A DNA stretch of 47,057 nt from Nitrospirota bacterium (GTDB lineage: Bacteria; Nitrospirota; Thermodesulfovibrionia; Thermodesulfovibrionales; Magnetobacteriaceae), in the NCBI GenBank assembly GCA_015233895.1, contig JADFXG010000023.1, positions 1-47,057 on the forward strand, read 5' to 3'. Positions 1-47,057 of this stretch are shown here, one piece after another; the first letter of the stretch is position 1; every line of letters begins with the position of its first letter. Both the position numbers and the translations under genes were made by a program. A model generated the notes under the pieces. It was given only the letters and a program-made list of their open reading frames with translations. It was not told the origin of the DNA and did not search any database.

Positions 1-93
1 GCCAGCCTTTAAGAAACTGGAGCCAAACTATTTCTCAACTTGCTTTATTTTTCGAGGGCAGGCTAATATTGGATATCACTGTGTGACGGAGTT

Positions 94-310
94 TCAGACT
101 TGACACAGTTTAATGAATTTATCCTTTTCTAATTTCTGATAAACCTGATAAGGAATTCCAAGTCTTTTTGATACATCACACTGGCTAAACCCGAATTCAT
201 GCCTTAATATCCTGAGAAGTATTGGGACGGCTGCATAAGGTTATTTCCGCTGTGCTTCCGACAAGAATGTTGTAAGTCTGTCTACACCACAACTGAATAA
301 CCATCTTCTT
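94..310 (-). pseudogene. HicB-like antitoxin remnant, frameshifted
   Basis: Two pieces in different minus-strand frames read like the two halves of a HicB-type antitoxin. From 310 leftward the frame gives LHYKEDGYSVVV and then a stop, resembling the HicB N-terminal beta-sheet (HKEDGGYSVWVPDLPG type). From 240 to 94 another frame gives a helix-turn-helix-like stretch containing RHEFGFSQCDVSKRLGIPYQ and then VYQKLEKDKFI before a stop. This resembles the HTH tail of HicB proteins. There is no intact reading frame and no HicA toxin is visible. It directly abuts the zeta-like fragment, whose last codons (VKITPL) may themselves derive from the start of this gene. Assignment is by eye from motif resemblance only. 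Confidence 0.45.
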
Positions 311-552
311 TATAATGGAGTTATTTTAACCTGTTGTCCGATTAATTTGTAACTATTGCAATTTTTATTTGCAGCCTGTAGATTCAGATCGTTTTGTAAC
401 GCTGTCGGGAACTTTTCGCGCAGTGCAAGAGTACGCTCTTCGGCATTGAGTTTAACAAGCTTTCTGTGAGCAAGATTGATTAGGAATTGTCCGGCTAAAC
501 GTGTTTTTCCAGCCCCGTTTGGCCCGGCGATAATCCACATCCATTTTGACAT
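310..552 (-). pseudogene. Truncated zeta-toxin-like P-loop kinase
   Basis: The 80-residue product begins MSKWMWIIAGPNGAGKTRLA, a good Walker A motif in the context typical of zeta/AAA_33 toxins, which phosphorylate UDP-sugars or related substrates. It continues with KLNAEERTLALREKFPTALQ, also typical of one zeta subfamily. After LNLQAANK (about residue 58) similarity stops, and the frame ends at 80 residues, whereas intact members run to roughly 200. The catalytic and substrate-binding C-terminal part is therefore missing. It starts 9 bases after the antitoxin-like gene on the same strand, the usual antitoxin-toxin order. I infer a deletion that joined the 5' end of a zeta gene to HicB debris, so it is probably non-functional. 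Confidence 0.6.
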
Positions 553-561
553 GGTACAGGT

Positions 562-795
562 TTATCGCAGTTTGTGGGTTTCTTGAGGTATGCGGACTAC
601 AAGCTTTCCATCGACAGAACCATGAGTCGGGATGCCGAGAGCGTCATTTTCGGCGACCGCCTTTTTTGCCGCCTCATCAAACGATTTTTGCACAAGCGCG
701 GTTAACGCTTCGACATCATCAAAAATGTAGTAGTCCTCACTTGCTGGCGCGTGCTTTACCGCGCGTTTCACAGTTTTTGCTCTTGTAATTGACAT
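562..795 (-). CDS. Putative antitoxin of zeta-type module
   Basis: This small 77-residue protein starts MSITRAKTVKRA and contains YYIFDDVEALTALVQKSFDEA, followed by a KLVVRIP C-terminal beta strand. I chose the ATG at 795 (CAT at 793-795), preceded by GGGAT 10 bases upstream, over an upstream in-frame ATG at 900 that would add a basic, unconvincing N-terminus. It lies directly upstream of the truncated zeta-like toxin gene and would be co-transcribed with it, which suggests the cognate antitoxin. No DNA-binding domain is obvious. With the toxin broken, it may be an orphan under little selection. Function is inferred from position only. Confidence 0.5.
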   Translation of the reverse strand: MSITRAKTVKRAVKHAPASEDYYIFDDVEALTALVQKSFDEAAKKAVAENDALGIPTHGSVDGKLVVRIPQETHKLR

Positions 796-1289
796 ACGAT
801 TTATTATCCCTTTTTTTACTGTTTTTTGCAAGACTTTATTTGCCCCTGCGATAAACAATTTGCTGCTTTTTATTGCCGATAACTCCTTAATCCATCCCAC
901 TCATATTAAAACCAATTCCCTAAACTTTGCTTAAAGCCGGACGGTCAGAAAAATCAATAAAGACTTACCTATTGAGCGTGGAAAAAGGTACCATTTTGTC
1001 TAATGTTGTCACAACGGTATAAAATCAAGCGTTTGTTGAAGGGAAACAAGGCCAACAAGATAAGGCGATGACAGAAACAAACACCTAACCGGCCTTGAGG
1101 TTGAGAAACTTCTATCGGCCACTATAGGCAGCCGTAACGAAGTCCGCTGCCGTTGTCTTTATCTTTTCCTTAATAATTTTCGCGAGGGGTAAGGCACCCC
1201 AGCCAAACGGTACAGCCTTATACCGAGTTGCAGTCAGAAGCACTCCTTATTGCTTTATCCTTACCCTCTCAAAATGAAAACTAATCTTT
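796..1289. other. Intergenic stretch, no gene recognised
   Basis: About 490 bases without a credible coding frame on either strand. A small GGGGT/ACCCC hairpin lies near 1185-1200, downstream of the aldolase gene, but no T-tract follows it on the minus strand. Parts may be decayed mobile or TA DNA, but I could not match them to anything. Confidence 0.4.
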
Positions 1290-2177
1290 TTAGTGTTTCT
1301 TTTCGTTTTTCAATGTCTGATAAAATTCAAGAGCCTGTTTAGGCGCCATACTTTCGTGCACGACTTTTCTTACGGCCTGAATCATAGCAATCGGGTCATC
1401 GGCCTGAAAAATATTTCTGCCCATATCAACCCCGGCAGCTCCTTGTTGAATTGCATTGTAGGACATTGTAAGAGCATCCAGTTCGGGAAGCTTTTTGCCG
1501 CCTGCCATGACTATCGGCACAGGACACGAGGCGGTAACAGTGTCAAACCCATCCGGCACATAGTAGGTCTTAACATAGGAGGCGCCAAGCTCAGCACAAA
1601 TCCTGCATGCAAGCCTGAAATACCGCGCATCTCTTGCCATATCCTTACCGACGGCAGTAACAGCCAGTGTGGGAATCCCATAACGGTTACCTATGTCAAC
1701 AAGGCGGGTCATATTGTGAATTGATTTTGTTTCATATTCGCCTCCGATAAAAACCTGAACTGCCATGGCTGATACATTAAGACGGATGGAGTCTTCAATA
1801 TCAACTGCGATTTCCTCGTTGGATAGTTCCTTTAAAATGCTTGGGCCTCCGCTTGCCCTCATCACTATTCCTCTTTGGTATGTGGGAGGAATTACTGATC
1901 TTAAAATCCCTCGGGTCAGCATCAGGGTGTCAGTATAGGGTATAAGCGGAACAATATTAATATCCACTCTTTCAAGGCCGGTCGTCGGTCCCTGAAAATA
2001 ACCGTGGTCAATGGCAAGCATCACGGTTTTTCCGGAGTTTGGGTCAAAGATTTTAGAAAGACGGTTTTTCATCCCCCAATCAAGGGAGTTTGATCCTTTC
2101 AGAAAAAATACATCGCTCTTTTGAGCAACCTCAGGGTAGAAAAGTTTAGCTTCTTTTACGTTGTCAAGGTCTGCCAT
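1290..2177 (-). CDS. LsrF-like class I aldolase / thiolase
   Basis: The 295-residue protein is closely similar along its whole length to E. coli LsrF (291 residues). LsrF is the DeoC/LacD-type TIM-barrel enzyme that transfers an acetyl unit from the autoinducer-2 breakdown product 3-hydroxy-5-phosphonooxypentane-2,4-dione to CoA. Shared signatures are [72 protein letters not shown] and the tail [10 protein letters not shown]. Lys203 in VKTYY aligns with the Schiff-base lysine of LsrF. No lsr transporter, kinase (lsrK) or lsrG is nearby. It lies 32 bases downstream of the RuBisCO-like/cupin gene on the same strand, so the pair probably forms an operon. The substrate may be a related phospho-sugar from methylthio-sugar or ketose metabolism. 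Family is certain; substrate is not. Confidence 0.85.
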
Positions 2178-2209
2178 GTTGTCTCCTTATTTATAATTAA
2201 TAGTGTGTA

Positions 2210-3790
2210 TTACGGTTTTTGAGGTTTATCCCTTATATGGTCAACTATGCAGAAAAACCCAAACGGCTCTGCTGTTTCATTTATAAGACGATGAACCTGC
2301 ATTGGGGGCACATATGCCACATCAAGCGGATTGAGCGTAATTTTATCCTCACCGCTTATCAGTTGGCCAACCCCACGCACACATATTATTACATGTTCAT
2401 GCTGGTGTTTTTCAAGGCTTGAATAACCTTTTTCAGCAATTTCAAAATATCTGAGATCAAAATTCGTCTGCTCGCCGTATTGTCCGGTAAGTTCATGGCG
2501 GATTATGTCTTTAAAATCCTGATGTTCCGATGCTTTATAAACCGTTGGGATTCTGCCGTGCCACAAGAAACTATTAAATGGAAGGTGGCACAGTAGCTCA
2601 CCCTGTGTGTTAGCGGTCATGTCACAAGATGAATGGGCAGAGTTAGATGACAAATCAGGAGGCGTTGTTTTTTCATCAAATATTTCCCTTATTTTAATTA
2701 AAAAATCTGCGGTGCCTTTTCTTAAACTCTTGTTGTAAAGATGAAGGGCACCTCCAATCAGATAGACCGTGTCAGAGCCGTAAAGTGCTGCCATATCAGT
2801 GATACTGTCAAAGCTCATGCCGCCTGCAGGGGCCGGGAATGACGGCTTTATATGGTAAAGTGGGTGTCTTAGCGCATCATGAAGTTTTTTGCAGTCAGAT
2901 TGAGTAAACCCGAATCTTCCTCCCGTATTGGGGTAGATGGAGATATCGGCGCCTGCCAGCCTGAAAATTGTGCCAAGCAAAACGTCAATAGAAATCCCAT
3001 GATTTAAGTCGTGAAAATGTGTGCCGGTAAGTGCCGGATGAGACATAACTATCATATTAAATTTTTCGCTGAGATACCGCACCGAGTCAATTCCAACCAA
3101 AAAAGGAGAGATAAGAATCCCTCTGATACCCTCATCTGCGGCAAAGCTGACACAGCGCTCAAGCATATCCGCCTGTGCGCATATATTTGGAAAATAGATA
3201 GTGTTTTTACCAGTTTCAAAATTTGCTTTTGTTACGGCCCTTGTACACAAGGAAATTCTTTGTTTAAATTTATCAAAACTGCGGTCAACGAGGCCGTGGT
3301 CATCCTTTATGAGGTCACCGCCGCCATGAGCAAAGTTATAAGCGATTTCAGCCAACTCGGCGGGAGACAGTCCCATCGGTTTCAGAGCAGTGCTAAGAAG
3401 CGGACGGCCATAAACACCGAGGAGTTTTCTAATACCTTCAATCCCAAAGTTTGGCCCGCGGAATTTTTCTATAAAACACTCCGGTAGCTTAATATCCACA
3501 ATTTTAATCCCGTTAAGCAGTGAAATGTTGCCATAGAGGACATTTAAAAACTGTGGCAACTGGTATGCGGTTATTTCGGGGTTATAGGATATTGTAGCGA
3601 GGTATAGGTTTTCATCTAATGGTGTGATACTTTCGGTTTTACCTATAATTGTATCTCCAATACCTCGTATGGCAGCAAGCTCCTCAGGCACCTCAACAGT
3701 CTGTTCAAGGGCAATCTTTCTTACAAGACGTTGAACGTCCTCACCGTGGTAACATTTTACACGATAGGTTATCTCGATTTTTTTCAGCAC
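2210..3790 (-). CDS. RuBisCO-like protein fused to C-terminal cupin
   Basis: A 526-residue protein. Residues 1 to about 390 form a RuBisCO large-chain fold of the form IV (RuBisCO-like) type. LKPMG holds the catalytic-loop lysine (K137), and GGGDLIKDDHG holds the carbamylatable-lysine motif (K162, D163) with His165 in place of the Glu of true RuBisCO. Loop 6 reads PSFPAPAGGMSF, without the lysine required for CO2 fixation. After a linker, about residues 425-526 form a cupin with a KHQHEH metal motif and a second motif VPPMQVHRL. In Rhodospirillum rubrum an RLP isomerises methylthioribulose-1-phosphate and a separate cupin (MTXu-5P methylsulfurylase) acts next, so a fusion of the two activities is plausible. 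A sugar-acid decarboxylase is the alternative. The start is GTG at 3790 with a TATAAT only 3 bases upstream and no clear RBS. Confidence 0.85.
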   Translation of the reverse strand: MLKKIEITYRVKCYHGEDVQRLVRKIALEQTVEVPEELAAIRGIGDTIIGKTESITPLDENLYLATISYNPEITAYQLPQFLNVLYGNISLLNGIKIVDIKLPECFIEKFRGPNFGIEGIRKLLGVYGRPLLSTALKPMGLSPAELAEIAYNFAHGGGDLIKDDHGLVDRSFDKFKQRISLCTRAVTKANFETGKNTIYFPNICAQADMLERCVSFAADEGIRGILISPFLVGIDSVRYLSEKFNMIVMSHPALTGTHFHDLNHGISIDVLLGTIFRLAGADISIYPNTGGRFGFTQSDCKKLHDALRHPLYHIKPSFPAPAGGMSFDSITDMAALYGSDTVYLIGGALHLYNKSLRKGTADFLIKIREIFDEKTTPPDLSSNSAHSSCDMTANTQGELLCHLPFNSFLWHGRIPTVYKASEHQDFKDIIRHELTGQYGEQTNFDLRYFEIAEKGYSSLEKHQHEHVIICVRGVGQLISGEDKITLNPLDVAYVPPMQVHRLINETAEPFGFFCIVDHIRDKPQKP

Positions 3791-3905
3791 TGGATTATAA
3801 TTCTTCTGAGTTCAGCCATTTTTCAAGGCTATTGTACAATAACAATTATTCAGGCAATAATTCAACTTACTCACAACAATGGTTCTGCAACAGTTCTTTC
3901 CGCTA

Positions 3906-3935
3906 ACGACAAGACCATAAATCTTGTGATATAAT
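3906..3935 (+). promoter_or_regulatory. Promoter giving a leaderless transcript
   Basis: ACGACA (3906-3911), an 18-base spacer and a perfect TATAAT (3930-3935). Only 7 bases separate the -10 box from the ATG at 3943, so transcription should start at or near the A of the start codon. No Shine-Dalgarno sequence is present. Confidence 0.6.
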
Positions 3936-3942
3936 TAAAATT

Positions 3943-4455
3943 ATGGAAACAATTGAAAGAGATCTGGACTTAACTGAAATCATTAATGGAGAGGAAATCA
4001 TGGGCCCTAGTCCATTTATACATCATCAAAACATATCAGCTAATTTGTATGATATCATACGTCAGCACATCAAAAAACATAATTTAGGGAAATTGTTTTT
4101 TTCACCACTTGACGTGATCTTTGAAGAAGGGATTAACAGGCTTCAACCTGATTTATTGTTTATAAAAAAAGAGAATTCATACATTGAGCAGGACTGGGTA
4201 AGAGGCGTGCCTGATATGGTGTGTGAGATAATCTCTCCAGGTACATACAAAAAAGATACCGCGACTAAGAAAAAGATATATGAAAAGTACAAAGTCCCTG
4301 AGTATTGGATAGTAATACCAGAGTTAAAGACTGTAGAGGTATTAACTATCGAAAACGATAAGTACGAGCAATATTCTTTCGCAGAACTTGAAGGCGTGGT
4401 TAATTCTAAAGTCATAGAAGGACTTAAGATTGACATTAGCGAAATATTTGTGTAA
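3943..4455 (+). CDS. Uma2-family (DUF820) endonuclease-like protein
   Basis: The 170-residue protein has the pattern of the Uma2/DUF820 family, which has a PD-(D/E)XK restriction-endonuclease-like fold. NGEEIMGPSPFIHHQNISANL leads the domain, RLQPDLLFI supplies the conserved Asp, VCEIISPGTYKKDTATKKKI supplies the Glu and Lys, and YKVPEYWIV follows as the conserved strand. Family proteins are abundant in cyanobacteria and multicellular or environmental bacteria, and no cellular role is established for most; mobile-element or repair roles are proposed. Divergent from the RuBisCO-like gene and 45 bases before the permease pair. Apparently translated from a leaderless mRNA. Confidence 0.85.
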   Translation: METIERDLDLTEIINGEEIMGPSPFIHHQNISANLYDIIRQHIKKHNLGKLFFSPLDVIFEEGINRLQPDLLFIKKENSYIEQDWVRGVPDMVCEIISPGTYKKDTATKKKIYEKYKVPEYWIVIPELKTVEVLTIENDKYEQYSFAELEGVVNSKVIEGLKIDISEIFV

Positions 4456-4500
4456 GCTGTTGCACTAAACACGAGGAACGTTCTTATAAACCGCTATAGA

Positions 4501-5703
4501 GTGCTTTCAAATGCCCACTCCGCTCTTTCAGCCGTCATGGCATATCGCCTAAGGAGTTTTTTCTGCATCCTGAGTGTAAGCATAGCAATAGCCGCAATAA
4601 CCGCCATTGTTGCCGCAGTAGAAGGCGCTTACAATAGCGCCTATGAGCTGGTTGATAAGTTTGGCCCTGATACCGCTCTCATAATTGGAGGAGGTGAAGT
4701 CCAAAAGGCTTCCGGTTACAGAGAGAAGACCCTCACACTGACCGATGCCCGGGCAATTCGGGATGCTTTTATGTCGGCATGGCTGGTCATGCCTGTAGCC
4801 ATAAAATCCGGGACAACTGTCTCTTACGGCAGTAAAAAACATCAGGCACTGGTTTTGGGTTCATCAGAGGACTACAGCAGAAGCTGGAGTTGGCCTGTTA
4901 GTGAAGGCACTGACTTAACGGCTGAGGATATCGCCTCTGGCACAAATGTCTGCCTGACCGGCCTGAAAGTTGTACAGGAACTGTTTGATGATAAGTCCCC
5001 TGTAGGAGAGACTATCATGGTCGGCATAATTCCCTGTAAAGTCATCGGCGTTCTTGCCGACAGAACCATATCCCAAATGGGACAGGATCTTAATGACCGG
5101 ATAATTATGCCCATCTCGACAGTTATGCGAAAACTGCTTAACGAATCCCGCTACGTGTCGGTCATAAAGGTACGGTTTGAAGACCATGAAAATCTGAAAT
5201 ACCACATAGCTGAACTCAAAGAATTTCTCAGACACCGCCATAATATCAAAGAGGACGATGAGGATGATTTTAAGATTATCACCTCCGACGAAATTATAGC
5301 GTTTCTCGTTGCGTTAACCGGCTCATTAGTGGTTTTTTTGGGCATAACCGGTTTAGTGTCGCTGGTTGTGTCAGGGTTTGTACTGGCTAACTTATTTCTT
5401 CTTTCGGTTAAGGAAAGAACACGGGAGATAGGCATAAGGAGAGCGTGTGGGGCAACCGCCAGGGATATTTTTACCATGTTTTTATTTGAAGCCGCACTCA
5501 TTACAGCACTGGGAGGCGTTGTGGGATTTTTGTTAGGAATTGCAGTTTCTGAAATTCTTAATGCCACAGCGGACTTTCCCATACATTTTTCATGGAAAGC
5601 CTTTGCAGCAGCCTTATCTCTTTCCATTATCACAGGAGTTGTGTTTGGTATAAAACCTGCCGTTTCCGCCTCATCATTAAAACCTATCGAGGCAATACGG
5701 TGA
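4501..5703 (+). CDS. FtsX/MacB-type ABC transporter permease 1
   Basis: A 400-residue membrane protein of the MacB/FtsX permease type. There is one N-terminal helix (about residues 17-40), a long extracytoplasmic MacB_PCD-like domain, then three C-terminal helices beginning near residue 265, with the cytoplasmic signature KERTREIGIRRACGATARDI between helices. Proteins of this type use ATP hydrolysis by a LolD/MacB-like partner for mechanotransmission across the envelope (lipoprotein, peptide or drug export). The start is a GTG at 4501, chosen because it sits just before the first helix; no strong RBS is seen. The next permease gene overlaps it by 4 bases (GTGA). No ATPase or membrane-fusion protein gene accompanies the pair. 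Confidence 0.85.
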   Translation: MLSNAHSALSAVMAYRLRSFFCILSVSIAIAAITAIVAAVEGAYNSAYELVDKFGPDTALIIGGGEVQKASGYREKTLTLTDARAIRDAFMSAWLVMPVAIKSGTTVSYGSKKHQALVLGSSEDYSRSWSWPVSEGTDLTAEDIASGTNVCLTGLKVVQELFDDKSPVGETIMVGIIPCKVIGVLADRTISQMGQDLNDRIIMPISTVMRKLLNESRYVSVIKVRFEDHENLKYHIAELKEFLRHRHNIKEDDEDDFKIITSDEIIAFLVALTGSLVVFLGITGLVSLVVSGFVLANLFLLSVKERTREIGIRRACGATARDIFTMFLFEAALITALGGVVGFLLGIAVSEILNATADFPIHFSWKAFAAALSLSIITGVVFGIKPAVSASSLKPIEAIR

Positions 5704-6956
5704 AAATGCCTCCCGTAAGACACACCTATTCAGCCAAAAACCTGATTCTTAATCTTAAAATCGCACTAAAATCCCTTAGTAACTTTAAACTGCGAACCGC
5801 ACTTGCCGTAATGGGTGCCGTGTTTGGAGCGCTTTCAATTACTGTGGTCTCAAGTGTCTCTCTCTCAATGAAAATAAAAACAGAAAGGGAATTAGCCTCA
5901 TTTGGTAAAAATCTGCTTGTAATCAGAAGCGGCCAAATGAAAACCCACGGCAGACCTGACGTTATGACAGACTCTCCCAAACTGAGCACTCTTGATGCCG
6001 CTGCTATCAGAGACCATACGCCGTATGTGAAAGAGACCTCCGTTATTGCACACAGGTCGTTGCCAGTGCGCTACTCTGACATGACCCTTCCTGGAGCAAT
6101 TGTGATGGGAGTTTCGGCAGGGTACTTTAAAATCAGAGACCTTAAACTAAGCTCCGGCACACTGTTTACACAAACGCATTACAATGGGCTACAGAGGGTG
6201 GTTGTGATAGGTTCAAATATAGCTGAGAGGTTTTTCGCCCCTGATGAAAACCCCCTCGGAAAATACATTTATATCTATCAGCTGCCATGTGAAATAATTG
6301 GGGTAGCAACGCCTATGGGAGTGGATTTCTCGGACATTAATCAGGATAACCTCGTATATATGCCGCTTCAGACATATTTAAGAAGGTTTACAAACACTAC
6401 AAAGGTTAACTTTATTCAGGTGCAAGCAGTGGATGGCGCTGTTATGGAGCCGCTTAAGGCAGAGACCGAAAGGATACTAAAAGAGCGCCACGGAATAAAA
6501 GAGGGCGAACAAAATGATTTTACCGTCTTTACCCTGAAAGATTTGACTACAATGCAGGACAAATCAATCAGGATAGTTAGAATACTGGGGCTTTGTGCCA
6601 GTACGGCATCGTTTTCGATAAGTGCAATAGGGATTCTTTCAATAATGGCCCTCATGGTGACAGAGCGCCGGGTTGAGATAGGAATAAGACGGGCAGTTGG
6701 GGCAGCAAAGAGAGACATTGTGCTTCAGTTTTTAGGGGAATCATCTTTTGTATCAGTTAGCGGAGGAATTGTTGGCGTCTGTACGGGCACGTTGATTACT
6801 ATCGGCATAAGTTATTTTTCAGAGCTGCCCCTTAGTGTTTCAGCCTCAGGAGTTGCGCTTGCGCTAATCTGCTCTATAGTGACGGGAATTGTATCCGGAG
6901 TTTATCCTTCAATCAGGGCAGTAAGGATAGCCCCTGTCAACATAACCCACAATTAG
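5700..6956 (+). CDS. FtsX/MacB-type ABC transporter permease 2
   Basis: A 418-residue paralogue of the preceding permease with the same design. An N-terminal amphipathic stretch (NLKIALKSLSNFKLRTAL) and first helix are followed by a periplasmic domain containing PLGKYIYIYQLPCEIIGVATPMG. Three C-terminal helices follow, with TERRVEIGIRRAVGAAKRDI at the ATPase-coupling position. I chose GTG at 5700, overlapping the upstream stop as GTGA with GAGG (5689-5692) 7 bases before it. An in-frame ATG at 5706 is the alternative. The two permeases probably form a heterodimer. The ATPase that drives them must be encoded elsewhere. Confidence 0.85.
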   Translation: MKMPPVRHTYSAKNLILNLKIALKSLSNFKLRTALAVMGAVFGALSITVVSSVSLSMKIKTERELASFGKNLLVIRSGQMKTHGRPDVMTDSPKLSTLDAAAIRDHTPYVKETSVIAHRSLPVRYSDMTLPGAIVMGVSAGYFKIRDLKLSSGTLFTQTHYNGLQRVVVIGSNIAERFFAPDENPLGKYIYIYQLPCEIIGVATPMGVDFSDINQDNLVYMPLQTYLRRFTNTTKVNFIQVQAVDGAVMEPLKAETERILKERHGIKEGEQNDFTVFTLKDLTTMQDKSIRIVRILGLCASTASFSISAIGILSIMALMVTERRVEIGIRRAVGAAKRDIVLQFLGESSFVSVSGGIVGVCTGTLITIGISYFSELPLSVSASGVALALICSIVTGIVSGVYPSIRAVRIAPVNITHN

Positions 6957-7101
6957 AATACTCTGCTAAAGCACTATCGGTATCATCAAATCCAATTGCA
7001 AAAACCGGACATTTTTTGTTGTGCTACAACAATATCTGTTTGCAAAAAAAAGTAAAAAATGTTAACCTATCAGAACAGTTAACTAAAATTAAGGAGAGGT
7101 A

Positions 7102-8052
7102 ATGATGAAAAGACTCTTTTACTTATCCCTTACGTTGGTGTTTCTTTTTGCATGTGGGAACTCAGGCGAACAGGGAAAAGCGAAAACCGGCACAGCCGTA
7201 GTTAAAATTGGAGACGTAACTATTACAGACGACCAAATTCAGGACGAATTAGCAAACCTACCGCCAAATGTCAAACCTATGTTTGCCGGCAAAGAAGGCA
7301 TAACCAAATTGGTAGATGAACTAAAGAAAAGAGAGACGTTATACCTTGAGGCCAAAAAGGCCGGGCTCGATAAAGACCCTGTCTATATAAAAAAGGTAGA
7401 TGACTTCAAGAAGGGGTATCTGATAAATTCTCTTATATCAAGAAACGTGGGAACTGAGGGGATAAAGGTAACTCCTGAGGAGGCCAAAGAGTATTTTGAT
7501 AAAAACCCTAAAGACTTTGAAGTAACTGAACAGAGGAAAGCAAGCCATATACTGGTTAAAACAGAAGACGAGGCTAAGGATGTTTTAGCAAAGATAAAGA
7601 AAGGTGAAGACTTCGGAAAATTGGCAAAAGAAACGTCCATTGATAAAATGTCTGCAGAGAAAAATGGAGACGTTGGGTATTTTGGGAAGGGACAAATGGT
7701 GCCTGAGTTTGATAAGGCTGTATTTTCTATGAGTAAGGGGGAGATTAGCGCCCCTGTGAAAAGCCAGTTTGGTTATCACATTATTAAGCTTACAGACATT
7801 CAACCCACAAAGAAACTTGAATTTGAAAATTCCAAGGCCATGATAATGCAGTTTTTAACTCAGGAAAAGCAGAAAAAAGCGTTTGAAGCCTATATGTCAC
7901 AGGTAGAAAAGGGTTATACAATAACAGTTGACCAAAAAGTGCTTGATGATTTTGTAAATAAACACATGGGGGTCAAACCTGAGGTTGGTGCTGGAGCGCT
8001 TCCGCCTGACCATGGTGCACCTCCGCCACAACCGGCACCAGATAAAAAGTAG
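7102..8052 (+). CDS. Parvulin-type peptidyl-prolyl isomerase lipoprotein
   Basis: The 316-residue product has a lipoprotein signal peptide ending in LFACGN, so Cys18 would be lipidated. A SurA/PrsA-like N-terminal helical region (about residues 30-140) precedes a complete parvulin domain (about 143-235) with the hallmarks RKASHILVKTEDEA, GDVGYFGKGQMVPEFDKAVF and SQFGYHIIKL. The protein should sit in the periplasm on a membrane leaflet and help fold exported or outer-membrane proteins by cis-trans isomerisation of prolyl bonds. The C-terminus is Pro/Gly-rich (PPDHGAPPPQP). A strong AGGAGAGG lies just upstream of ATG 7102; a second ATG follows immediately. The fumarase-like gene begins 4 bases after its stop. 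Confidence 0.92.
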   Translation: MMKRLFYLSLTLVFLFACGNSGEQGKAKTGTAVVKIGDVTITDDQIQDELANLPPNVKPMFAGKEGITKLVDELKKRETLYLEAKKAGLDKDPVYIKKVDDFKKGYLINSLISRNVGTEGIKVTPEEAKEYFDKNPKDFEVTEQRKASHILVKTEDEAKDVLAKIKKGEDFGKLAKETSIDKMSAEKNGDVGYFGKGQMVPEFDKAVFSMSKGEISAPVKSQFGYHIIKLTDIQPTKKLEFENSKAMIMQFLTQEKQKKAFEAYMSQVEKGYTITVDQKVLDDFVNKHMGVKPEVGAGALPPDHGAPPPQPAPDKK

Positions 8053-8055
8053 TCA

Positions 8056-8877
8056 GTGTTGAAACTTAAGGACGGCATAGTATCACTCTTTAAGAAGGTG
8101 GTAACCTCGATTCCCCCTGACGTTGAAGATGCCATAAGAATGGCATACGGCAGGGAGGCTGAGGGGAGCCAGACAAAAGAGGTTTTTAGAGCTATCCTTG
8201 AGCAGGTAAAAGAAGCCAGAGTTCAAGGCAAACCACTCTGTCAACATGCCGGAGTGCCGGTGTTTTGGGTCGGTATGCCGCGTTCACTTAGCAGAAGAGA
8301 GATTTTAGATATAATTATAGACGGCACAGAGACTGCCTTTAAAAAGATTCCAGCATTTGGGGACAGGACTGAGGGTGAAGCATTACCTTCTATCCCTGTC
8401 CCTGTAGTTTTTTTTGAAGAGACAGACAGCACATCCCTCGTTGTTGATTTGCTTATAAACGGGGCTGATTGTGAAAATGCAGGAATGTTTTTTTCAATAA
8501 ATCAGCCATTTACCGGTAATTTTACAGAAGTGAAAAAGGCTTTACTGGAATCTGTATCAAAAAGAAGCAACAATCTATGCTCACCTTGTGTGCTTGGGAT
8601 AGGGATTGGGTCAGAAAGAACCCAGATTGCTGCCTTATCAAAAAAACAGTTGCTTCGCAAGCTGTCTGACAATAACGCCCATCCGAAACTTATGCAGCTT
8701 GAGCAGGAGTTAACCGAAGGGTTAAACACACTAATAACAGAGTTTCCATCTTTAAACTGTAAGACCGCCATTTTAGGAGTGAAGGCCGCCACTGTTAATC
8801 TTCACAGTTTTTCATATCTTGTTGATGTCTCAGTTTCTTGTTGGGCATTAAGAAGAGGACGCCTTATCTGGAGCTGA
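8056..8877 (+). CDS. Class I fumarase / tartrate dehydratase alpha-type protein
   Basis: The 273-residue protein matches the alpha (catalytic, Fe-S) domain of class I fumarate hydratases and L-tartrate dehydratase TtdA. PLCQHAGVPVFWVG, a cysteine in GADCENAGM, and NLCSPCVLGIGIGSERT supply the three expected [4Fe-4S]-ligand regions, and TAILGVKAATVNLH is also typical. These enzymes hydrate fumarate to malate or dehydrate similar hydroxyacids, but they need a beta (swivelling) domain, which is not found next to this gene. The end of the protein (SCWALRRGRLIWS) follows the family. The start is GTG at 8056, 3 bases after the preceding stop, suggesting translational coupling. The beta subunit may lie elsewhere. 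Substrate is uncertain. Confidence 0.85.
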   Translation: MLKLKDGIVSLFKKVVTSIPPDVEDAIRMAYGREAEGSQTKEVFRAILEQVKEARVQGKPLCQHAGVPVFWVGMPRSLSRREILDIIIDGTETAFKKIPAFGDRTEGEALPSIPVPVVFFEETDSTSLVVDLLINGADCENAGMFFSINQPFTGNFTEVKKALLESVSKRSNNLCSPCVLGIGIGSERTQIAALSKKQLLRKLSDNNAHPKLMQLEQELTEGLNTLITEFPSLNCKTAILGVKAATVNLHSFSYLVDVSVSCWALRRGRLIWS

Positions 8878-8906
8878 GCAGTCGTGGGCTGCACAGGCAG
8901 GGTATA

Positions 8907-8936
8907 TTGACCAGCTCGTCTGTGTTTACGTATAAT
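8907..8936 (+). promoter_or_regulatory. Strong sigma70-type promoter, leaderless
   Basis: TTGACC (8907-8912), an 18-base spacer and TATAAT (8931-8936). The GTG start of the following gene is at 8942, 5 bases after the -10 box, so the mRNA is predicted to be leaderless or nearly so. There is no ribosome-binding sequence between. Confidence 0.65.
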
Positions 8937-8941
8937 ATGTT

Positions 8942-10789
8942 GTGAAGCAGAGTATAGGGTCCAAAGTTGACTTAAAGATGTTGGTGATATTTGGGCTTGT
9001 CATTATGATTGTCCTTGCCTACTTCAATATTGTTAATAATTCATTTGTAAGTTACGATGATTTTAAGTATTTAACTGAAAATCCCTACATAAGGGACGGT
9101 TTAACTTTAAAATCTCTGATGTGGTCCCTAACAGCCACTCACGGCTCGCACTGGCATCCTATAACATGGATTTCCCACATGGCGGATATACAGATTTTTG
9201 GGTTAAACCCTGTTGGACACCATCTTACGAGTTTGTTTTTACACATTGCCAACTCTATTCTGTTGTTTTTATTTTTGTTTGAGGTTACAGAAGAAAGGCT
9301 TTGGCAAAGTGCATTTGTTGCAGCGCTGTTTGCAGTGCACCCCATAAATGTGGAATCAGTGGTGTGGGCAGCGGAAAGAAAAAATATCTTATTTATGTTT
9401 TTTATGATTCTTTCATGGTTTGCTTATGTTTCATATATAAGAAACAAAAATATACCGGTTTATATCCTTTTGCTTTTACTTTCAGCATGTTCTGTGATGT
9501 CTAAATCATCAGCAGTTGTGCTTCCATTTACTTTATTGCTTTTTGATTACTGGCCCCTCAGAAGATACGAGATAGGAGTGCTTCATAACGGAGTCATGTA
9601 CCAGGAGGAAAAACACATGGTGCTGTGGCTGCTGTTTGAAAAAATTCCCCTTTTTCTGATTTCTGTTGCAGGGAGCATTGTTATTACACTGATTCAGGAA
9701 AAAGCCAACACGATACTGTCCCTTGATGAACTCCCACTTGCTAACAGACTCTCAAACGTTGTGATTTCTTACTTTGAGTACATAAAAAACCTGATTATAC
9801 CTTATGATTTTGCAGTATTTTATCCATATCACGATATGAACTCATTTATACCGGCAGTGGCGGCAACTATTTTTCTTGTTGGAATTACCGTTTTTGTTAT
9901 AAGTGTAAGAAGTAAAGCGCAGTTTGCAGCAATGGGATGGCTGTGGTACATGGGAACGTTTCTGCCGGTTATCCAGATTGTACCTGTGGGTCTTGCACGG
10001 ATGGCTGACAGATATGCCTACCTTCCTGAGACAGGAATATTTATAGTTTTCGTCTGGGGGCTTGGAAAACTGCTTGCAAAAACCCGTTTTCAGACAATTG
10101 CAACAGTTTTTATTTGTCTTACTGTTTTCCCTCCACTGATTTTTCTAACCCACAGACAGACAGCTTACTGGAAAGATTCCATGACACTGTTTAAACACGC
10201 GATAGATGTAACCACAGAAAACTACGTAGCCTATAATAATTATGGGCAGGCGCTGCTGAAAGCCAGCAAAGTTACAGAGGCTCGAATGGAATTTGACAAA
10301 GGTTTAAAGATACGTCCATATAACAGGGAGTTAAATTTCAATATGTTGTTAGCTCTTGAAATGGAGGGAAAAACTAAAGAAAATGAGAAGTATTTTGTAT
10401 TACTTAAATCATTACCGGAGAAAAACACGGCTCTTAATCTATACAAAGAGCTTGGCAGCGCTTTAGTCAAATATAAGCAATACGAGTCGGCTGTTAAATA
10501 CCTTAATTTGTACGTAAAACAAAACAATGGTGACTGGGAGGTCTATAAAAACCTTGGTGTTGCTTACGGTGGAATGAAAAACTATGATGCTGCCATCTCA
10601 GCCTTGAAACGGTCTGCAAAACTTAACCCGGTTGATTGGGAATCACGCTTTTTTATCGGATTGCTGCTCAGAGACAGCGGTAAGAGGACTGAGGCCGTTT
10701 CCGAATTTATGTCCGCATACAGATTGAATCCGGACTCTAAAGTATTAAAAGATATTCTTGAACACACCGTTGACACGCTTGGAAAATAG
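8942..10789 (+). CDS. TMTC-like polytopic membrane protein with TPR tail
   Basis: The 615-residue protein has about ten or more hydrophobic helices in residues 14-420 and tetratricopeptide repeats in about 425-610 (for example NYVAYNNYGQALLKASKVTEAR and WEVYKNLGVAYGGMKNYDAA). The membrane part carries the signatures of bacterial TMTC/PMT-like proteins: FVSYDDFKYLTENPYI with the acidic pair in the first loop, HWHPITWISHMADIQIFG, HPINVESVVWAAERKN, and VGLARMADRYAYLPETG. These are GT-C fold glycosyltransferase-like proteins that probably move a sugar from a lipid carrier to exported proteins; the acceptor is unknown. It may modify the secreted Thr-rich proteins of this genome, but that is speculation. 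The start is a GTG placed directly behind a -10 box. Confidence 0.85.
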   Translation: MKQSIGSKVDLKMLVIFGLVIMIVLAYFNIVNNSFVSYDDFKYLTENPYIRDGLTLKSLMWSLTATHGSHWHPITWISHMADIQIFGLNPVGHHLTSLFLHIANSILLFLFLFEVTEERLWQSAFVAALFAVHPINVESVVWAAERKNILFMFFMILSWFAYVSYIRNKNIPVYILLLLLSACSVMSKSSAVVLPFTLLLFDYWPLRRYEIGVLHNGVMYQEEKHMVLWLLFEKIPLFLISVAGSIVITLIQEKANTILSLDELPLANRLSNVVISYFEYIKNLIIPYDFAVFYPYHDMNSFIPAVAATIFLVGITVFVISVRSKAQFAAMGWLWYMGTFLPVIQIVPVGLARMADRYAYLPETGIFIVFVWGLGKLLAKTRFQTIATVFICLTVFPPLIFLTHRQTAYWKDSMTLFKHAIDVTTENYVAYNNYGQALLKASKVTEARMEFDKGLKIRPYNRELNFNMLLALEMEGKTKENEKYFVLLKSLPEKNTALNLYKELGSALVKYKQYESAVKYLNLYVKQNNGDWEVYKNLGVAYGGMKNYDAAISALKRSAKLNPVDWESRFFIGLLLRDSGKRTEAVSEFMSAYRLNPDSKVLKDILEHTVDTLGK

Positions 10790-10856
10790 CCATGACACCG
10801 AAGCTGCCGGTAAAATCTATCGGTGATGAATTCTTATATCAGGTGGTGTAAAGAAA

Positions 10857-10882
10857 GAAAGACGGGACTACCCCCGTCTTTC
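10857..10882 (-). terminator. Bidirectional-looking intrinsic terminator
   Basis: A perfect 10-bp stem, GAAAGACGGG (10857-10866) with CCCGTCTTTC (10873-10882) and a 6-base loop. On the minus strand it follows the small exported-protein gene and is trailed by a T-rich run. On the plus strand it also closes the TMTC-like gene. Confidence 0.8.
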
Positions 10883-10899
10883 CATCAAATAAAAACGTA

Positions 10900-11181
10900 T
10901 TAGCAACCTGCTACTGCTTTTCTTACAACTTTACCCTTTGCCTTTGTTTCGACGGTAACTTTCGCACCAACTGCATCTGCACCGGCTTTAACATCACAGT
11001 CCTTATTGCAGTTAATTACGACATCCTTTTTTGATTTTTCGTCAGTTACGGTAATATCCATGACGCCCTCACCCTTTTTGTCTATTGCCTTTACGGTGCC
11101 AACTACTTTGTCACCAGCAAACAGGGCTGCTGTTGATAAGAGCATTGCAACTACCATAACTATTGTAATAACTTTCTTCAA
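10900..11181 (-). CDS. Small exported protein of unknown function
   Basis: With a TTG start at 11181 the product is 93 residues, beginning with a clear Sec signal peptide (MKKVITIVMVVAMLLSTAAL, cleaved near LFAGD). The mature part is a short, Lys/Val-rich all-beta-looking protein with an NCNKDC motif and a C-terminal Cys (KAVAGC). I chose TTG because GGAGG lies 8 bases upstream. An alternative GTG at 11190 would overlap the RBS. The regular alternation (VVGTVKAIDKKGEGVMDITV, then VGAKVTVETKAKG) suggests a small OB- or barrel-like fold, possibly binding metal or polyanion. No family is recognised. It has its own promoter and terminator and is probably well expressed. Confidence 0.8.
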   Translation of the reverse strand: MKKVITIVMVVAMLLSTAALFAGDKVVGTVKAIDKKGEGVMDITVTDEKSKKDVVINCNKDCDVKAGADAVGAKVTVETKAKGKVVRKAVAGC

Positions 11182-11233
11182 TTGATTCACCTCCTTTATT
11201 TTTTATTCAATGTTTGTCACTTTAATCGTGCCT

Positions 11234-11263
11234 AGTGTACCATATTTAAAATAAATAAGTCAA
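11234..11263 (-). promoter_or_regulatory. Promoter of small exported protein gene
   Basis: On the minus strand: TTGACT (11263-11258), an 18-base spacer and TACACT (11239-11234), with GGAGG further down before the TTG start. Typical sigma70 spacing. Confidence 0.6.
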
Positions 11264-11296
11264 CTACTTTTTTTAATTTTGTTTTTAACGATAAAA

Positions 11297-14197
11297 TCAT
11301 TTAATCTTTTTTCCCTTGTCTATTATTAAACCAACAGGGAGAGTATCGCCAAAGACTTCCCTTTCCTCTTCAAAACTAACAGGCAGCGCCTCTGACAGCC
11401 GTTTAATGTAACGCTCTCCGGCTCCGGCAGTGACTTTTTGTATCCACCTTGCAGCCTCCTCTCTAAGCGTATCCTCTGTGTCGCCTGCCCTGTCGCCGGT
11501 TTTTCTTGCCAACTGAGATATTGCGTAAGCGGCATCGGCTGGATGTGTCCACTTTAAAGCCATTATCTCTCGTATCCATTTTTCTGCCGCTGCTTTTGGT
11601 ATTACCTTTTCCACCGGGCCATAAAATGGCACACGGCCTCCAAGCCGAGACAGTGCCCACATTAGTTTAGCCGTGTTTTTATCACCAAACTTCTTAATCT
11701 GCCGCAGCAACTCATCCCCAAGCTCTACCTTTACACTGCTCCCCAACCGCTCAACACTTGCAGTAAGCATCCAGATCTCCAGAATCTCCGGGATTTGAAG
11801 CCGTGAAGTGTCTTTCTTTTTTTTGCCTGGCAGGAGATGCTGTGCTGCCTTTTTAAAAATTATATCCTGATGTTGTTCACTTAAGCCGCCAGCAACCCGC
11901 CTCCACATAATCCACCACTCTAAAGAGCACCCGCCGTCGCGATAAAACTTAACTCCCTCCGAAAATATTTTCCATAGCTCTTTTATTCGCTCTGTATCAA
12001 GAAAGTAGCCAAATCCAGGTCTTAGTAGAAATCCAGCCATGTTTAGCCATCTGGCCTCATGTACCGGCGTTGTCAGTCTTCGTTGTTTAAGTTCCATCAA
12101 AGTATCCCAGAGTTTACGGATAACCGGCAGCGGCCAATTATCTTTTTCCACTCCGAGGATTTCCGTTATAGTCTTTGTTAAAGCACCAAGTGCCTGTTCA
12201 TTGCCCCACAGTGCAGCTCTTATTGCCTCACATGCCTGCTCTGTGGTTTGCTGATCAAGCGTGCGGGTGTCTGTCAGTGCAGAGGTGGTGGTGGATTCCT
12301 CTGATGTGTCATCTGCCGCAGCATCCCTTAACTGAAAGGAAAGTCTCCAGCGGTGCGGCGTTGTTTTTGATTCGCACCATATATCCAGTGTTCCGTACTC
12401 ATTGAGTTTTATGCTAAGTGTTACAGGAAGGTGCGCACTGCCTGTTTTTTTACCAAACTGCAGAATTGTTCTAACTGGAGGAAGTTTAAAAAAGAAATCC
12501 TGTTCAGCGGTAACTATATCGCCGGGTTTATCCCCTACCCGGTAGCTTGAGCTATACATGTTAAAAGAGGCCGGAGTGTTTGCCATAACCTGAAATTCCG
12601 GCTCCGATAGAGTAATCTCAGAGTCCGGCTCTGCCCCTCGCGGCAGTATGCAGACGGAGGTAAGTGGTGATTTCAGCTCAGATGGCTCTGTGCTTAGGTG
12701 TGCAACCTCTATGTAGTAGGATTTCCCGGTGCCTCCGGTAATTCGCACGCCCTCCCCTCTTAGTACAAGTCCGTAATAAGCCGCACCAAGGGCTACCGCG
12801 TGATCAAGTTTGTCATTTTCCAGTTCCTTTACGTTAAAGTCCGGTTGTGCGGAAAACCAGTGGTTAATCATATCCAGTGATGCTTTGCGTAATGAGGACG
12901 ATTTAAACACGCCGCCGTTAAAAAGTACTGCATCAGGGCGCACCGCTCTAACGCCGCCAGTGTCAGCAGTTTTCACCCACGGAGCTAAAAACGGATTTGC
13001 AGCATGTCGCCTCAAAAAAGCAGACAGATGCTTAAATACTGCTGTCTCTGACACATAGGGTAGTCCCAATTCCTGAAAACCCAACCGGCGTTCGGTGACA
13101 TCCTCATCTATTCCAATTTGTTTAAAAAACCCGTTAAGCACTATGTTTTTAGCTGCAGCGGCAGTTATCACGCCTTTAACAGAGCCTCCTATTACGCTTC
13201 TGCCTGTGCCAAGGAACGTGACCTCAACCTCGTTAACGCTCTGCTCAGCAAGAAGAGTCTCTTTAGCCTTACGGCACTGATGGGTAAGCGATGTCCAGCC
13301 TGCAATACCCATCTTTTGGCCTGCGCCAAAGATACTTTCCTCAACCTCTCTGGCAAGCGCCAGATCCATGTTATCGCCGCCAAGCATCAGGTGATCTCCA
13401 ACCGCTACACGTTTAAATTCCGGCCTGCCGCCTCTTTCTTCAACCGTAATAAGGTTAAAATCCGTAGTGCCGCCTCCCATATCAAAAACGAGGACGAGCA
13501 TGTTTTCCTTTATAATGTCGCCAAGGTGAGCTTCATTTTGAGAAATCCAGTTATAAAAAGCCGCCTGCGGTTCTTCAAGCATAGTCAGGTTTTTAAATCC
13601 AGCAAGCTCAGCGGCTTTAAAGGTAAGCTCCCGTGCAGTTTCATCAAAAGATGCCGGGATGGTGACAACCACCTGCTCATCCTCAAGGGGATGGTATTTA
13701 CCGCGCATCCCGCCGCCCTCAGAGTTCCATGCGTTAATTATATGCTTAAGATATGCGGCTGAGGCGCTTACCGGGGAGAGTTTCCCTGCAGTGTCTTCAC
13801 GGCCCCAGGGCAAGATCGGTGCGTTTCTGTCCACACGGCTATAGCAAAGCCACGATTTGGCTGAGTACACAAGATTAGACGGTTTTTTCCCGCCAATAAT
13901 ACGGGCATATTCACCAGTTATAACTTTTTCAGAGCCACTTTGCCACGGCAGTCCGCCAGCAGCAATCTCAGCATCATAGGCTCCAGGGATATACAAAAAA
14001 GACGGCAAGGTGGAAATCTTACCCACCACACCTTCATCAACAAACTGTGGAATATCAAATACCACAGGTGCGTTTTTTAAGTCATGAGCTTTCTTCTTGT
14101 TTTTGTTGGATGACGACTCTTCTGAATCAATGTAAGAAACTGCCGAATTAGTTGTCCCTAAATCTATACCAACTATGAAACGTGTTTTTTTATTCAT
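11297..14197 (-). CDS. Large Hsp70-family chaperone paralogue (DUF3731 type)
   Basis: A 966-residue protein. The N-terminal half (about 1-500) is an Hsp70 actin-like ATPase: FIVGIDLGTTNSAVSYID (phosphate 1), VLVFDMGGGTTDFNLITVE (phosphate 2), MLEEPQAAFYNW and AVALGAAYYGL (adenosine region). Residues about 500-640 resemble an Hsp70 beta-sandwich. The rest is a long alpha-helical, Trp-rich region like DUF3731 that replaces the usual lid and lacks the DnaK EEVD-type tail. Clients of this subgroup are not known, and DnaJ/GrpE are not adjacent. The start is ATG at 14197 with GGATAAGAA upstream. The insertion in the nucleotide-binding domain near residues 20-50 (SSNKNKKKAHD) is unusual compared with DnaK. 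Confidence 0.88.
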   Translation of the reverse strand: MNKKTRFIVGIDLGTTNSAVSYIDSEESSSNKNKKKAHDLKNAPVVFDIPQFVDEGVVGKISTLPSFLYIPGAYDAEIAAGGLPWQSGSEKVITGEYARIIGGKKPSNLVYSAKSWLCYSRVDRNAPILPWGREDTAGKLSPVSASAAYLKHIINAWNSEGGGMRGKYHPLEDEQVVVTIPASFDETARELTFKAAELAGFKNLTMLEEPQAAFYNWISQNEAHLGDIIKENMLVLVFDMGGGTTDFNLITVEERGGRPEFKRVAVGDHLMLGGDNMDLALAREVEESIFGAGQKMGIAGWTSLTHQCRKAKETLLAEQSVNEVEVTFLGTGRSVIGGSVKGVITAAAAKNIVLNGFFKQIGIDEDVTERRLGFQELGLPYVSETAVFKHLSAFLRRHAANPFLAPWVKTADTGGVRAVRPDAVLFNGGVFKSSSLRKASLDMINHWFSAQPDFNVKELENDKLDHAVALGAAYYGLVLRGEGVRITGGTGKSYYIEVAHLSTEPSELKSPLTSVCILPRGAEPDSEITLSEPEFQVMANTPASFNMYSSSYRVGDKPGDIVTAEQDFFFKLPPVRTILQFGKKTGSAHLPVTLSIKLNEYGTLDIWCESKTTPHRWRLSFQLRDAAADDTSEESTTTSALTDTRTLDQQTTEQACEAIRAALWGNEQALGALTKTITEILGVEKDNWPLPVIRKLWDTLMELKQRRLTTPVHEARWLNMAGFLLRPGFGYFLDTERIKELWKIFSEGVKFYRDGGCSLEWWIMWRRVAGGLSEQHQDIIFKKAAQHLLPGKKKKDTSRLQIPEILEIWMLTASVERLGSSVKVELGDELLRQIKKFGDKNTAKLMWALSRLGGRVPFYGPVEKVIPKAAAEKWIREIMALKWTHPADAAYAISQLARKTGDRAGDTEDTLREEAARWIQKVTAGAGERYIKRLSEALPVSFEEEREVFGDTLPVGLIIDKGKKIK

Positions 14198-14241
14198 TTC
14201 TTATCCATATGCGATTTTCTCCAACGGGTGTTGTCTTAGTT

Positions 14242-14373
14242 TTACAGTAAATCATCAATAATCTGTTTGATAGTTTTTATGAGAACTGGGATATCGTTAC
14301 GGCATGCAGCAAAAACAGCCTCATCACTGATGTCAAAATACTGGTGTGCAATAACAAGGGGTCTGTCATACAT
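14242..14373 (-). pseudogene. HepT-like toxin, C-terminal fragment
   Basis: A 43-codon frame contains RPLVIAHQYFDISDEAVF and NDIPVLIKTIKQII. These match the end of HepT (DUF86) HEPN-fold RNases, including the histidine of the R-x(4-6)-H active site in its AHQYF context. The N-terminal two-thirds of HepT are missing. Its ATG overlaps the end of the MntA-like fragment (ATGTATGA), preserving the antitoxin-toxin arrangement. Length and truncation argue for a decayed copy. Confidence 0.6.
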
Positions 14374-14473
14374 AAATTGTATCTTTGTCTATTCTTTCTT
14401 TCAGCAAAGTGTTCATTTTCTCTCTATAGTGCACAATATCAACATGTTTGTTGATAAGCTCCTCTATTTCCAT
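14366..14473 (-). pseudogene. MntA-like antitoxin nucleotidyltransferase, C-terminal fragment
   Basis: The 35 codons from ATG 14473 give EELINKHVDIVHYREKMNTL followed by LKERIDKDTIYV. This is the characteristic C-terminal tail of minimal nucleotidyltransferases (MntA) that pair with HepT and AMPylate it. The catalytic GSxxxGxxxxxSDxD part is absent upstream, so only a relic remains. It lies immediately upstream of the HepT relic on the minus strand. Confidence 0.55.
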
Positions 14474-14571
14474 CACATTATCATTTTAACAATTGAAGTT
14501 ACTGGAAAGTCAAGGTAGTCCCCAGGAAGAAACCCTTGGCCGCCCAATCGCTAATACCAAAACTGGAGGTT

Positions 14572-14631
14572 ACGGGGAATCATTCCCCGTGCAGAAGAGG
14601 GTTTAAGGGAGAGGGCAGCGCCCTTTCCCTT
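14572..14631. repeat. Palindromic intergenic repeat (two hairpins)
   Basis: Two adjacent inverted repeats. ACGGGGAAT (14572-14580) pairs with ATTCCCCGT (14582-14590). AAGGGAGAGGGC (14605-14616) pairs with GCCCTTTCCCTT (14620-14631) with one mismatch. It lies between the MFS gene end and the TA relics and looks like a REP/MITE-type dispersed element. It may also act as a terminator, though no T-tract follows. Confidence 0.6.
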
Positions 14632-14643
14632 ACCTACCTTCCC

Positions 14644-15849
14644 TTATCCCTTATCATTTCTGACATTAAGTAAAAACACGGGGATTGCTACAATTATAAG
14701 AGACGCCATAATCCAGAAGGAGTGCAGGTAGCCTAATCTTGCAATCAGCACACCGGCCAGTATTGGGCCTGAGGCATGACCGATGTCAAATATAGTTCCA
14801 AATGTTCCCATGGCGGCGCCAAAGTGTTTTTCTTTGCATATATCGGCAACAAGTGCAGCCGAGGACGACGTTACAAGGGCCTCCCCAAAGCCAAACACCA
14901 GAGCACAGCATATCAGCAGGTAGAAACTCTTAAATAGCGGAAACATTGCAAAGGAAACGGCACAGAGGAGTAATCCAGCGGCAATTATGGGAGTTCTGCC
15001 GTACTTATCTGAGGTTTTACCCATGACCGGTTTTGACAGTATTGTGACAAGCACTTGCACTCCCCACAGAAGCCCTGCCTGAAGCTCATTAAGGAGCGCT
15101 ACTTTTACGGCATAAATAGGCAGGAATGCCTCCAGCGCTCCCATAGACATATTCTGAATGCCCTCCATGCCTGAGGTTATGACCACCCTCTTGTCGCTTA
15201 TTACCTCTTTAATGCCTGAGGCAAATTTTTTGTAAGCAGCTTTCAGTCCGGCTTTTTCCTGTCCGACCGGCTTGTCATCTTTGAGCATTTTTATGCCAAA
15301 AAGCAGAGACATTATTCCTGTTATGCCGCTAAGAAGATATGCCCTTTGGAAATCAACAAATGTTGGATCGCCGTGAGCCAGAGTGTGAAGAATAAATCCT
15401 CCTACAGGAGCTCCAAGAAGATTACCGATAATTGTTACCGATGAAAACCATGACAGCACCTCGCCCTTTTTACTGCCTGCCTCATCAGCCACAACCGCCA
15501 TAGCCACAGGTCCGTATATGGCCGTTGCAAGGCCATGAATGAACCTTATAATCACAAGCAGGTTGTAGTCCTTTACAAACAGGTACATAAATGGCATAAC
15601 TGCAAAGACAACGAGACCGGCAAAGAGGGTTTTCCGTCGGCCTATTACGTCAGATAAAGCGCCTGAGGGCATTTTAAAAAATATACCAGTTACGGTTGAA
15701 ATCCCTACTACAAAACCAATTGCCTCAGGGCCTGCCCCAAGATAGAGGGCAAAAAGCGGCAACACAGGGGACCTTGCCAGCGCATAGGAAAATCTGGCAA
15801 GAAAACCGACCAAATATATAGGCATAAAGTTGGGTTTAGAGTCAGTCAT
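14644..15849 (-). CDS. Major facilitator superfamily transporter
   Basis: A 401-residue protein with about 12 hydrophobic helices and the MFS motif A between helices 2 and 3 (GALSDVIGRRKTL), repeated in degenerate form in the second half (GKTSDKYGRTPI). This marks a proton-coupled drug/metabolite exporter of the DHA1/YajR-like class; the substrate is unknown. Translation starts at ATG 15849 with AAGGAT upstream. It follows the DUF2148 gene by only 13 bases and chrB before that. The three genes look like one operon, so the exporter may serve metal or oxyanion stress sensed by ChrB. It is not a ChrA-type chromate transporter. Confidence 0.85.
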   Translation of the reverse strand: MTDSKPNFMPIYLVGFLARFSYALARSPVLPLFALYLGAGPEAIGFVVGISTVTGIFFKMPSGALSDVIGRRKTLFAGLVVFAVMPFMYLFVKDYNLLVIIRFIHGLATAIYGPVAMAVVADEAGSKKGEVLSWFSSVTIIGNLLGAPVGGFILHTLAHGDPTFVDFQRAYLLSGITGIMSLLFGIKMLKDDKPVGQEKAGLKAAYKKFASGIKEVISDKRVVITSGMEGIQNMSMGALEAFLPIYAVKVALLNELQAGLLWGVQVLVTILSKPVMGKTSDKYGRTPIIAAGLLLCAVSFAMFPLFKSFYLLICCALVFGFGEALVTSSSAALVADICKEKHFGAAMGTFGTIFDIGHASGPILAGVLIARLGYLHSFWIMASLIIVAIPVFLLNVRNDKG

Positions 15850-15862
15850 TTTTCAAGTATCC

Positions 15863-16417
15863 TTAGTGCTTTATCGGAGTTTGTCTGTCAAAGTAAATAC
15901 TTTTGCCGGATATACTTATAGGAACTCCCATGACTACCTCTGCCTTAATAAACCCAAGCGCCTTGGCAGCAGCTCCCACCCTCTGCTGCACGCGGTTATC
16001 CACGTTAAGCGTGCTTGCCGTCTTTGCCGCCGATGACAGTGCTACACCGATGTCCATCATTCTCATTATGCAGTGAGGGCCTGAGTATCCCATCTCTTTT
16101 TCTTTCAGCTGTTTGTACTTGCTAAATTCTGCACACGTTGAGTAACCGCATCCGCCGCAATCATAACCGGCAGTGACTGCCGACTTTAACCCGATAAGTA
16201 CGAGTGCTCCGGAGTTTTCAATGTTAGAAGCATCCCTTAGCCAATACGCCTCATTTGTGCTCTTAGGAGCATACTCTTTCATAGCATCGGCGATTTGCAG
16301 CAAATCGCTGCCATCGGTGATAACCACTATTTCCATAAAATCCTTGCCCCCGGCTTTAGGCGCCGTCCTTGCCGATACCGCCATTAATCCCGCTACCAAA
16401 TCTGTCATTTCTTTCAT
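15863..16417 (-). CDS. DUF2148 ferredoxin-like Fe-S protein
   Basis: Starting from ATG 16417 (AAGGAGAG about 8 bases upstream), the 184-residue protein fits the DUF2148 family. It has an N-terminal KEMTDLVAGLMAVSARTAPKAGGKDF, a central cysteine cluster AGYDCGGCGYSTCAEF, a fourth cysteine in GPHCIMRMMDIGVALSSAAK, and the tail VMGVPISISGKSIYFDR. The cysteines resemble the four-Cys Fe-S cluster motif of Fe-S (4Fe4S)-type domains. Members occur in anaerobes and their electron partners are not established. An upstream in-frame ATG at 16492 would overlap chrB and has no RBS. It is sandwiched between chrB and an MFS transporter. Confidence 0.85.
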   Translation of the reverse strand: MKEMTDLVAGLMAVSARTAPKAGGKDFMEIVVITDGSDLLQIADAMKEYAPKSTNEAYWLRDASNIENSGALVLIGLKSAVTAGYDCGGCGYSTCAEFSKYKQLKEKEMGYSGPHCIMRMMDIGVALSSAAKTASTLNVDNRVQQRVGAAAKALGFIKAEVVMGVPISISGKSIYFDRQTPIKH

Positions 16418-16439
16418 ATGGTTACTCTCCTTAATGCAA

Positions 16440-17432
16440 TTATTTTTTTGACTCATACAGAAAATTAAAAATCTCTGTGGCCTTACTGACAATATCCATA
16501 TCGCTTTTAATGCGACTTCTCATACCGTTTAGTATTTTCTCGACTCCGGCAGTCTCAACACTCCGGTACTTACCATCTTTCATATCAATTTCATGAATGA
16601 TTTCGGCTATATGCTTTACAACACCGTCTTTTATACCAAACGATTTAACTAAGACCTCAAACGTGCAATCATCCCCGATATGAGTAAACTCCCCGCCAAC
16701 CACATCAAAATAGACATTATTAGAAGAGGAGGATAAGTCCATCTCACTTTCCTCCTCAAATGCAATAACAGCATCCTTGTCAATGAATCTCCTGATAAGC
16801 CAAATTGAAGACAGTCTGTCAATATAGGGTCTTTTTCTTGTCACCCAGCGCTTACCACAGTAATCCCCGATTTTTCGCAACACTATTTTTTTCGTTTTTT
16901 CTACTGATGCGGGGTTCAAATGAAAAACAACAGCCTCTTTGAGTTCATTCAATCTTGCCTCTATAGTCTTTTTTTCGCAGAGAGAGAAAAAATCTATCTT
17001 TTTTACTTCCTCGTACTCGTTTGTTAACTTGTTTAAGCGCTCATATATTTTATGAAAACTATTAATACCAGCTGGGTTTGAGGACATCTTAGCATTAACA
17101 AAGTTTCTGTCAGTTTCTTCGAGATATTTTTCTATTTTCTCATAGTCGCCCTCTCTTGCCGTATTAAACAACGCAATAACCTCGCCATCTTTGATATTTT
17201 CAAATTTTTCAACCGCTACGAAACCGCTGTCACCGCCGATAGAGTCCACCTCGCTTAGCAACCACTGAAAAAATTCATAATGCTCTTCACTGTAGGGAAG
17301 TACATAGACAGAATGCTTAAATTGAATAGCGCCAGCCTTAGCAAGCCGCCTCCAAATCTTAACCCTGTTATTAACAGGAGATGCCGACACCGTGTAAAAA
17401 AATAAAAGCCAGCTTCTTTTGTTTTGTAACAT
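16440..17432 (-). CDS. chrB: ChrB-type chromate resistance/sensor protein
   Basis: The 330-residue protein has a ChrB N-terminal domain (SWLLFFYTVSASPVNNRVKIWRRL, then FKHSVYVLPYSEEH) and a ChrB C-terminal domain (KRWVTRKRPYIDRLSSIWLI, RRFIDKDAVIAF, then GGEFTHIGDDCTFEVL). ChrB acts in chromate-responsive regulation and resistance in proteobacteria. Here no chrA is adjacent; instead DUF2148 and MFS genes follow at 22- and 13-base gaps. The gene is divergent from a Crp/Fnr regulator. Its start codon is 6 bases behind a TACAAT box with no RBS, and it is embedded in a palindromic sequence, so regulation and a leaderless transcript seem likely. Confidence 0.85.
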   Translation of the reverse strand: MLQNKRSWLLFFYTVSASPVNNRVKIWRRLAKAGAIQFKHSVYVLPYSEEHYEFFQWLLSEVDSIGGDSGFVAVEKFENIKDGEVIALFNTAREGDYEKIEKYLEETDRNFVNAKMSSNPAGINSFHKIYERLNKLTNEYEEVKKIDFFSLCEKKTIEARLNELKEAVVFHLNPASVEKTKKIVLRKIGDYCGKRWVTRKRPYIDRLSSIWLIRRFIDKDAVIAFEEESEMDLSSSSNNVYFDVVGGEFTHIGDDCTFEVLVKSFGIKDGVVKHIAEIIHEIDMKDGKYRSVETAGVEKILNGMRSRIKSDMDIVSKATEIFNFLYESKK

Positions 17433-17467
17433 GTGTTAATTGTATAACATATGTTTCATTTTGTCAA
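17428..17467 (-). promoter_or_regulatory. chrB promoter with palindromic operator
   Basis: Minus strand: TTGACA (17467-17462), a 17-base spacer and TACAAT (17444-17439), then 6 bases to the chrB ATG. Two palindromic boxes, AACATGTGTT (17428-17437) and AACATATGTT (17446-17455), sit 8 bases apart over the -10 box and the start codon, where a bound repressor would block transcription. Confidence 0.6.
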
Positions 17468-17525
17468 GGAAATTTTTTGAAGATGGCAATTCATATCGAA
17501 CCACAAAATTTTTCACCAAAGATGC

Positions 17526-17531
17526 TATAAT
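17526..17531 (+). promoter_or_regulatory. -10 box of the crp-like gene, leaderless
   Basis: A perfect TATAAT ends 5 bases before the ATG at 17537. No convincing -35 is present, which would fit activator dependence. No Shine-Dalgarno sequence is seen. Confidence 0.5.
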
Positions 17532-17536
17532 AGCAA

Positions 17537-18193
17537 ATGGAATTAAACGAAATACCAATATTTGAAGGCTTAACAAATAGTGAATTAAAAGAAATAGAGC
17601 CATATATTCAATTTGTCTCCTTTAAGAAGAAAGAAGCGGTTTTTAATGAAGGTGACAGGTCTGACTGGTTTTACATTGTGGCTGCAGGTAAGGTTAAAAT
17701 TACCAAATTGTCTCAGGATGGCAAAGAGTTGATTATTGAGTTAGTACAAGCTGGGGAGCTTTTTGGAGCGCTGGCAGTTTTCGGGGGTTTTCCATATCCG
17801 GCTAATGCGATAGCCATGGAAAACGTCAAAGTAGTAAGGATTTTACGTAAGAACCTGCTTAGAATTCTTGACAGGTTTCCAATCGTTATGTTTAAAATCA
17901 CTTCTATCATGGGAGATCGTATGAAAAACTCCCACGATACACTAAAAAACATAGCTCTTGAACGAGTGGAATCACGCATCGCCTCTTTGCTTTTGAAGCT
18001 TTCAGATAAATCCTCAACCCCCGGGCAAATTGATATTAAATTAACCAAACAGGATATTGCCGATATGGTTGGGACAACTGTAGAAACCTCGATAAGAACC
18101 TTAAGTAAATTTAAAAAAGAAGGACTTATTACTGACAAAAAAGGGCTTCACGTTATTACTGATAAAGAAGGCCTTGCGCTATACGCTAATTAG
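17537..18193 (+). CDS. Crp/Fnr-family transcription regulator
   Basis: The 218-residue protein has a cyclic-nucleotide-binding-like beta-roll (about residues 8-120; EGDRSDWFYIVAAGKVKITK, then GELFGALAVFGGFPYPANAIA), a long dimerisation helix, and a C-terminal winged HTH (LTKQDIADMVGTTVETSIRT, then LSKFKKEGLI). It lacks the N-terminal Cys cluster of FNR, so it is not an Fe-S oxygen sensor of that kind; a Dnr/CooA/NtcA-like or nucleotide sensor is possible. It is divergent from chrB and overlaps the 3' end of mutS by 8 bases in convergent orientation. It may regulate the chrB operon. The start is the only ATG next to the -10 box. Confidence 0.9.
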   Translation: MELNEIPIFEGLTNSELKEIEPYIQFVSFKKKEAVFNEGDRSDWFYIVAAGKVKITKLSQDGKELIIELVQAGELFGALAVFGGFPYPANAIAMENVKVVRILRKNLLRILDRFPIVMFKITSIMGDRMKNSHDTLKNIALERVESRIASLLLKLSDKSSTPGQIDIKLTKQDIADMVGTTVETSIRTLSKFKKEGLITDKKGLHVITDKEGLALYAN

Positions 18194-20768
18194 CGGCTAG
18201 TTTTTTTAGTTCGGAAAGTGCGTTTAGTGCCTCATCGGGGGTTAATTTCTTTATGTCAAGGTTAATTAGAGAAAGCACGGCAGGGTGGATTTGTGATGAG
18301 AATAGATCAAGCTGAACCGCTGTTTTTCCCTTCCTTTTAATTAAATAGACCTGGGCCTCAACTTCTTGAACCTCTTTTTTCTCAAGCTCCAACAAAATAT
18401 CCTTTGCGCGGGCTACAATGCTGTCAGGGAGTCCGGCAAGTCTGGCCACTTGTATCCCATAGCTTTTATCGGCGGCGCCTTTTATGATTTTCCGAAGAAA
18501 AATGATCTCATCTCCCCACTCCTTTACTGACACGTTATAGTTTTTCACCCCTTGTGTTGTGACTACCAAATCTGTCAATTCGTTATAGTGCGTGGCAAAG
18601 AGCGTGCGTGCCCCAATTGTGGTTACTATGTGTTCGGCTACAGCCCATGCTATGCTAATACCGTCAAATGTGCTTGTGCCTCTTCCAACCTCATCAAGTA
18701 TAATTAAACTCTTCTTAGTTGCGTTATTTACAATGTTTGAGGTCTCTATCATCTCAACCATAAACGTGCTCTGACCTTTAGCAAGAAAATCCGAGGCTCC
18801 GATTCTTGTAAAAATCCTGTCTGAGACCCCAATCTTTGCCGAATCTGCCGGCACAAAGGAACCCATCTGAGCCATAAGGATTATCAGAGCGTTTTGTCTC
18901 ATGTAGGTTGACTTACCTGCCATATTGGGCCCTGTGATGATTAACATCCTGTTGTCTTCTGTATCCAGCACACAGTCGTTGGGAATAAATTTATCAACAG
19001 ATGCGGTCTTCTCTATTACCGGATGCCGTCCTCCTTTTATATATATATCTCCACCGTTATGAACCTCAGGTTTTACATATTTTTTAACCTTAGCAGTCTC
19101 TGCAAGTGACTGCAGGTAATCTATAACTGCTATAGCGTTAGCCGCAGCTTTCAGACCTCCGGCATAGAGTTCCACCTTTTCAACGACTGCTCTGAAATAA
19201 TCATATTCAAGCGCTTTTAACTTCTCCTCGGCCCCGACTATCTTATTTTCATACTCTTTCAACTCAGGGGTTATAAACCGCTCGGCATTTACAAGGGTCT
19301 GCTTTCTGATAAAATGCGGAGGCACAAGATGAAGATAACTCTTTGTTACCTCTATATAATAGCCAAATATTTTATTGTAGCTAACCTTAAGATTATTAAT
19401 GCCTGATGAGGAGCGCTCTTTAATCTCAAGTTCAGAGAGAAATGTCTTTCCCTTTGTTGCAATCTCCCTTAAATAGTCTATGTCTTTAGAACATCCGTCT
19501 TTAATTATCCACCCGTCTCTTACAGTGGCTGGCGGTGAGTCTGTTATCGAGCTTTCAATTACTTCAATTAAAGACGTAAAGTCGGCAATATTGCTGGCAA
19601 GCTCTCTAAGATAGCCATCAGGCTGATTCTGTAACAATTCCTTTATATCAGGCATAGCCTCAACAGAGCTTTTAATGGCAATTAAGTCACGGGCATTGGC
19701 ACTGCCTTTAATGAGCTTTATCGTGATTCGTTCTATATCCTGGATGGATTTAAGTTTAGCTCTTAAGTTTTCTCTAAGAGTAAAGTCAGACACCAGAGTG
19801 CCGACAGCATCGAGTCTTTTGTTTATTTCAGAAGTTTCAATAAGCGGCCTCAGTAGTGCGTCTCTTAGAAATCTCGTTCCCATAGGAGTCATATTGCTCT
19901 CAAGTATGGCAAGCAGGGTGTCATTTTTAGTTGAATCCTTAAGATTACCGACAAGCTCAAGGTTCCTTATGGTCACAGCATCAATAAACATAAAAGAGGA
20001 CATGTTTAGAGTTTTAATTTTAGTGAATTGTACGTTTGACCTCTGAGTATCGGTTAGATATGAAATCAGGCCTCCGGCTGCAGAAATTGCCCCATTCATT
20101 CCCTCACAGCCGTACCCCTCAAGGGTTGATACCTTAAAGTGTTCAAGGAGCAGTTTGTAAGCCTCCATAAAGTCAAAAGGTAAATCGCTGTAGTATGAGA
20201 CATAGAAATCTTTTAAAATTGTGCTGTAGTGGATGTCATCCCGGAGAGATTCCGGACAGATGATTTCTCTTGCGGCAAATCTGTGGATTTCGTCAGCCAG
20301 ATTTTCCTTTGTCTCATAGACCATAAACTCGCCGGTGGATATATCGGACACGGCTATGCCGTGGAGGTCATTAAGGGGATAAAACGAGAAAATATAGGTG
20401 TTTTCCCCGGGATTTTCCGGCTCGTATGTGCCAGGAGTAACAAGGCGGACAATTTCACGCTTAAAGATTCCCTTTGGCGACTCTGTATCCTCAACCTGCT
20501 CACAAACAGCTACTTTATGCCCTGCCTCGATAAGTTTTTTAAGATACGCATCGGCTGCAAAATAAGGAATCCCGCACATCGGCAGTGTGTCCTTCTTTCC
20601 CTTGTTTCTGGCAGTCAGGGCAATCTGAAGAACCTTAGAGGCTACGATTGCATCCTCGCCAAACATCTCGTAGAAATCCCCAAAGCGAAAAAACAGTATT
20701 GCATCCTCATAGACCTTCTTTAAGTCAAAATACTGTTTCATCACCGGAGTGAGTTCCTGAAATTCCAT
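18186..20768 (-). CDS. mutS: DNA mismatch repair protein MutS
   Basis: MutS recognises mismatches and, with MutL, directs strand repair. From the ATG at 20768 the protein is 860 residues and has the complete family order. The mismatch-binding motif is FFRFGDFYEMFGEDA. Connector and clamp domains follow, then the ATPase with GPNMAGKSTYMRQNAL (Walker A), LIILDEVGRGTSTFDG (signature/Walker B) and TLFATHYNEL. A C-terminal helix-turn-helix dimerisation region follows. A TTG codon at 20798 would add ten residues, but MutS proteins normally begin close to the ELTPVMKQYFDLK segment, so I prefer the ATG. Its 3' end overlaps the convergent crp-like gene. Confidence 0.97.
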   Translation of the reverse strand: MEFQELTPVMKQYFDLKKVYEDAILFFRFGDFYEMFGEDAIVASKVLQIALTARNKGKKDTLPMCGIPYFAADAYLKKLIEAGHKVAVCEQVEDTESPKGIFKREIVRLVTPGTYEPENPGENTYIFSFYPLNDLHGIAVSDISTGEFMVYETKENLADEIHRFAAREIICPESLRDDIHYSTILKDFYVSYYSDLPFDFMEAYKLLLEHFKVSTLEGYGCEGMNGAISAAGGLISYLTDTQRSNVQFTKIKTLNMSSFMFIDAVTIRNLELVGNLKDSTKNDTLLAILESNMTPMGTRFLRDALLRPLIETSEINKRLDAVGTLVSDFTLRENLRAKLKSIQDIERITIKLIKGSANARDLIAIKSSVEAMPDIKELLQNQPDGYLRELASNIADFTSLIEVIESSITDSPPATVRDGWIIKDGCSKDIDYLREIATKGKTFLSELEIKERSSSGINNLKVSYNKIFGYYIEVTKSYLHLVPPHFIRKQTLVNAERFITPELKEYENKIVGAEEKLKALEYDYFRAVVEKVELYAGGLKAAANAIAVIDYLQSLAETAKVKKYVKPEVHNGGDIYIKGGRHPVIEKTASVDKFIPNDCVLDTEDNRMLIITGPNMAGKSTYMRQNALIILMAQMGSFVPADSAKIGVSDRIFTRIGASDFLAKGQSTFMVEMIETSNIVNNATKKSLIILDEVGRGTSTFDGISIAWAVAEHIVTTIGARTLFATHYNELTDLVVTTQGVKNYNVSVKEWGDEIIFLRKIIKGAADKSYGIQVARLAGLPDSIVARAKDILLELEKKEVQEVEAQVYLIKRKGKTAVQLDLFSSQIHPAVLSLINLDIKKLTPDEALNALSELKKLAAN

Positions 20769-20841
20769 TACATTGTATTTAAAAATATTTTTACTCAAAA
20801 AAGAAAGAGGGCGGGTGGTTTCAGTGTTTTGTAACCCAGTG

Positions 20842-20871
20842 TTGACATTATTTTGTTTATATCTATAAAAT
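20842..20871 (+). promoter_or_regulatory. Promoter of the conflict-system operon
   Basis: TTGACA (20842-20847), an 18-base spacer and TAAAAT (20866-20871; an overlapping TATAAA at 20864 gives 16). This leaves an A/T-rich 5' leader of about 105 bases before the GTG start at 20984, which has GGAGG just upstream. Confidence 0.6.
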
Positions 20872-20983
20872 ATTCCATGTGGTATATGAGCATAGTATCA
20901 TGTAATAATACTTAACAGAAACATCCTGAAAGGACTGAAATCTAAGCATAGGCAGTATAAATTCAAGTTTTAACGGAGGCGAA

Positions 20984-23335
20984 GTGAGCAACGATAATGC
21001 TGTTATTGATTTTGGAATTATAACAGCCATAACTGAGGAATTTGCTGCAGTCAAATGTATGCTTGATAATGGAGAAGATTATTCTAAACGCACTGAATTC
21101 GTAAAAAATGACCCGAATGATTATTTTATAGGTACGGTTAATGCTCTCGATGGATCAGGAAAGCACAATGTTATAGTTACACTATTACCAGATCCTGGGA
21201 ATAATATATCGGCAGAAGCAGTTACTAATTTATTAAGAAGTTTTCCTGATATAAAAGAGGTTTTAATGGTTGGGATTGCAGGGGGAGTTCCTAAACCAAA
21301 AAATATTAGTAAGCATGTACGCCTCGGTGATATAGTTGTGTCAAATAAATACGGAATAATTCAGTATGATAATATCATGGAGGAATTTAGCAAAATAGTT
21401 ATTCGTGATAAATCTTCACGCCCCTCCGCAGCTATGATAAATAAAGTAAATAAATTAGAATCAGAAAGGATTGCAGGAAAATACCCTTGGGAAAAATACA
21501 TTGAACGTGCAGCACATTTGGAAAATGCTGAAAGACCAAATGATGATAAAGATATTCTATATCTTTGGCAGCAACAAGGTGATAAGTTGGTAATAGATTC
21601 GCAAGTGGAACATCCGATAGATAATAATCGGGCTAAAAGAATGGGACAACCTAAAATACATTATGGGAAAATAGGGGCAGCTAATACTCTTTTAAAAAAC
21701 CCGTTTATGAGAGATGAACTGGGAGACCAACATGATGTTAAAGCTATAGAAATGGAGGCTTCTGGTATAGCTGATGGTACATGGAAATTTGCTAAGAGCT
21801 ATATTATAATCCGTGGTATATGTGATTATTGTGATGAGGGAAAAAACGATATATGGCATCAATATGCAGCTATTGTGGCCGCTGCATATGCTCGTTGTTT
21901 GATTGAATCGTGTTCATGTTCTGGTACATCATCTGAAAAACCTAATGGTTCTGTAACAAATATTGCAGGTAAAGATGAATTAAAAAAACAGTTATTAACG
22001 TGCGGGACAAAGATGATGGACGATACGATATTCATCAATGTTTTTAGAGAGATAGACAGTGCCAAAGATATATCAATAGCGTTAAATAAAGCATTTGATT
22101 ACTACTGTAGAAATATGCTACTAAAAATTGGTAATCTTGAAGGTACCTCTCTGTACGAACAACTTGCAAAGGTAACGCTTATTTTGAATGACATAGATAT
22201 TGATATATGTACGCGCGCTTATAACATAGTTGCTGACAAATATCCCCATAAAGACTTTACAAACCTGCTATGTGCTATATTTAGACTCCTTAAATTACCT
22301 CCTAACATAGAGAATGAACTCCCTTTTATTATCTTTATAGAAAAAGTTATTTACATTATGAAAAATGAAAATATAACTAATGGTTCATACAACAAATTAA
22401 AAGAATGGTTTGAATCCTTTTGCAAGAAGTTTGATGAAAAAACCTGTGCTGCTGACTCGGTGACTTTAAGTAGAAACAGGGTTGTTCATCTTCTTATACA
22501 AATAAGGCCACAGTTTCCTAATAATATAAAGAATACGTATAGTATTCAGATAAATAAATGGACTAATACTGGAAAGAATAATGTAATACCTAATGAAAAT
22601 AACGCCAAATATCATGACGTTACATTTGACCAAATACCTAAAATCATTGATGATCTTTTATGTTCAAGTTTTGTAAGCAATATTAACCTTGAAAGGTTAG
22701 AGTTTTTTTTACCATCTAATTTAGTTTTCTGGGATGTTGATCAATATAATTTAAAAGAACTCACATTTAGAAAAAAACTTGGACAAAATTATGAAATTGT
22801 TATCAGGATTAATCGTTTATTTGTTGATGATGCGTTAAAAAACCCTGCTAAATCATCAGTTTCACGAGATTGGAGAAAGAGATGGGATATTTTGCAAAAT
22901 CGTATGGGAACATTCGATGAAAAATGTATCAAACATATATGTGATATTAACGGATATTGTGCTGAAAATGTTTTTGATGAAATAGATGATGAAGACATTG
23001 GAGATTATATAACATGTCTTGAGATAGCATTTAGACCTAAAACAAAAGAGGACGAAAAAGATTTAGTTAATTTAATCTGGGAAAGTGGTATCCCAGTTGC
23101 TGTCTTGCATAGAAAATCGTATAACTCTCTAAATAGCACCCTCGAGTTACCTGAAAACACTAAAATTATTAACAAAGAAACAATCTCTGATCTACCCAAT
23201 ACTGTTCGCAAAATTCGGAGAAAAGCTAAGGGTGAACAACATATAGGAAATCATTTAACTCTTATCTGGGATGATCCATATAAAACAGTAACATTTAATG
23301 ATGCTGAATCATTGCATTACATAAACAAAACTTAA
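20984..23335 (+). CDS. PNP-like nucleosidase domain fused to VMAP-C-like region
   Basis: A 783-residue protein. Residues 1 to about 311 form a purine-nucleoside-phosphorylase/MTA-SAH-nucleosidase-like domain: FGIITAITEEFAAVKCML, EVLMVGIAGGVPKP, VRLGDIVVS, AIEMEASGIADGT and IIIRGICDYCDEGKND. This version recurs in conflict and NLR-like proteins as a sensor or nucleotide-degrading effector. A linker (about 313-333) leads to a helical middle region (about 334-540). Residues about 545-783 resemble the VMAP C-terminal domain, with LERLEFFLPSNLVFWDVDQY, WRKRWDIL, CLEIAFRP, ESGIPVAVLHRK and LTLIWDDPYK. It starts at GTG 20984 (GGAGG 5 bases upstream) and heads a three-gene operon with MoxR and vWA/Roc/TIR genes. 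I infer a hub joining nucleotide sensing or cleavage to the ATPase. Confidence 0.8.
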   Translation: MSNDNAVIDFGIITAITEEFAAVKCMLDNGEDYSKRTEFVKNDPNDYFIGTVNALDGSGKHNVIVTLLPDPGNNISAEAVTNLLRSFPDIKEVLMVGIAGGVPKPKNISKHVRLGDIVVSNKYGIIQYDNIMEEFSKIVIRDKSSRPSAAMINKVNKLESERIAGKYPWEKYIERAAHLENAERPNDDKDILYLWQQQGDKLVIDSQVEHPIDNNRAKRMGQPKIHYGKIGAANTLLKNPFMRDELGDQHDVKAIEMEASGIADGTWKFAKSYIIIRGICDYCDEGKNDIWHQYAAIVAAAYARCLIESCSCSGTSSEKPNGSVTNIAGKDELKKQLLTCGTKMMDDTIFINVFREIDSAKDISIALNKAFDYYCRNMLLKIGNLEGTSLYEQLAKVTLILNDIDIDICTRAYNIVADKYPHKDFTNLLCAIFRLLKLPPNIENELPFIIFIEKVIYIMKNENITNGSYNKLKEWFESFCKKFDEKTCAADSVTLSRNRVVHLLIQIRPQFPNNIKNTYSIQINKWTNTGKNNVIPNENNAKYHDVTFDQIPKIIDDLLCSSFVSNINLERLEFFLPSNLVFWDVDQYNLKELTFRKKLGQNYEIVIRINRLFVDDALKNPAKSSVSRDWRKRWDILQNRMGTFDEKCIKHICDINGYCAENVFDEIDDEDIGDYITCLEIAFRPKTKEDEKDLVNLIWESGIPVAVLHRKSYNSLNSTLELPENTKIINKETISDLPNTVRKIRRKAKGEQHIGNHLTLIWDDPYKTVTFNDAESLHYINKT

Positions 23336-23347
23336 GAAGGAGGAAAT

Positions 23348-24361
23348 ATGGCAAACTGGCATATATATAAGGGTGATAACACACCGCCACATGACGAATT
23401 AGATAAGCTCCCATCAGCTCCTAAATGGCGGCAGTTTAATAAAGGTAATCAATCTGGGCATGACAGCGAGACAAAAAAACGCTCTAATGAATACACAAGA
23501 GGCGAAAACTTTGTAAGCGAAGAAAATGAGATAGAAATTATAAATGCAGCGCTTTATCTAAGAAGACCTTTATTAGTTAAAGGAACACCAGGTATTGGCA
23601 AATCTACAATTGCCTTCTCCGTTGCCCATGAACTTAAACTTGGAAAAGTTTTGTACTGGCCGATAACAACTCGTACTACTTTAAAAGATGGTCTGTATAA
23701 TTATGATGCTATAGGCCGTTTGCAGGAATTCCAAATGGCAAAACCAGAAGGTAAGATACCTGACATAGGAAAATACATCCGGCTTGGGCCGTTAGGAACA
23801 GCTCTCCTTCCATCAGAGCGTCCGAGAGTTTTACTCATAGATGAAATTGATAAATGTGATATTGATCTGCCAAACGACCTCTTATGTGTATTTGAGGAGG
23901 GTAGATTTGAAATACCTGAATTATCACGTTTAGCAGTTAAGGACTCAGATGATAATACCGAAGACACAGATGATAATATAAAGTATGTGTTTCCTCATGA
24001 TAGTAAAAAAAGAGTGCCTATTGAGGGAGGTCACGTTATTTGTAATGCTTTTCCATTTGTAGTGCTTACCAGTAATGCTGAAAGAGAACTGCCTGCTCCA
24101 TTTCTGAGGCGTTGCCTGAGGCTCGATATAAAGGAGCCTGAAAGTGATAAATTAAGTAAAATCGTCTCCTCCCATTTTTCTGATATAGATATAGAAGCAA
24201 AAAATAAACTGATAGAAACCTTTGTAACAAAGCGTAAAGACGGTGACCTGGCTACAGATCAACTCCTTAATGCCCTTTATCTCACAACTAAAGGAATTGA
24301 TCTGTTTGATGGCAAAGATGACCTGATTAATGCCGTCTTAAGAAATTTAAACACAACATAA
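23348..24361 (+). CDS. MoxR-type AAA+ ATPase of conflict system
   Basis: The 337-residue AAA+ protein has Walker A GTPGIGKST (about residues 79-87), Walker B VLLIDEIDKCDIDLPNDLL (about 160), sensor-1 FVVLTSNAERELPAPF (about 237) and an arginine finger region FLRRCLRLDI. The insert carrying charged residues DSDDNTEDTDDNIKY is unusual. MoxR ATPases act with vWA proteins as chaperone-like remodelers, and in ternary conflict systems they gate the effector. An AGGAGG lies 5 bases before ATG 23348. The gene follows the PNP/VMAP-C gene by 12 bases and precedes the vWA-GTPase-TIR gene by 39, so the three are almost certainly co-transcribed. A short N-terminal region (residues 1-55) is specific to this clade. 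Confidence 0.9.
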   Translation: MANWHIYKGDNTPPHDELDKLPSAPKWRQFNKGNQSGHDSETKKRSNEYTRGENFVSEENEIEIINAALYLRRPLLVKGTPGIGKSTIAFSVAHELKLGKVLYWPITTRTTLKDGLYNYDAIGRLQEFQMAKPEGKIPDIGKYIRLGPLGTALLPSERPRVLLIDEIDKCDIDLPNDLLCVFEEGRFEIPELSRLAVKDSDDNTEDTDDNIKYVFPHDSKKRVPIEGGHVICNAFPFVVLTSNAERELPAPFLRRCLRLDIKEPESDKLSKIVSSHFSDIDIEAKNKLIETFVTKRKDGDLATDQLLNALYLTTKGIDLFDGKDDLINAVLRNLNTT

Positions 24362-24400
24362 AAAAATGTTGCCTATTTACCATAATAAGATGAGAGCCTA

Positions 24401-27400
24401 ATGCTTATACAATTTATAGAAACACTTAGGAATGTGGGCTTTAACCTTACATCTACGGAGATAGCGGATATTTTGTGGTTTGCTGATTGTATTGATAAGC
24501 CTCAAGAACAAGAGCCTGAGAGACCTGTTGCAGAACCGGAGAGTGAAAATAACGGCATTGCTATAGCACAAAAACACGAGAGAACTGAGAATATGCTAAA
24601 GGCCAGTGTAAAATTAAAAAAACCACAAACACCGCTTGATTTAAAGCCAATTAAAACCGATACAACCCCTGACACTAACGTGAGCACTGAACCTGTAAAA
24701 AACCATGCCACAGCACCACTTCATAATAAACTTGAAATCAGCAGGGCATTAAGACCTCTTAAGAAAACATTTCCGTCTAATCATAGATTTATAATAGATG
24801 AGAATGAAACAGCTAACTTCATTGCAGAATCCGGTATATATGTACCAGTTCTGAGACCTGAGCAAATCCGATGGTTCGATGTTGCAATAGTTGTTGACGA
24901 ATCTTTCTCTATGTCCGTATGGCAGGATACAATTAATGATTTTAAACTTTTATTACAAAGACATGGTGCATTTCGAAATGTTAAAATTTTTGGTTTTACA
25001 TATGACAAAGCTAAAGACAAAAGTATTCGATTCTATGCAGGCACAGGAATTTTGGCATCACGGAAAAAACTAAACCCTAAGGAGCTGATTAACCCTTCAG
25101 GCAGGTCATTACTAATCGTGATAAGCGACTGCGTATCACTGGCGTGGTATGATGGTAAGGTTTCTCATATGATGTTTGAATGGGGAAAGACAAGCATAGT
25201 TACATTGCTCCAGGTACTGCCTCACTGGTATTGGAGACACACTGCAATTGATATGGGAAAACCAAGACAATTACGGGCTATTAAACCTGGATTAACAAAA
25301 TCTAAAATAAATGGCAAAGATGCAAGCGTTTCTGAAATTCCTATTGTCACTTTCGATGCTGTTTCTTTGAGATTATGGGCACAATTAATTACTAATAATA
25401 CTACTGAGTGGACACCAGGAGTTGTTTTCTTACATAAAGACAGCAAAAGAGAATTTAAACCTGTAAGGGATGAAAAAGAGTTATCGGCTTTTCGATTTCT
25501 ACCTGATAACCCGGAGAAAAAACTCAAAGCCTTTGTTGCTACTGCTTCAGAAAAAGCACAGCGGCTTGCAAGGTATCTTGCTGCAACACCACTAAATCCT
25601 TCTACTATGAAATTTATACAGCAAGAAATGTTAACCGATTCAAACCCTGCATATTTAGCAGAGATTCTGATAAGCGGTATAGTCGAGATGTCTGATTATA
25701 CTGATACTAACGACATACAACTTGATTTTACCGGAAATATCAGAGACCGCCTGATTTCGTGGACTAATATAAGCGACACTGTTACAGTGTTGTCAAAACT
25801 CCAAATTTTTGTTGATAAATATACAAATAAATCTCTTGACATAAAGTCTTTAGTAACAAACCCTGAATTAGTTGAGAAAATTGCAATAGATAAAAATAAT
25901 AAAGTGGCATTTTCTACACGTGTTCTAAAGCGACTAGGTGGTAAATATACAGAACTAGCAACTCGTATCTCTAAATTGATTTATGAAGAAACCCCAAAAG
26001 ATAATACAAGAAAATTATACGAGGCCAAACTTTTGATTGTGGGACAAGGTGGAGTTGGAAAGACAAGTATTTTAAGAAGATTAACTAACGATACTTTTTC
26101 AGATAATCAGGAAACAACTGTAGGAATAGACATAAGACGATTAAATTTGACAAGTAAAGACAATTTAGAATTAAAACTAAATGTATGGGATTTCGGCGGG
26201 CAGGCGATATATCACTCAACGCATCAGTTTTTCTTAACCAAACGCTCAGTGTATATGTTAGTGTGGGATGCCGGACAGGAGGCAGTTTTTGGTAGAATTG
26301 AGGATTGGCTCAATGAGATTAAAGTCTTTGGCGATGACAGTCCAGTTATTTTGGTTCTTAATAAGTGCGATCAGTATATAGAAGAAATTAATTTTAAAGA
26401 TTTAAAAACAAGATTTCCCAATATTGATAGTTTTCTTAAAGTAAGCGCTAAAAGTCCTGAAAACGGACCCGATAGCTTTGATAAACTAAAAGCCAATATA
26501 GCTGAAATAGCCGCCAAACTACCGCATATGGGTGCTGAGTGGCCGGAGGCATGGTTAAAAATTAGAGAGCATTTAGAAAATGACACAAGAAACTATATAG
26601 ATTATTCAGAATTTCAGAAGGTTTGCAAAGAAAACGGGATTGGAGAAAAAGAGGAAAAGGTGCTTGATGAATATCTTCATGACTTAGGCGTTTTTTCACA
26701 TTTTAAAGACGATTTGATATTACACAATACGATAATTATAAAACCATCATGGGCTACAAATGCAGTATATAAACTCATGTCGTCAAGGGCTGTATTGAAT
26801 AGGAAAGGAATTTTATATGAAAGCGATTTGCCGGATATTTGGAAAGAAACCGATGGTTATCCTCAGTCAAAATATCCAATGCTTCTTAGCTTAATGAAAA
26901 CTTTTGAGTTGTCATTTCATATGGAAGGAACAACGCACCATGTTATAGCAAATTCTTTAACAAGAGAAAGTGTTGATTTTGACTGGGACCCAGATGATAG
27001 CACAAGAGTTTTTTACAAATATGAGTTTCTGCCAAAAAGCATCATACCAAGGTTTATTGTAAGAGTACATGAATTGATTAAGAGAGATACAGAAGGCAAT
27101 TACTTGTGCTGGAGAGATGGAGCAATATTAGAGAAAATTTCAGACGGTGTCAGAAGACACACATATGTAAAAGCCGATACTTACGGTAAAAAAATAGAAA
27201 TAATAGTTAGCGGTGATAGCAGGCGTGAATTTTTTGCTATTATAAGAAACAACTTTGATAGTATCCATAATAAAATGAAAGGAATTAAATCTGACTTAAC
27301 AATAGCATGTAACTGTGAAGAGGGTTGTACATCTACGTATAGTTATGATTTTATTCTTAGAATGGAAAAGGAGGGAAAATCTGAAGTTCAATGTTATAAA

Positions 27401-27841
27401 TCGGCTCATAGTGTACCAATAAAAAGTCTTTGGGGGCATAGATTTGACGTGTTCATCAGCCACGCTTCATCTGACAACGATTTCATTGTCAACAATATAT
27501 TACCTGATTTCAAAAGAAGAGGAATAACCTATTGGATGGATATTGAGCTGGGAGCTTCTGCCTCTCCAGTCATAGAAGAAATAAAGAAGGGATTACAAAA
27601 TAGTAAACACATTCTTGTCTGCCTAAGTAAAAATACTGGAAAATCTGAATGGGTACAAACTGAATATGGTTCAATTTTGAATAAGATGCTTGCTAAAAAA
27701 ACTAATAAAAAAGTTATACCATTTAAAATAGATAATATTGAAAACAGTGAAATTCCACATTTACTTCTTAACATCCAAATTGCAGATTATTCAGATAAAA
27801 AGTCATACAACGACTTACTGGATTTTCTATCAAAAGCATAG
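24401..27841 (+). CDS. vWA + Roc-COR GTPase + TIR fusion protein
   Basis: A 1146-residue multidomain protein. After an acidic/proline-rich N-terminus (about 1-125), a vWA-like domain begins near residue 155 with MIDAS motif DESFS (D166-S170), of the kind found next to MoxR and VMAP genes. Residues about 540-690 form a Roc-type GTPase: VGQGGVGKTS (about 546), NVWDFGGQAIYH and LVLNKCDQY. A COR-like region runs to about 990 (YSEFQKVCKENGIGEKEEKV, and HNTIIIKPSWATNAVYKLM). Residues 1014-1146 are a TIR domain, FDVFISHASSDNDF and KSEWVQTEYGSIL, with Glu about 1088 where NADase TIRs keep the catalytic Glu. The protein would join partner recruitment (vWA), a GTP switch and an NAD+-degrading or signalling effector in one chain. 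Nothing similar is adjacent; it closes the operon. Enzyme activity is inferred. Confidence 0.85.
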   Translation: MLIQFIETLRNVGFNLTSTEIADILWFADCIDKPQEQEPERPVAEPESENNGIAIAQKHERTENMLKASVKLKKPQTPLDLKPIKTDTTPDTNVSTEPVKNHATAPLHNKLEISRALRPLKKTFPSNHRFIIDENETANFIAESGIYVPVLRPEQIRWFDVAIVVDESFSMSVWQDTINDFKLLLQRHGAFRNVKIFGFTYDKAKDKSIRFYAGTGILASRKKLNPKELINPSGRSLLIVISDCVSLAWYDGKVSHMMFEWGKTSIVTLLQVLPHWYWRHTAIDMGKPRQLRAIKPGLTKSKINGKDASVSEIPIVTFDAVSLRLWAQLITNNTTEWTPGVVFLHKDSKREFKPVRDEKELSAFRFLPDNPEKKLKAFVATASEKAQRLARYLAATPLNPSTMKFIQQEMLTDSNPAYLAEILISGIVEMSDYTDTNDIQLDFTGNIRDRLISWTNISDTVTVLSKLQIFVDKYTNKSLDIKSLVTNPELVEKIAIDKNNKVAFSTRVLKRLGGKYTELATRISKLIYEETPKDNTRKLYEAKLLIVGQGGVGKTSILRRLTNDTFSDNQETTVGIDIRRLNLTSKDNLELKLNVWDFGGQAIYHSTHQFFLTKRSVYMLVWDAGQEAVFGRIEDWLNEIKVFGDDSPVILVLNKCDQYIEEINFKDLKTRFPNIDSFLKVSAKSPENGPDSFDKLKANIAEIAAKLPHMGAEWPEAWLKIREHLENDTRNYIDYSEFQKVCKENGIGEKEEKVLDEYLHDLGVFSHFKDDLILHNTIIIKPSWATNAVYKLMSSRAVLNRKGILYESDLPDIWKETDGYPQSKYPMLLSLMKTFELSFHMEGTTHHVIANSLTRESVDFDWDPDDSTRVFYKYEFLPKSIIPRFIVRVHELIKRDTEGNYLCWRDGAILEKISDGVRRHTYVKADTYGKKIEIIVSGDSRREFFAIIRNNFDSIHNKMKGIKSDLTIACNCEEGCTSTYSYDFILRMEKEGKSEVQCYKSAHSVPIKSLWGHRFDVFISHASSDNDFIVNNILPDFKRRGITYWMDIELGASASPVIEEIKKGLQNSKHILVCLSKNTGKSEWVQTEYGSILNKMLAKKTNKKVIPFKIDNIENSEIPHLLLNIQIADYSDKKSYNDLLDFLSKA

Positions 27842-27905
27842 CTGTTGTGATTAGCAATAAAGCTTTCCACCTCATAGCAATGATGTATTATAAATGGGTC
27901 TGCGT

Positions 27906-28967
27906 TTACCGCTGGTTTAATTCAACAACACCAAAATACTTCCCTTTGAAATACAGTGCAACCTTTACAAGAGAAATTAACACAGGCACCTCGGCAAGCG
28001 GCCCGATAACTGCAGCAAAGGCCGCCCCTGAGTCTATTCCAAAAAGCGCTATTGTTACCGCTATTGCCAGTTCAAAGTTGTTGCTTGCTGCCGTAAAGGA
28101 CAATGTTGTAGTTTTTTCATAGTCAAACTTAAACCGCCAGCCCAAGTAAAAAGATACTAAAAACATGATAACAAAATAAATCACAAGAGGAACAAATATT
28201 CTTACAACATCAAAAGGCAATTGCACTATATACCGTCCTTTCAACGTAAACATGACAACCACAGTAAAAAGAAGAGCTATTAAAGTAATAGGGCTTATTG
28301 TTGGGGTAAATACATTTTCAAACCAGTACACCCCTTTTTTTCTGATTATAATAAACCTGCTTAAAATACCCGCAATAAAAGGGATTCCCAAATAAATGAA
28401 CACACTTTTTGATATTTGTACAATTGTGATAGAAACCACTGTTCCCTTTAGTCCAAATAATGGAAGCAAAAATGTTATAAAAAAATACCCATACATTGAG
28501 TAAAATATTAGTTGGAAAAAAGAATTAAACGCTACCAATCCGGCAGCGTATTCCCTGTTACCCTCTGCCAGATCGTTCCACACCACAACCATCGCGATAC
28601 ACCGTGCAACCCCTGTAAGAATCAACCCATACATGTACTGCGGATGGTCTCTTAAAAACACTATGGCAAGAAAAAACATCAGAAAAGGACCTATAAGCCA
28701 GTTCTGTAAAAGAGAAAACGCAAGAATCTTCTTGTTTTTAAAAACCTCGTGGAGTTTTTCATATTTAACCTTCGCTAGTGGCGGATACATCATAAGAATC
28801 AGCCCTATAGCAATAGGCACATTTGTGGTATCCACCTGAAACATATTTAAAAAATCCTTAGTCTGCGGAACAAAATATCCAATACCAATCCCCACAAACA
28901 TCGCACTAAATATCCACAACGTGAGAAATCTGTCAATAAAGGATAATTTTTTGGAGTTAGTCGCCAT
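27906..28967 (-). CDS. acr3: Acr3-family arsenite efflux transporter
   Basis: The 353-residue membrane protein has about ten helices and the Acr3 signatures: [20 protein letters not shown] with the essential cysteine in helix 4 and [18 protein letters not shown] later in the protein. It exports arsenite produced by the arsenate reductase. It lies one base downstream of arsC on the minus strand and converges with the TIR-protein gene at its 3' end. Expression should be driven from the arsC promoter and controlled by ArsR. Confidence 0.95.
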
Positions 28968-28968
28968 T

Positions 28969-29403
28969 TTATTCTCCCTCTATCTCCTTAATCCAGCTCT
29001 GAATTTTTGCCTTAATTTCTTCTTTAATAACCCTTGTTTTAGCTATTTTTTCCTCCTCTGTTCCCTCAAGTGAGGATGGATCATCAAATCCCCAATGCAG
29101 CCTTTTGTTGATTCCGGGAAATATTGGACATTTTTCAGCTTTCGTTGCGTCACAGACCGTTATGACATAATTAAACAGATCGCCGTTTTTAAACATATCA
29201 AATACGCCTTTAGTGCTGTTGCCTGATAGGTCAAAGCCATCTTCTTTCATAACCCGTACAACTAATGGGTTTAGCACACCGGGTTCAAGACCAGCGCTCT
29301 TTACATCAAATTTTTGCCCTCCGTATTTCTTAAGAAATGCCTCCGCCATCTGGCTTCTGGCGCTGTTATGAACACATACAAACAGAACTTTTATTTTTTC
29401 CAT
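28969..29403 (-). CDS. arsC: Thioredoxin-type arsenate reductase ArsC
   Basis: The 144-residue low-molecular-weight-phosphatase-like enzyme has the CX5R active site CVHNSAR (starting at residue 10) and the later redox cysteines in [16 protein letters not shown]. The reaction is arsenate to arsenite with electrons from thioredoxin. An AGGAGGAG lies before ATG 29403. It heads the minus-strand half of a divergent ars locus. Confidence 0.95.
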
Positions 29404-29453
29404 TTTAAAACTCCTCCTGTATTTTAGTTACTTTAATATATTATACATTATTA

Positions 29454-29475
29454 GATATAATATATCAAGATATAT
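29454..29475. promoter_or_regulatory. Overlapping palindromes, probable ArsR operator
   Basis: GATATAATATATC (29454-29466) is a perfect palindrome around a single central base. The overlapping ATATATC-AA-GATATAT (29460-29475) is a second one. They lie in the 120-base region between divergent arsC and arsR, the expected site for an ArsR dimer to repress both directions. Confidence 0.6.
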
Positions 29476-29523
29476 AGATGTGACGATATGATTAAATTTG
29501 TGTTAAAATAGAATTACAGAATA

Positions 29524-29826
29524 ATGGAAAACTTTATAAAAATCGTATCAGCCGTAAAAGATGAAACACGTGTGATGATACTGCGGTTTCTCTACACGTA
29601 TGGGGAGACGTGTGTTTGTGAGCTTCAGGCCTCTTTTAATATGATACAATCGCGTCTTTCACGGCATTTATTAATACTAAAAGACGCAGGTTTTTTAAAA
29701 GTGCGCCGTGAGGGCCAATGGAGCTACTATTCTATAAATGCCCCTTTGGATGCCTTTAAAGATGCGATAATAAGACAAATCATAAGCCTGAGCGTTTCTA
29801 TCCCCGAAAAATCAAGCAGGTGTTGA
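29524..29826 (+). CDS. arsR: ArsR-family arsenic-responsive repressor
   Basis: The 100-residue winged HTH repressor has the metal-sensing ETCVCEL motif in helix 3, followed by FNMIQSRLSRHLLILKDAGF (recognition helix) and VRREGQWSYYS (wing). The Cys pair binds As(III) and releases DNA. A TAAAAT box lies 14 bases upstream of ATG 29524 without a Shine-Dalgarno sequence. It is divergent from the arsC-acr3 operon. Confidence 0.93.
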   Translation: MENFIKIVSAVKDETRVMILRFLYTYGETCVCELQASFNMIQSRLSRHLLILKDAGFLKVRREGQWSYYSINAPLDAFKDAIIRQIISLSVSIPEKSSRC

Positions 29827-29873
29827 AAGTCAGGTTGTCTTTAACACTCTACAGTTACAGAATAAGGATTTTT

Positions 29874-29944
29874 TCCGCAGATTGCACAGATTTCCGCAGA
29901 TTTGTATTTTATTTTTATCTGCGTTCATCTGCGTAATCTGCGGA
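29874..29944. repeat. Dispersed inverted repeat (ATCTGCG type)
   Basis: TCCGCAGATTGCACAGAT and related units at 29874-29901 pair with ATCTGCGTTCATCTGCGTAA at 29917 onward, which ends in TCTGCGGA at 29944. Repeats with this iterated (C)GCAGAT unit occur in many bacterial genomes. It lies between arsR and parA and can fold into a long hairpin. The repeat near 35068 is the same type. Confidence 0.7.
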
Positions 29945-29968
29945 TTAATCTTTTCAAGAGTTCTTTAT

Positions 29969-29997
29969 TTGACAAATAGCCTGTTTTTTGCTAAAAT
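29969..29997 (+). promoter_or_regulatory. Promoter of the parA-kdsD operon
   Basis: TTGACA (29969-29974), a 17-base spacer and TAAAAT (29992-29997). The GTG start of parA follows at 30016. Confidence 0.65.
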
Positions 29998-30015
29998 CAC
30001 TGAATCGGAAAAATC

Positions 30016-30801
30016 GTGGGTAAAGTAATTTCAATATCAAATCAGAAGGGCGGAGTGGGTAAAACTACGACTGCTATTAATCTGGCCGCCTCTATGGGGT
30101 TGGCCGGTAAGGATATTTTAATTGTCGATACCGATCCTCAGTGTAATTCAACAAGCGGTCTCGGTGTGGATAGAAAAAATCTCGTTAAAACACTTTATGA
30201 TGTCTATACGTCAAAACATAAAATAGAGGATGTAATAATCTCTACCCCGTATGACCATCTGTTTTTAGCCCCATCCTCAATTGATCTACTTGCCGTGGAG
30301 CTTGAAATGGTGAACAAGGACCGCCGTGAGTGGCTGCTTTCTGATGCTCTGATGCCTCTCAGAGACAAATACCAGTACATTTTTATAGACTGTCCGCCCT
30401 CACTTGGGCTTATAACGTTAAACTCCCTCGTTGCCGCTGATTCCGTCATTGTGCCGGTTCAGTGTGAGTACTATGCGCTTGAGGGGCTTACTATGCTTAT
30501 GAGAACCATTAATCTTGTAAAACGCTCATTTAATCCGTCTCTTTCCATAGAAGGAATTTTGTTAACCATGTTTGATGCCAGAAACTCTCTGTCTTCGGCA
30601 GTAGCCAAAGAGGTAAAAACTCATTTTGGACAGAAAGTTTATACAACTATAATTCCTCGAAATGTGACTCTTGGCGAGTCCCCCGGGCATGGCAAGCCTG
30701 CCCTCTATTATGATGTCCGATCAAAAGGCGCTCAGACCTATTTGACCCTCGCACGGGAGATTCTGGGAGACATTGCGCTTCAGAATAAGGCAGTATCATG
30801 A
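30016..30801 (+). CDS. parA: Chromosome partitioning ATPase ParA/Soj
   Basis: The 261-residue deviant Walker A ATPase has SNQKGGVGKTTTAINLAASM, IDCPPSLGLITLN and the switch region VQCEYYALEGLTML. It binds DNA non-specifically as an ATP dimer and drives segregation of ParB-bound origins. It starts at GTG 30016. Its stop overlaps the parB start by 4 bases (ATGA). The chromosomal rather than plasmid type is supported by housekeeping neighbours kdsB, pyrG and kdsD in the same transcript. Confidence 0.95.
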   Translation: MGKVISISNQKGGVGKTTTAINLAASMGLAGKDILIVDTDPQCNSTSGLGVDRKNLVKTLYDVYTSKHKIEDVIISTPYDHLFLAPSSIDLLAVELEMVNKDRREWLLSDALMPLRDKYQYIFIDCPPSLGLITLNSLVAADSVIVPVQCEYYALEGLTMLMRTINLVKRSFNPSLSIEGILLTMFDARNSLSSAVAKEVKTHFGQKVYTTIIPRNVTLGESPGHGKPALYYDVRSKGAQTYLTLAREILGDIALQNKAVS

Positions 30802-31631
30802 AAAAAGCGCTGGGACGCGGTCTCGATGCCCTGATTCCCACCGAGGGCGAGGAAATCCATCAGATTGAGATTGAAAAAATCTTCCCTAACCCGTCTCAAC
30901 CGCGTAAACATTTCTCCGAGGAGTCGTTAAATCAACTGGCAGAGTCTATAAGCCAACAAGGAATCATCCAACCCATCATTGTTGCCAGAACAGGGGACGG
31001 TACTTTTACAATTGTTGCCGGGGAAAGACGCTGGAGAGCAGCCACAATTTCCGGCTCTCAGAAAATCCCCTGTATTATTCGTGATGAGAGTGCTGAGGAG
31101 TCTTTTGAAATCTCGCTGATAGAAAACATTCAGCGTGAGGAGCTTAATCCGATTGAAACAGCTACTGCATTTTTAAGGATTATGGAGGAACAGGGAATAA
31201 CGCAGGAGGAGCTGTCTAAAAAAATCGGCAAGCAGAGAGCAACTGTAGCTAACTACGTAAGGCTTCTGACGCATCCTGAGGAAATAAAATCTTTTATAAT
31301 TTCAGGAGCGCTTTCTATGGGACACGCTAAAGTGCTCCTCTCTCTGAAAGACCAGTCTCAGCAGCTTGAGGCGGCACAAATGGTTGTGAAAAATTCGCTC
31401 AGTGTCCGTGAAACAGAAGCCCTTTGTAAAAAACTCTCAACGGACTCCACATCATCTGTTAAAAAGCCTGAGCCCCCCAAAGACCCGCACATAGCTGGCG
31501 TTGAGGATGAACTAACACGAAATCTCGGCACTAAGGTCAGAATTCATCACAAGGGAAACACCGGACGCATCGAAATAGACTATTATACAATGGATGACCT
31601 TAACAGGATTATTGATATATTAAAAATATGA
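30798..31631 (+). CDS. parB: Chromosome partitioning protein ParB/Spo0J
   Basis: The 277-residue ParB has the CTP-binding N-terminal domain, with IFPNPSQPRKHFSEESL, TIVAGERRWRA and IENIQREELNPIETA. A central HTH follows (TQEELSKKIGKQRATVANYV, then RLL), and then the C-terminal dimerisation domain. It loads at parS sites and slides as a CTP clamp; no parS was found in this window. It overlaps parA by 4 bases and kdsB by 4 bases. Confidence 0.95.
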   Translation: MKKALGRGLDALIPTEGEEIHQIEIEKIFPNPSQPRKHFSEESLNQLAESISQQGIIQPIIVARTGDGTFTIVAGERRWRAATISGSQKIPCIIRDESAEESFEISLIENIQREELNPIETATAFLRIMEEQGITQEELSKKIGKQRATVANYVRLLTHPEEIKSFIISGALSMGHAKVLLSLKDQSQQLEAAQMVVKNSLSVRETEALCKKLSTDSTSSVKKPEPPKDPHIAGVEDELTRNLGTKVRIHHKGNTGRIEIDYYTMDDLNRIIDILKI

Positions 31632-32401
31632 CACAAGCAGCAGTGATTATACCGGCACGGTACGGAGCATCCAGGTTTCCAGGGAAACCGCTGGCACTGA
31701 TTTGCGGTAAGCCGATGATAGAGCACGTCTATGAACGCGCTAAAAGAGCACACTCAGCAAGCGCAGTTTTTGTGGCAACCGACAACGCCAAAATCTACGA
31801 CACTGTGGTTGGTTTTGGAGGTGCTGCCATTATGACCAAAGAGACCCACGCAACTGGCACTGACAGAATAGCCGAAGCGGCAAGGGATTTGCCTTTTACC
31901 GTAATTGTCAACGTGCAGGGAGATGAGCCTCTCATTGAACCAGACATGATTGACTCAGTAATTGAACTTATGCAAGACGACAGAGCTTCTATGGGAACTC
32001 TTAAAAAGAAAATAACAACCCCCTGTGACATCTTTGATCCAAATATCGTTAAAGTCGTGACAGACTCTGAAGGGTTTGCTCTTTATTTTTCAAGATCAAC
32101 TATTCCATATTTAAGGGATGTTTTTGACGGGAAATCAACGCTGGACAGTATGGATGCCATAGACTCATCAGGGATACAGTATTATAAACACATTGGAATT
32201 TATGGTTACAAAAAAGAAGTGCTTTTAAGGCTTTCGGAGCTGCCGGAGAGTGAGTTAGAAAAAGCCGAAAAACTTGAACAATTGCGGGCTCTGACAAATG
32301 GGTACGGAATAAAGGTTGGCGAAACCAGCTTTGATACCATAGCAGTGGATCGCCCGGAGGATATAGGAAAGGTGGAGAGATGGCTAAATACATATTCCTG
32401 A
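31628..32401 (+). CDS. kdsB: CMP-KDO synthetase KdsB
   Basis: The 257-residue nucleotidyltransferase carries [33 protein letters not shown] and [14 protein letters not shown]. It activates 3-deoxy-D-manno-octulosonate with CTP for lipopolysaccharide core synthesis in the cytoplasm, which indicates a Gram-negative envelope. It starts at ATG 31628 within the parB stop (4-base overlap) and overlaps pyrG by 22 bases, so it is translationally coupled on both sides. KDO synthesis also uses kdsD further down the operon. Confidence 0.95.
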
Positions 32402-34056
32402 CAGGCGGCGTGGTATCGTCCCTCGGAAAGGGGATAGCAGCATCTGCAATCGGAGCACTGCTTGAAGCCAGAGGGCTTAAGGTAACGCTTCAAAAACTTG
32501 ATCCTTACATAAACCTCGACCCTGGCACACTAAGCCCTTTTCAACACGGCGAGGTCTATGTCACTGAGGATGGGACTGAAACAGACCTTGACTTAGGCCA
32601 TTACGAACGATTCACGCACGTTCAGAGCTCTCAGAAAAACAACTACACCACAGGTAAAATCTATTTTAATGTCATTAAAAAGGAACGCCTCGGCCACTAC
32701 CTCGGTCAAACCGTTCAAGTAGTGCCCCACATTACGGATGAAATCAAATCGGCTATTCGTTCTCTTGACTGTGATGGGGTGGATGTGGTGATAGTTGAGA
32801 TTGGGGGCACAATTGGTGACATAGAAAGTCTGCCCTTTCTTGAGGCCATAAGACAGATTCCTTATGATGTAGGCAGAGAAAACACAATGTACTTTCATCT
32901 GACACTGGTTCCCTACATAGGTAGCGCCGGAGAGCTAAAGTCAAAACCAACTCAGCACAGTGTAAAAGAGCTGCGCGAGATAGGAATTCAACCGGATGCC
33001 CTACTTTGCCGCTCAGACAGGGAGATTCCGCAGGATATGAAAAGAAAAATCGCCCTTCACTGTAACATCGAGGAGGACTCCGTGATTGGTGCCATAGATG
33101 TGGAGACAATTTATGAGGTTCCTTTAGTGCTTCACAGAGAGGGACTTGATACTTTGATAGCTAAGAAATTTAAATTTGACACTAACCCTCCAAAACTTGA
33201 TGTGTGGCACAATGTGGTAAAAACCATAAAGACCCCATCTAATGAGGTAACGATAGCGCTTGTAGGAAAGTACATCGGCCTTAGGGATGCCTATAAAAGT
33301 CTGATAGAGTCACTGATTCATGGCGGCATTGCAAACGATGCCCGTGTTAATTTCAAATGGCTGGATTCTGAGGAGTTAGAAAGGCACGAAATAGATAAAT
33401 ATATGTCTGATGTGGATGGAATACTGGTGCCTGGCGGGTTTGGAATTCGAGGGATAGAGGGTAAAATACGAGCTGTCCAATATGCACGGGAAAAGAAGAT
33501 TCCGTACTTTGGCATCTGCCTTGGTATGCAGTGTGCTGTGATAGAGTTTGCAAGAAATGTGTGTGGAATAACTGGGGCAAACAGCGCCGAGTTTGACGTG
33601 AAGTGTGCTGAGCCTATAATTTATCTGATGGAACAGTGGTTTGATTTTAAAACAAACTCTGTGCAAAAACGAAGTATGGAAAGCGAAAAGGGCGGCACTA
33701 TGCGTCTTGGCGGTTATCCTTGCCTGCTTGAGCACGGCAGTAATGCTCAAGAGGCCTACGAAAAAACCGAGATCACAGAGCGGCATCGCCACAGATATGA
33801 ATTTAATAATGACTACAGGGAGATTTTACAATCCAAAGGGATGCGCTTTAGCGGACTTAGCCCTGACGGCAAGCTGGTTGAAATAGTGGAACTAAGCGGA
33901 CATCCGTGGTTTCTTGGCTGTCAGTTTCATCCTGAGTTTAAATCAAGGCCGACCGAGCCTCATCCTCTTTTTAAGGCATTCATTTCCAGTGCAATACGAG
34001 AAAAACGTTCCCTGTTCCCAACTCACGGAATAACTGCAATGGAACAAAGGAGATAG
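32380..34056 (+). CDS. pyrG: CTP synthase PyrG
   Basis: The 558-residue enzyme makes CTP from UTP, ATP and glutamine. The N-terminal synthase domain has [40 protein letters not shown] and [14 protein letters not shown]. The C-terminal class I glutamine amidotransferase has the nucleophile in GICLGMQ and [19 protein letters not shown] feeds KdsB next to it and ParB, whose CTP cycle is required for chromosome segregation; both genes share its operon. The start at ATG 32380 overlaps kdsB by 22 bases. Confidence 0.97.
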
Positions 34057-35034
34057 ATGATTTCTGAAAGTAAAATAATAGAAACAGCCCGCAATGTGCT
34101 GCAAGAAGAGGCACAAGCGATACTGGAACTAATTGAAAGGCTTGACAGCCGTTTTATTCACGCAGTGGATTTAATATTTGACAGCCACGGCAAGACAGTT
34201 CTTACGGGAATGGGGAAATCCGGGCTGATAGCAAAGAAAATATCAGCAACTCTGGCCTCAACCGGCACACCCTCTTTTTTTATGCACCCGGCAGAGGCAG
34301 GCCACGGCGACCTTGGCATGGTGACAAGCGATGATGTGGTTATAGCCATTTCTAACAGCGGCGAGACTGAAGAGATACTTCGCCTAATACCGTTTTTTAA
34401 GCGTTTTAATATTAACCTTATCAGTATGACCGGCAATATGAACTCAACCCTATCCAGAGAATCCGTGGTAAGCATTGATATAACTGTCAAAGAGGAGGCG
34501 TGTCCTATGGGAGTTGTGCCTACCTCATCAACAACGGCAACTCTTGCCATGGGGGATGCCCTTGCAGTGGTGCTGCTACTTAAACGTGGATTTAAAAAGG
34601 AGGATTTTGCTTTTTTCCATCCTAACGGAGCAATAGGCAAAAAACTCTTCATAAAAGTATCTGATCTGATGCACTCCGGAGACTCTCTCCCCTACGTAAC
34701 ACCACAGGCAAAGATGGCAGAGGCCGTGATGGAAATATCCTCAAAACGTCTCGGAGTAACCATAGTGGCCGACAGCAGCAGAAAAATCCTTGGAATAATA
34801 ACAGATGGAGATTTAAGGCGCGGCATAGCTCAGTGGGGACGCAATGTGTTTGATATGGAGGCCTCTGAAGTAATGACTAAAAACCCTCGCTACATTGATG
34901 AAAACGAACTTGCCGCAAAGGCTCTGTCGGTTATGGAAACACACGCCATCACGTCTCTGATTGTGCCGGACACAGAAGGTTGTGCCATTGGCATAATACA
35001 CCTGCACGATATCTTACGAAAAGGCATTGTCTAA
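34057..35034 (+). CDS. kdsD: D-arabinose-5-phosphate isomerase KdsD (KpsF/GutQ)
   Basis: The 325-residue protein has a sugar-isomerase (SIS) domain (about 40-175; GMGKSGLIAKKISATLASTG, HGDLGMVTSDDVVIAISNSG, CPMGVVPTSSTTATLAMGDA) and two CBS repeats (from about 205). It converts ribulose-5-phosphate to arabinose-5-phosphate, the first step to KDO. It starts immediately after the pyrG stop and probably ends the operon. Confidence 0.95.
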   Translation: MISESKIIETARNVLQEEAQAILELIERLDSRFIHAVDLIFDSHGKTVLTGMGKSGLIAKKISATLASTGTPSFFMHPAEAGHGDLGMVTSDDVVIAISNSGETEEILRLIPFFKRFNINLISMTGNMNSTLSRESVVSIDITVKEEACPMGVVPTSSTTATLAMGDALAVVLLLKRGFKKEDFAFFHPNGAIGKKLFIKVSDLMHSGDSLPYVTPQAKMAEAVMEISSKRLGVTIVADSSRKILGIITDGDLRRGIAQWGRNVFDMEASEVMTKNPRYIDENELAAKALSVMETHAITSLIVPDTEGCAIGIIHLHDILRKGIV

Positions 35035-35067
35035 GGCCAGTTAACTAAAAAAAACTAAATAACAACA

Positions 35068-35123
35068 AACCACAGATAAACACAGATTCAGATTACTTCA
35101 TCTATCTGTGTCCATCTGTGGTT
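35068..35123. repeat. Dispersed inverted repeat (CACAGAT type)
   Basis: AACCACAGATAAACACAGAT (35068-35087) pairs with ATCTGTGTCCATCTGTGGTT (35104-35123). It is a long hairpin made of iterated (C)ACAGAT units, of the same class as the repeat near 29874. It lies just downstream of the kdsD operon and may also terminate it. Confidence 0.7.
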
Positions 35124-35202
35124 AAAAATCCTTTTCTATATAAGTAATTATAAGTCAGCGCTGCTAAAAACTATAAATAGCTTTTCAGCAGCCCTCATTA
35201 TT

Positions 35203-36021
35203 TTAATAAGTGTACCCTGTTGCGTTGTCCGTATAAATAGGGTTGTTTTCAAGAGTATATTTGACCTCATTAGTCCAACCAAATGCCCATGGATCTATGT
35301 CATAGGGTCTCAGACCAGCTATATTATTGTAGCCCATAACGTACCCTGCCTCACAAGAGTACCCTGTGAGAACACGAGTTGGAGTTGACGTTCCCTGAAA
35401 ACAGGACATGACGATATTTTTACAATTAAGGTGGCTGTTACGTACAGAGGCTTGCCTTTGGTTGCTGTAAAGGTCAGTATAAACAGAAGATCCATCACTT
35501 TGTTTTATGGAGGAGATGAATGTCAGTTTGGCCCCGTACCCTTCTGATGTACCTACGTAGTTGGATAAGGATGAGGCCAAATTGTCAGTACTTGTACCTA
35601 TATATATACCCTGACCGTTAAAAGTTATCTGTGCTGATTTTTGAGATGCGGTGCCTGCATTAATAGCAGATGAAATACTTATAGGATTCCTGTCCGTATT
35701 GCCGAGAAAGTTAGACATAACAGTAAAAAGCACTTTTGTTACATTGTCAGAGGACGTACCAAAATTAGAAACAATGCAAGTTACAGTACCAGCCGGGTTT
35801 GTATGCAAATACGGCAGATTATATGTCACGTATGTCCCATTGTCAAAACATGTGAGATTATCCTCGACACTAAAACTATAATCTTCTCCGGCTGTATTAT
35901 AACAACCAGTAGCACCGCCCGAAGCAGTCTTAACACCTAAATTTCCACCCCAGAAAAACAAGGCTGCCACCATTAACAGCCCAACAACAAACAACATAAT
36001 ATTTGCAGTATATTTATTCAC
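35203..36021 (-). CDS. Secreted protein of unrecognised family, member A
   Basis: A 272-residue protein with an N-terminal hydrophobic signal/anchor (residues 9-26) and about six cysteines in the exported part. It shares with two neighbours a set of motifs in the same order: TYVTYNLPYLHTNPAGTVTC, SNFGTSSDNVTKV, FNGQGIYIGT, YGAKLTFISS, SHLNCKNIVMSCFQGTSTP, the segment VLTGYSCEAGY and the end DNATGYTY. It starts at GTG 36021 with AAGGAGG 6 bases upstream. The mature part is probably a beta-rich extracytoplasmic domain stabilised by disulfides. Compared with its paralogues it has an N-terminal insertion (about residues 33-60) and a longer loop before the CKN motif. No known family is recognised. 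Confidence 0.85.
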   Translation of the reverse strand: MNKYTANIMLFVVGLLMVAALFFWGGNLGVKTASGGATGCYNTAGEDYSFSVEDNLTCFDNGTYVTYNLPYLHTNPAGTVTCIVSNFGTSSDNVTKVLFTVMSNFLGNTDRNPISISSAINAGTASQKSAQITFNGQGIYIGTSTDNLASSLSNYVGTSEGYGAKLTFISSIKQSDGSSVYTDLYSNQRQASVRNSHLNCKNIVMSCFQGTSTPTRVLTGYSCEAGYVMGYNNIAGLRPYDIDPWAFGWTNEVKYTLENNPIYTDNATGYTY

Positions 36022-36042
36022 AATAAACCTCCTTTGGGCACT

Positions 36043-36072
36043 AAATAAAAGGGTAAGCTCTTAAGCTTCCCC
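36043..36072 (-). terminator. Intrinsic terminator between secreted paralogues
   Basis: On the minus strand GGGGAAGCT pairs with AGCTTACCC (36072-36051, one mismatch), followed by TTTTATTT. It should end transcription of the 36155-36793 gene before the next paralogue. Confidence 0.7.
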
Positions 36073-36154
36073 CTATGACGGCTATAAAACCATCTCCTTA
36101 CATTTCACCTTGCATCATCCCTTATACGCATTTGAGCTCTCTGGCTTCACAGAA

Positions 36155-36793
36155 TTAAAAAGAATACCCTGTTGCATTGTCAGCCGTAGTTTCACCGGAG
36201 AAATTATTCTGTCTTATATTATAGGGTTTGAAGGTTGTTACGTCATCAGCATTACTAGCATAGCCTGCCTCACAGGAATAACCAACAAGGTTTCGCTTAG
36301 GATTCGATGTACCCTGGAAACAAGACATTACAAGGTTTTTACAATTAAGGTGACTGTCACGCACCGCATTTGTCCCTGCCACAATGGTTGATACAAAAGA
36401 CAACTTGGCTCCATACATCTCAGAAGTACCGAGAATTGATGACATATTAACATACTGGTTGTCGGTGGTTGTACCTACGTAAATACCCTGACCGCTAAAA
36501 GCCAACATGACCGTTTTTTTGGAGGTAAAATAGTTCAATACTGTCAACTGGGCAGTACTCCGGTCAACTGAGCCCCTTTCATTGCCCATGATGTTAAAAT
36601 TAACATGTGTTATATTATCTGCTCCAATACCAAAGTTGGAGACAACACAATAAACAACACCAGCTGGATTTGTGTGTAAATATGGCAAATAGTACGTCAC
36701 ATAGGTTCCGTTTGTACCACCACAAACCTCAGACACACTGCCAATAAAAAACAAAGATACTAAAACTAATACCAAACACACGATATTCTTCAT
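36155..36793 (-). CDS. Secreted protein of unrecognised family, member B
   Basis: The 212-residue protein has a cleavable signal peptide (IVCLVLVLVSLFFIGSVSEV, ending near CGG) and the same ordered motifs as its neighbours: YYLPYLHTNPAGVVYCVVSN, AFSGQGIYVGTTTDN, YGAKLSFVST, HLNCKNLVMSCFQGTSNP, the segment KRNLVGYSCEAGY and the end DNATGYSF. Four cysteines in the mature region suggest two disulfides. It starts at ATG 36793 behind AAGGAGGG. The gene has its own promoter (36899-36928) and terminator and lies beside pgi. Extracytoplasmic function unknown. Confidence 0.85.
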   Translation of the reverse strand: MKNIVCLVLVLVSLFFIGSVSEVCGGTNGTYVTYYLPYLHTNPAGVVYCVVSNFGIGADNITHVNFNIMGNERGSVDRSTAQLTVLNYFTSKKTVMLAFSGQGIYVGTTTDNQYVNMSSILGTSEMYGAKLSFVSTIVAGTNAVRDSHLNCKNLVMSCFQGTSNPKRNLVGYSCEAGYASNADDVTTFKPYNIRQNNFSGETTADNATGYSF

Positions 36794-36898
36794 AAAACCC
36801 TCCTTAACAAAAATATTTAAGCTCTTCTATTCTAAGCAACAACTTAGCTGTAGTAACACATCCATAAACGTTGCACTATTACACTTCATTTGCCATCT

Positions 36899-36928
36899 AT
36901 GATAAATATAATTCTGCTGCTTTGTCAA
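36899..36928 (-). promoter_or_regulatory. Promoter of secreted paralogue B
   Basis: Minus strand: TTGACA (36928-36923), an 18-base spacer and TATCAT (36904-36899), with a leader of about 100 bases. Confidence 0.6.
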
Positions 36929-36992
36929 CGCTCCCCCGATTCTAATTATTAAGCAAAATATCCGGTTCTTGCCAAATCAAGTATATAACATT

Positions 36993-38330
36993 TTATATTT
37001 TCCAGCAAACAGAGTCTTTCTGCATTTTTTCTATCTGCTCATTACGAGTTTGAAACCCGGGCTTACCCAGAGCACCGTATAAGTTATTTTTGCCCGTCTC
37101 CACCCACGGCTGATTGAAAGGATTAACGCCAAATAAAAAACCAAGAAAAGCGGTTGCTATCTCAAAAAACTGAAATAACTGGCCAACGTGATACGCATCC
37201 AGGATAGGTATGGCTATTGAAACGTTAGGTTTTGAAGCATCTGACAACGAATGCTCAGTGGATTGCAGTGCAGTGCTGATTAGCTCATTTAGAGAGCGTC
37301 CTGCCAGACAGTTAAAACCTTCTTTGTCGCTAAAAACCATTGGTATCATAATGTCTTTGCCATAATCTTTTATCTTTATAAATATGACGACCTTATCCTC
37401 CGGCCCCTCCATCCATAGTTGAAGCTGTGAGTGTTGGTCTGTGGTTCCTACAGATGGGTATGGAGTGATGCCAAAGCCAAGCTTTCCAAGACTTTCTGCC
37501 CACAACTGGCAAAACCAGTCTGAAAATGCCTTTAAACCATCGGCATAAGGCATTATTACATTAATGTTCCTTCCCTCCTCAGTGCTCATTAGGTACAACA
37601 GCGACGAAAATATATAGGCAGGGTTTTCCCACAGCTCACCTGACTTACATTTTTCGGTGATCTCATGTGCCCCCCTTAGCAGCTCATCGGAGCTTATTCC
37701 TGCTACCTCGGCAAGAAGCAGCCCCGTGGTTAAGACCGAATACCTGCCGACTATTGTTGTAGGGATTTCAAGGCTTTTTATATTATACTCATTAATCAGA
37801 CTGCGGATTATGCCTTTCTCAGGATTTGTTGTCAATATAAATCTGTTGACAACTTCGCTGCCTACCGCTTTTTCTATTTTATCCCATAGAAGCATAAAAG
37901 TGGCAATAGTTTCAGCTGTGTTGCCGGACTTTGTTACAACATTAACGGTAGTCTTAGCTGGGTCTATTATCTCAAGCATTGTTGCTATGGTTCTTGGGTC
38001 AATGTTGTCAAAAATGTGGATTTTTGGTTTTCCCCGGTAGTTATGGAGGGGGCTGAGCGACTCCAGTATCGCTCTGGGGCCTATGGCTGAACCCCCTATG
38101 CCAAGTATCACAAAGTGCTCGGATGTCTCCCTGACATGTCGTGCAATTTTCTTTATTTCTGTTGTGGTTTGACCTCCAAGGTCTAAAAAGGAAAGCTCCT
38201 TCCACTTTCTTTCCTCTATTTGTTTATGTGCACTTAGTACCTTCTCCCTTATCCCCTCAATTTGGTTGAGAGAAAGTCCCTTTTCCCCAATTACCTCCTC
38301 CAGCATGTTACCAAAGTAAACTTCTAACAT
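36993..38330 (-). CDS. pgi: Glucose-6-phosphate isomerase
   Basis: The 445-residue short form of phosphoglucose isomerase has two SIS domains. Signatures are GIGGSAIGPRAILESL, NVVTKSGNTAETIATFMLLW, WAESLGKLGFGITPYPSVGT (the active-site segment) and a C-terminal NPFNQPWVETGKNN with GKP. It interconverts glucose-6-phosphate and fructose-6-phosphate in glycolysis and gluconeogenesis. It starts at ATG 38330. It sits between members of the secreted family on divergent strands, with no obvious functional link to them. Confidence 0.95.
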   Translation of the reverse strand: MLEVYFGNMLEEVIGEKGLSLNQIEGIREKVLSAHKQIEERKWKELSFLDLGGQTTTEIKKIARHVRETSEHFVILGIGGSAIGPRAILESLSPLHNYRGKPKIHIFDNIDPRTIATMLEIIDPAKTTVNVVTKSGNTAETIATFMLLWDKIEKAVGSEVVNRFILTTNPEKGIIRSLINEYNIKSLEIPTTIVGRYSVLTTGLLLAEVAGISSDELLRGAHEITEKCKSGELWENPAYIFSSLLYLMSTEEGRNINVIMPYADGLKAFSDWFCQLWAESLGKLGFGITPYPSVGTTDQHSQLQLWMEGPEDKVVIFIKIKDYGKDIMIPMVFSDKEGFNCLAGRSLNELISTALQSTEHSLSDASKPNVSIAIPILDAYHVGQLFQFFEIATAFLGFLFGVNPFNQPWVETGKNNLYGALGKPGFQTRNEQIEKMQKDSVCWKI

Positions 38331-38465
38331 TAAGCCTCTCCTGTGCTCTTTTATTTAGCAAGCCCGGGTGTTCTGCTTCTGAGTATCTATACAGTAGTTT
38401 ATAAATTTACATCAAAAATGGCAATACCATAATATATTTAATTTTTCTTTCCTTGAAAAAAACAC

Positions 38466-38494
38466 TTGACTTATTTCTTTCCTTTTTATATACT
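38466..38494 (+). promoter_or_regulatory. Promoter of secreted paralogue C
   Basis: TTGACT (38466-38471), a 17-base spacer and TATACT (38489-38494). GGGGAGG at 38530-38536 serves the ATG at 38541. Confidence 0.65.
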
Positions 38495-38540
38495 TGCTTC
38501 GAGGTGGTTTATAGCCTACATTATAGCGTGGGGAGGTTTT

Positions 38541-39032
38541 ATGAAAATTCTCGGAATAGTTATTTTGGTTTTGATGTCAATGGTTTCTGTGTTAAGTGCT
38601 GATACTGTCTCTTATCATTTACCCTACTTACACACAAATACAAGCGCTGTGACTTATTGTGTTGCTAACAATTCATCTTCTAACACTTTGACTGTGTCTT
38701 TTACAGCAACAGCAACAGCTAATGGAGCGAGCACTAATGGAGCTACAAACTCGTATGGATATGTGATATCCGGACATACCACAAGAATGTTTACATTCTC
38801 AGGACAGGTCGTATACCAAAATGGTCCGACAGACGAAAGAGTGGACTTAGTCGTTGATACAGACCCTTCAGCAAGTTACGGCGGTGTTTTATCGTTCTCT
38901 TCAACAGGTACCTCAGGCACTCTTAACTGTAAAAATGTGATGATGTCTTGTTTTCAGGGTACAACAAATCCCAAAAGAAACCTTGTAGGAATTATATGTG
39001 ATGATAACACTACTGCGGTATATGGGTTTTAG
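38541..39032 (+). CDS. Secreted protein of unrecognised family, member C
   Basis: With start ATG 38541 (GGGGAGG 4 bases upstream) the 163-residue product has a signal peptide (ILGIVILVLMSMVSVLSADT) and the family motifs: YHLPYLHTNTSAVTYCVANN, FTFSGQVVYQ, TLNCKNVMMSCFQGTTNP and KRNLVGIICDD. It ends TAVYGF, equivalent to the terminal ATGY-F of the paralogues. It is the shortest member and lacks the central insertion. It is encoded on the opposite strand, just upstream of the Thr-rich propeller protein gene, and may be co-expressed with it. An upstream in-frame codon at 38466 overlaps the promoter and was not used. Confidence 0.85.
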   Translation: MKILGIVILVLMSMVSVLSADTVSYHLPYLHTNTSAVTYCVANNSSSNTLTVSFTATATANGASTNGATNSYGYVISGHTTRMFTFSGQVVYQNGPTDERVDLVVDTDPSASYGGVLSFSSTGTSGTLNCKNVMMSCFQGTTNPKRNLVGIICDDNTTAVYGF

Positions 39033-39117
39033 GCGGGTGTTTCTTTAATTTAAAGGGCGCTAAATCTGTTGGTTGTTATCTGCATTTTACTGTGTTGCTG
39101 ATATAAGGAGTGATTTG

Positions 39118-41280
39118 ATGAAAAAAACTAAAGTTTTGTTAACTAAATATCTATGTCTGGTATTAACCATTTCCCTTCTATTGCTGCCTGTGCTGGCATA
39201 TGCGGGCGTTAATGGTTCATGGTGGTGGAGAACACTGCGAACCATCACGACGAGTTCGACAACAGAAACTCCGGTTTTTACTGGTGTTGCATCTAATACC
39301 AACGGCTCTGTATTGGTTGCTGTTTCAAGTGCCAACGGCGGCGGTTCTGGCAGCACCGTTCATTACTCCACTGATGGCGGGTTGAATTGGTCAGCAGCAG
39401 CTGGTGGCGGTGCTCCTGGTACCTGTACTGCAAGTACTCCCGGTGGTTGTACTACAATTACTGCTGCGTTAGTTGCTGTAATATGGGATCCTAATCTCAA
39501 TACAGGTTATGATACATTCTTAGCGATAACATCTGACGGCATTACTTATTCAAGTACTGATGGCACACATTGGAATGATTTCAATGGTAATGGCAACGCA
39601 TTTAATCAGGTTGGTTCTTCTGGTCCATTCAGTGGCGGCACAGAAACTCCTGCGATTACAGGTTTATTGTCTAACGGAAAAACTACACCTACACTGGTAG
39701 CTGTTTCTAATATGAGCAGTAACACTACCACCATTTATTATTCAGTTAAAGGTGATGGTGATGGTGTTTATTGGAATCCAGCAAATCCATCAGGATCGCC
39801 AATTACAGGTGCAATCCAGAGAGTTATGTATGCTTCCAGCTATAATGGTGGCACGTTTTATGCGCTTACGTCTGATGGTGCAACAATGTATAAAAGCACA
39901 GATGGTCAAACCTGGACGAGCAGTTCACCAAGTTGGTCAACACCTCCTGTTATTACAGGTATAGCAACAAACCCTGCCGGCACTATTATGGTAGCTGTTG
40001 CAACTGATATTGGAAACCCCAGCACTATATATGTCTCAACTGATCATGGTGTTAACTGGGCAGATGCCACTAACGGCGGCGGGACAAAAATTACAGATGA
40101 TTTCGTTAGTATCATATTTGCTCCTGGTGTGAACATGTTTTTTGCCGGTACTTCAGTGGGAAATATATATAACAGTACTGATGGTGATTATTGGGTGACT
40201 GTATCCATGGGCACAGGTGCTTCAGATGACAATTTCGCTGCTATGGCATCCAATTCAACAGGCAGAGTAATCGTTGCTGTTGATAATCAGAATAAAACGG
40301 TGCATACCATAGATCAGTACTATTCGGCGACTGGTTCAGAAAGTCCCGGTGCTAGTGGTGGTAATGATGGTCCAAAGTTTGTCAAATATAACAGCACTGG
40401 AACTCTGAATTTCACAACCAACGCCAACTACCATATTGTTTCGTCCGATGGCGGATGTGGTGGTACAGTGTTAACAACGGGCACCAATGCCGGCGGCGCT
40501 GCTTATACTACCGGAGCTATAACTGCCGATTGTACTGAAACTGCCACTTTCCTTAATACGTGGAATGTAACCAGAGTGAAAGCTGCGGGGAGTGGAACTT
40601 TTGCAGCCGGCGCTGTAGCAGTTGCTGTTGCTACATCTTCAGGTACACAATACACGGCGACGCCGACCAGTGGCTATTATATAGTTTCAATAACCGGTAC
40701 TGCCGGTTGTGCCGGTACTAATGTGGGGCAGAAAGCACTTAACACAGCAGCAGCCTACACGCTTGGCACTTTAACAGCAGACTGTACATTAACGGCTACA
40801 TTTGCCAGTACCACTTCAACGACAACCTCAACAACAACTACCACAGCTTCAACAACGACGACAACAGCTTCAACTACTACTACAGAAGATACAACAACCT
40901 CAACAACGGCTTCAACAACGACTACCACGGCAGCTACTACTACAACCACAGCTCCTACAACGACCACCACCACAGCTACAACTACTACAACCACTGTGAT
41001 GCCGACAACAACGACGACAACCAAAGATATTCCTGTAACAACGACCACTGTGATGCCGACTACGACTACTACTACCAAAGATATTCCACCGGCAACAACT
41101 ACAACTGCAATGCCGACGACTACTACAACAGCCAGAGAAGCGGAGACGGAAACAACAACTACCACCACTAAAATGCCGAGTACTACTACAACAGCCAGAG
41201 CTGTTATGAGACCGGCTACTACTACAACTAAAATGCCGTCAACAACCACGACTGCCAGATGTGGTAGTGGTGGTTGTTAA
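39118..41280 (+). CDS. Secreted beta-propeller-like protein with Thr-rich tail
   Basis: A 720-residue protein starting at ATG 39118 (ATAAGGAGTGA upstream) with a signal peptide ending VLAYAG. Residues about 30-420 hold at least five BNR/sialidase-like repeats with an S-T-D-G-x-x-W core (HYSTDGGLNWSAA, TYSSTDGTHWNDF, MYKSTDGQTWTSS, IYVSTDHGVNWADA, IYNSTDGDYWVTV), so it is probably a beta-propeller. Two tandem Cys-containing repeats follow (about 440-560; each has a YHIVSSDGGCGGTV or YYIVSITGTAGCAGTN strand and ends with ADCT-T-TATF). The tail, residues about 562-710, is almost all Thr with Ala/Ser and MPTTTTTTKDIP- and KMPSTTTTAR-like units. It ends ARCGSGGC. A Thr tail suggests heavy O-glycosylation or a surface stalk. 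Confidence 0.85.
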   Translation: MKKTKVLLTKYLCLVLTISLLLLPVLAYAGVNGSWWWRTLRTITTSSTTETPVFTGVASNTNGSVLVAVSSANGGGSGSTVHYSTDGGLNWSAAAGGGAPGTCTASTPGGCTTITAALVAVIWDPNLNTGYDTFLAITSDGITYSSTDGTHWNDFNGNGNAFNQVGSSGPFSGGTETPAITGLLSNGKTTPTLVAVSNMSSNTTTIYYSVKGDGDGVYWNPANPSGSPITGAIQRVMYASSYNGGTFYALTSDGATMYKSTDGQTWTSSSPSWSTPPVITGIATNPAGTIMVAVATDIGNPSTIYVSTDHGVNWADATNGGGTKITDDFVSIIFAPGVNMFFAGTSVGNIYNSTDGDYWVTVSMGTGASDDNFAAMASNSTGRVIVAVDNQNKTVHTIDQYYSATGSESPGASGGNDGPKFVKYNSTGTLNFTTNANYHIVSSDGGCGGTVLTTGTNAGGAAYTTGAITADCTETATFLNTWNVTRVKAAGSGTFAAGAVAVAVATSSGTQYTATPTSGYYIVSITGTAGCAGTNVGQKALNTAAAYTLGTLTADCTLTATFASTTSTTTSTTTTTASTTTTTASTTTTEDTTTSTTASTTTTTAATTTTTAPTTTTTTATTTTTTVMPTTTTTTKDIPVTTTTVMPTTTTTTKDIPPATTTTAMPTTTTTAREAETETTTTTTKMPSTTTTARAVMRPATTTTKMPSTTTTARCGSGGC

Positions 41281-41300
41281 GAAGTGGATGTTCAGACAAT

Positions 41301-41337
41301 GCTGCCTGCAGCACTTTTTCGCTGTAGGCAGCTTTAT
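41301..41337 (+). terminator. Likely terminator of the Thr-rich protein gene
   Basis: A 12-bp stem, GCTGCCTGCAGC (41301-41312) and GCTGTAGGCAGC (41321-41332) with one G-T wobble, followed by a short TTTATA tract, 20 bases after the stop codon. Confidence 0.65.
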
Positions 41338-41445
41338 AGGCAGGTGTGGGCATTTGAATAGAAACCTGTGGGTTTGAAATTCAGTCCACGTTTAGCCTTG
41401 ATGTATTTATAATACCACGGTGCACTAAGTTATAATAATAACGAT

Positions 41446-41611
41446 GAGATTACCCTCCCCTAAAAAGGGGATTTCACTGGTCGCTAACGCTCCCCGTAAT
41501 GACGGATAAAGGAACGTAATGACGGATAAGGGCGCCTACGCACAGCCCCCCGCCGTCATTGCGAACCCCCGCAGGGGGTCAGGGGAATCCCTTTGAGGGG
41601 AGGGCAATCTC
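41446..41611. repeat. MITE-like palindromic element upstream of hemB
   Basis: GAGATTACCCTCCCCTAAAA (from 41446, continuing to GGGGATT) is inverted at the right end as the complementary CCCTTTGAGGGGAGGGCAAT, followed by CTC at 41611. The roughly 27-bp terminal repeats enclose 110 bases with CGTAATGACGGATAA present twice as a direct repeat and CCGTCATTGCG as an inverted partner. It has no coding capacity. This type of non-coding element is repeated in some bacterial genomes, but copy number cannot be seen here. Confidence 0.7.
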
Positions 41612-41675
41612 GGAATGATGTTTTTGAAGTCGTTTTAGGCGCTAACAAGATAGGCATTTTATTTAAAATTTTCCC

Positions 41676-41704
41676 TTGATTTTTCTTAATTTTTTCTTTA
41701 TCAT
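41676..41704 (+). promoter_or_regulatory. hemB promoter, leaderless
   Basis: TTGATT (41676-41681), a 17-base spacer and TATCAT (41699-41704). The -10 box directly abuts the ATG at 41705. Initiation would be expected about 6 bases on, at the in-frame ATG 41711, making that the likely start of a leaderless mRNA. Confidence 0.6.
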
Positions 41705-41710
41705 ATGGGT

Positions 41711-42679
41711 ATGTTTCCGGTAACGAGACCACGCAGAGTCAGGAAAAGTAAAGGGATAAGGAATATGGTCAGGGAGGTCTCTGTCTCTGTCAGTGATTTC
41801 ATATATCCGGTGTTTGCTGTTGAGGGCAAAGACATAAACACGCCGATTGGCTCAATGCCCGGATGTTTTCAGAAATCTCGGGATGAGCTGGTAAAGACTG
41901 CCCGTGAGGTTTACTCTCTGGGAATACCTGCTATAATCATTTTTGGAATACCTGAGCATAAGGATGAACTTGGCTCGCATGCCTATATAGATGACGGAGT
42001 TGTACAGGAGGCTGTTAAGGCGGTAAAGGACGCAGTCCCTGAGCTTGTTTTAATAACTGATGTCTGCCTCTGTGAGTACACAAGCCATGGCCACTGCGGA
42101 GTGGTAAAAAACGGAGAGATTGTTAATGACGCAACATTAGAGCTGTTGGCTTTGGAGGCACTTTCCCATGCTAAGGCCGGAGCAGATATGGTAGCCCCCT
42201 CAGATATGATGGACGGACGGGTGGCAGCAATCAGAAACTCTCTGGATAAAAACGGTTTTTCAGAAATTCCGATAATGAGTTATGCCGCAAAATATGGTTC
42301 GGCTTTTTACGGACCTTTTAGAGAGGCAGCAGAGTCAACGCCCGCTTTTGGCGACAGAAAGACGCATCAGATGGACCCGGCAAACAGACGGGAGGCCCTC
42401 AGAGAGGTGATGCTTGACATCGAGGAAGGAGCAGATATAATTATGGTAAAACCTGCCCTTTCGTATTTGGATATTATCTCTGACGTTAAGAAAAACACCT
42501 TGGTACCGGTTGCAGCCTATAACGTCTCAGGTGAATATTCTATGGTACATGCCGCTGCCGAACGGGGCTGGATTGATTATGAAGGAGTAATGATGGAAAT
42601 TCTTGTTTCCATAAAACGAGCAGGCGCCGATTTGATTCTTACTTATTTCGCTATTGATGCAGCAAAGGTTCTTTCATGA
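41711..42679 (+). CDS. hemB: Delta-aminolevulinate dehydratase (porphobilinogen synthase)
   Basis: The 322-residue enzyme (from ATG 41711; 324 from ATG 41705) condenses two 5-aminolevulinates to porphobilinogen in tetrapyrrole synthesis. It shows the zinc-site cysteines in DVCLCEYTSHGHCGVV, the catalytic lysines in IPIMSYAAKYGSAFYGPF and ADIIMVKPALSYLDII, and the start MFPVTRPRRVRK, typical of the family. I prefer ATG 41711 because it lies 6 bases after the -10 box and gives the usual HemB N-terminus. The downstream small zinc-ribbon gene begins 3 bases after its stop. Confidence 0.96.
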   Translation: MFPVTRPRRVRKSKGIRNMVREVSVSVSDFIYPVFAVEGKDINTPIGSMPGCFQKSRDELVKTAREVYSLGIPAIIIFGIPEHKDELGSHAYIDDGVVQEAVKAVKDAVPELVLITDVCLCEYTSHGHCGVVKNGEIVNDATLELLALEALSHAKAGADMVAPSDMMDGRVAAIRNSLDKNGFSEIPIMSYAAKYGSAFYGPFREAAESTPAFGDRKTHQMDPANRREALREVMLDIEEGADIIMVKPALSYLDIISDVKKNTLVPVAAYNVSGEYSMVHAAAERGWIDYEGVMMEILVSIKRAGADLILTYFAIDAAKVLS

Positions 42680-42682
42680 CAG

Positions 42683-42928
42683 TTGCCGTTTGGGAAGGAA
42701 ATTAAAAATTGTCAATTGGGATGCAACCTTAAGATTAAGCCTGTTATGAAGCAATTTGATAAATTCACTGCAAGGGCGCTTTACTGCAACCTGTGTAAGA
42801 AGGCAGTAGCCGTTACTGAAAAAATGATTTCAGCTCAGCCTGAGTGTACAGTCTATGATTATCAGTGTAACATCTGCGGCAGCTCACTGGGTTCAAAAAC
42901 GGAAAAATCGCTTGATTCAGGAAAATAA
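42683..42928 (+). CDS. Small zinc-ribbon-like protein, unknown
   Basis: The 81-residue product has two CxxC knuckles, CNLCKKAVAVTEK and YQCNICGSSLG, about 23 residues apart, plus two N-terminal cysteines (NCQLGC). This is the pattern of a zinc ribbon or rubredoxin-like fold. The start used is TTG 42683, 3 bases after hemB. An internal ATG at 42746 would still keep both knuckles. Neither has a clear RBS, so start and length are uncertain. Adjacency to hemB suggests co-transcription. Function not recognised. Confidence 0.6.
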   Translation: MPFGKEIKNCQLGCNLKIKPVMKQFDKFTARALYCNLCKKAVAVTEKMISAQPECTVYDYQCNICGSSLGSKTEKSLDSGK

Positions 42929-42971
42929 GATACATCAAAGACAGGTTTTACATTACCTTTTTAATTTATAC

Positions 42972-43000
42972 TTGCATAAATTGCCATAAAAACTGATAAT
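42972..43000 (+). promoter_or_regulatory. Promoter upstream of pseudo-receiver/SPOR gene
   Basis: TTGCAT (42972-42977), a 17-base spacer and GATAAT (42995-43000). The gene follows at 43049 with GGGAGAGAG just upstream. Confidence 0.55.
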
Positions 43001-43048
43001 ATCTTCTCATACATATTATTATGAGAGATAAACAGGGAGAGAGATAGC

Positions 43049-44563
43049 ATGGAAAGTAAAAACATACTTGTAATTGATGACGATAAAACCAATGTGCAGC
43101 AAATCAGCGAGATGCTCAGAATGGAGGGGTTCACAGTTTATACGGCATCGAGCAAGACAGAGGCTGTTGAGTTAGCGCTTAAGACGTTACCTGCACTTGT
43201 GTTTGTCAAGTCTATGCTTATGGACGCAAGCGGATATGAAATCATAAGGGACATAAGAAGCGAGGAGCCGGTTAAAGATACTCGGTTTATAGTGCTGACT
43301 GAAATTGATAAAACATATGATGACAGATACCGCTCCATTTATAAAATAGTGGATTCGGTAAAACTCCCTGTGGACAGGCACGAGTTGATTGCTAAGGCTT
43401 CAAAGTATGTGGATATTGACTCAGTCAGCGAGGACACAGGACGTGGTCCTGGATCTTATCAGTATGAGGATAAGACAAATGAAGGAATACAGTTAAATGA
43501 ACCTGTCGGTTTTAAAGATGCTGACAGCGTTAAATATACCAAAGACGGCTATGAGTTAAAAACCAACATGGAAACTTTCCCAGAGGATAGTTTTTTAAAA
43601 GTGAAAGATGATTTTGAAAAGAATCTCATACAGGGCAAACAAATTAAAGATGAAGCAGAGTTTGAAGAAAATCGCCAGGAAAAGGTTAAGACAAAGGAGT
43701 ATGAAGATACCATGTATATACACGATATGGAACCGGATGATGAGTCCGTGGATAAAGATGAAACCCATGAAGGGCCAGATATAACAGCCATAGATGCTGA
43801 TGATGCCGAGGAGTATTTACAAAAACTAAACGAGGAGCGTGCAAAGAAAAAAAAGCTGCTAATCATTGGGGTATCGGCAGTATTTGTACTGATTTTGGTT
43901 TCAGTGTATTTGTTTTCCAGGGGGGGCAGGGTTTCGCAGAAAAAACAGGAGGCTGTAAGTGTGGTTGAACCAAAGGCGTTGGATAAAGCTCTGGAGGAGC
44001 CACAGCAAACTCCTTTGCAAGAACCAGTTACTCGCCCTGAGACATCCAAACCAACACCTGCCGTAGAGCAGAAACCAACGCCAGAACCTGCACCAGTCAT
44101 AGAGGATGCTGCCACTGAAAAACCACCTATAAAACCCGTTGTAAAACCAACTCCGGCACCCGTACGCCATAAACCCTCAACAGGCAAAGAAAAATCTTCT
44201 GAAGCATCAGCTTCTAAAACAGGGGCAACATCTGGAGCAAAACACCAAAACATTACTCCGGAGATAAAAAAAGCAAAAGCCACGACAGAACAGGCAAAGG
44301 CCGAAAAACCAGTTAAACATGAAAATACTGAGGGTATTTATTCTATACAATTAGGATCTTTTAAGGATCCAAACAATGCTAAAAAGTTTGTTGAAAACCT
44401 GAAAAAGGAAGGATATTCAGCATTTGTAAAAGACGGTATGAGCAAAGATGTTCTTTGGCATAAGGTATATGTTGGGAAATATAAGAAAAAAGAAGATGCA
44501 ACAGCAGTGATAAATAAGCTTAAAGCCGGAGGGAAGCTGGAGGTCATTTTAAAGAAAATATAA
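43049..44563 (+). CDS. Pseudo-receiver, transmembrane and SPOR-domain protein
   Basis: A 504-residue protein. Residues 4-120 form a response-regulator receiver fold: ILVIDDDKTNV acidic triad, IVLTEID, and the conserved lysine in SVKLPVD (K105). The residue aligning with the phosphorylated aspartate is Lys54 (ALVFVKSMLM), so it cannot be phosphorylated normally. An acidic cytoplasmic linker leads to a transmembrane helix at about 270-291 (KLLIIGVSAVFVLILVSVYL) and then a Pro/Lys/Glu-rich periplasmic stretch. The C-terminal SPOR domain (about 428-504; IYSIQLGSFKDPNNAKKFVE, then VYVGKYKKKEDA) binds denuded peptidoglycan glycan strands at the septum. The protein may link cytoplasmic partners to division-site cell wall. 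Confidence 0.88.
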   Translation: MESKNILVIDDDKTNVQQISEMLRMEGFTVYTASSKTEAVELALKTLPALVFVKSMLMDASGYEIIRDIRSEEPVKDTRFIVLTEIDKTYDDRYRSIYKIVDSVKLPVDRHELIAKASKYVDIDSVSEDTGRGPGSYQYEDKTNEGIQLNEPVGFKDADSVKYTKDGYELKTNMETFPEDSFLKVKDDFEKNLIQGKQIKDEAEFEENRQEKVKTKEYEDTMYIHDMEPDDESVDKDETHEGPDITAIDADDAEEYLQKLNEERAKKKKLLIIGVSAVFVLILVSVYLFSRGGRVSQKKQEAVSVVEPKALDKALEEPQQTPLQEPVTRPETSKPTPAVEQKPTPEPAPVIEDAATEKPPIKPVVKPTPAPVRHKPSTGKEKSSEASASKTGATSGAKHQNITPEIKKAKATTEQAKAEKPVKHENTEGIYSIQLGSFKDPNNAKKFVENLKKEGYSAFVKDGMSKDVLWHKVYVGKYKKKEDATAVINKLKAGGKLEVILKKI

Positions 44564-44604
44564 ACTGGCACAGACATAACTTCAGCAAATGGCAAACGCC
44601 AAAA

Positions 44605-44686
44605 GCGAAAGTGGCGGAACTGGCAGACGCGCTGGACTTAGGATCCAGTGGGTAACACCGTAGGGGTTCAACTCCCCTCTTTCGCA
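44605..44686 (+). tRNA. tRNA-Leu (anticodon UAG)
   Basis: A clear cloverleaf. The acceptor stem is GCGAAAG (44605-44611) with CTTTCGC (44679-44685). The anticodon stem CTGGA/TCCAG encloses loop CTTAGGA, with anticodon TAG at 44639-44641. The variable arm is GGGTAACACC and the T arm AGGGGTTCAACTCCCCT. The discriminator is A at 44686, and CCA is not encoded. Accessory DNA follows immediately, consistent with a tRNA-linked integration hot spot. Confidence 0.93.
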
Positions 44687-44997
44687 TTCCTTTAAAATCA
44701 ATAGGTTACAGGCATTCTATTACTCCCAAAAACACTCCAAATTACCCCCAAAAACACACATTGTGCATAAAATTGTGCATGTCACAATCAAACTCTATCT
44801 AACGCAAACCAATTCCAGCCAATAATGAGGTATTTTCATGTCAGGTTGGGATACGTAACAAATCGTGTAATTGCAGTGCTTTTTCTAAAAAACTTGTAGA
44901 TAACCGCACTGGATTTCGGGTTCATGGATTTACTCTATGGTTGATCATAATACAATGTTAAAAATTCCTTACTGAACTACAATTAATCGTGCAGTGG
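44687..44997. other. Intergenic stretch after tRNA-Leu
   Basis: A/T-rich DNA with no gene. It contains a pair of short repeats (AAAACACTCC and AAAACACACA) and the tandem TTGTGCATAAAATTGTGCAT around 44761, then copy 1 of the diverged direct repeat. It may be decayed insertion-site DNA. Confidence 0.4.
44860..44940. repeat. Direct repeat, copy 1, left flank of TA module
   Basis: AAATCGTGTAATTGCA (44860-44875) is identical to copy 2 (45624-45639). Similarity continues with differences to about 44940. A stem CAGTGC (44874-44879) / GCACTG (44906-44911) can form inside. The unit flanks the RelE-like TA pair with copy 2. Confidence 0.6.
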
Positions 44998-45279
44998 CTA
45001 ATATACTTCCTCGTGAGAACCTATCTCTATTAACAAGATATCTTTTTCATTCTTGTCACTTTATACAAAATCGAATATTATACGTAAGTCGTAACCGACA
45101 CAACATGCCCATGAACCTGTTAACTTCACTTTGAGTTTATGAGTTGACAACCTCGTATTGAATGGATCTTCCGCTAATAAGCCTAAAATTATTTCGATAT
45201 CTTTGATTGAATAAGGATTTCTCTTCATATGACGTCTAAGTGCCTTTATAAATGTTTTACCCCAAATAAACTGCCTCAT
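44998..45279 (-). pseudogene. RelE/YafQ-type toxin with in-frame stop
   Basis: The frame begins at ATG 45279 and reads as a RelE/ParE-superfamily mRNA-interferase toxin: WGKTFIKALRRHMKRNP, EIILGLLAEDPF and HKLKVKLTGSWACCVGYDLR. It hits TAA at 45061-45063 after IIFDFV, giving 72 residues. Reading on in the same frame gives SDKNEKDILLIEIGSHEEVY and a TAG at 44998-45000. That is the normal C-terminus of this family, including the catalytic-type His in SHEEVY. A single substitution (TAA for, perhaps, AAA or CAA) thus removes the last 20 residues. The product is probably inactive unless the stop is read through. It overlaps the antitoxin gene by 4 bases. Confidence 0.75.
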
Positions 45280-45497
45280 TTATAAATATCTTTCATTAAA
45301 TCATCAACAGAACCCTTTTTCACTTTTCCATTTAAGTAATCACTTTTTGCTTCAGTGATACTCTCTGCTAATAATTCCCGCCTGTGCTCTAACAACCTGT
45401 TACGAACAATACCAATAAGATCCTCTTGTTGAGATTCAGGTAACGATTCAACGATTTCTAAAGCGTCCTGAAATGCTAAATTATGTTGTTTTTGCAA
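45276..45497 (-). CDS. Antitoxin of RelE-type pair
   Basis: The 73-residue protein reads FQDALEIVESLPESQQEDLI, LLEHRRELLAESITEAKSDY and KKGSVDDLMKDIYK. This resembles antitoxins that pair with RelE/YafQ-like toxins and typically form a neutralising C-terminal tail. It overlaps the toxin gene by 4 bases, the standard TA order. With the toxin apparently broken it is probably an orphan. Confidence 0.8.
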   Translation of the reverse strand: MQKQHNLAFQDALEIVESLPESQQEDLIGIVRNRLLEHRRELLAESITEAKSDYLNGKVKKGSVDDLMKDIYK

Positions 45498-45623
45498 ATA
45501 AAACTCCTTACTGTATTTTGATTATTATACCACAAGTTAATGTCGTAATATTACGATAAATCCATGGCGTTGATAAAACAATCCAAAATTGGGATGTTTT
45601 TGTATCAGATGGAAGTAATTCAT

Positions 45624-45700
45624 AAATCGTGTAATTGCATTTTTTAGAAAAAACTGTTGATAAATGCATTGGATTTTTAGGTTCTTTGATTTATACCTAT
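45624..45700. repeat. Direct repeat, copy 2, right flank of TA module
   Basis: The identical 16-base core and similar remainder as the copy at 44860. A stem TGCATTT / AAATGCA (45636-45668) can form. It ends directly at the left end of the IS5-type element (GAGACC at 45703). Confidence 0.6.
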
Positions 45701-45702
45701 TC

Positions 45703-46772
45703 GAGACCGTTGCAAAAATAGGAGAGAGTTACACAAAAAGATATATACTATAAGTTATAATATAGAGAAATAAATAAAGGAGGTATTGAAATAGATGTCA
45801 CATAAAGCATTGAATCAACTGAGTTTTGCAGGAGCGTTAATAAAGACAAAGGCGGGGTTGAATCAGACATTAGATGAAATAGATAAGAAAATAGATTGGA
45901 AGGGATTTGAGAAGATATTAAAGAAGTTGCATAGCAGTAATAGAGGTCGCCCGAGTTATCCACCGCTAATGATGTTGAAGTGCATGTTGTTACAGAATTG
46001 GTATAACCTATCGGACTATGGTTTGGAAGAGTCGTTGTATGACAGGCTGAGTTTCAGGAGGTTTCTGGGCTTAGAGCTGGATGAATACGCTCCGGATCAC
46101 TCAACAATAAGTCGTTTTCGTGACGAGCTGGTAAAGGATAATTTAAAGGAAGCGATGTTTTTGGAGTTAGAGCGGCAGTTGGAGAGTTTAGGTCTGTTGT
46201 TAAAAAAAGGGACATTGATAGATGCCAGTATAATATCGGCAAGTGTATCGAAACCGAGAAAAAATGTGGATGGAACAGCGGCGGAGTCACCAGTGGATCC
46301 TGATGCACAATGGACGTGTAAAGGTAAAAGACGAGACTATTATGGCTATAAGGCACATGTAAGCGTAGATCAAGACAGCGGCCTGATAAGAAAAGGGATA
46401 TTGACAAAAGCTAAGGTAGATGATGGTCATATGTTGAAGGATATGGTGATGGGTGATGAGAAACGAGTATTTGGTGATAAGGCGTATGGTAGTAAGAGCA
46501 ACAAGGAGTTTTTGAGCGAGCAAGGGATAAAAGACGGCTTAATGACAAAAGGGTGCTATAGGCGCAAATTAACAGAGCGAGAGAAATCAAGGAATAAACA
46601 TCTTTCAAGGTATAGGTCGGCAGTAGAGCGAGTGTTTGGGACGTTGAAACGCAGCTATGGATATACCAGAGTACGGTACATAGGATTACTGAAAAATGCT
46701 TTACATTTTAGTTTATTATGTCTTGCCTTTAACCTAAAAAAGATGAATCAACTCACCATGGCAGAAGTATAA
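45703..46772 (+). mobile_element. IS5-family insertion sequence
   Basis: The left end begins GAGACCGTTGCAAAAATAGG at 45703. A 92-base leader with TATAATATAG and AAGGAGGT precedes the transposase. No complementary terminal repeat (GCAACGGTCTC type) is found to the right of the transposase within the window, so the right boundary is unresolved and the element may be truncated or interrupted by the next element. The feature end is placed at the transposase stop. Confidence 0.6.
45795..46772 (+). CDS. IS5-family transposase
   Basis: The 325-residue DDE transposase has an N-terminal domain RPSYPPLMMLKCMLLQNWYN with YDRLSFRRFLGLELDEYAPD and HSTISRFRDEL. The catalytic core follows: LIDASIISASVSKPR (first Asp), RVFGDKAYGSKSNKEFL (second Asp) and RSAVERVFGTLKRSYG (Glu). 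It catalyses cut-and-paste movement. It starts at ATG 45795 with AAGGAGGT upstream, is full-length for the family and appears intact. Confidence 0.93.
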   Translation: MSHKALNQLSFAGALIKTKAGLNQTLDEIDKKIDWKGFEKILKKLHSSNRGRPSYPPLMMLKCMLLQNWYNLSDYGLEESLYDRLSFRRFLGLELDEYAPDHSTISRFRDELVKDNLKEAMFLELERQLESLGLLLKKGTLIDASIISASVSKPRKNVDGTAAESPVDPDAQWTCKGKRRDYYGYKAHVSVDQDSGLIRKGILTKAKVDDGHMLKDMVMGDEKRVFGDKAYGSKSNKEFLSEQGIKDGLMTKGCYRRKLTEREKSRNKHLSRYRSAVERVFGTLKRSYGYTRVRYIGLLKNALHFSLLCLAFNLKKMNQLTMAEV

Positions 46773-47054
46773 ATGAGACAGATGCGCCCAAAACCTAAAA
46801 ATACCCAATATAGACCAGATTTAAGCCTGATATGAAAATTAAATATGAAGAAATAATAAAAAATAGAGTACGGTAAAGAGACTAAAGATTGGTAAATCAA
46901 AAAATTCCCTTAATTGGAAAATACTCCTTCGAGAGTGTTCAAAAAACTGTGTCATGAACTCTAAGTAGAGAGCATATTTTGAAAATTGTATTTTCAGAAA
47001 CTGCATAACAGAAATATAATATCAGTTATGAAAAAAGAAAGGAGGGATGACACG
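46773..47054. other. Intergenic DNA with possible left end of another mobile element
   Basis: A/T-rich DNA with no coding frame. From 46931, GAGAGTGTTCAAAAAACTGT resembles the terminal repeat of IS256-type elements. It is followed by a leader with a TATAAT-like box and GGAGGG at 47041-47046. Confidence 0.35.
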
Positions 47055-47057
47055 ATG
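47055..47057 (+). CDS. Start of a gene cut by the window edge
   Basis: ATG at 47055 with AAAGGAGGG about 9 bases upstream is a strong translation start. If the preceding terminal repeat is read correctly, this begins an IS256-type transposase. Only the first codon is visible. Confidence 0.35.

Follow-up and report, generated by a model that had tools for sequence, protein, structure and literature searches.

The window analysed here, a stretch of 47,057 nucleotides from a Nitrospirota genome of the family Magnetobacteriaceae (contig JADFXG010000023.1), encodes a RuBisCO-like protein (RLP) that is fused to a cupin. The fusion is very probably a bifunctional enzyme of the oxygen-independent methylthioadenosine (MTA)-isoprenoid shunt, a predicted function for which homology and genomic context give good support. 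MTA is a waste product of polyamine synthesis, and the route of the fusion would recover both its sulfur and a precursor of isoprenoids and vitamins. The shunt, known from purple bacteria, would thereby also be placed in the Fibrobacterota and throughout a family of a further phylum. The features on which the analysis is based are the following:

2210..3790, minus strand: RLP-cupin fusion frame, 526 aa, GTG start, without internal stop
2675..3790, minus strand: RLP domain, residues 1-372 (phmmer match to 3QFW at residues 7-369; 3QFW is also the top Foldseek match)
3371..3385, minus strand: LKPMG, residues 136-140; Lys137 corresponds to RuBisCO Lys175 (alignment)
3293..3307, minus strand: KDDHG, residues 162-166; Lys162 corresponds to RuBisCO Lys201, and His165 replaces Glu204, as in 3QFW (alignment)
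2906..2938, minus strand: loop 6, IYPNTGGRFGF, residues 285-295; Arg292 replaces Lys334, as in 3QFW (alignment)
2813..2833, minus strand: APAGGMS, equivalent of RuBisCO S379-G380-G381, not loop 6 (alignment)
2576..2674, minus strand: linker, residues about 373-405; varies between species; pLDDT <50 at 379-425
2213..2575, minus strand: cupin domain, residues 406-526, MTXu-5-P methylsulfurylase type (matches to 3IBM, 3KGZ and 3JZV; tree)
2393..2407, minus strand: metal ligands H462-x-H464-x-H466, invariant in ten fusions and matched in 3JZV and 3KGZ
2291..2293, minus strand: H500 (in MQVHR), fourth His of the cupin metal site, invariant
2249..2251, minus strand: C514 in GFFCIVD, candidate sulfur acceptor, invariant in 41 aligned cupins including Rru_A2000 and RPA2170
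1290..2177, minus strand: LsrF-type aldolase/thiolase, 295 aa, 32 bases downstream of the fusion, with its own ribosome-binding site AAGGAG
1569-1571, minus strand: LsrF Lys203, aligned with E. coli LsrF

The original prediction placed an RLP and a cupin in a single open frame, and this was borne out: the frame is intact, and Pfam recognizes both domains (RuBisCO_large, 98 bits, residues 116-348; Cupin_2, 37 bits, residues 448-515). Among 245 genomes searched from the phylum, nine are from the window's family (L007-L015), and each of these encodes the fusion in a single frame without interruption, with 52-100% identity. It was also found in one metagenome-assembled genome of the Fibrobacterota (Chitinispirillaceae, L002:5841-7487), where the domain order is the same and the frame encodes 548 aa; this protein is 44% identical to that of the window, but it belongs to another phylum and has no LsrF beside it. 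Since these ten genomes share the same frame, which is single in each of the nine family genomes sampled, a chance frame or an assembly artefact was rejected. The linker between the domains differs in length and sequence in an alignment of the fusions and is predicted to be disordered (AlphaFold pLDDT <50 at residues 379-425); the mean pLDDT of ten modelled fusions is 67.7, a middling confidence. No earlier published RLP-cupin fusion was found in a search that lay mostly outside the subscription journals, and a prior mention is possible. The MtnBD protein of Tetrahymena likewise fuses steps of MTA salvage (PMC3698126); however, it is built of different enzymes, acts in an oxygen-dependent pathway and comes from a eukaryote.

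A separate RLP gene followed by a cupin gene is found in a genome of the Elusimicrobiota (L003) and in four genomes of the phylum sample (G090, G233, G201 and G225; loci L016-L019), and these unfused neighbours have the same gene order as the fusion, as is also the case in R. palustris. In the cupin tree, the cupin halves of all fusions, the one from the Fibrobacterota included, group in one clade (96/92). In the RLP tree, the unfused Elusimicrobiota protein lies between the family and the Fibrobacterota protein with modest support, and a single fused clade was not rejected (AU p 0.16). A single fusion event with later transfer is possible.

The best solved relative of the RLP half is 3QFW, the RLP1 of R. 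palustris, with 250 bits in a phmmer search (next match, 137 bits) and about 35% identity. We take 3QFW to be RPA2169, as the two nearly coincide in organism, clade and annotation; the tool output names the organism and the type of protein only. The same entry is the first Foldseek match of the predicted structure (TM 0.82 by target length) and reaches Z 33.9 at 34% identity with a second structure aligner, by which form III RuBisCO is tied in Z; all of these structural matches lie in the RLP half, the match lists being filled by RuBisCO entries without the cupin half surfacing. In a tree that contains no OiaX sequence, the RLP half and 3QFW fall into one clade (100/98), apart from MtnW and form III RuBisCO; within this clade, the branches are long and their order is modestly supported (83/72).

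The motifs LKPMG and KDDHG were found where they had been reported (residues 136-140 and 162-166). The assignment of FPAPAGGMS to loop 6, however, has to be corrected: residues 318-326 align with the S379-G380-G381 loop, which reads VASGGLH in 2CWX and 6HUN. The accompanying statement that loop 6 lacks its Lys is right for another reason, as the true loop 6 (NTGGRFGF) carries an Arg in place of Lys334. Together with the His in place of Glu204, this sets the protein apart from the carboxylating RuBisCOs. Among the references aligned, KDDH, GGRF and PAGG (for SGG) are common to the RLP half and 3QFW only. The RLP half thus clusters with R. palustris RLP1 and keeps its active-site pattern (KDDH, Arg at 334, PAGG), which places it in the DeepYkr group. 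Where the original prediction had left the choice between the R. rubrum type and the OiaX decarboxylase type, the model scores and the tree support the former (the R. rubrum/R. palustris or DeepYkr type): the OiaX decarboxylase model NF042437 gives only 94 bits against a cut-off of 700. The MtnW enolase was likewise rejected, with 146 bits for TIGR03332 (cut-off 514) and 200 bits for NF007095 (cut-off 409). These data support the assignment of the RLP half as a putative 5-methylthioribulose-1-P 1,3-isomerase of the DeepYkr type, rather than MtnW or OiaX. At about 35% identity to 3QFW, a shift in the substrate of the RLP could have occurred; the fusion makes the assignment firmer, as enzymes joined in one chain mostly serve the same pathway. 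In a sister clade of RLPs from the families f21, f23 and f27 (L020-L024, L026-L036), no cupin was seen on the fetched stretches. The RLPs of f27 have lost the KDDH and PAGG residues (KDDQ/KDDS, AAGR), and a different reaction is therefore likely there.

The only strong solved relatives of the cupin half are 3IBM, 3KGZ from R. palustris and 3JZV, which is Rru_A2000. The homology to Rru_A2000 and RPA2170, the latter of which is presumably 3KGZ, extends over the whole domain (E 1.4e-16 and 4.1e-18). The metal-binding motifs HxHxH and MQVHR that had been named for the cupin are present (H462/H464/H466 and H500), so that the cupin retains its ligands, and the four metal His and one Cys are invariant in 41 of 41 aligned cupins. 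Of the two outcomes named beforehand as refutations, a tree placement with oxo-acid decarboxylases and a cupin devoid of metal ligands, neither was seen. In a genome of the Thermoanaerobaculia (L004:7015-8375), inspection by eye revealed a cupin gene directly after a spermidine-synthase-like gene; spermidine synthase is the usual source of MTA. In the MTA-isoprenoid shunt of R. rubrum and of R. palustris, it is the cupin that serves as methylsulfurylase (PMC5893883, PMC4958253), and the alignments support membership of the cupin half in this MTXu-5-P methylsulfurylase family. The methylthio group ends on glutathione in R. rubrum (PMC4334135), and C514 may act as a Cys relay or sulfur acceptor.

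The chemistry of the shunt has been established in R. rubrum (PMC4334135, PMC4958253, PMC5893883), and R. palustris RLP1 turns 5-methylthioribulose-1-P into 1-methylthioxylulose-5-P (PMC5893883). The upstream enzymes, which the original prediction had proposed to look for elsewhere, were both found at other loci: the window's genome, whose content was tested for named families, encodes MtnA (420 bits, cut-off 279) and the MTA phosphorylase MTAP (mtnP; 320 bits, cut-off 275). MtnA is nearly universal in the phylum sample (233/245) and is also present in the genomes of L002-L006. Full Dxs is encoded in 18 of 19 genomes of the family, the exception being a genome that is 79% complete (G250). As Dxs is present in the window's genome, the shunt as a replacement for Dxs was ruled out; it is therefore regarded as a salvage route whose 1-deoxyxylulose-5-P (DXP) adds to the supply by Dxs.

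In the proposed reaction sequence, MtnP would phosphorolyse MTA and MtnA would isomerise the product to 5-methylthioribulose-1-P. The RLP half would then enolise this compound on a metal at the KDDH/Lys162 site and move the carbonyl, giving 1-methylthioxylulose-5-P. From this product, the cupin half at the other end of the linker would remove the methylthio group to yield DXP, using a divalent metal bound by H462/H464/H466/H500 and probably C514 as the sulfur acceptor, and methanethiol would be released after reduction by a cellular thiol. The activities of the two halves, the nature of the metal, the part played by C514 and the choice of thiol are inferences; the R. rubrum cupin uses glutathione (PMC4334135), and the thiol may differ here. 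One guess, in line with the substrate channelling of the original prediction, is that the fusion hands the intermediate between the active sites across its variable and presumably disordered linker, another that it helps by local concentration, and the fused protein provides a direct handle on whether 1-methylthioxylulose-5-P passes between the two sites.

The closest parallels are found in the purple bacteria. R. rubrum Rru_A1998 and Rru_A2000 belong to the same two families, share the metal-site residues and the Cys of the cupin and also act downstream of MtnP and MtnA; however, they are separate proteins, whereas the window encodes one chain that is followed by LsrF. The R. palustris pair RPA2169 and RPA2170, which we equate with 3QFW and 3KGZ, comprises the closest solved RLP and one of the three closest solved cupins, but it is unfused, and its RLP1 has about 35% identity to the window's RLP half. 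RLP1 and the cupin of R. palustris are active in vivo (PMC5893883).

As originally described, an LsrF-type gene is next after the fusion, 32 bases downstream. Its product scores 503 bits with NF006081 (cut-off 297), aligns over its full length with E. coli LsrF (3GKF, 392 bits) and keeps the catalytic Lys203. While E. coli LsrF sits with the lsr operon, no lsr operon or AI-2 genes were seen beside its counterpart at this locus. The protein is the only DeoC/DhnA-family member of the genome; a role as the sole FBP aldolase was rejected, as a class II FBP aldolase is encoded in the genome. LsrF adjoins the fusion only in three genomes of the same genus (L007-L009) and lies elsewhere in the six other genomes of the family. 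Among the genomes listed, 27 of the 50 that have a stand-alone cupin encode it, as do 10 of the 20 that lack both the cupin and the RLP. Gene neighbourhoods and co-occurrence thus rule out LsrF as a constant partner of the fusion. The original prediction had taken LsrF as a pointer to a route ending in cleavage or acetyl transfer; this was not supported, and LsrF was not used to infer the product of the fusion, because the link is confined to the genus and LsrF is about equally frequent with and without the cupin. Most likely, LsrF is a separate activity that has been placed beside the fusion in this genus. In five of the six family genomes where LsrF lies apart from the fusion, and likewise in G096, LsrF is directly followed by a gene for a bifunctional class II aldolase/short-chain dehydrogenase of the PRK08324 type (805 bits); over the family as a whole, six of nine genomes have this arrangement (L043:6916-9039, L112-L115, L117). 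In other families, LsrF is usually found beside a third zinc dehydrogenase, MDR-C; LsrF and an oxidoreductase form a conserved pair.

A route in which LsrF would take part leads from MTA to acetyl-CoA and DHAP: the cupin would eliminate methanethiol without reduction to give phospho-4,5-dihydroxy-2,3-pentanedione (phospho-AI-2), which would be isomerised to the substrate of LsrF and then cleaved by LsrF with CoA. Such a non-reductive elimination parallels the chemistry of LuxS, and the conserved adjacency of the two genes in three species of the genus, the NF006081 score and the retained Lys203 speak for it. It is nevertheless improbable: six of the nine family genomes have LsrF at a place away from the fusion, LsrF does not correlate with the cupin, the Cys that a reductive route would call for never varies, and no isomerase gene lies between the fusion and LsrF.

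It is similarly unlikely that the fusion serves mainly 5'-deoxyadenosine, with the RLP turning 5-deoxyribulose-1-P directly into DXP. MtnA is promiscuous between both substrates (PMC6302742), and DXP would form without a cupin step; but precisely this would leave a fused and strictly conserved cupin without a task. Far-fetched by comparison is another function of the RLP, as an MtnW enolase or an OiaX-type decarboxylase with an unrelated cupin. The best NCBIfam matches are indeed named MtnW (NF007095), and the OiaX model gives some signal, but all of these scores lie far under their cut-offs, the tree sets the RLP half apart from MtnW, and the cupin half belongs to the methylsulfurylase family.

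About 60 genomes of the phylum sample encode this cupin but lack an RLP of the present clade. Where the cupin match is listed, 50 of 50 such cupin-only genomes also encode MDR-B, a specific zinc dehydrogenase (52-100% identity), whereas none of 52 RLP genomes does, these being raw genome counts uncorrected for kinship. Conversely, 61 of the 63 genomes with MDR-B match the RLP-cupin query, 11 of the 61 lying below the listed range and being taken as cupin. At 24 fetched cupin-only loci, two of which are from other phyla (L005, L006), 19 have MDR-B in the vicinity and 13 have a further dehydrogenase, MDR-A; at L070, MDR-A is encoded at 2131-3147 and MDR-B at 5245-6273. The cupin lies beside one or two MDRs at L005, L006, L056-L059, L063, L067-L074 and L078-L081. 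The switch between RLP and MDR-B does not simply follow one branch of the tree, since the families f7 and f12 hold both kinds (RLP in G090, G233 and G225; MDR-B in G109, G118, G144 and G196). It is conceivable, with somewhat less than an even chance, that the RLP-cupin fusion and MDR-A/MDR-B can stand in for each other at the start of a common sulfur-salvage module, in which the RLP would be the one-step counterpart of the MDR pair. The pair would first form a polyol phosphate by reduction of 5-methylthioribulose-1-P at C2 and then oxidise C4 to give 1-methylthioxylulose-5-P, a sequence that would be redox-neutral overall. Judged from gene content, MDR-A/MDR-B are thus a candidate non-homologous redox replacement of the RLP step, which moves the carbonyl from C2 to C4. 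If this is true, the MDR pair would represent a new form of methionine salvage that needs neither oxygen nor an RLP, and methanethiol would have an additional source.

The window also contains genes of other kinds. At 20984-27841 on the plus strand, a phosphorylase-domain/VMAP-C protein (783 aa), an AAA ATPase (337 aa) and a Roc-COR-TIR protein (1146 aa) are encoded, and this three-gene set looks like a ternary conflict or defence system. Genes related to metal resistance encode a ChrB-like protein (16440-17432, minus strand) and an SBF-family transporter beside an arsenate-reductase-like small phosphatase (27906-29403, minus strand).
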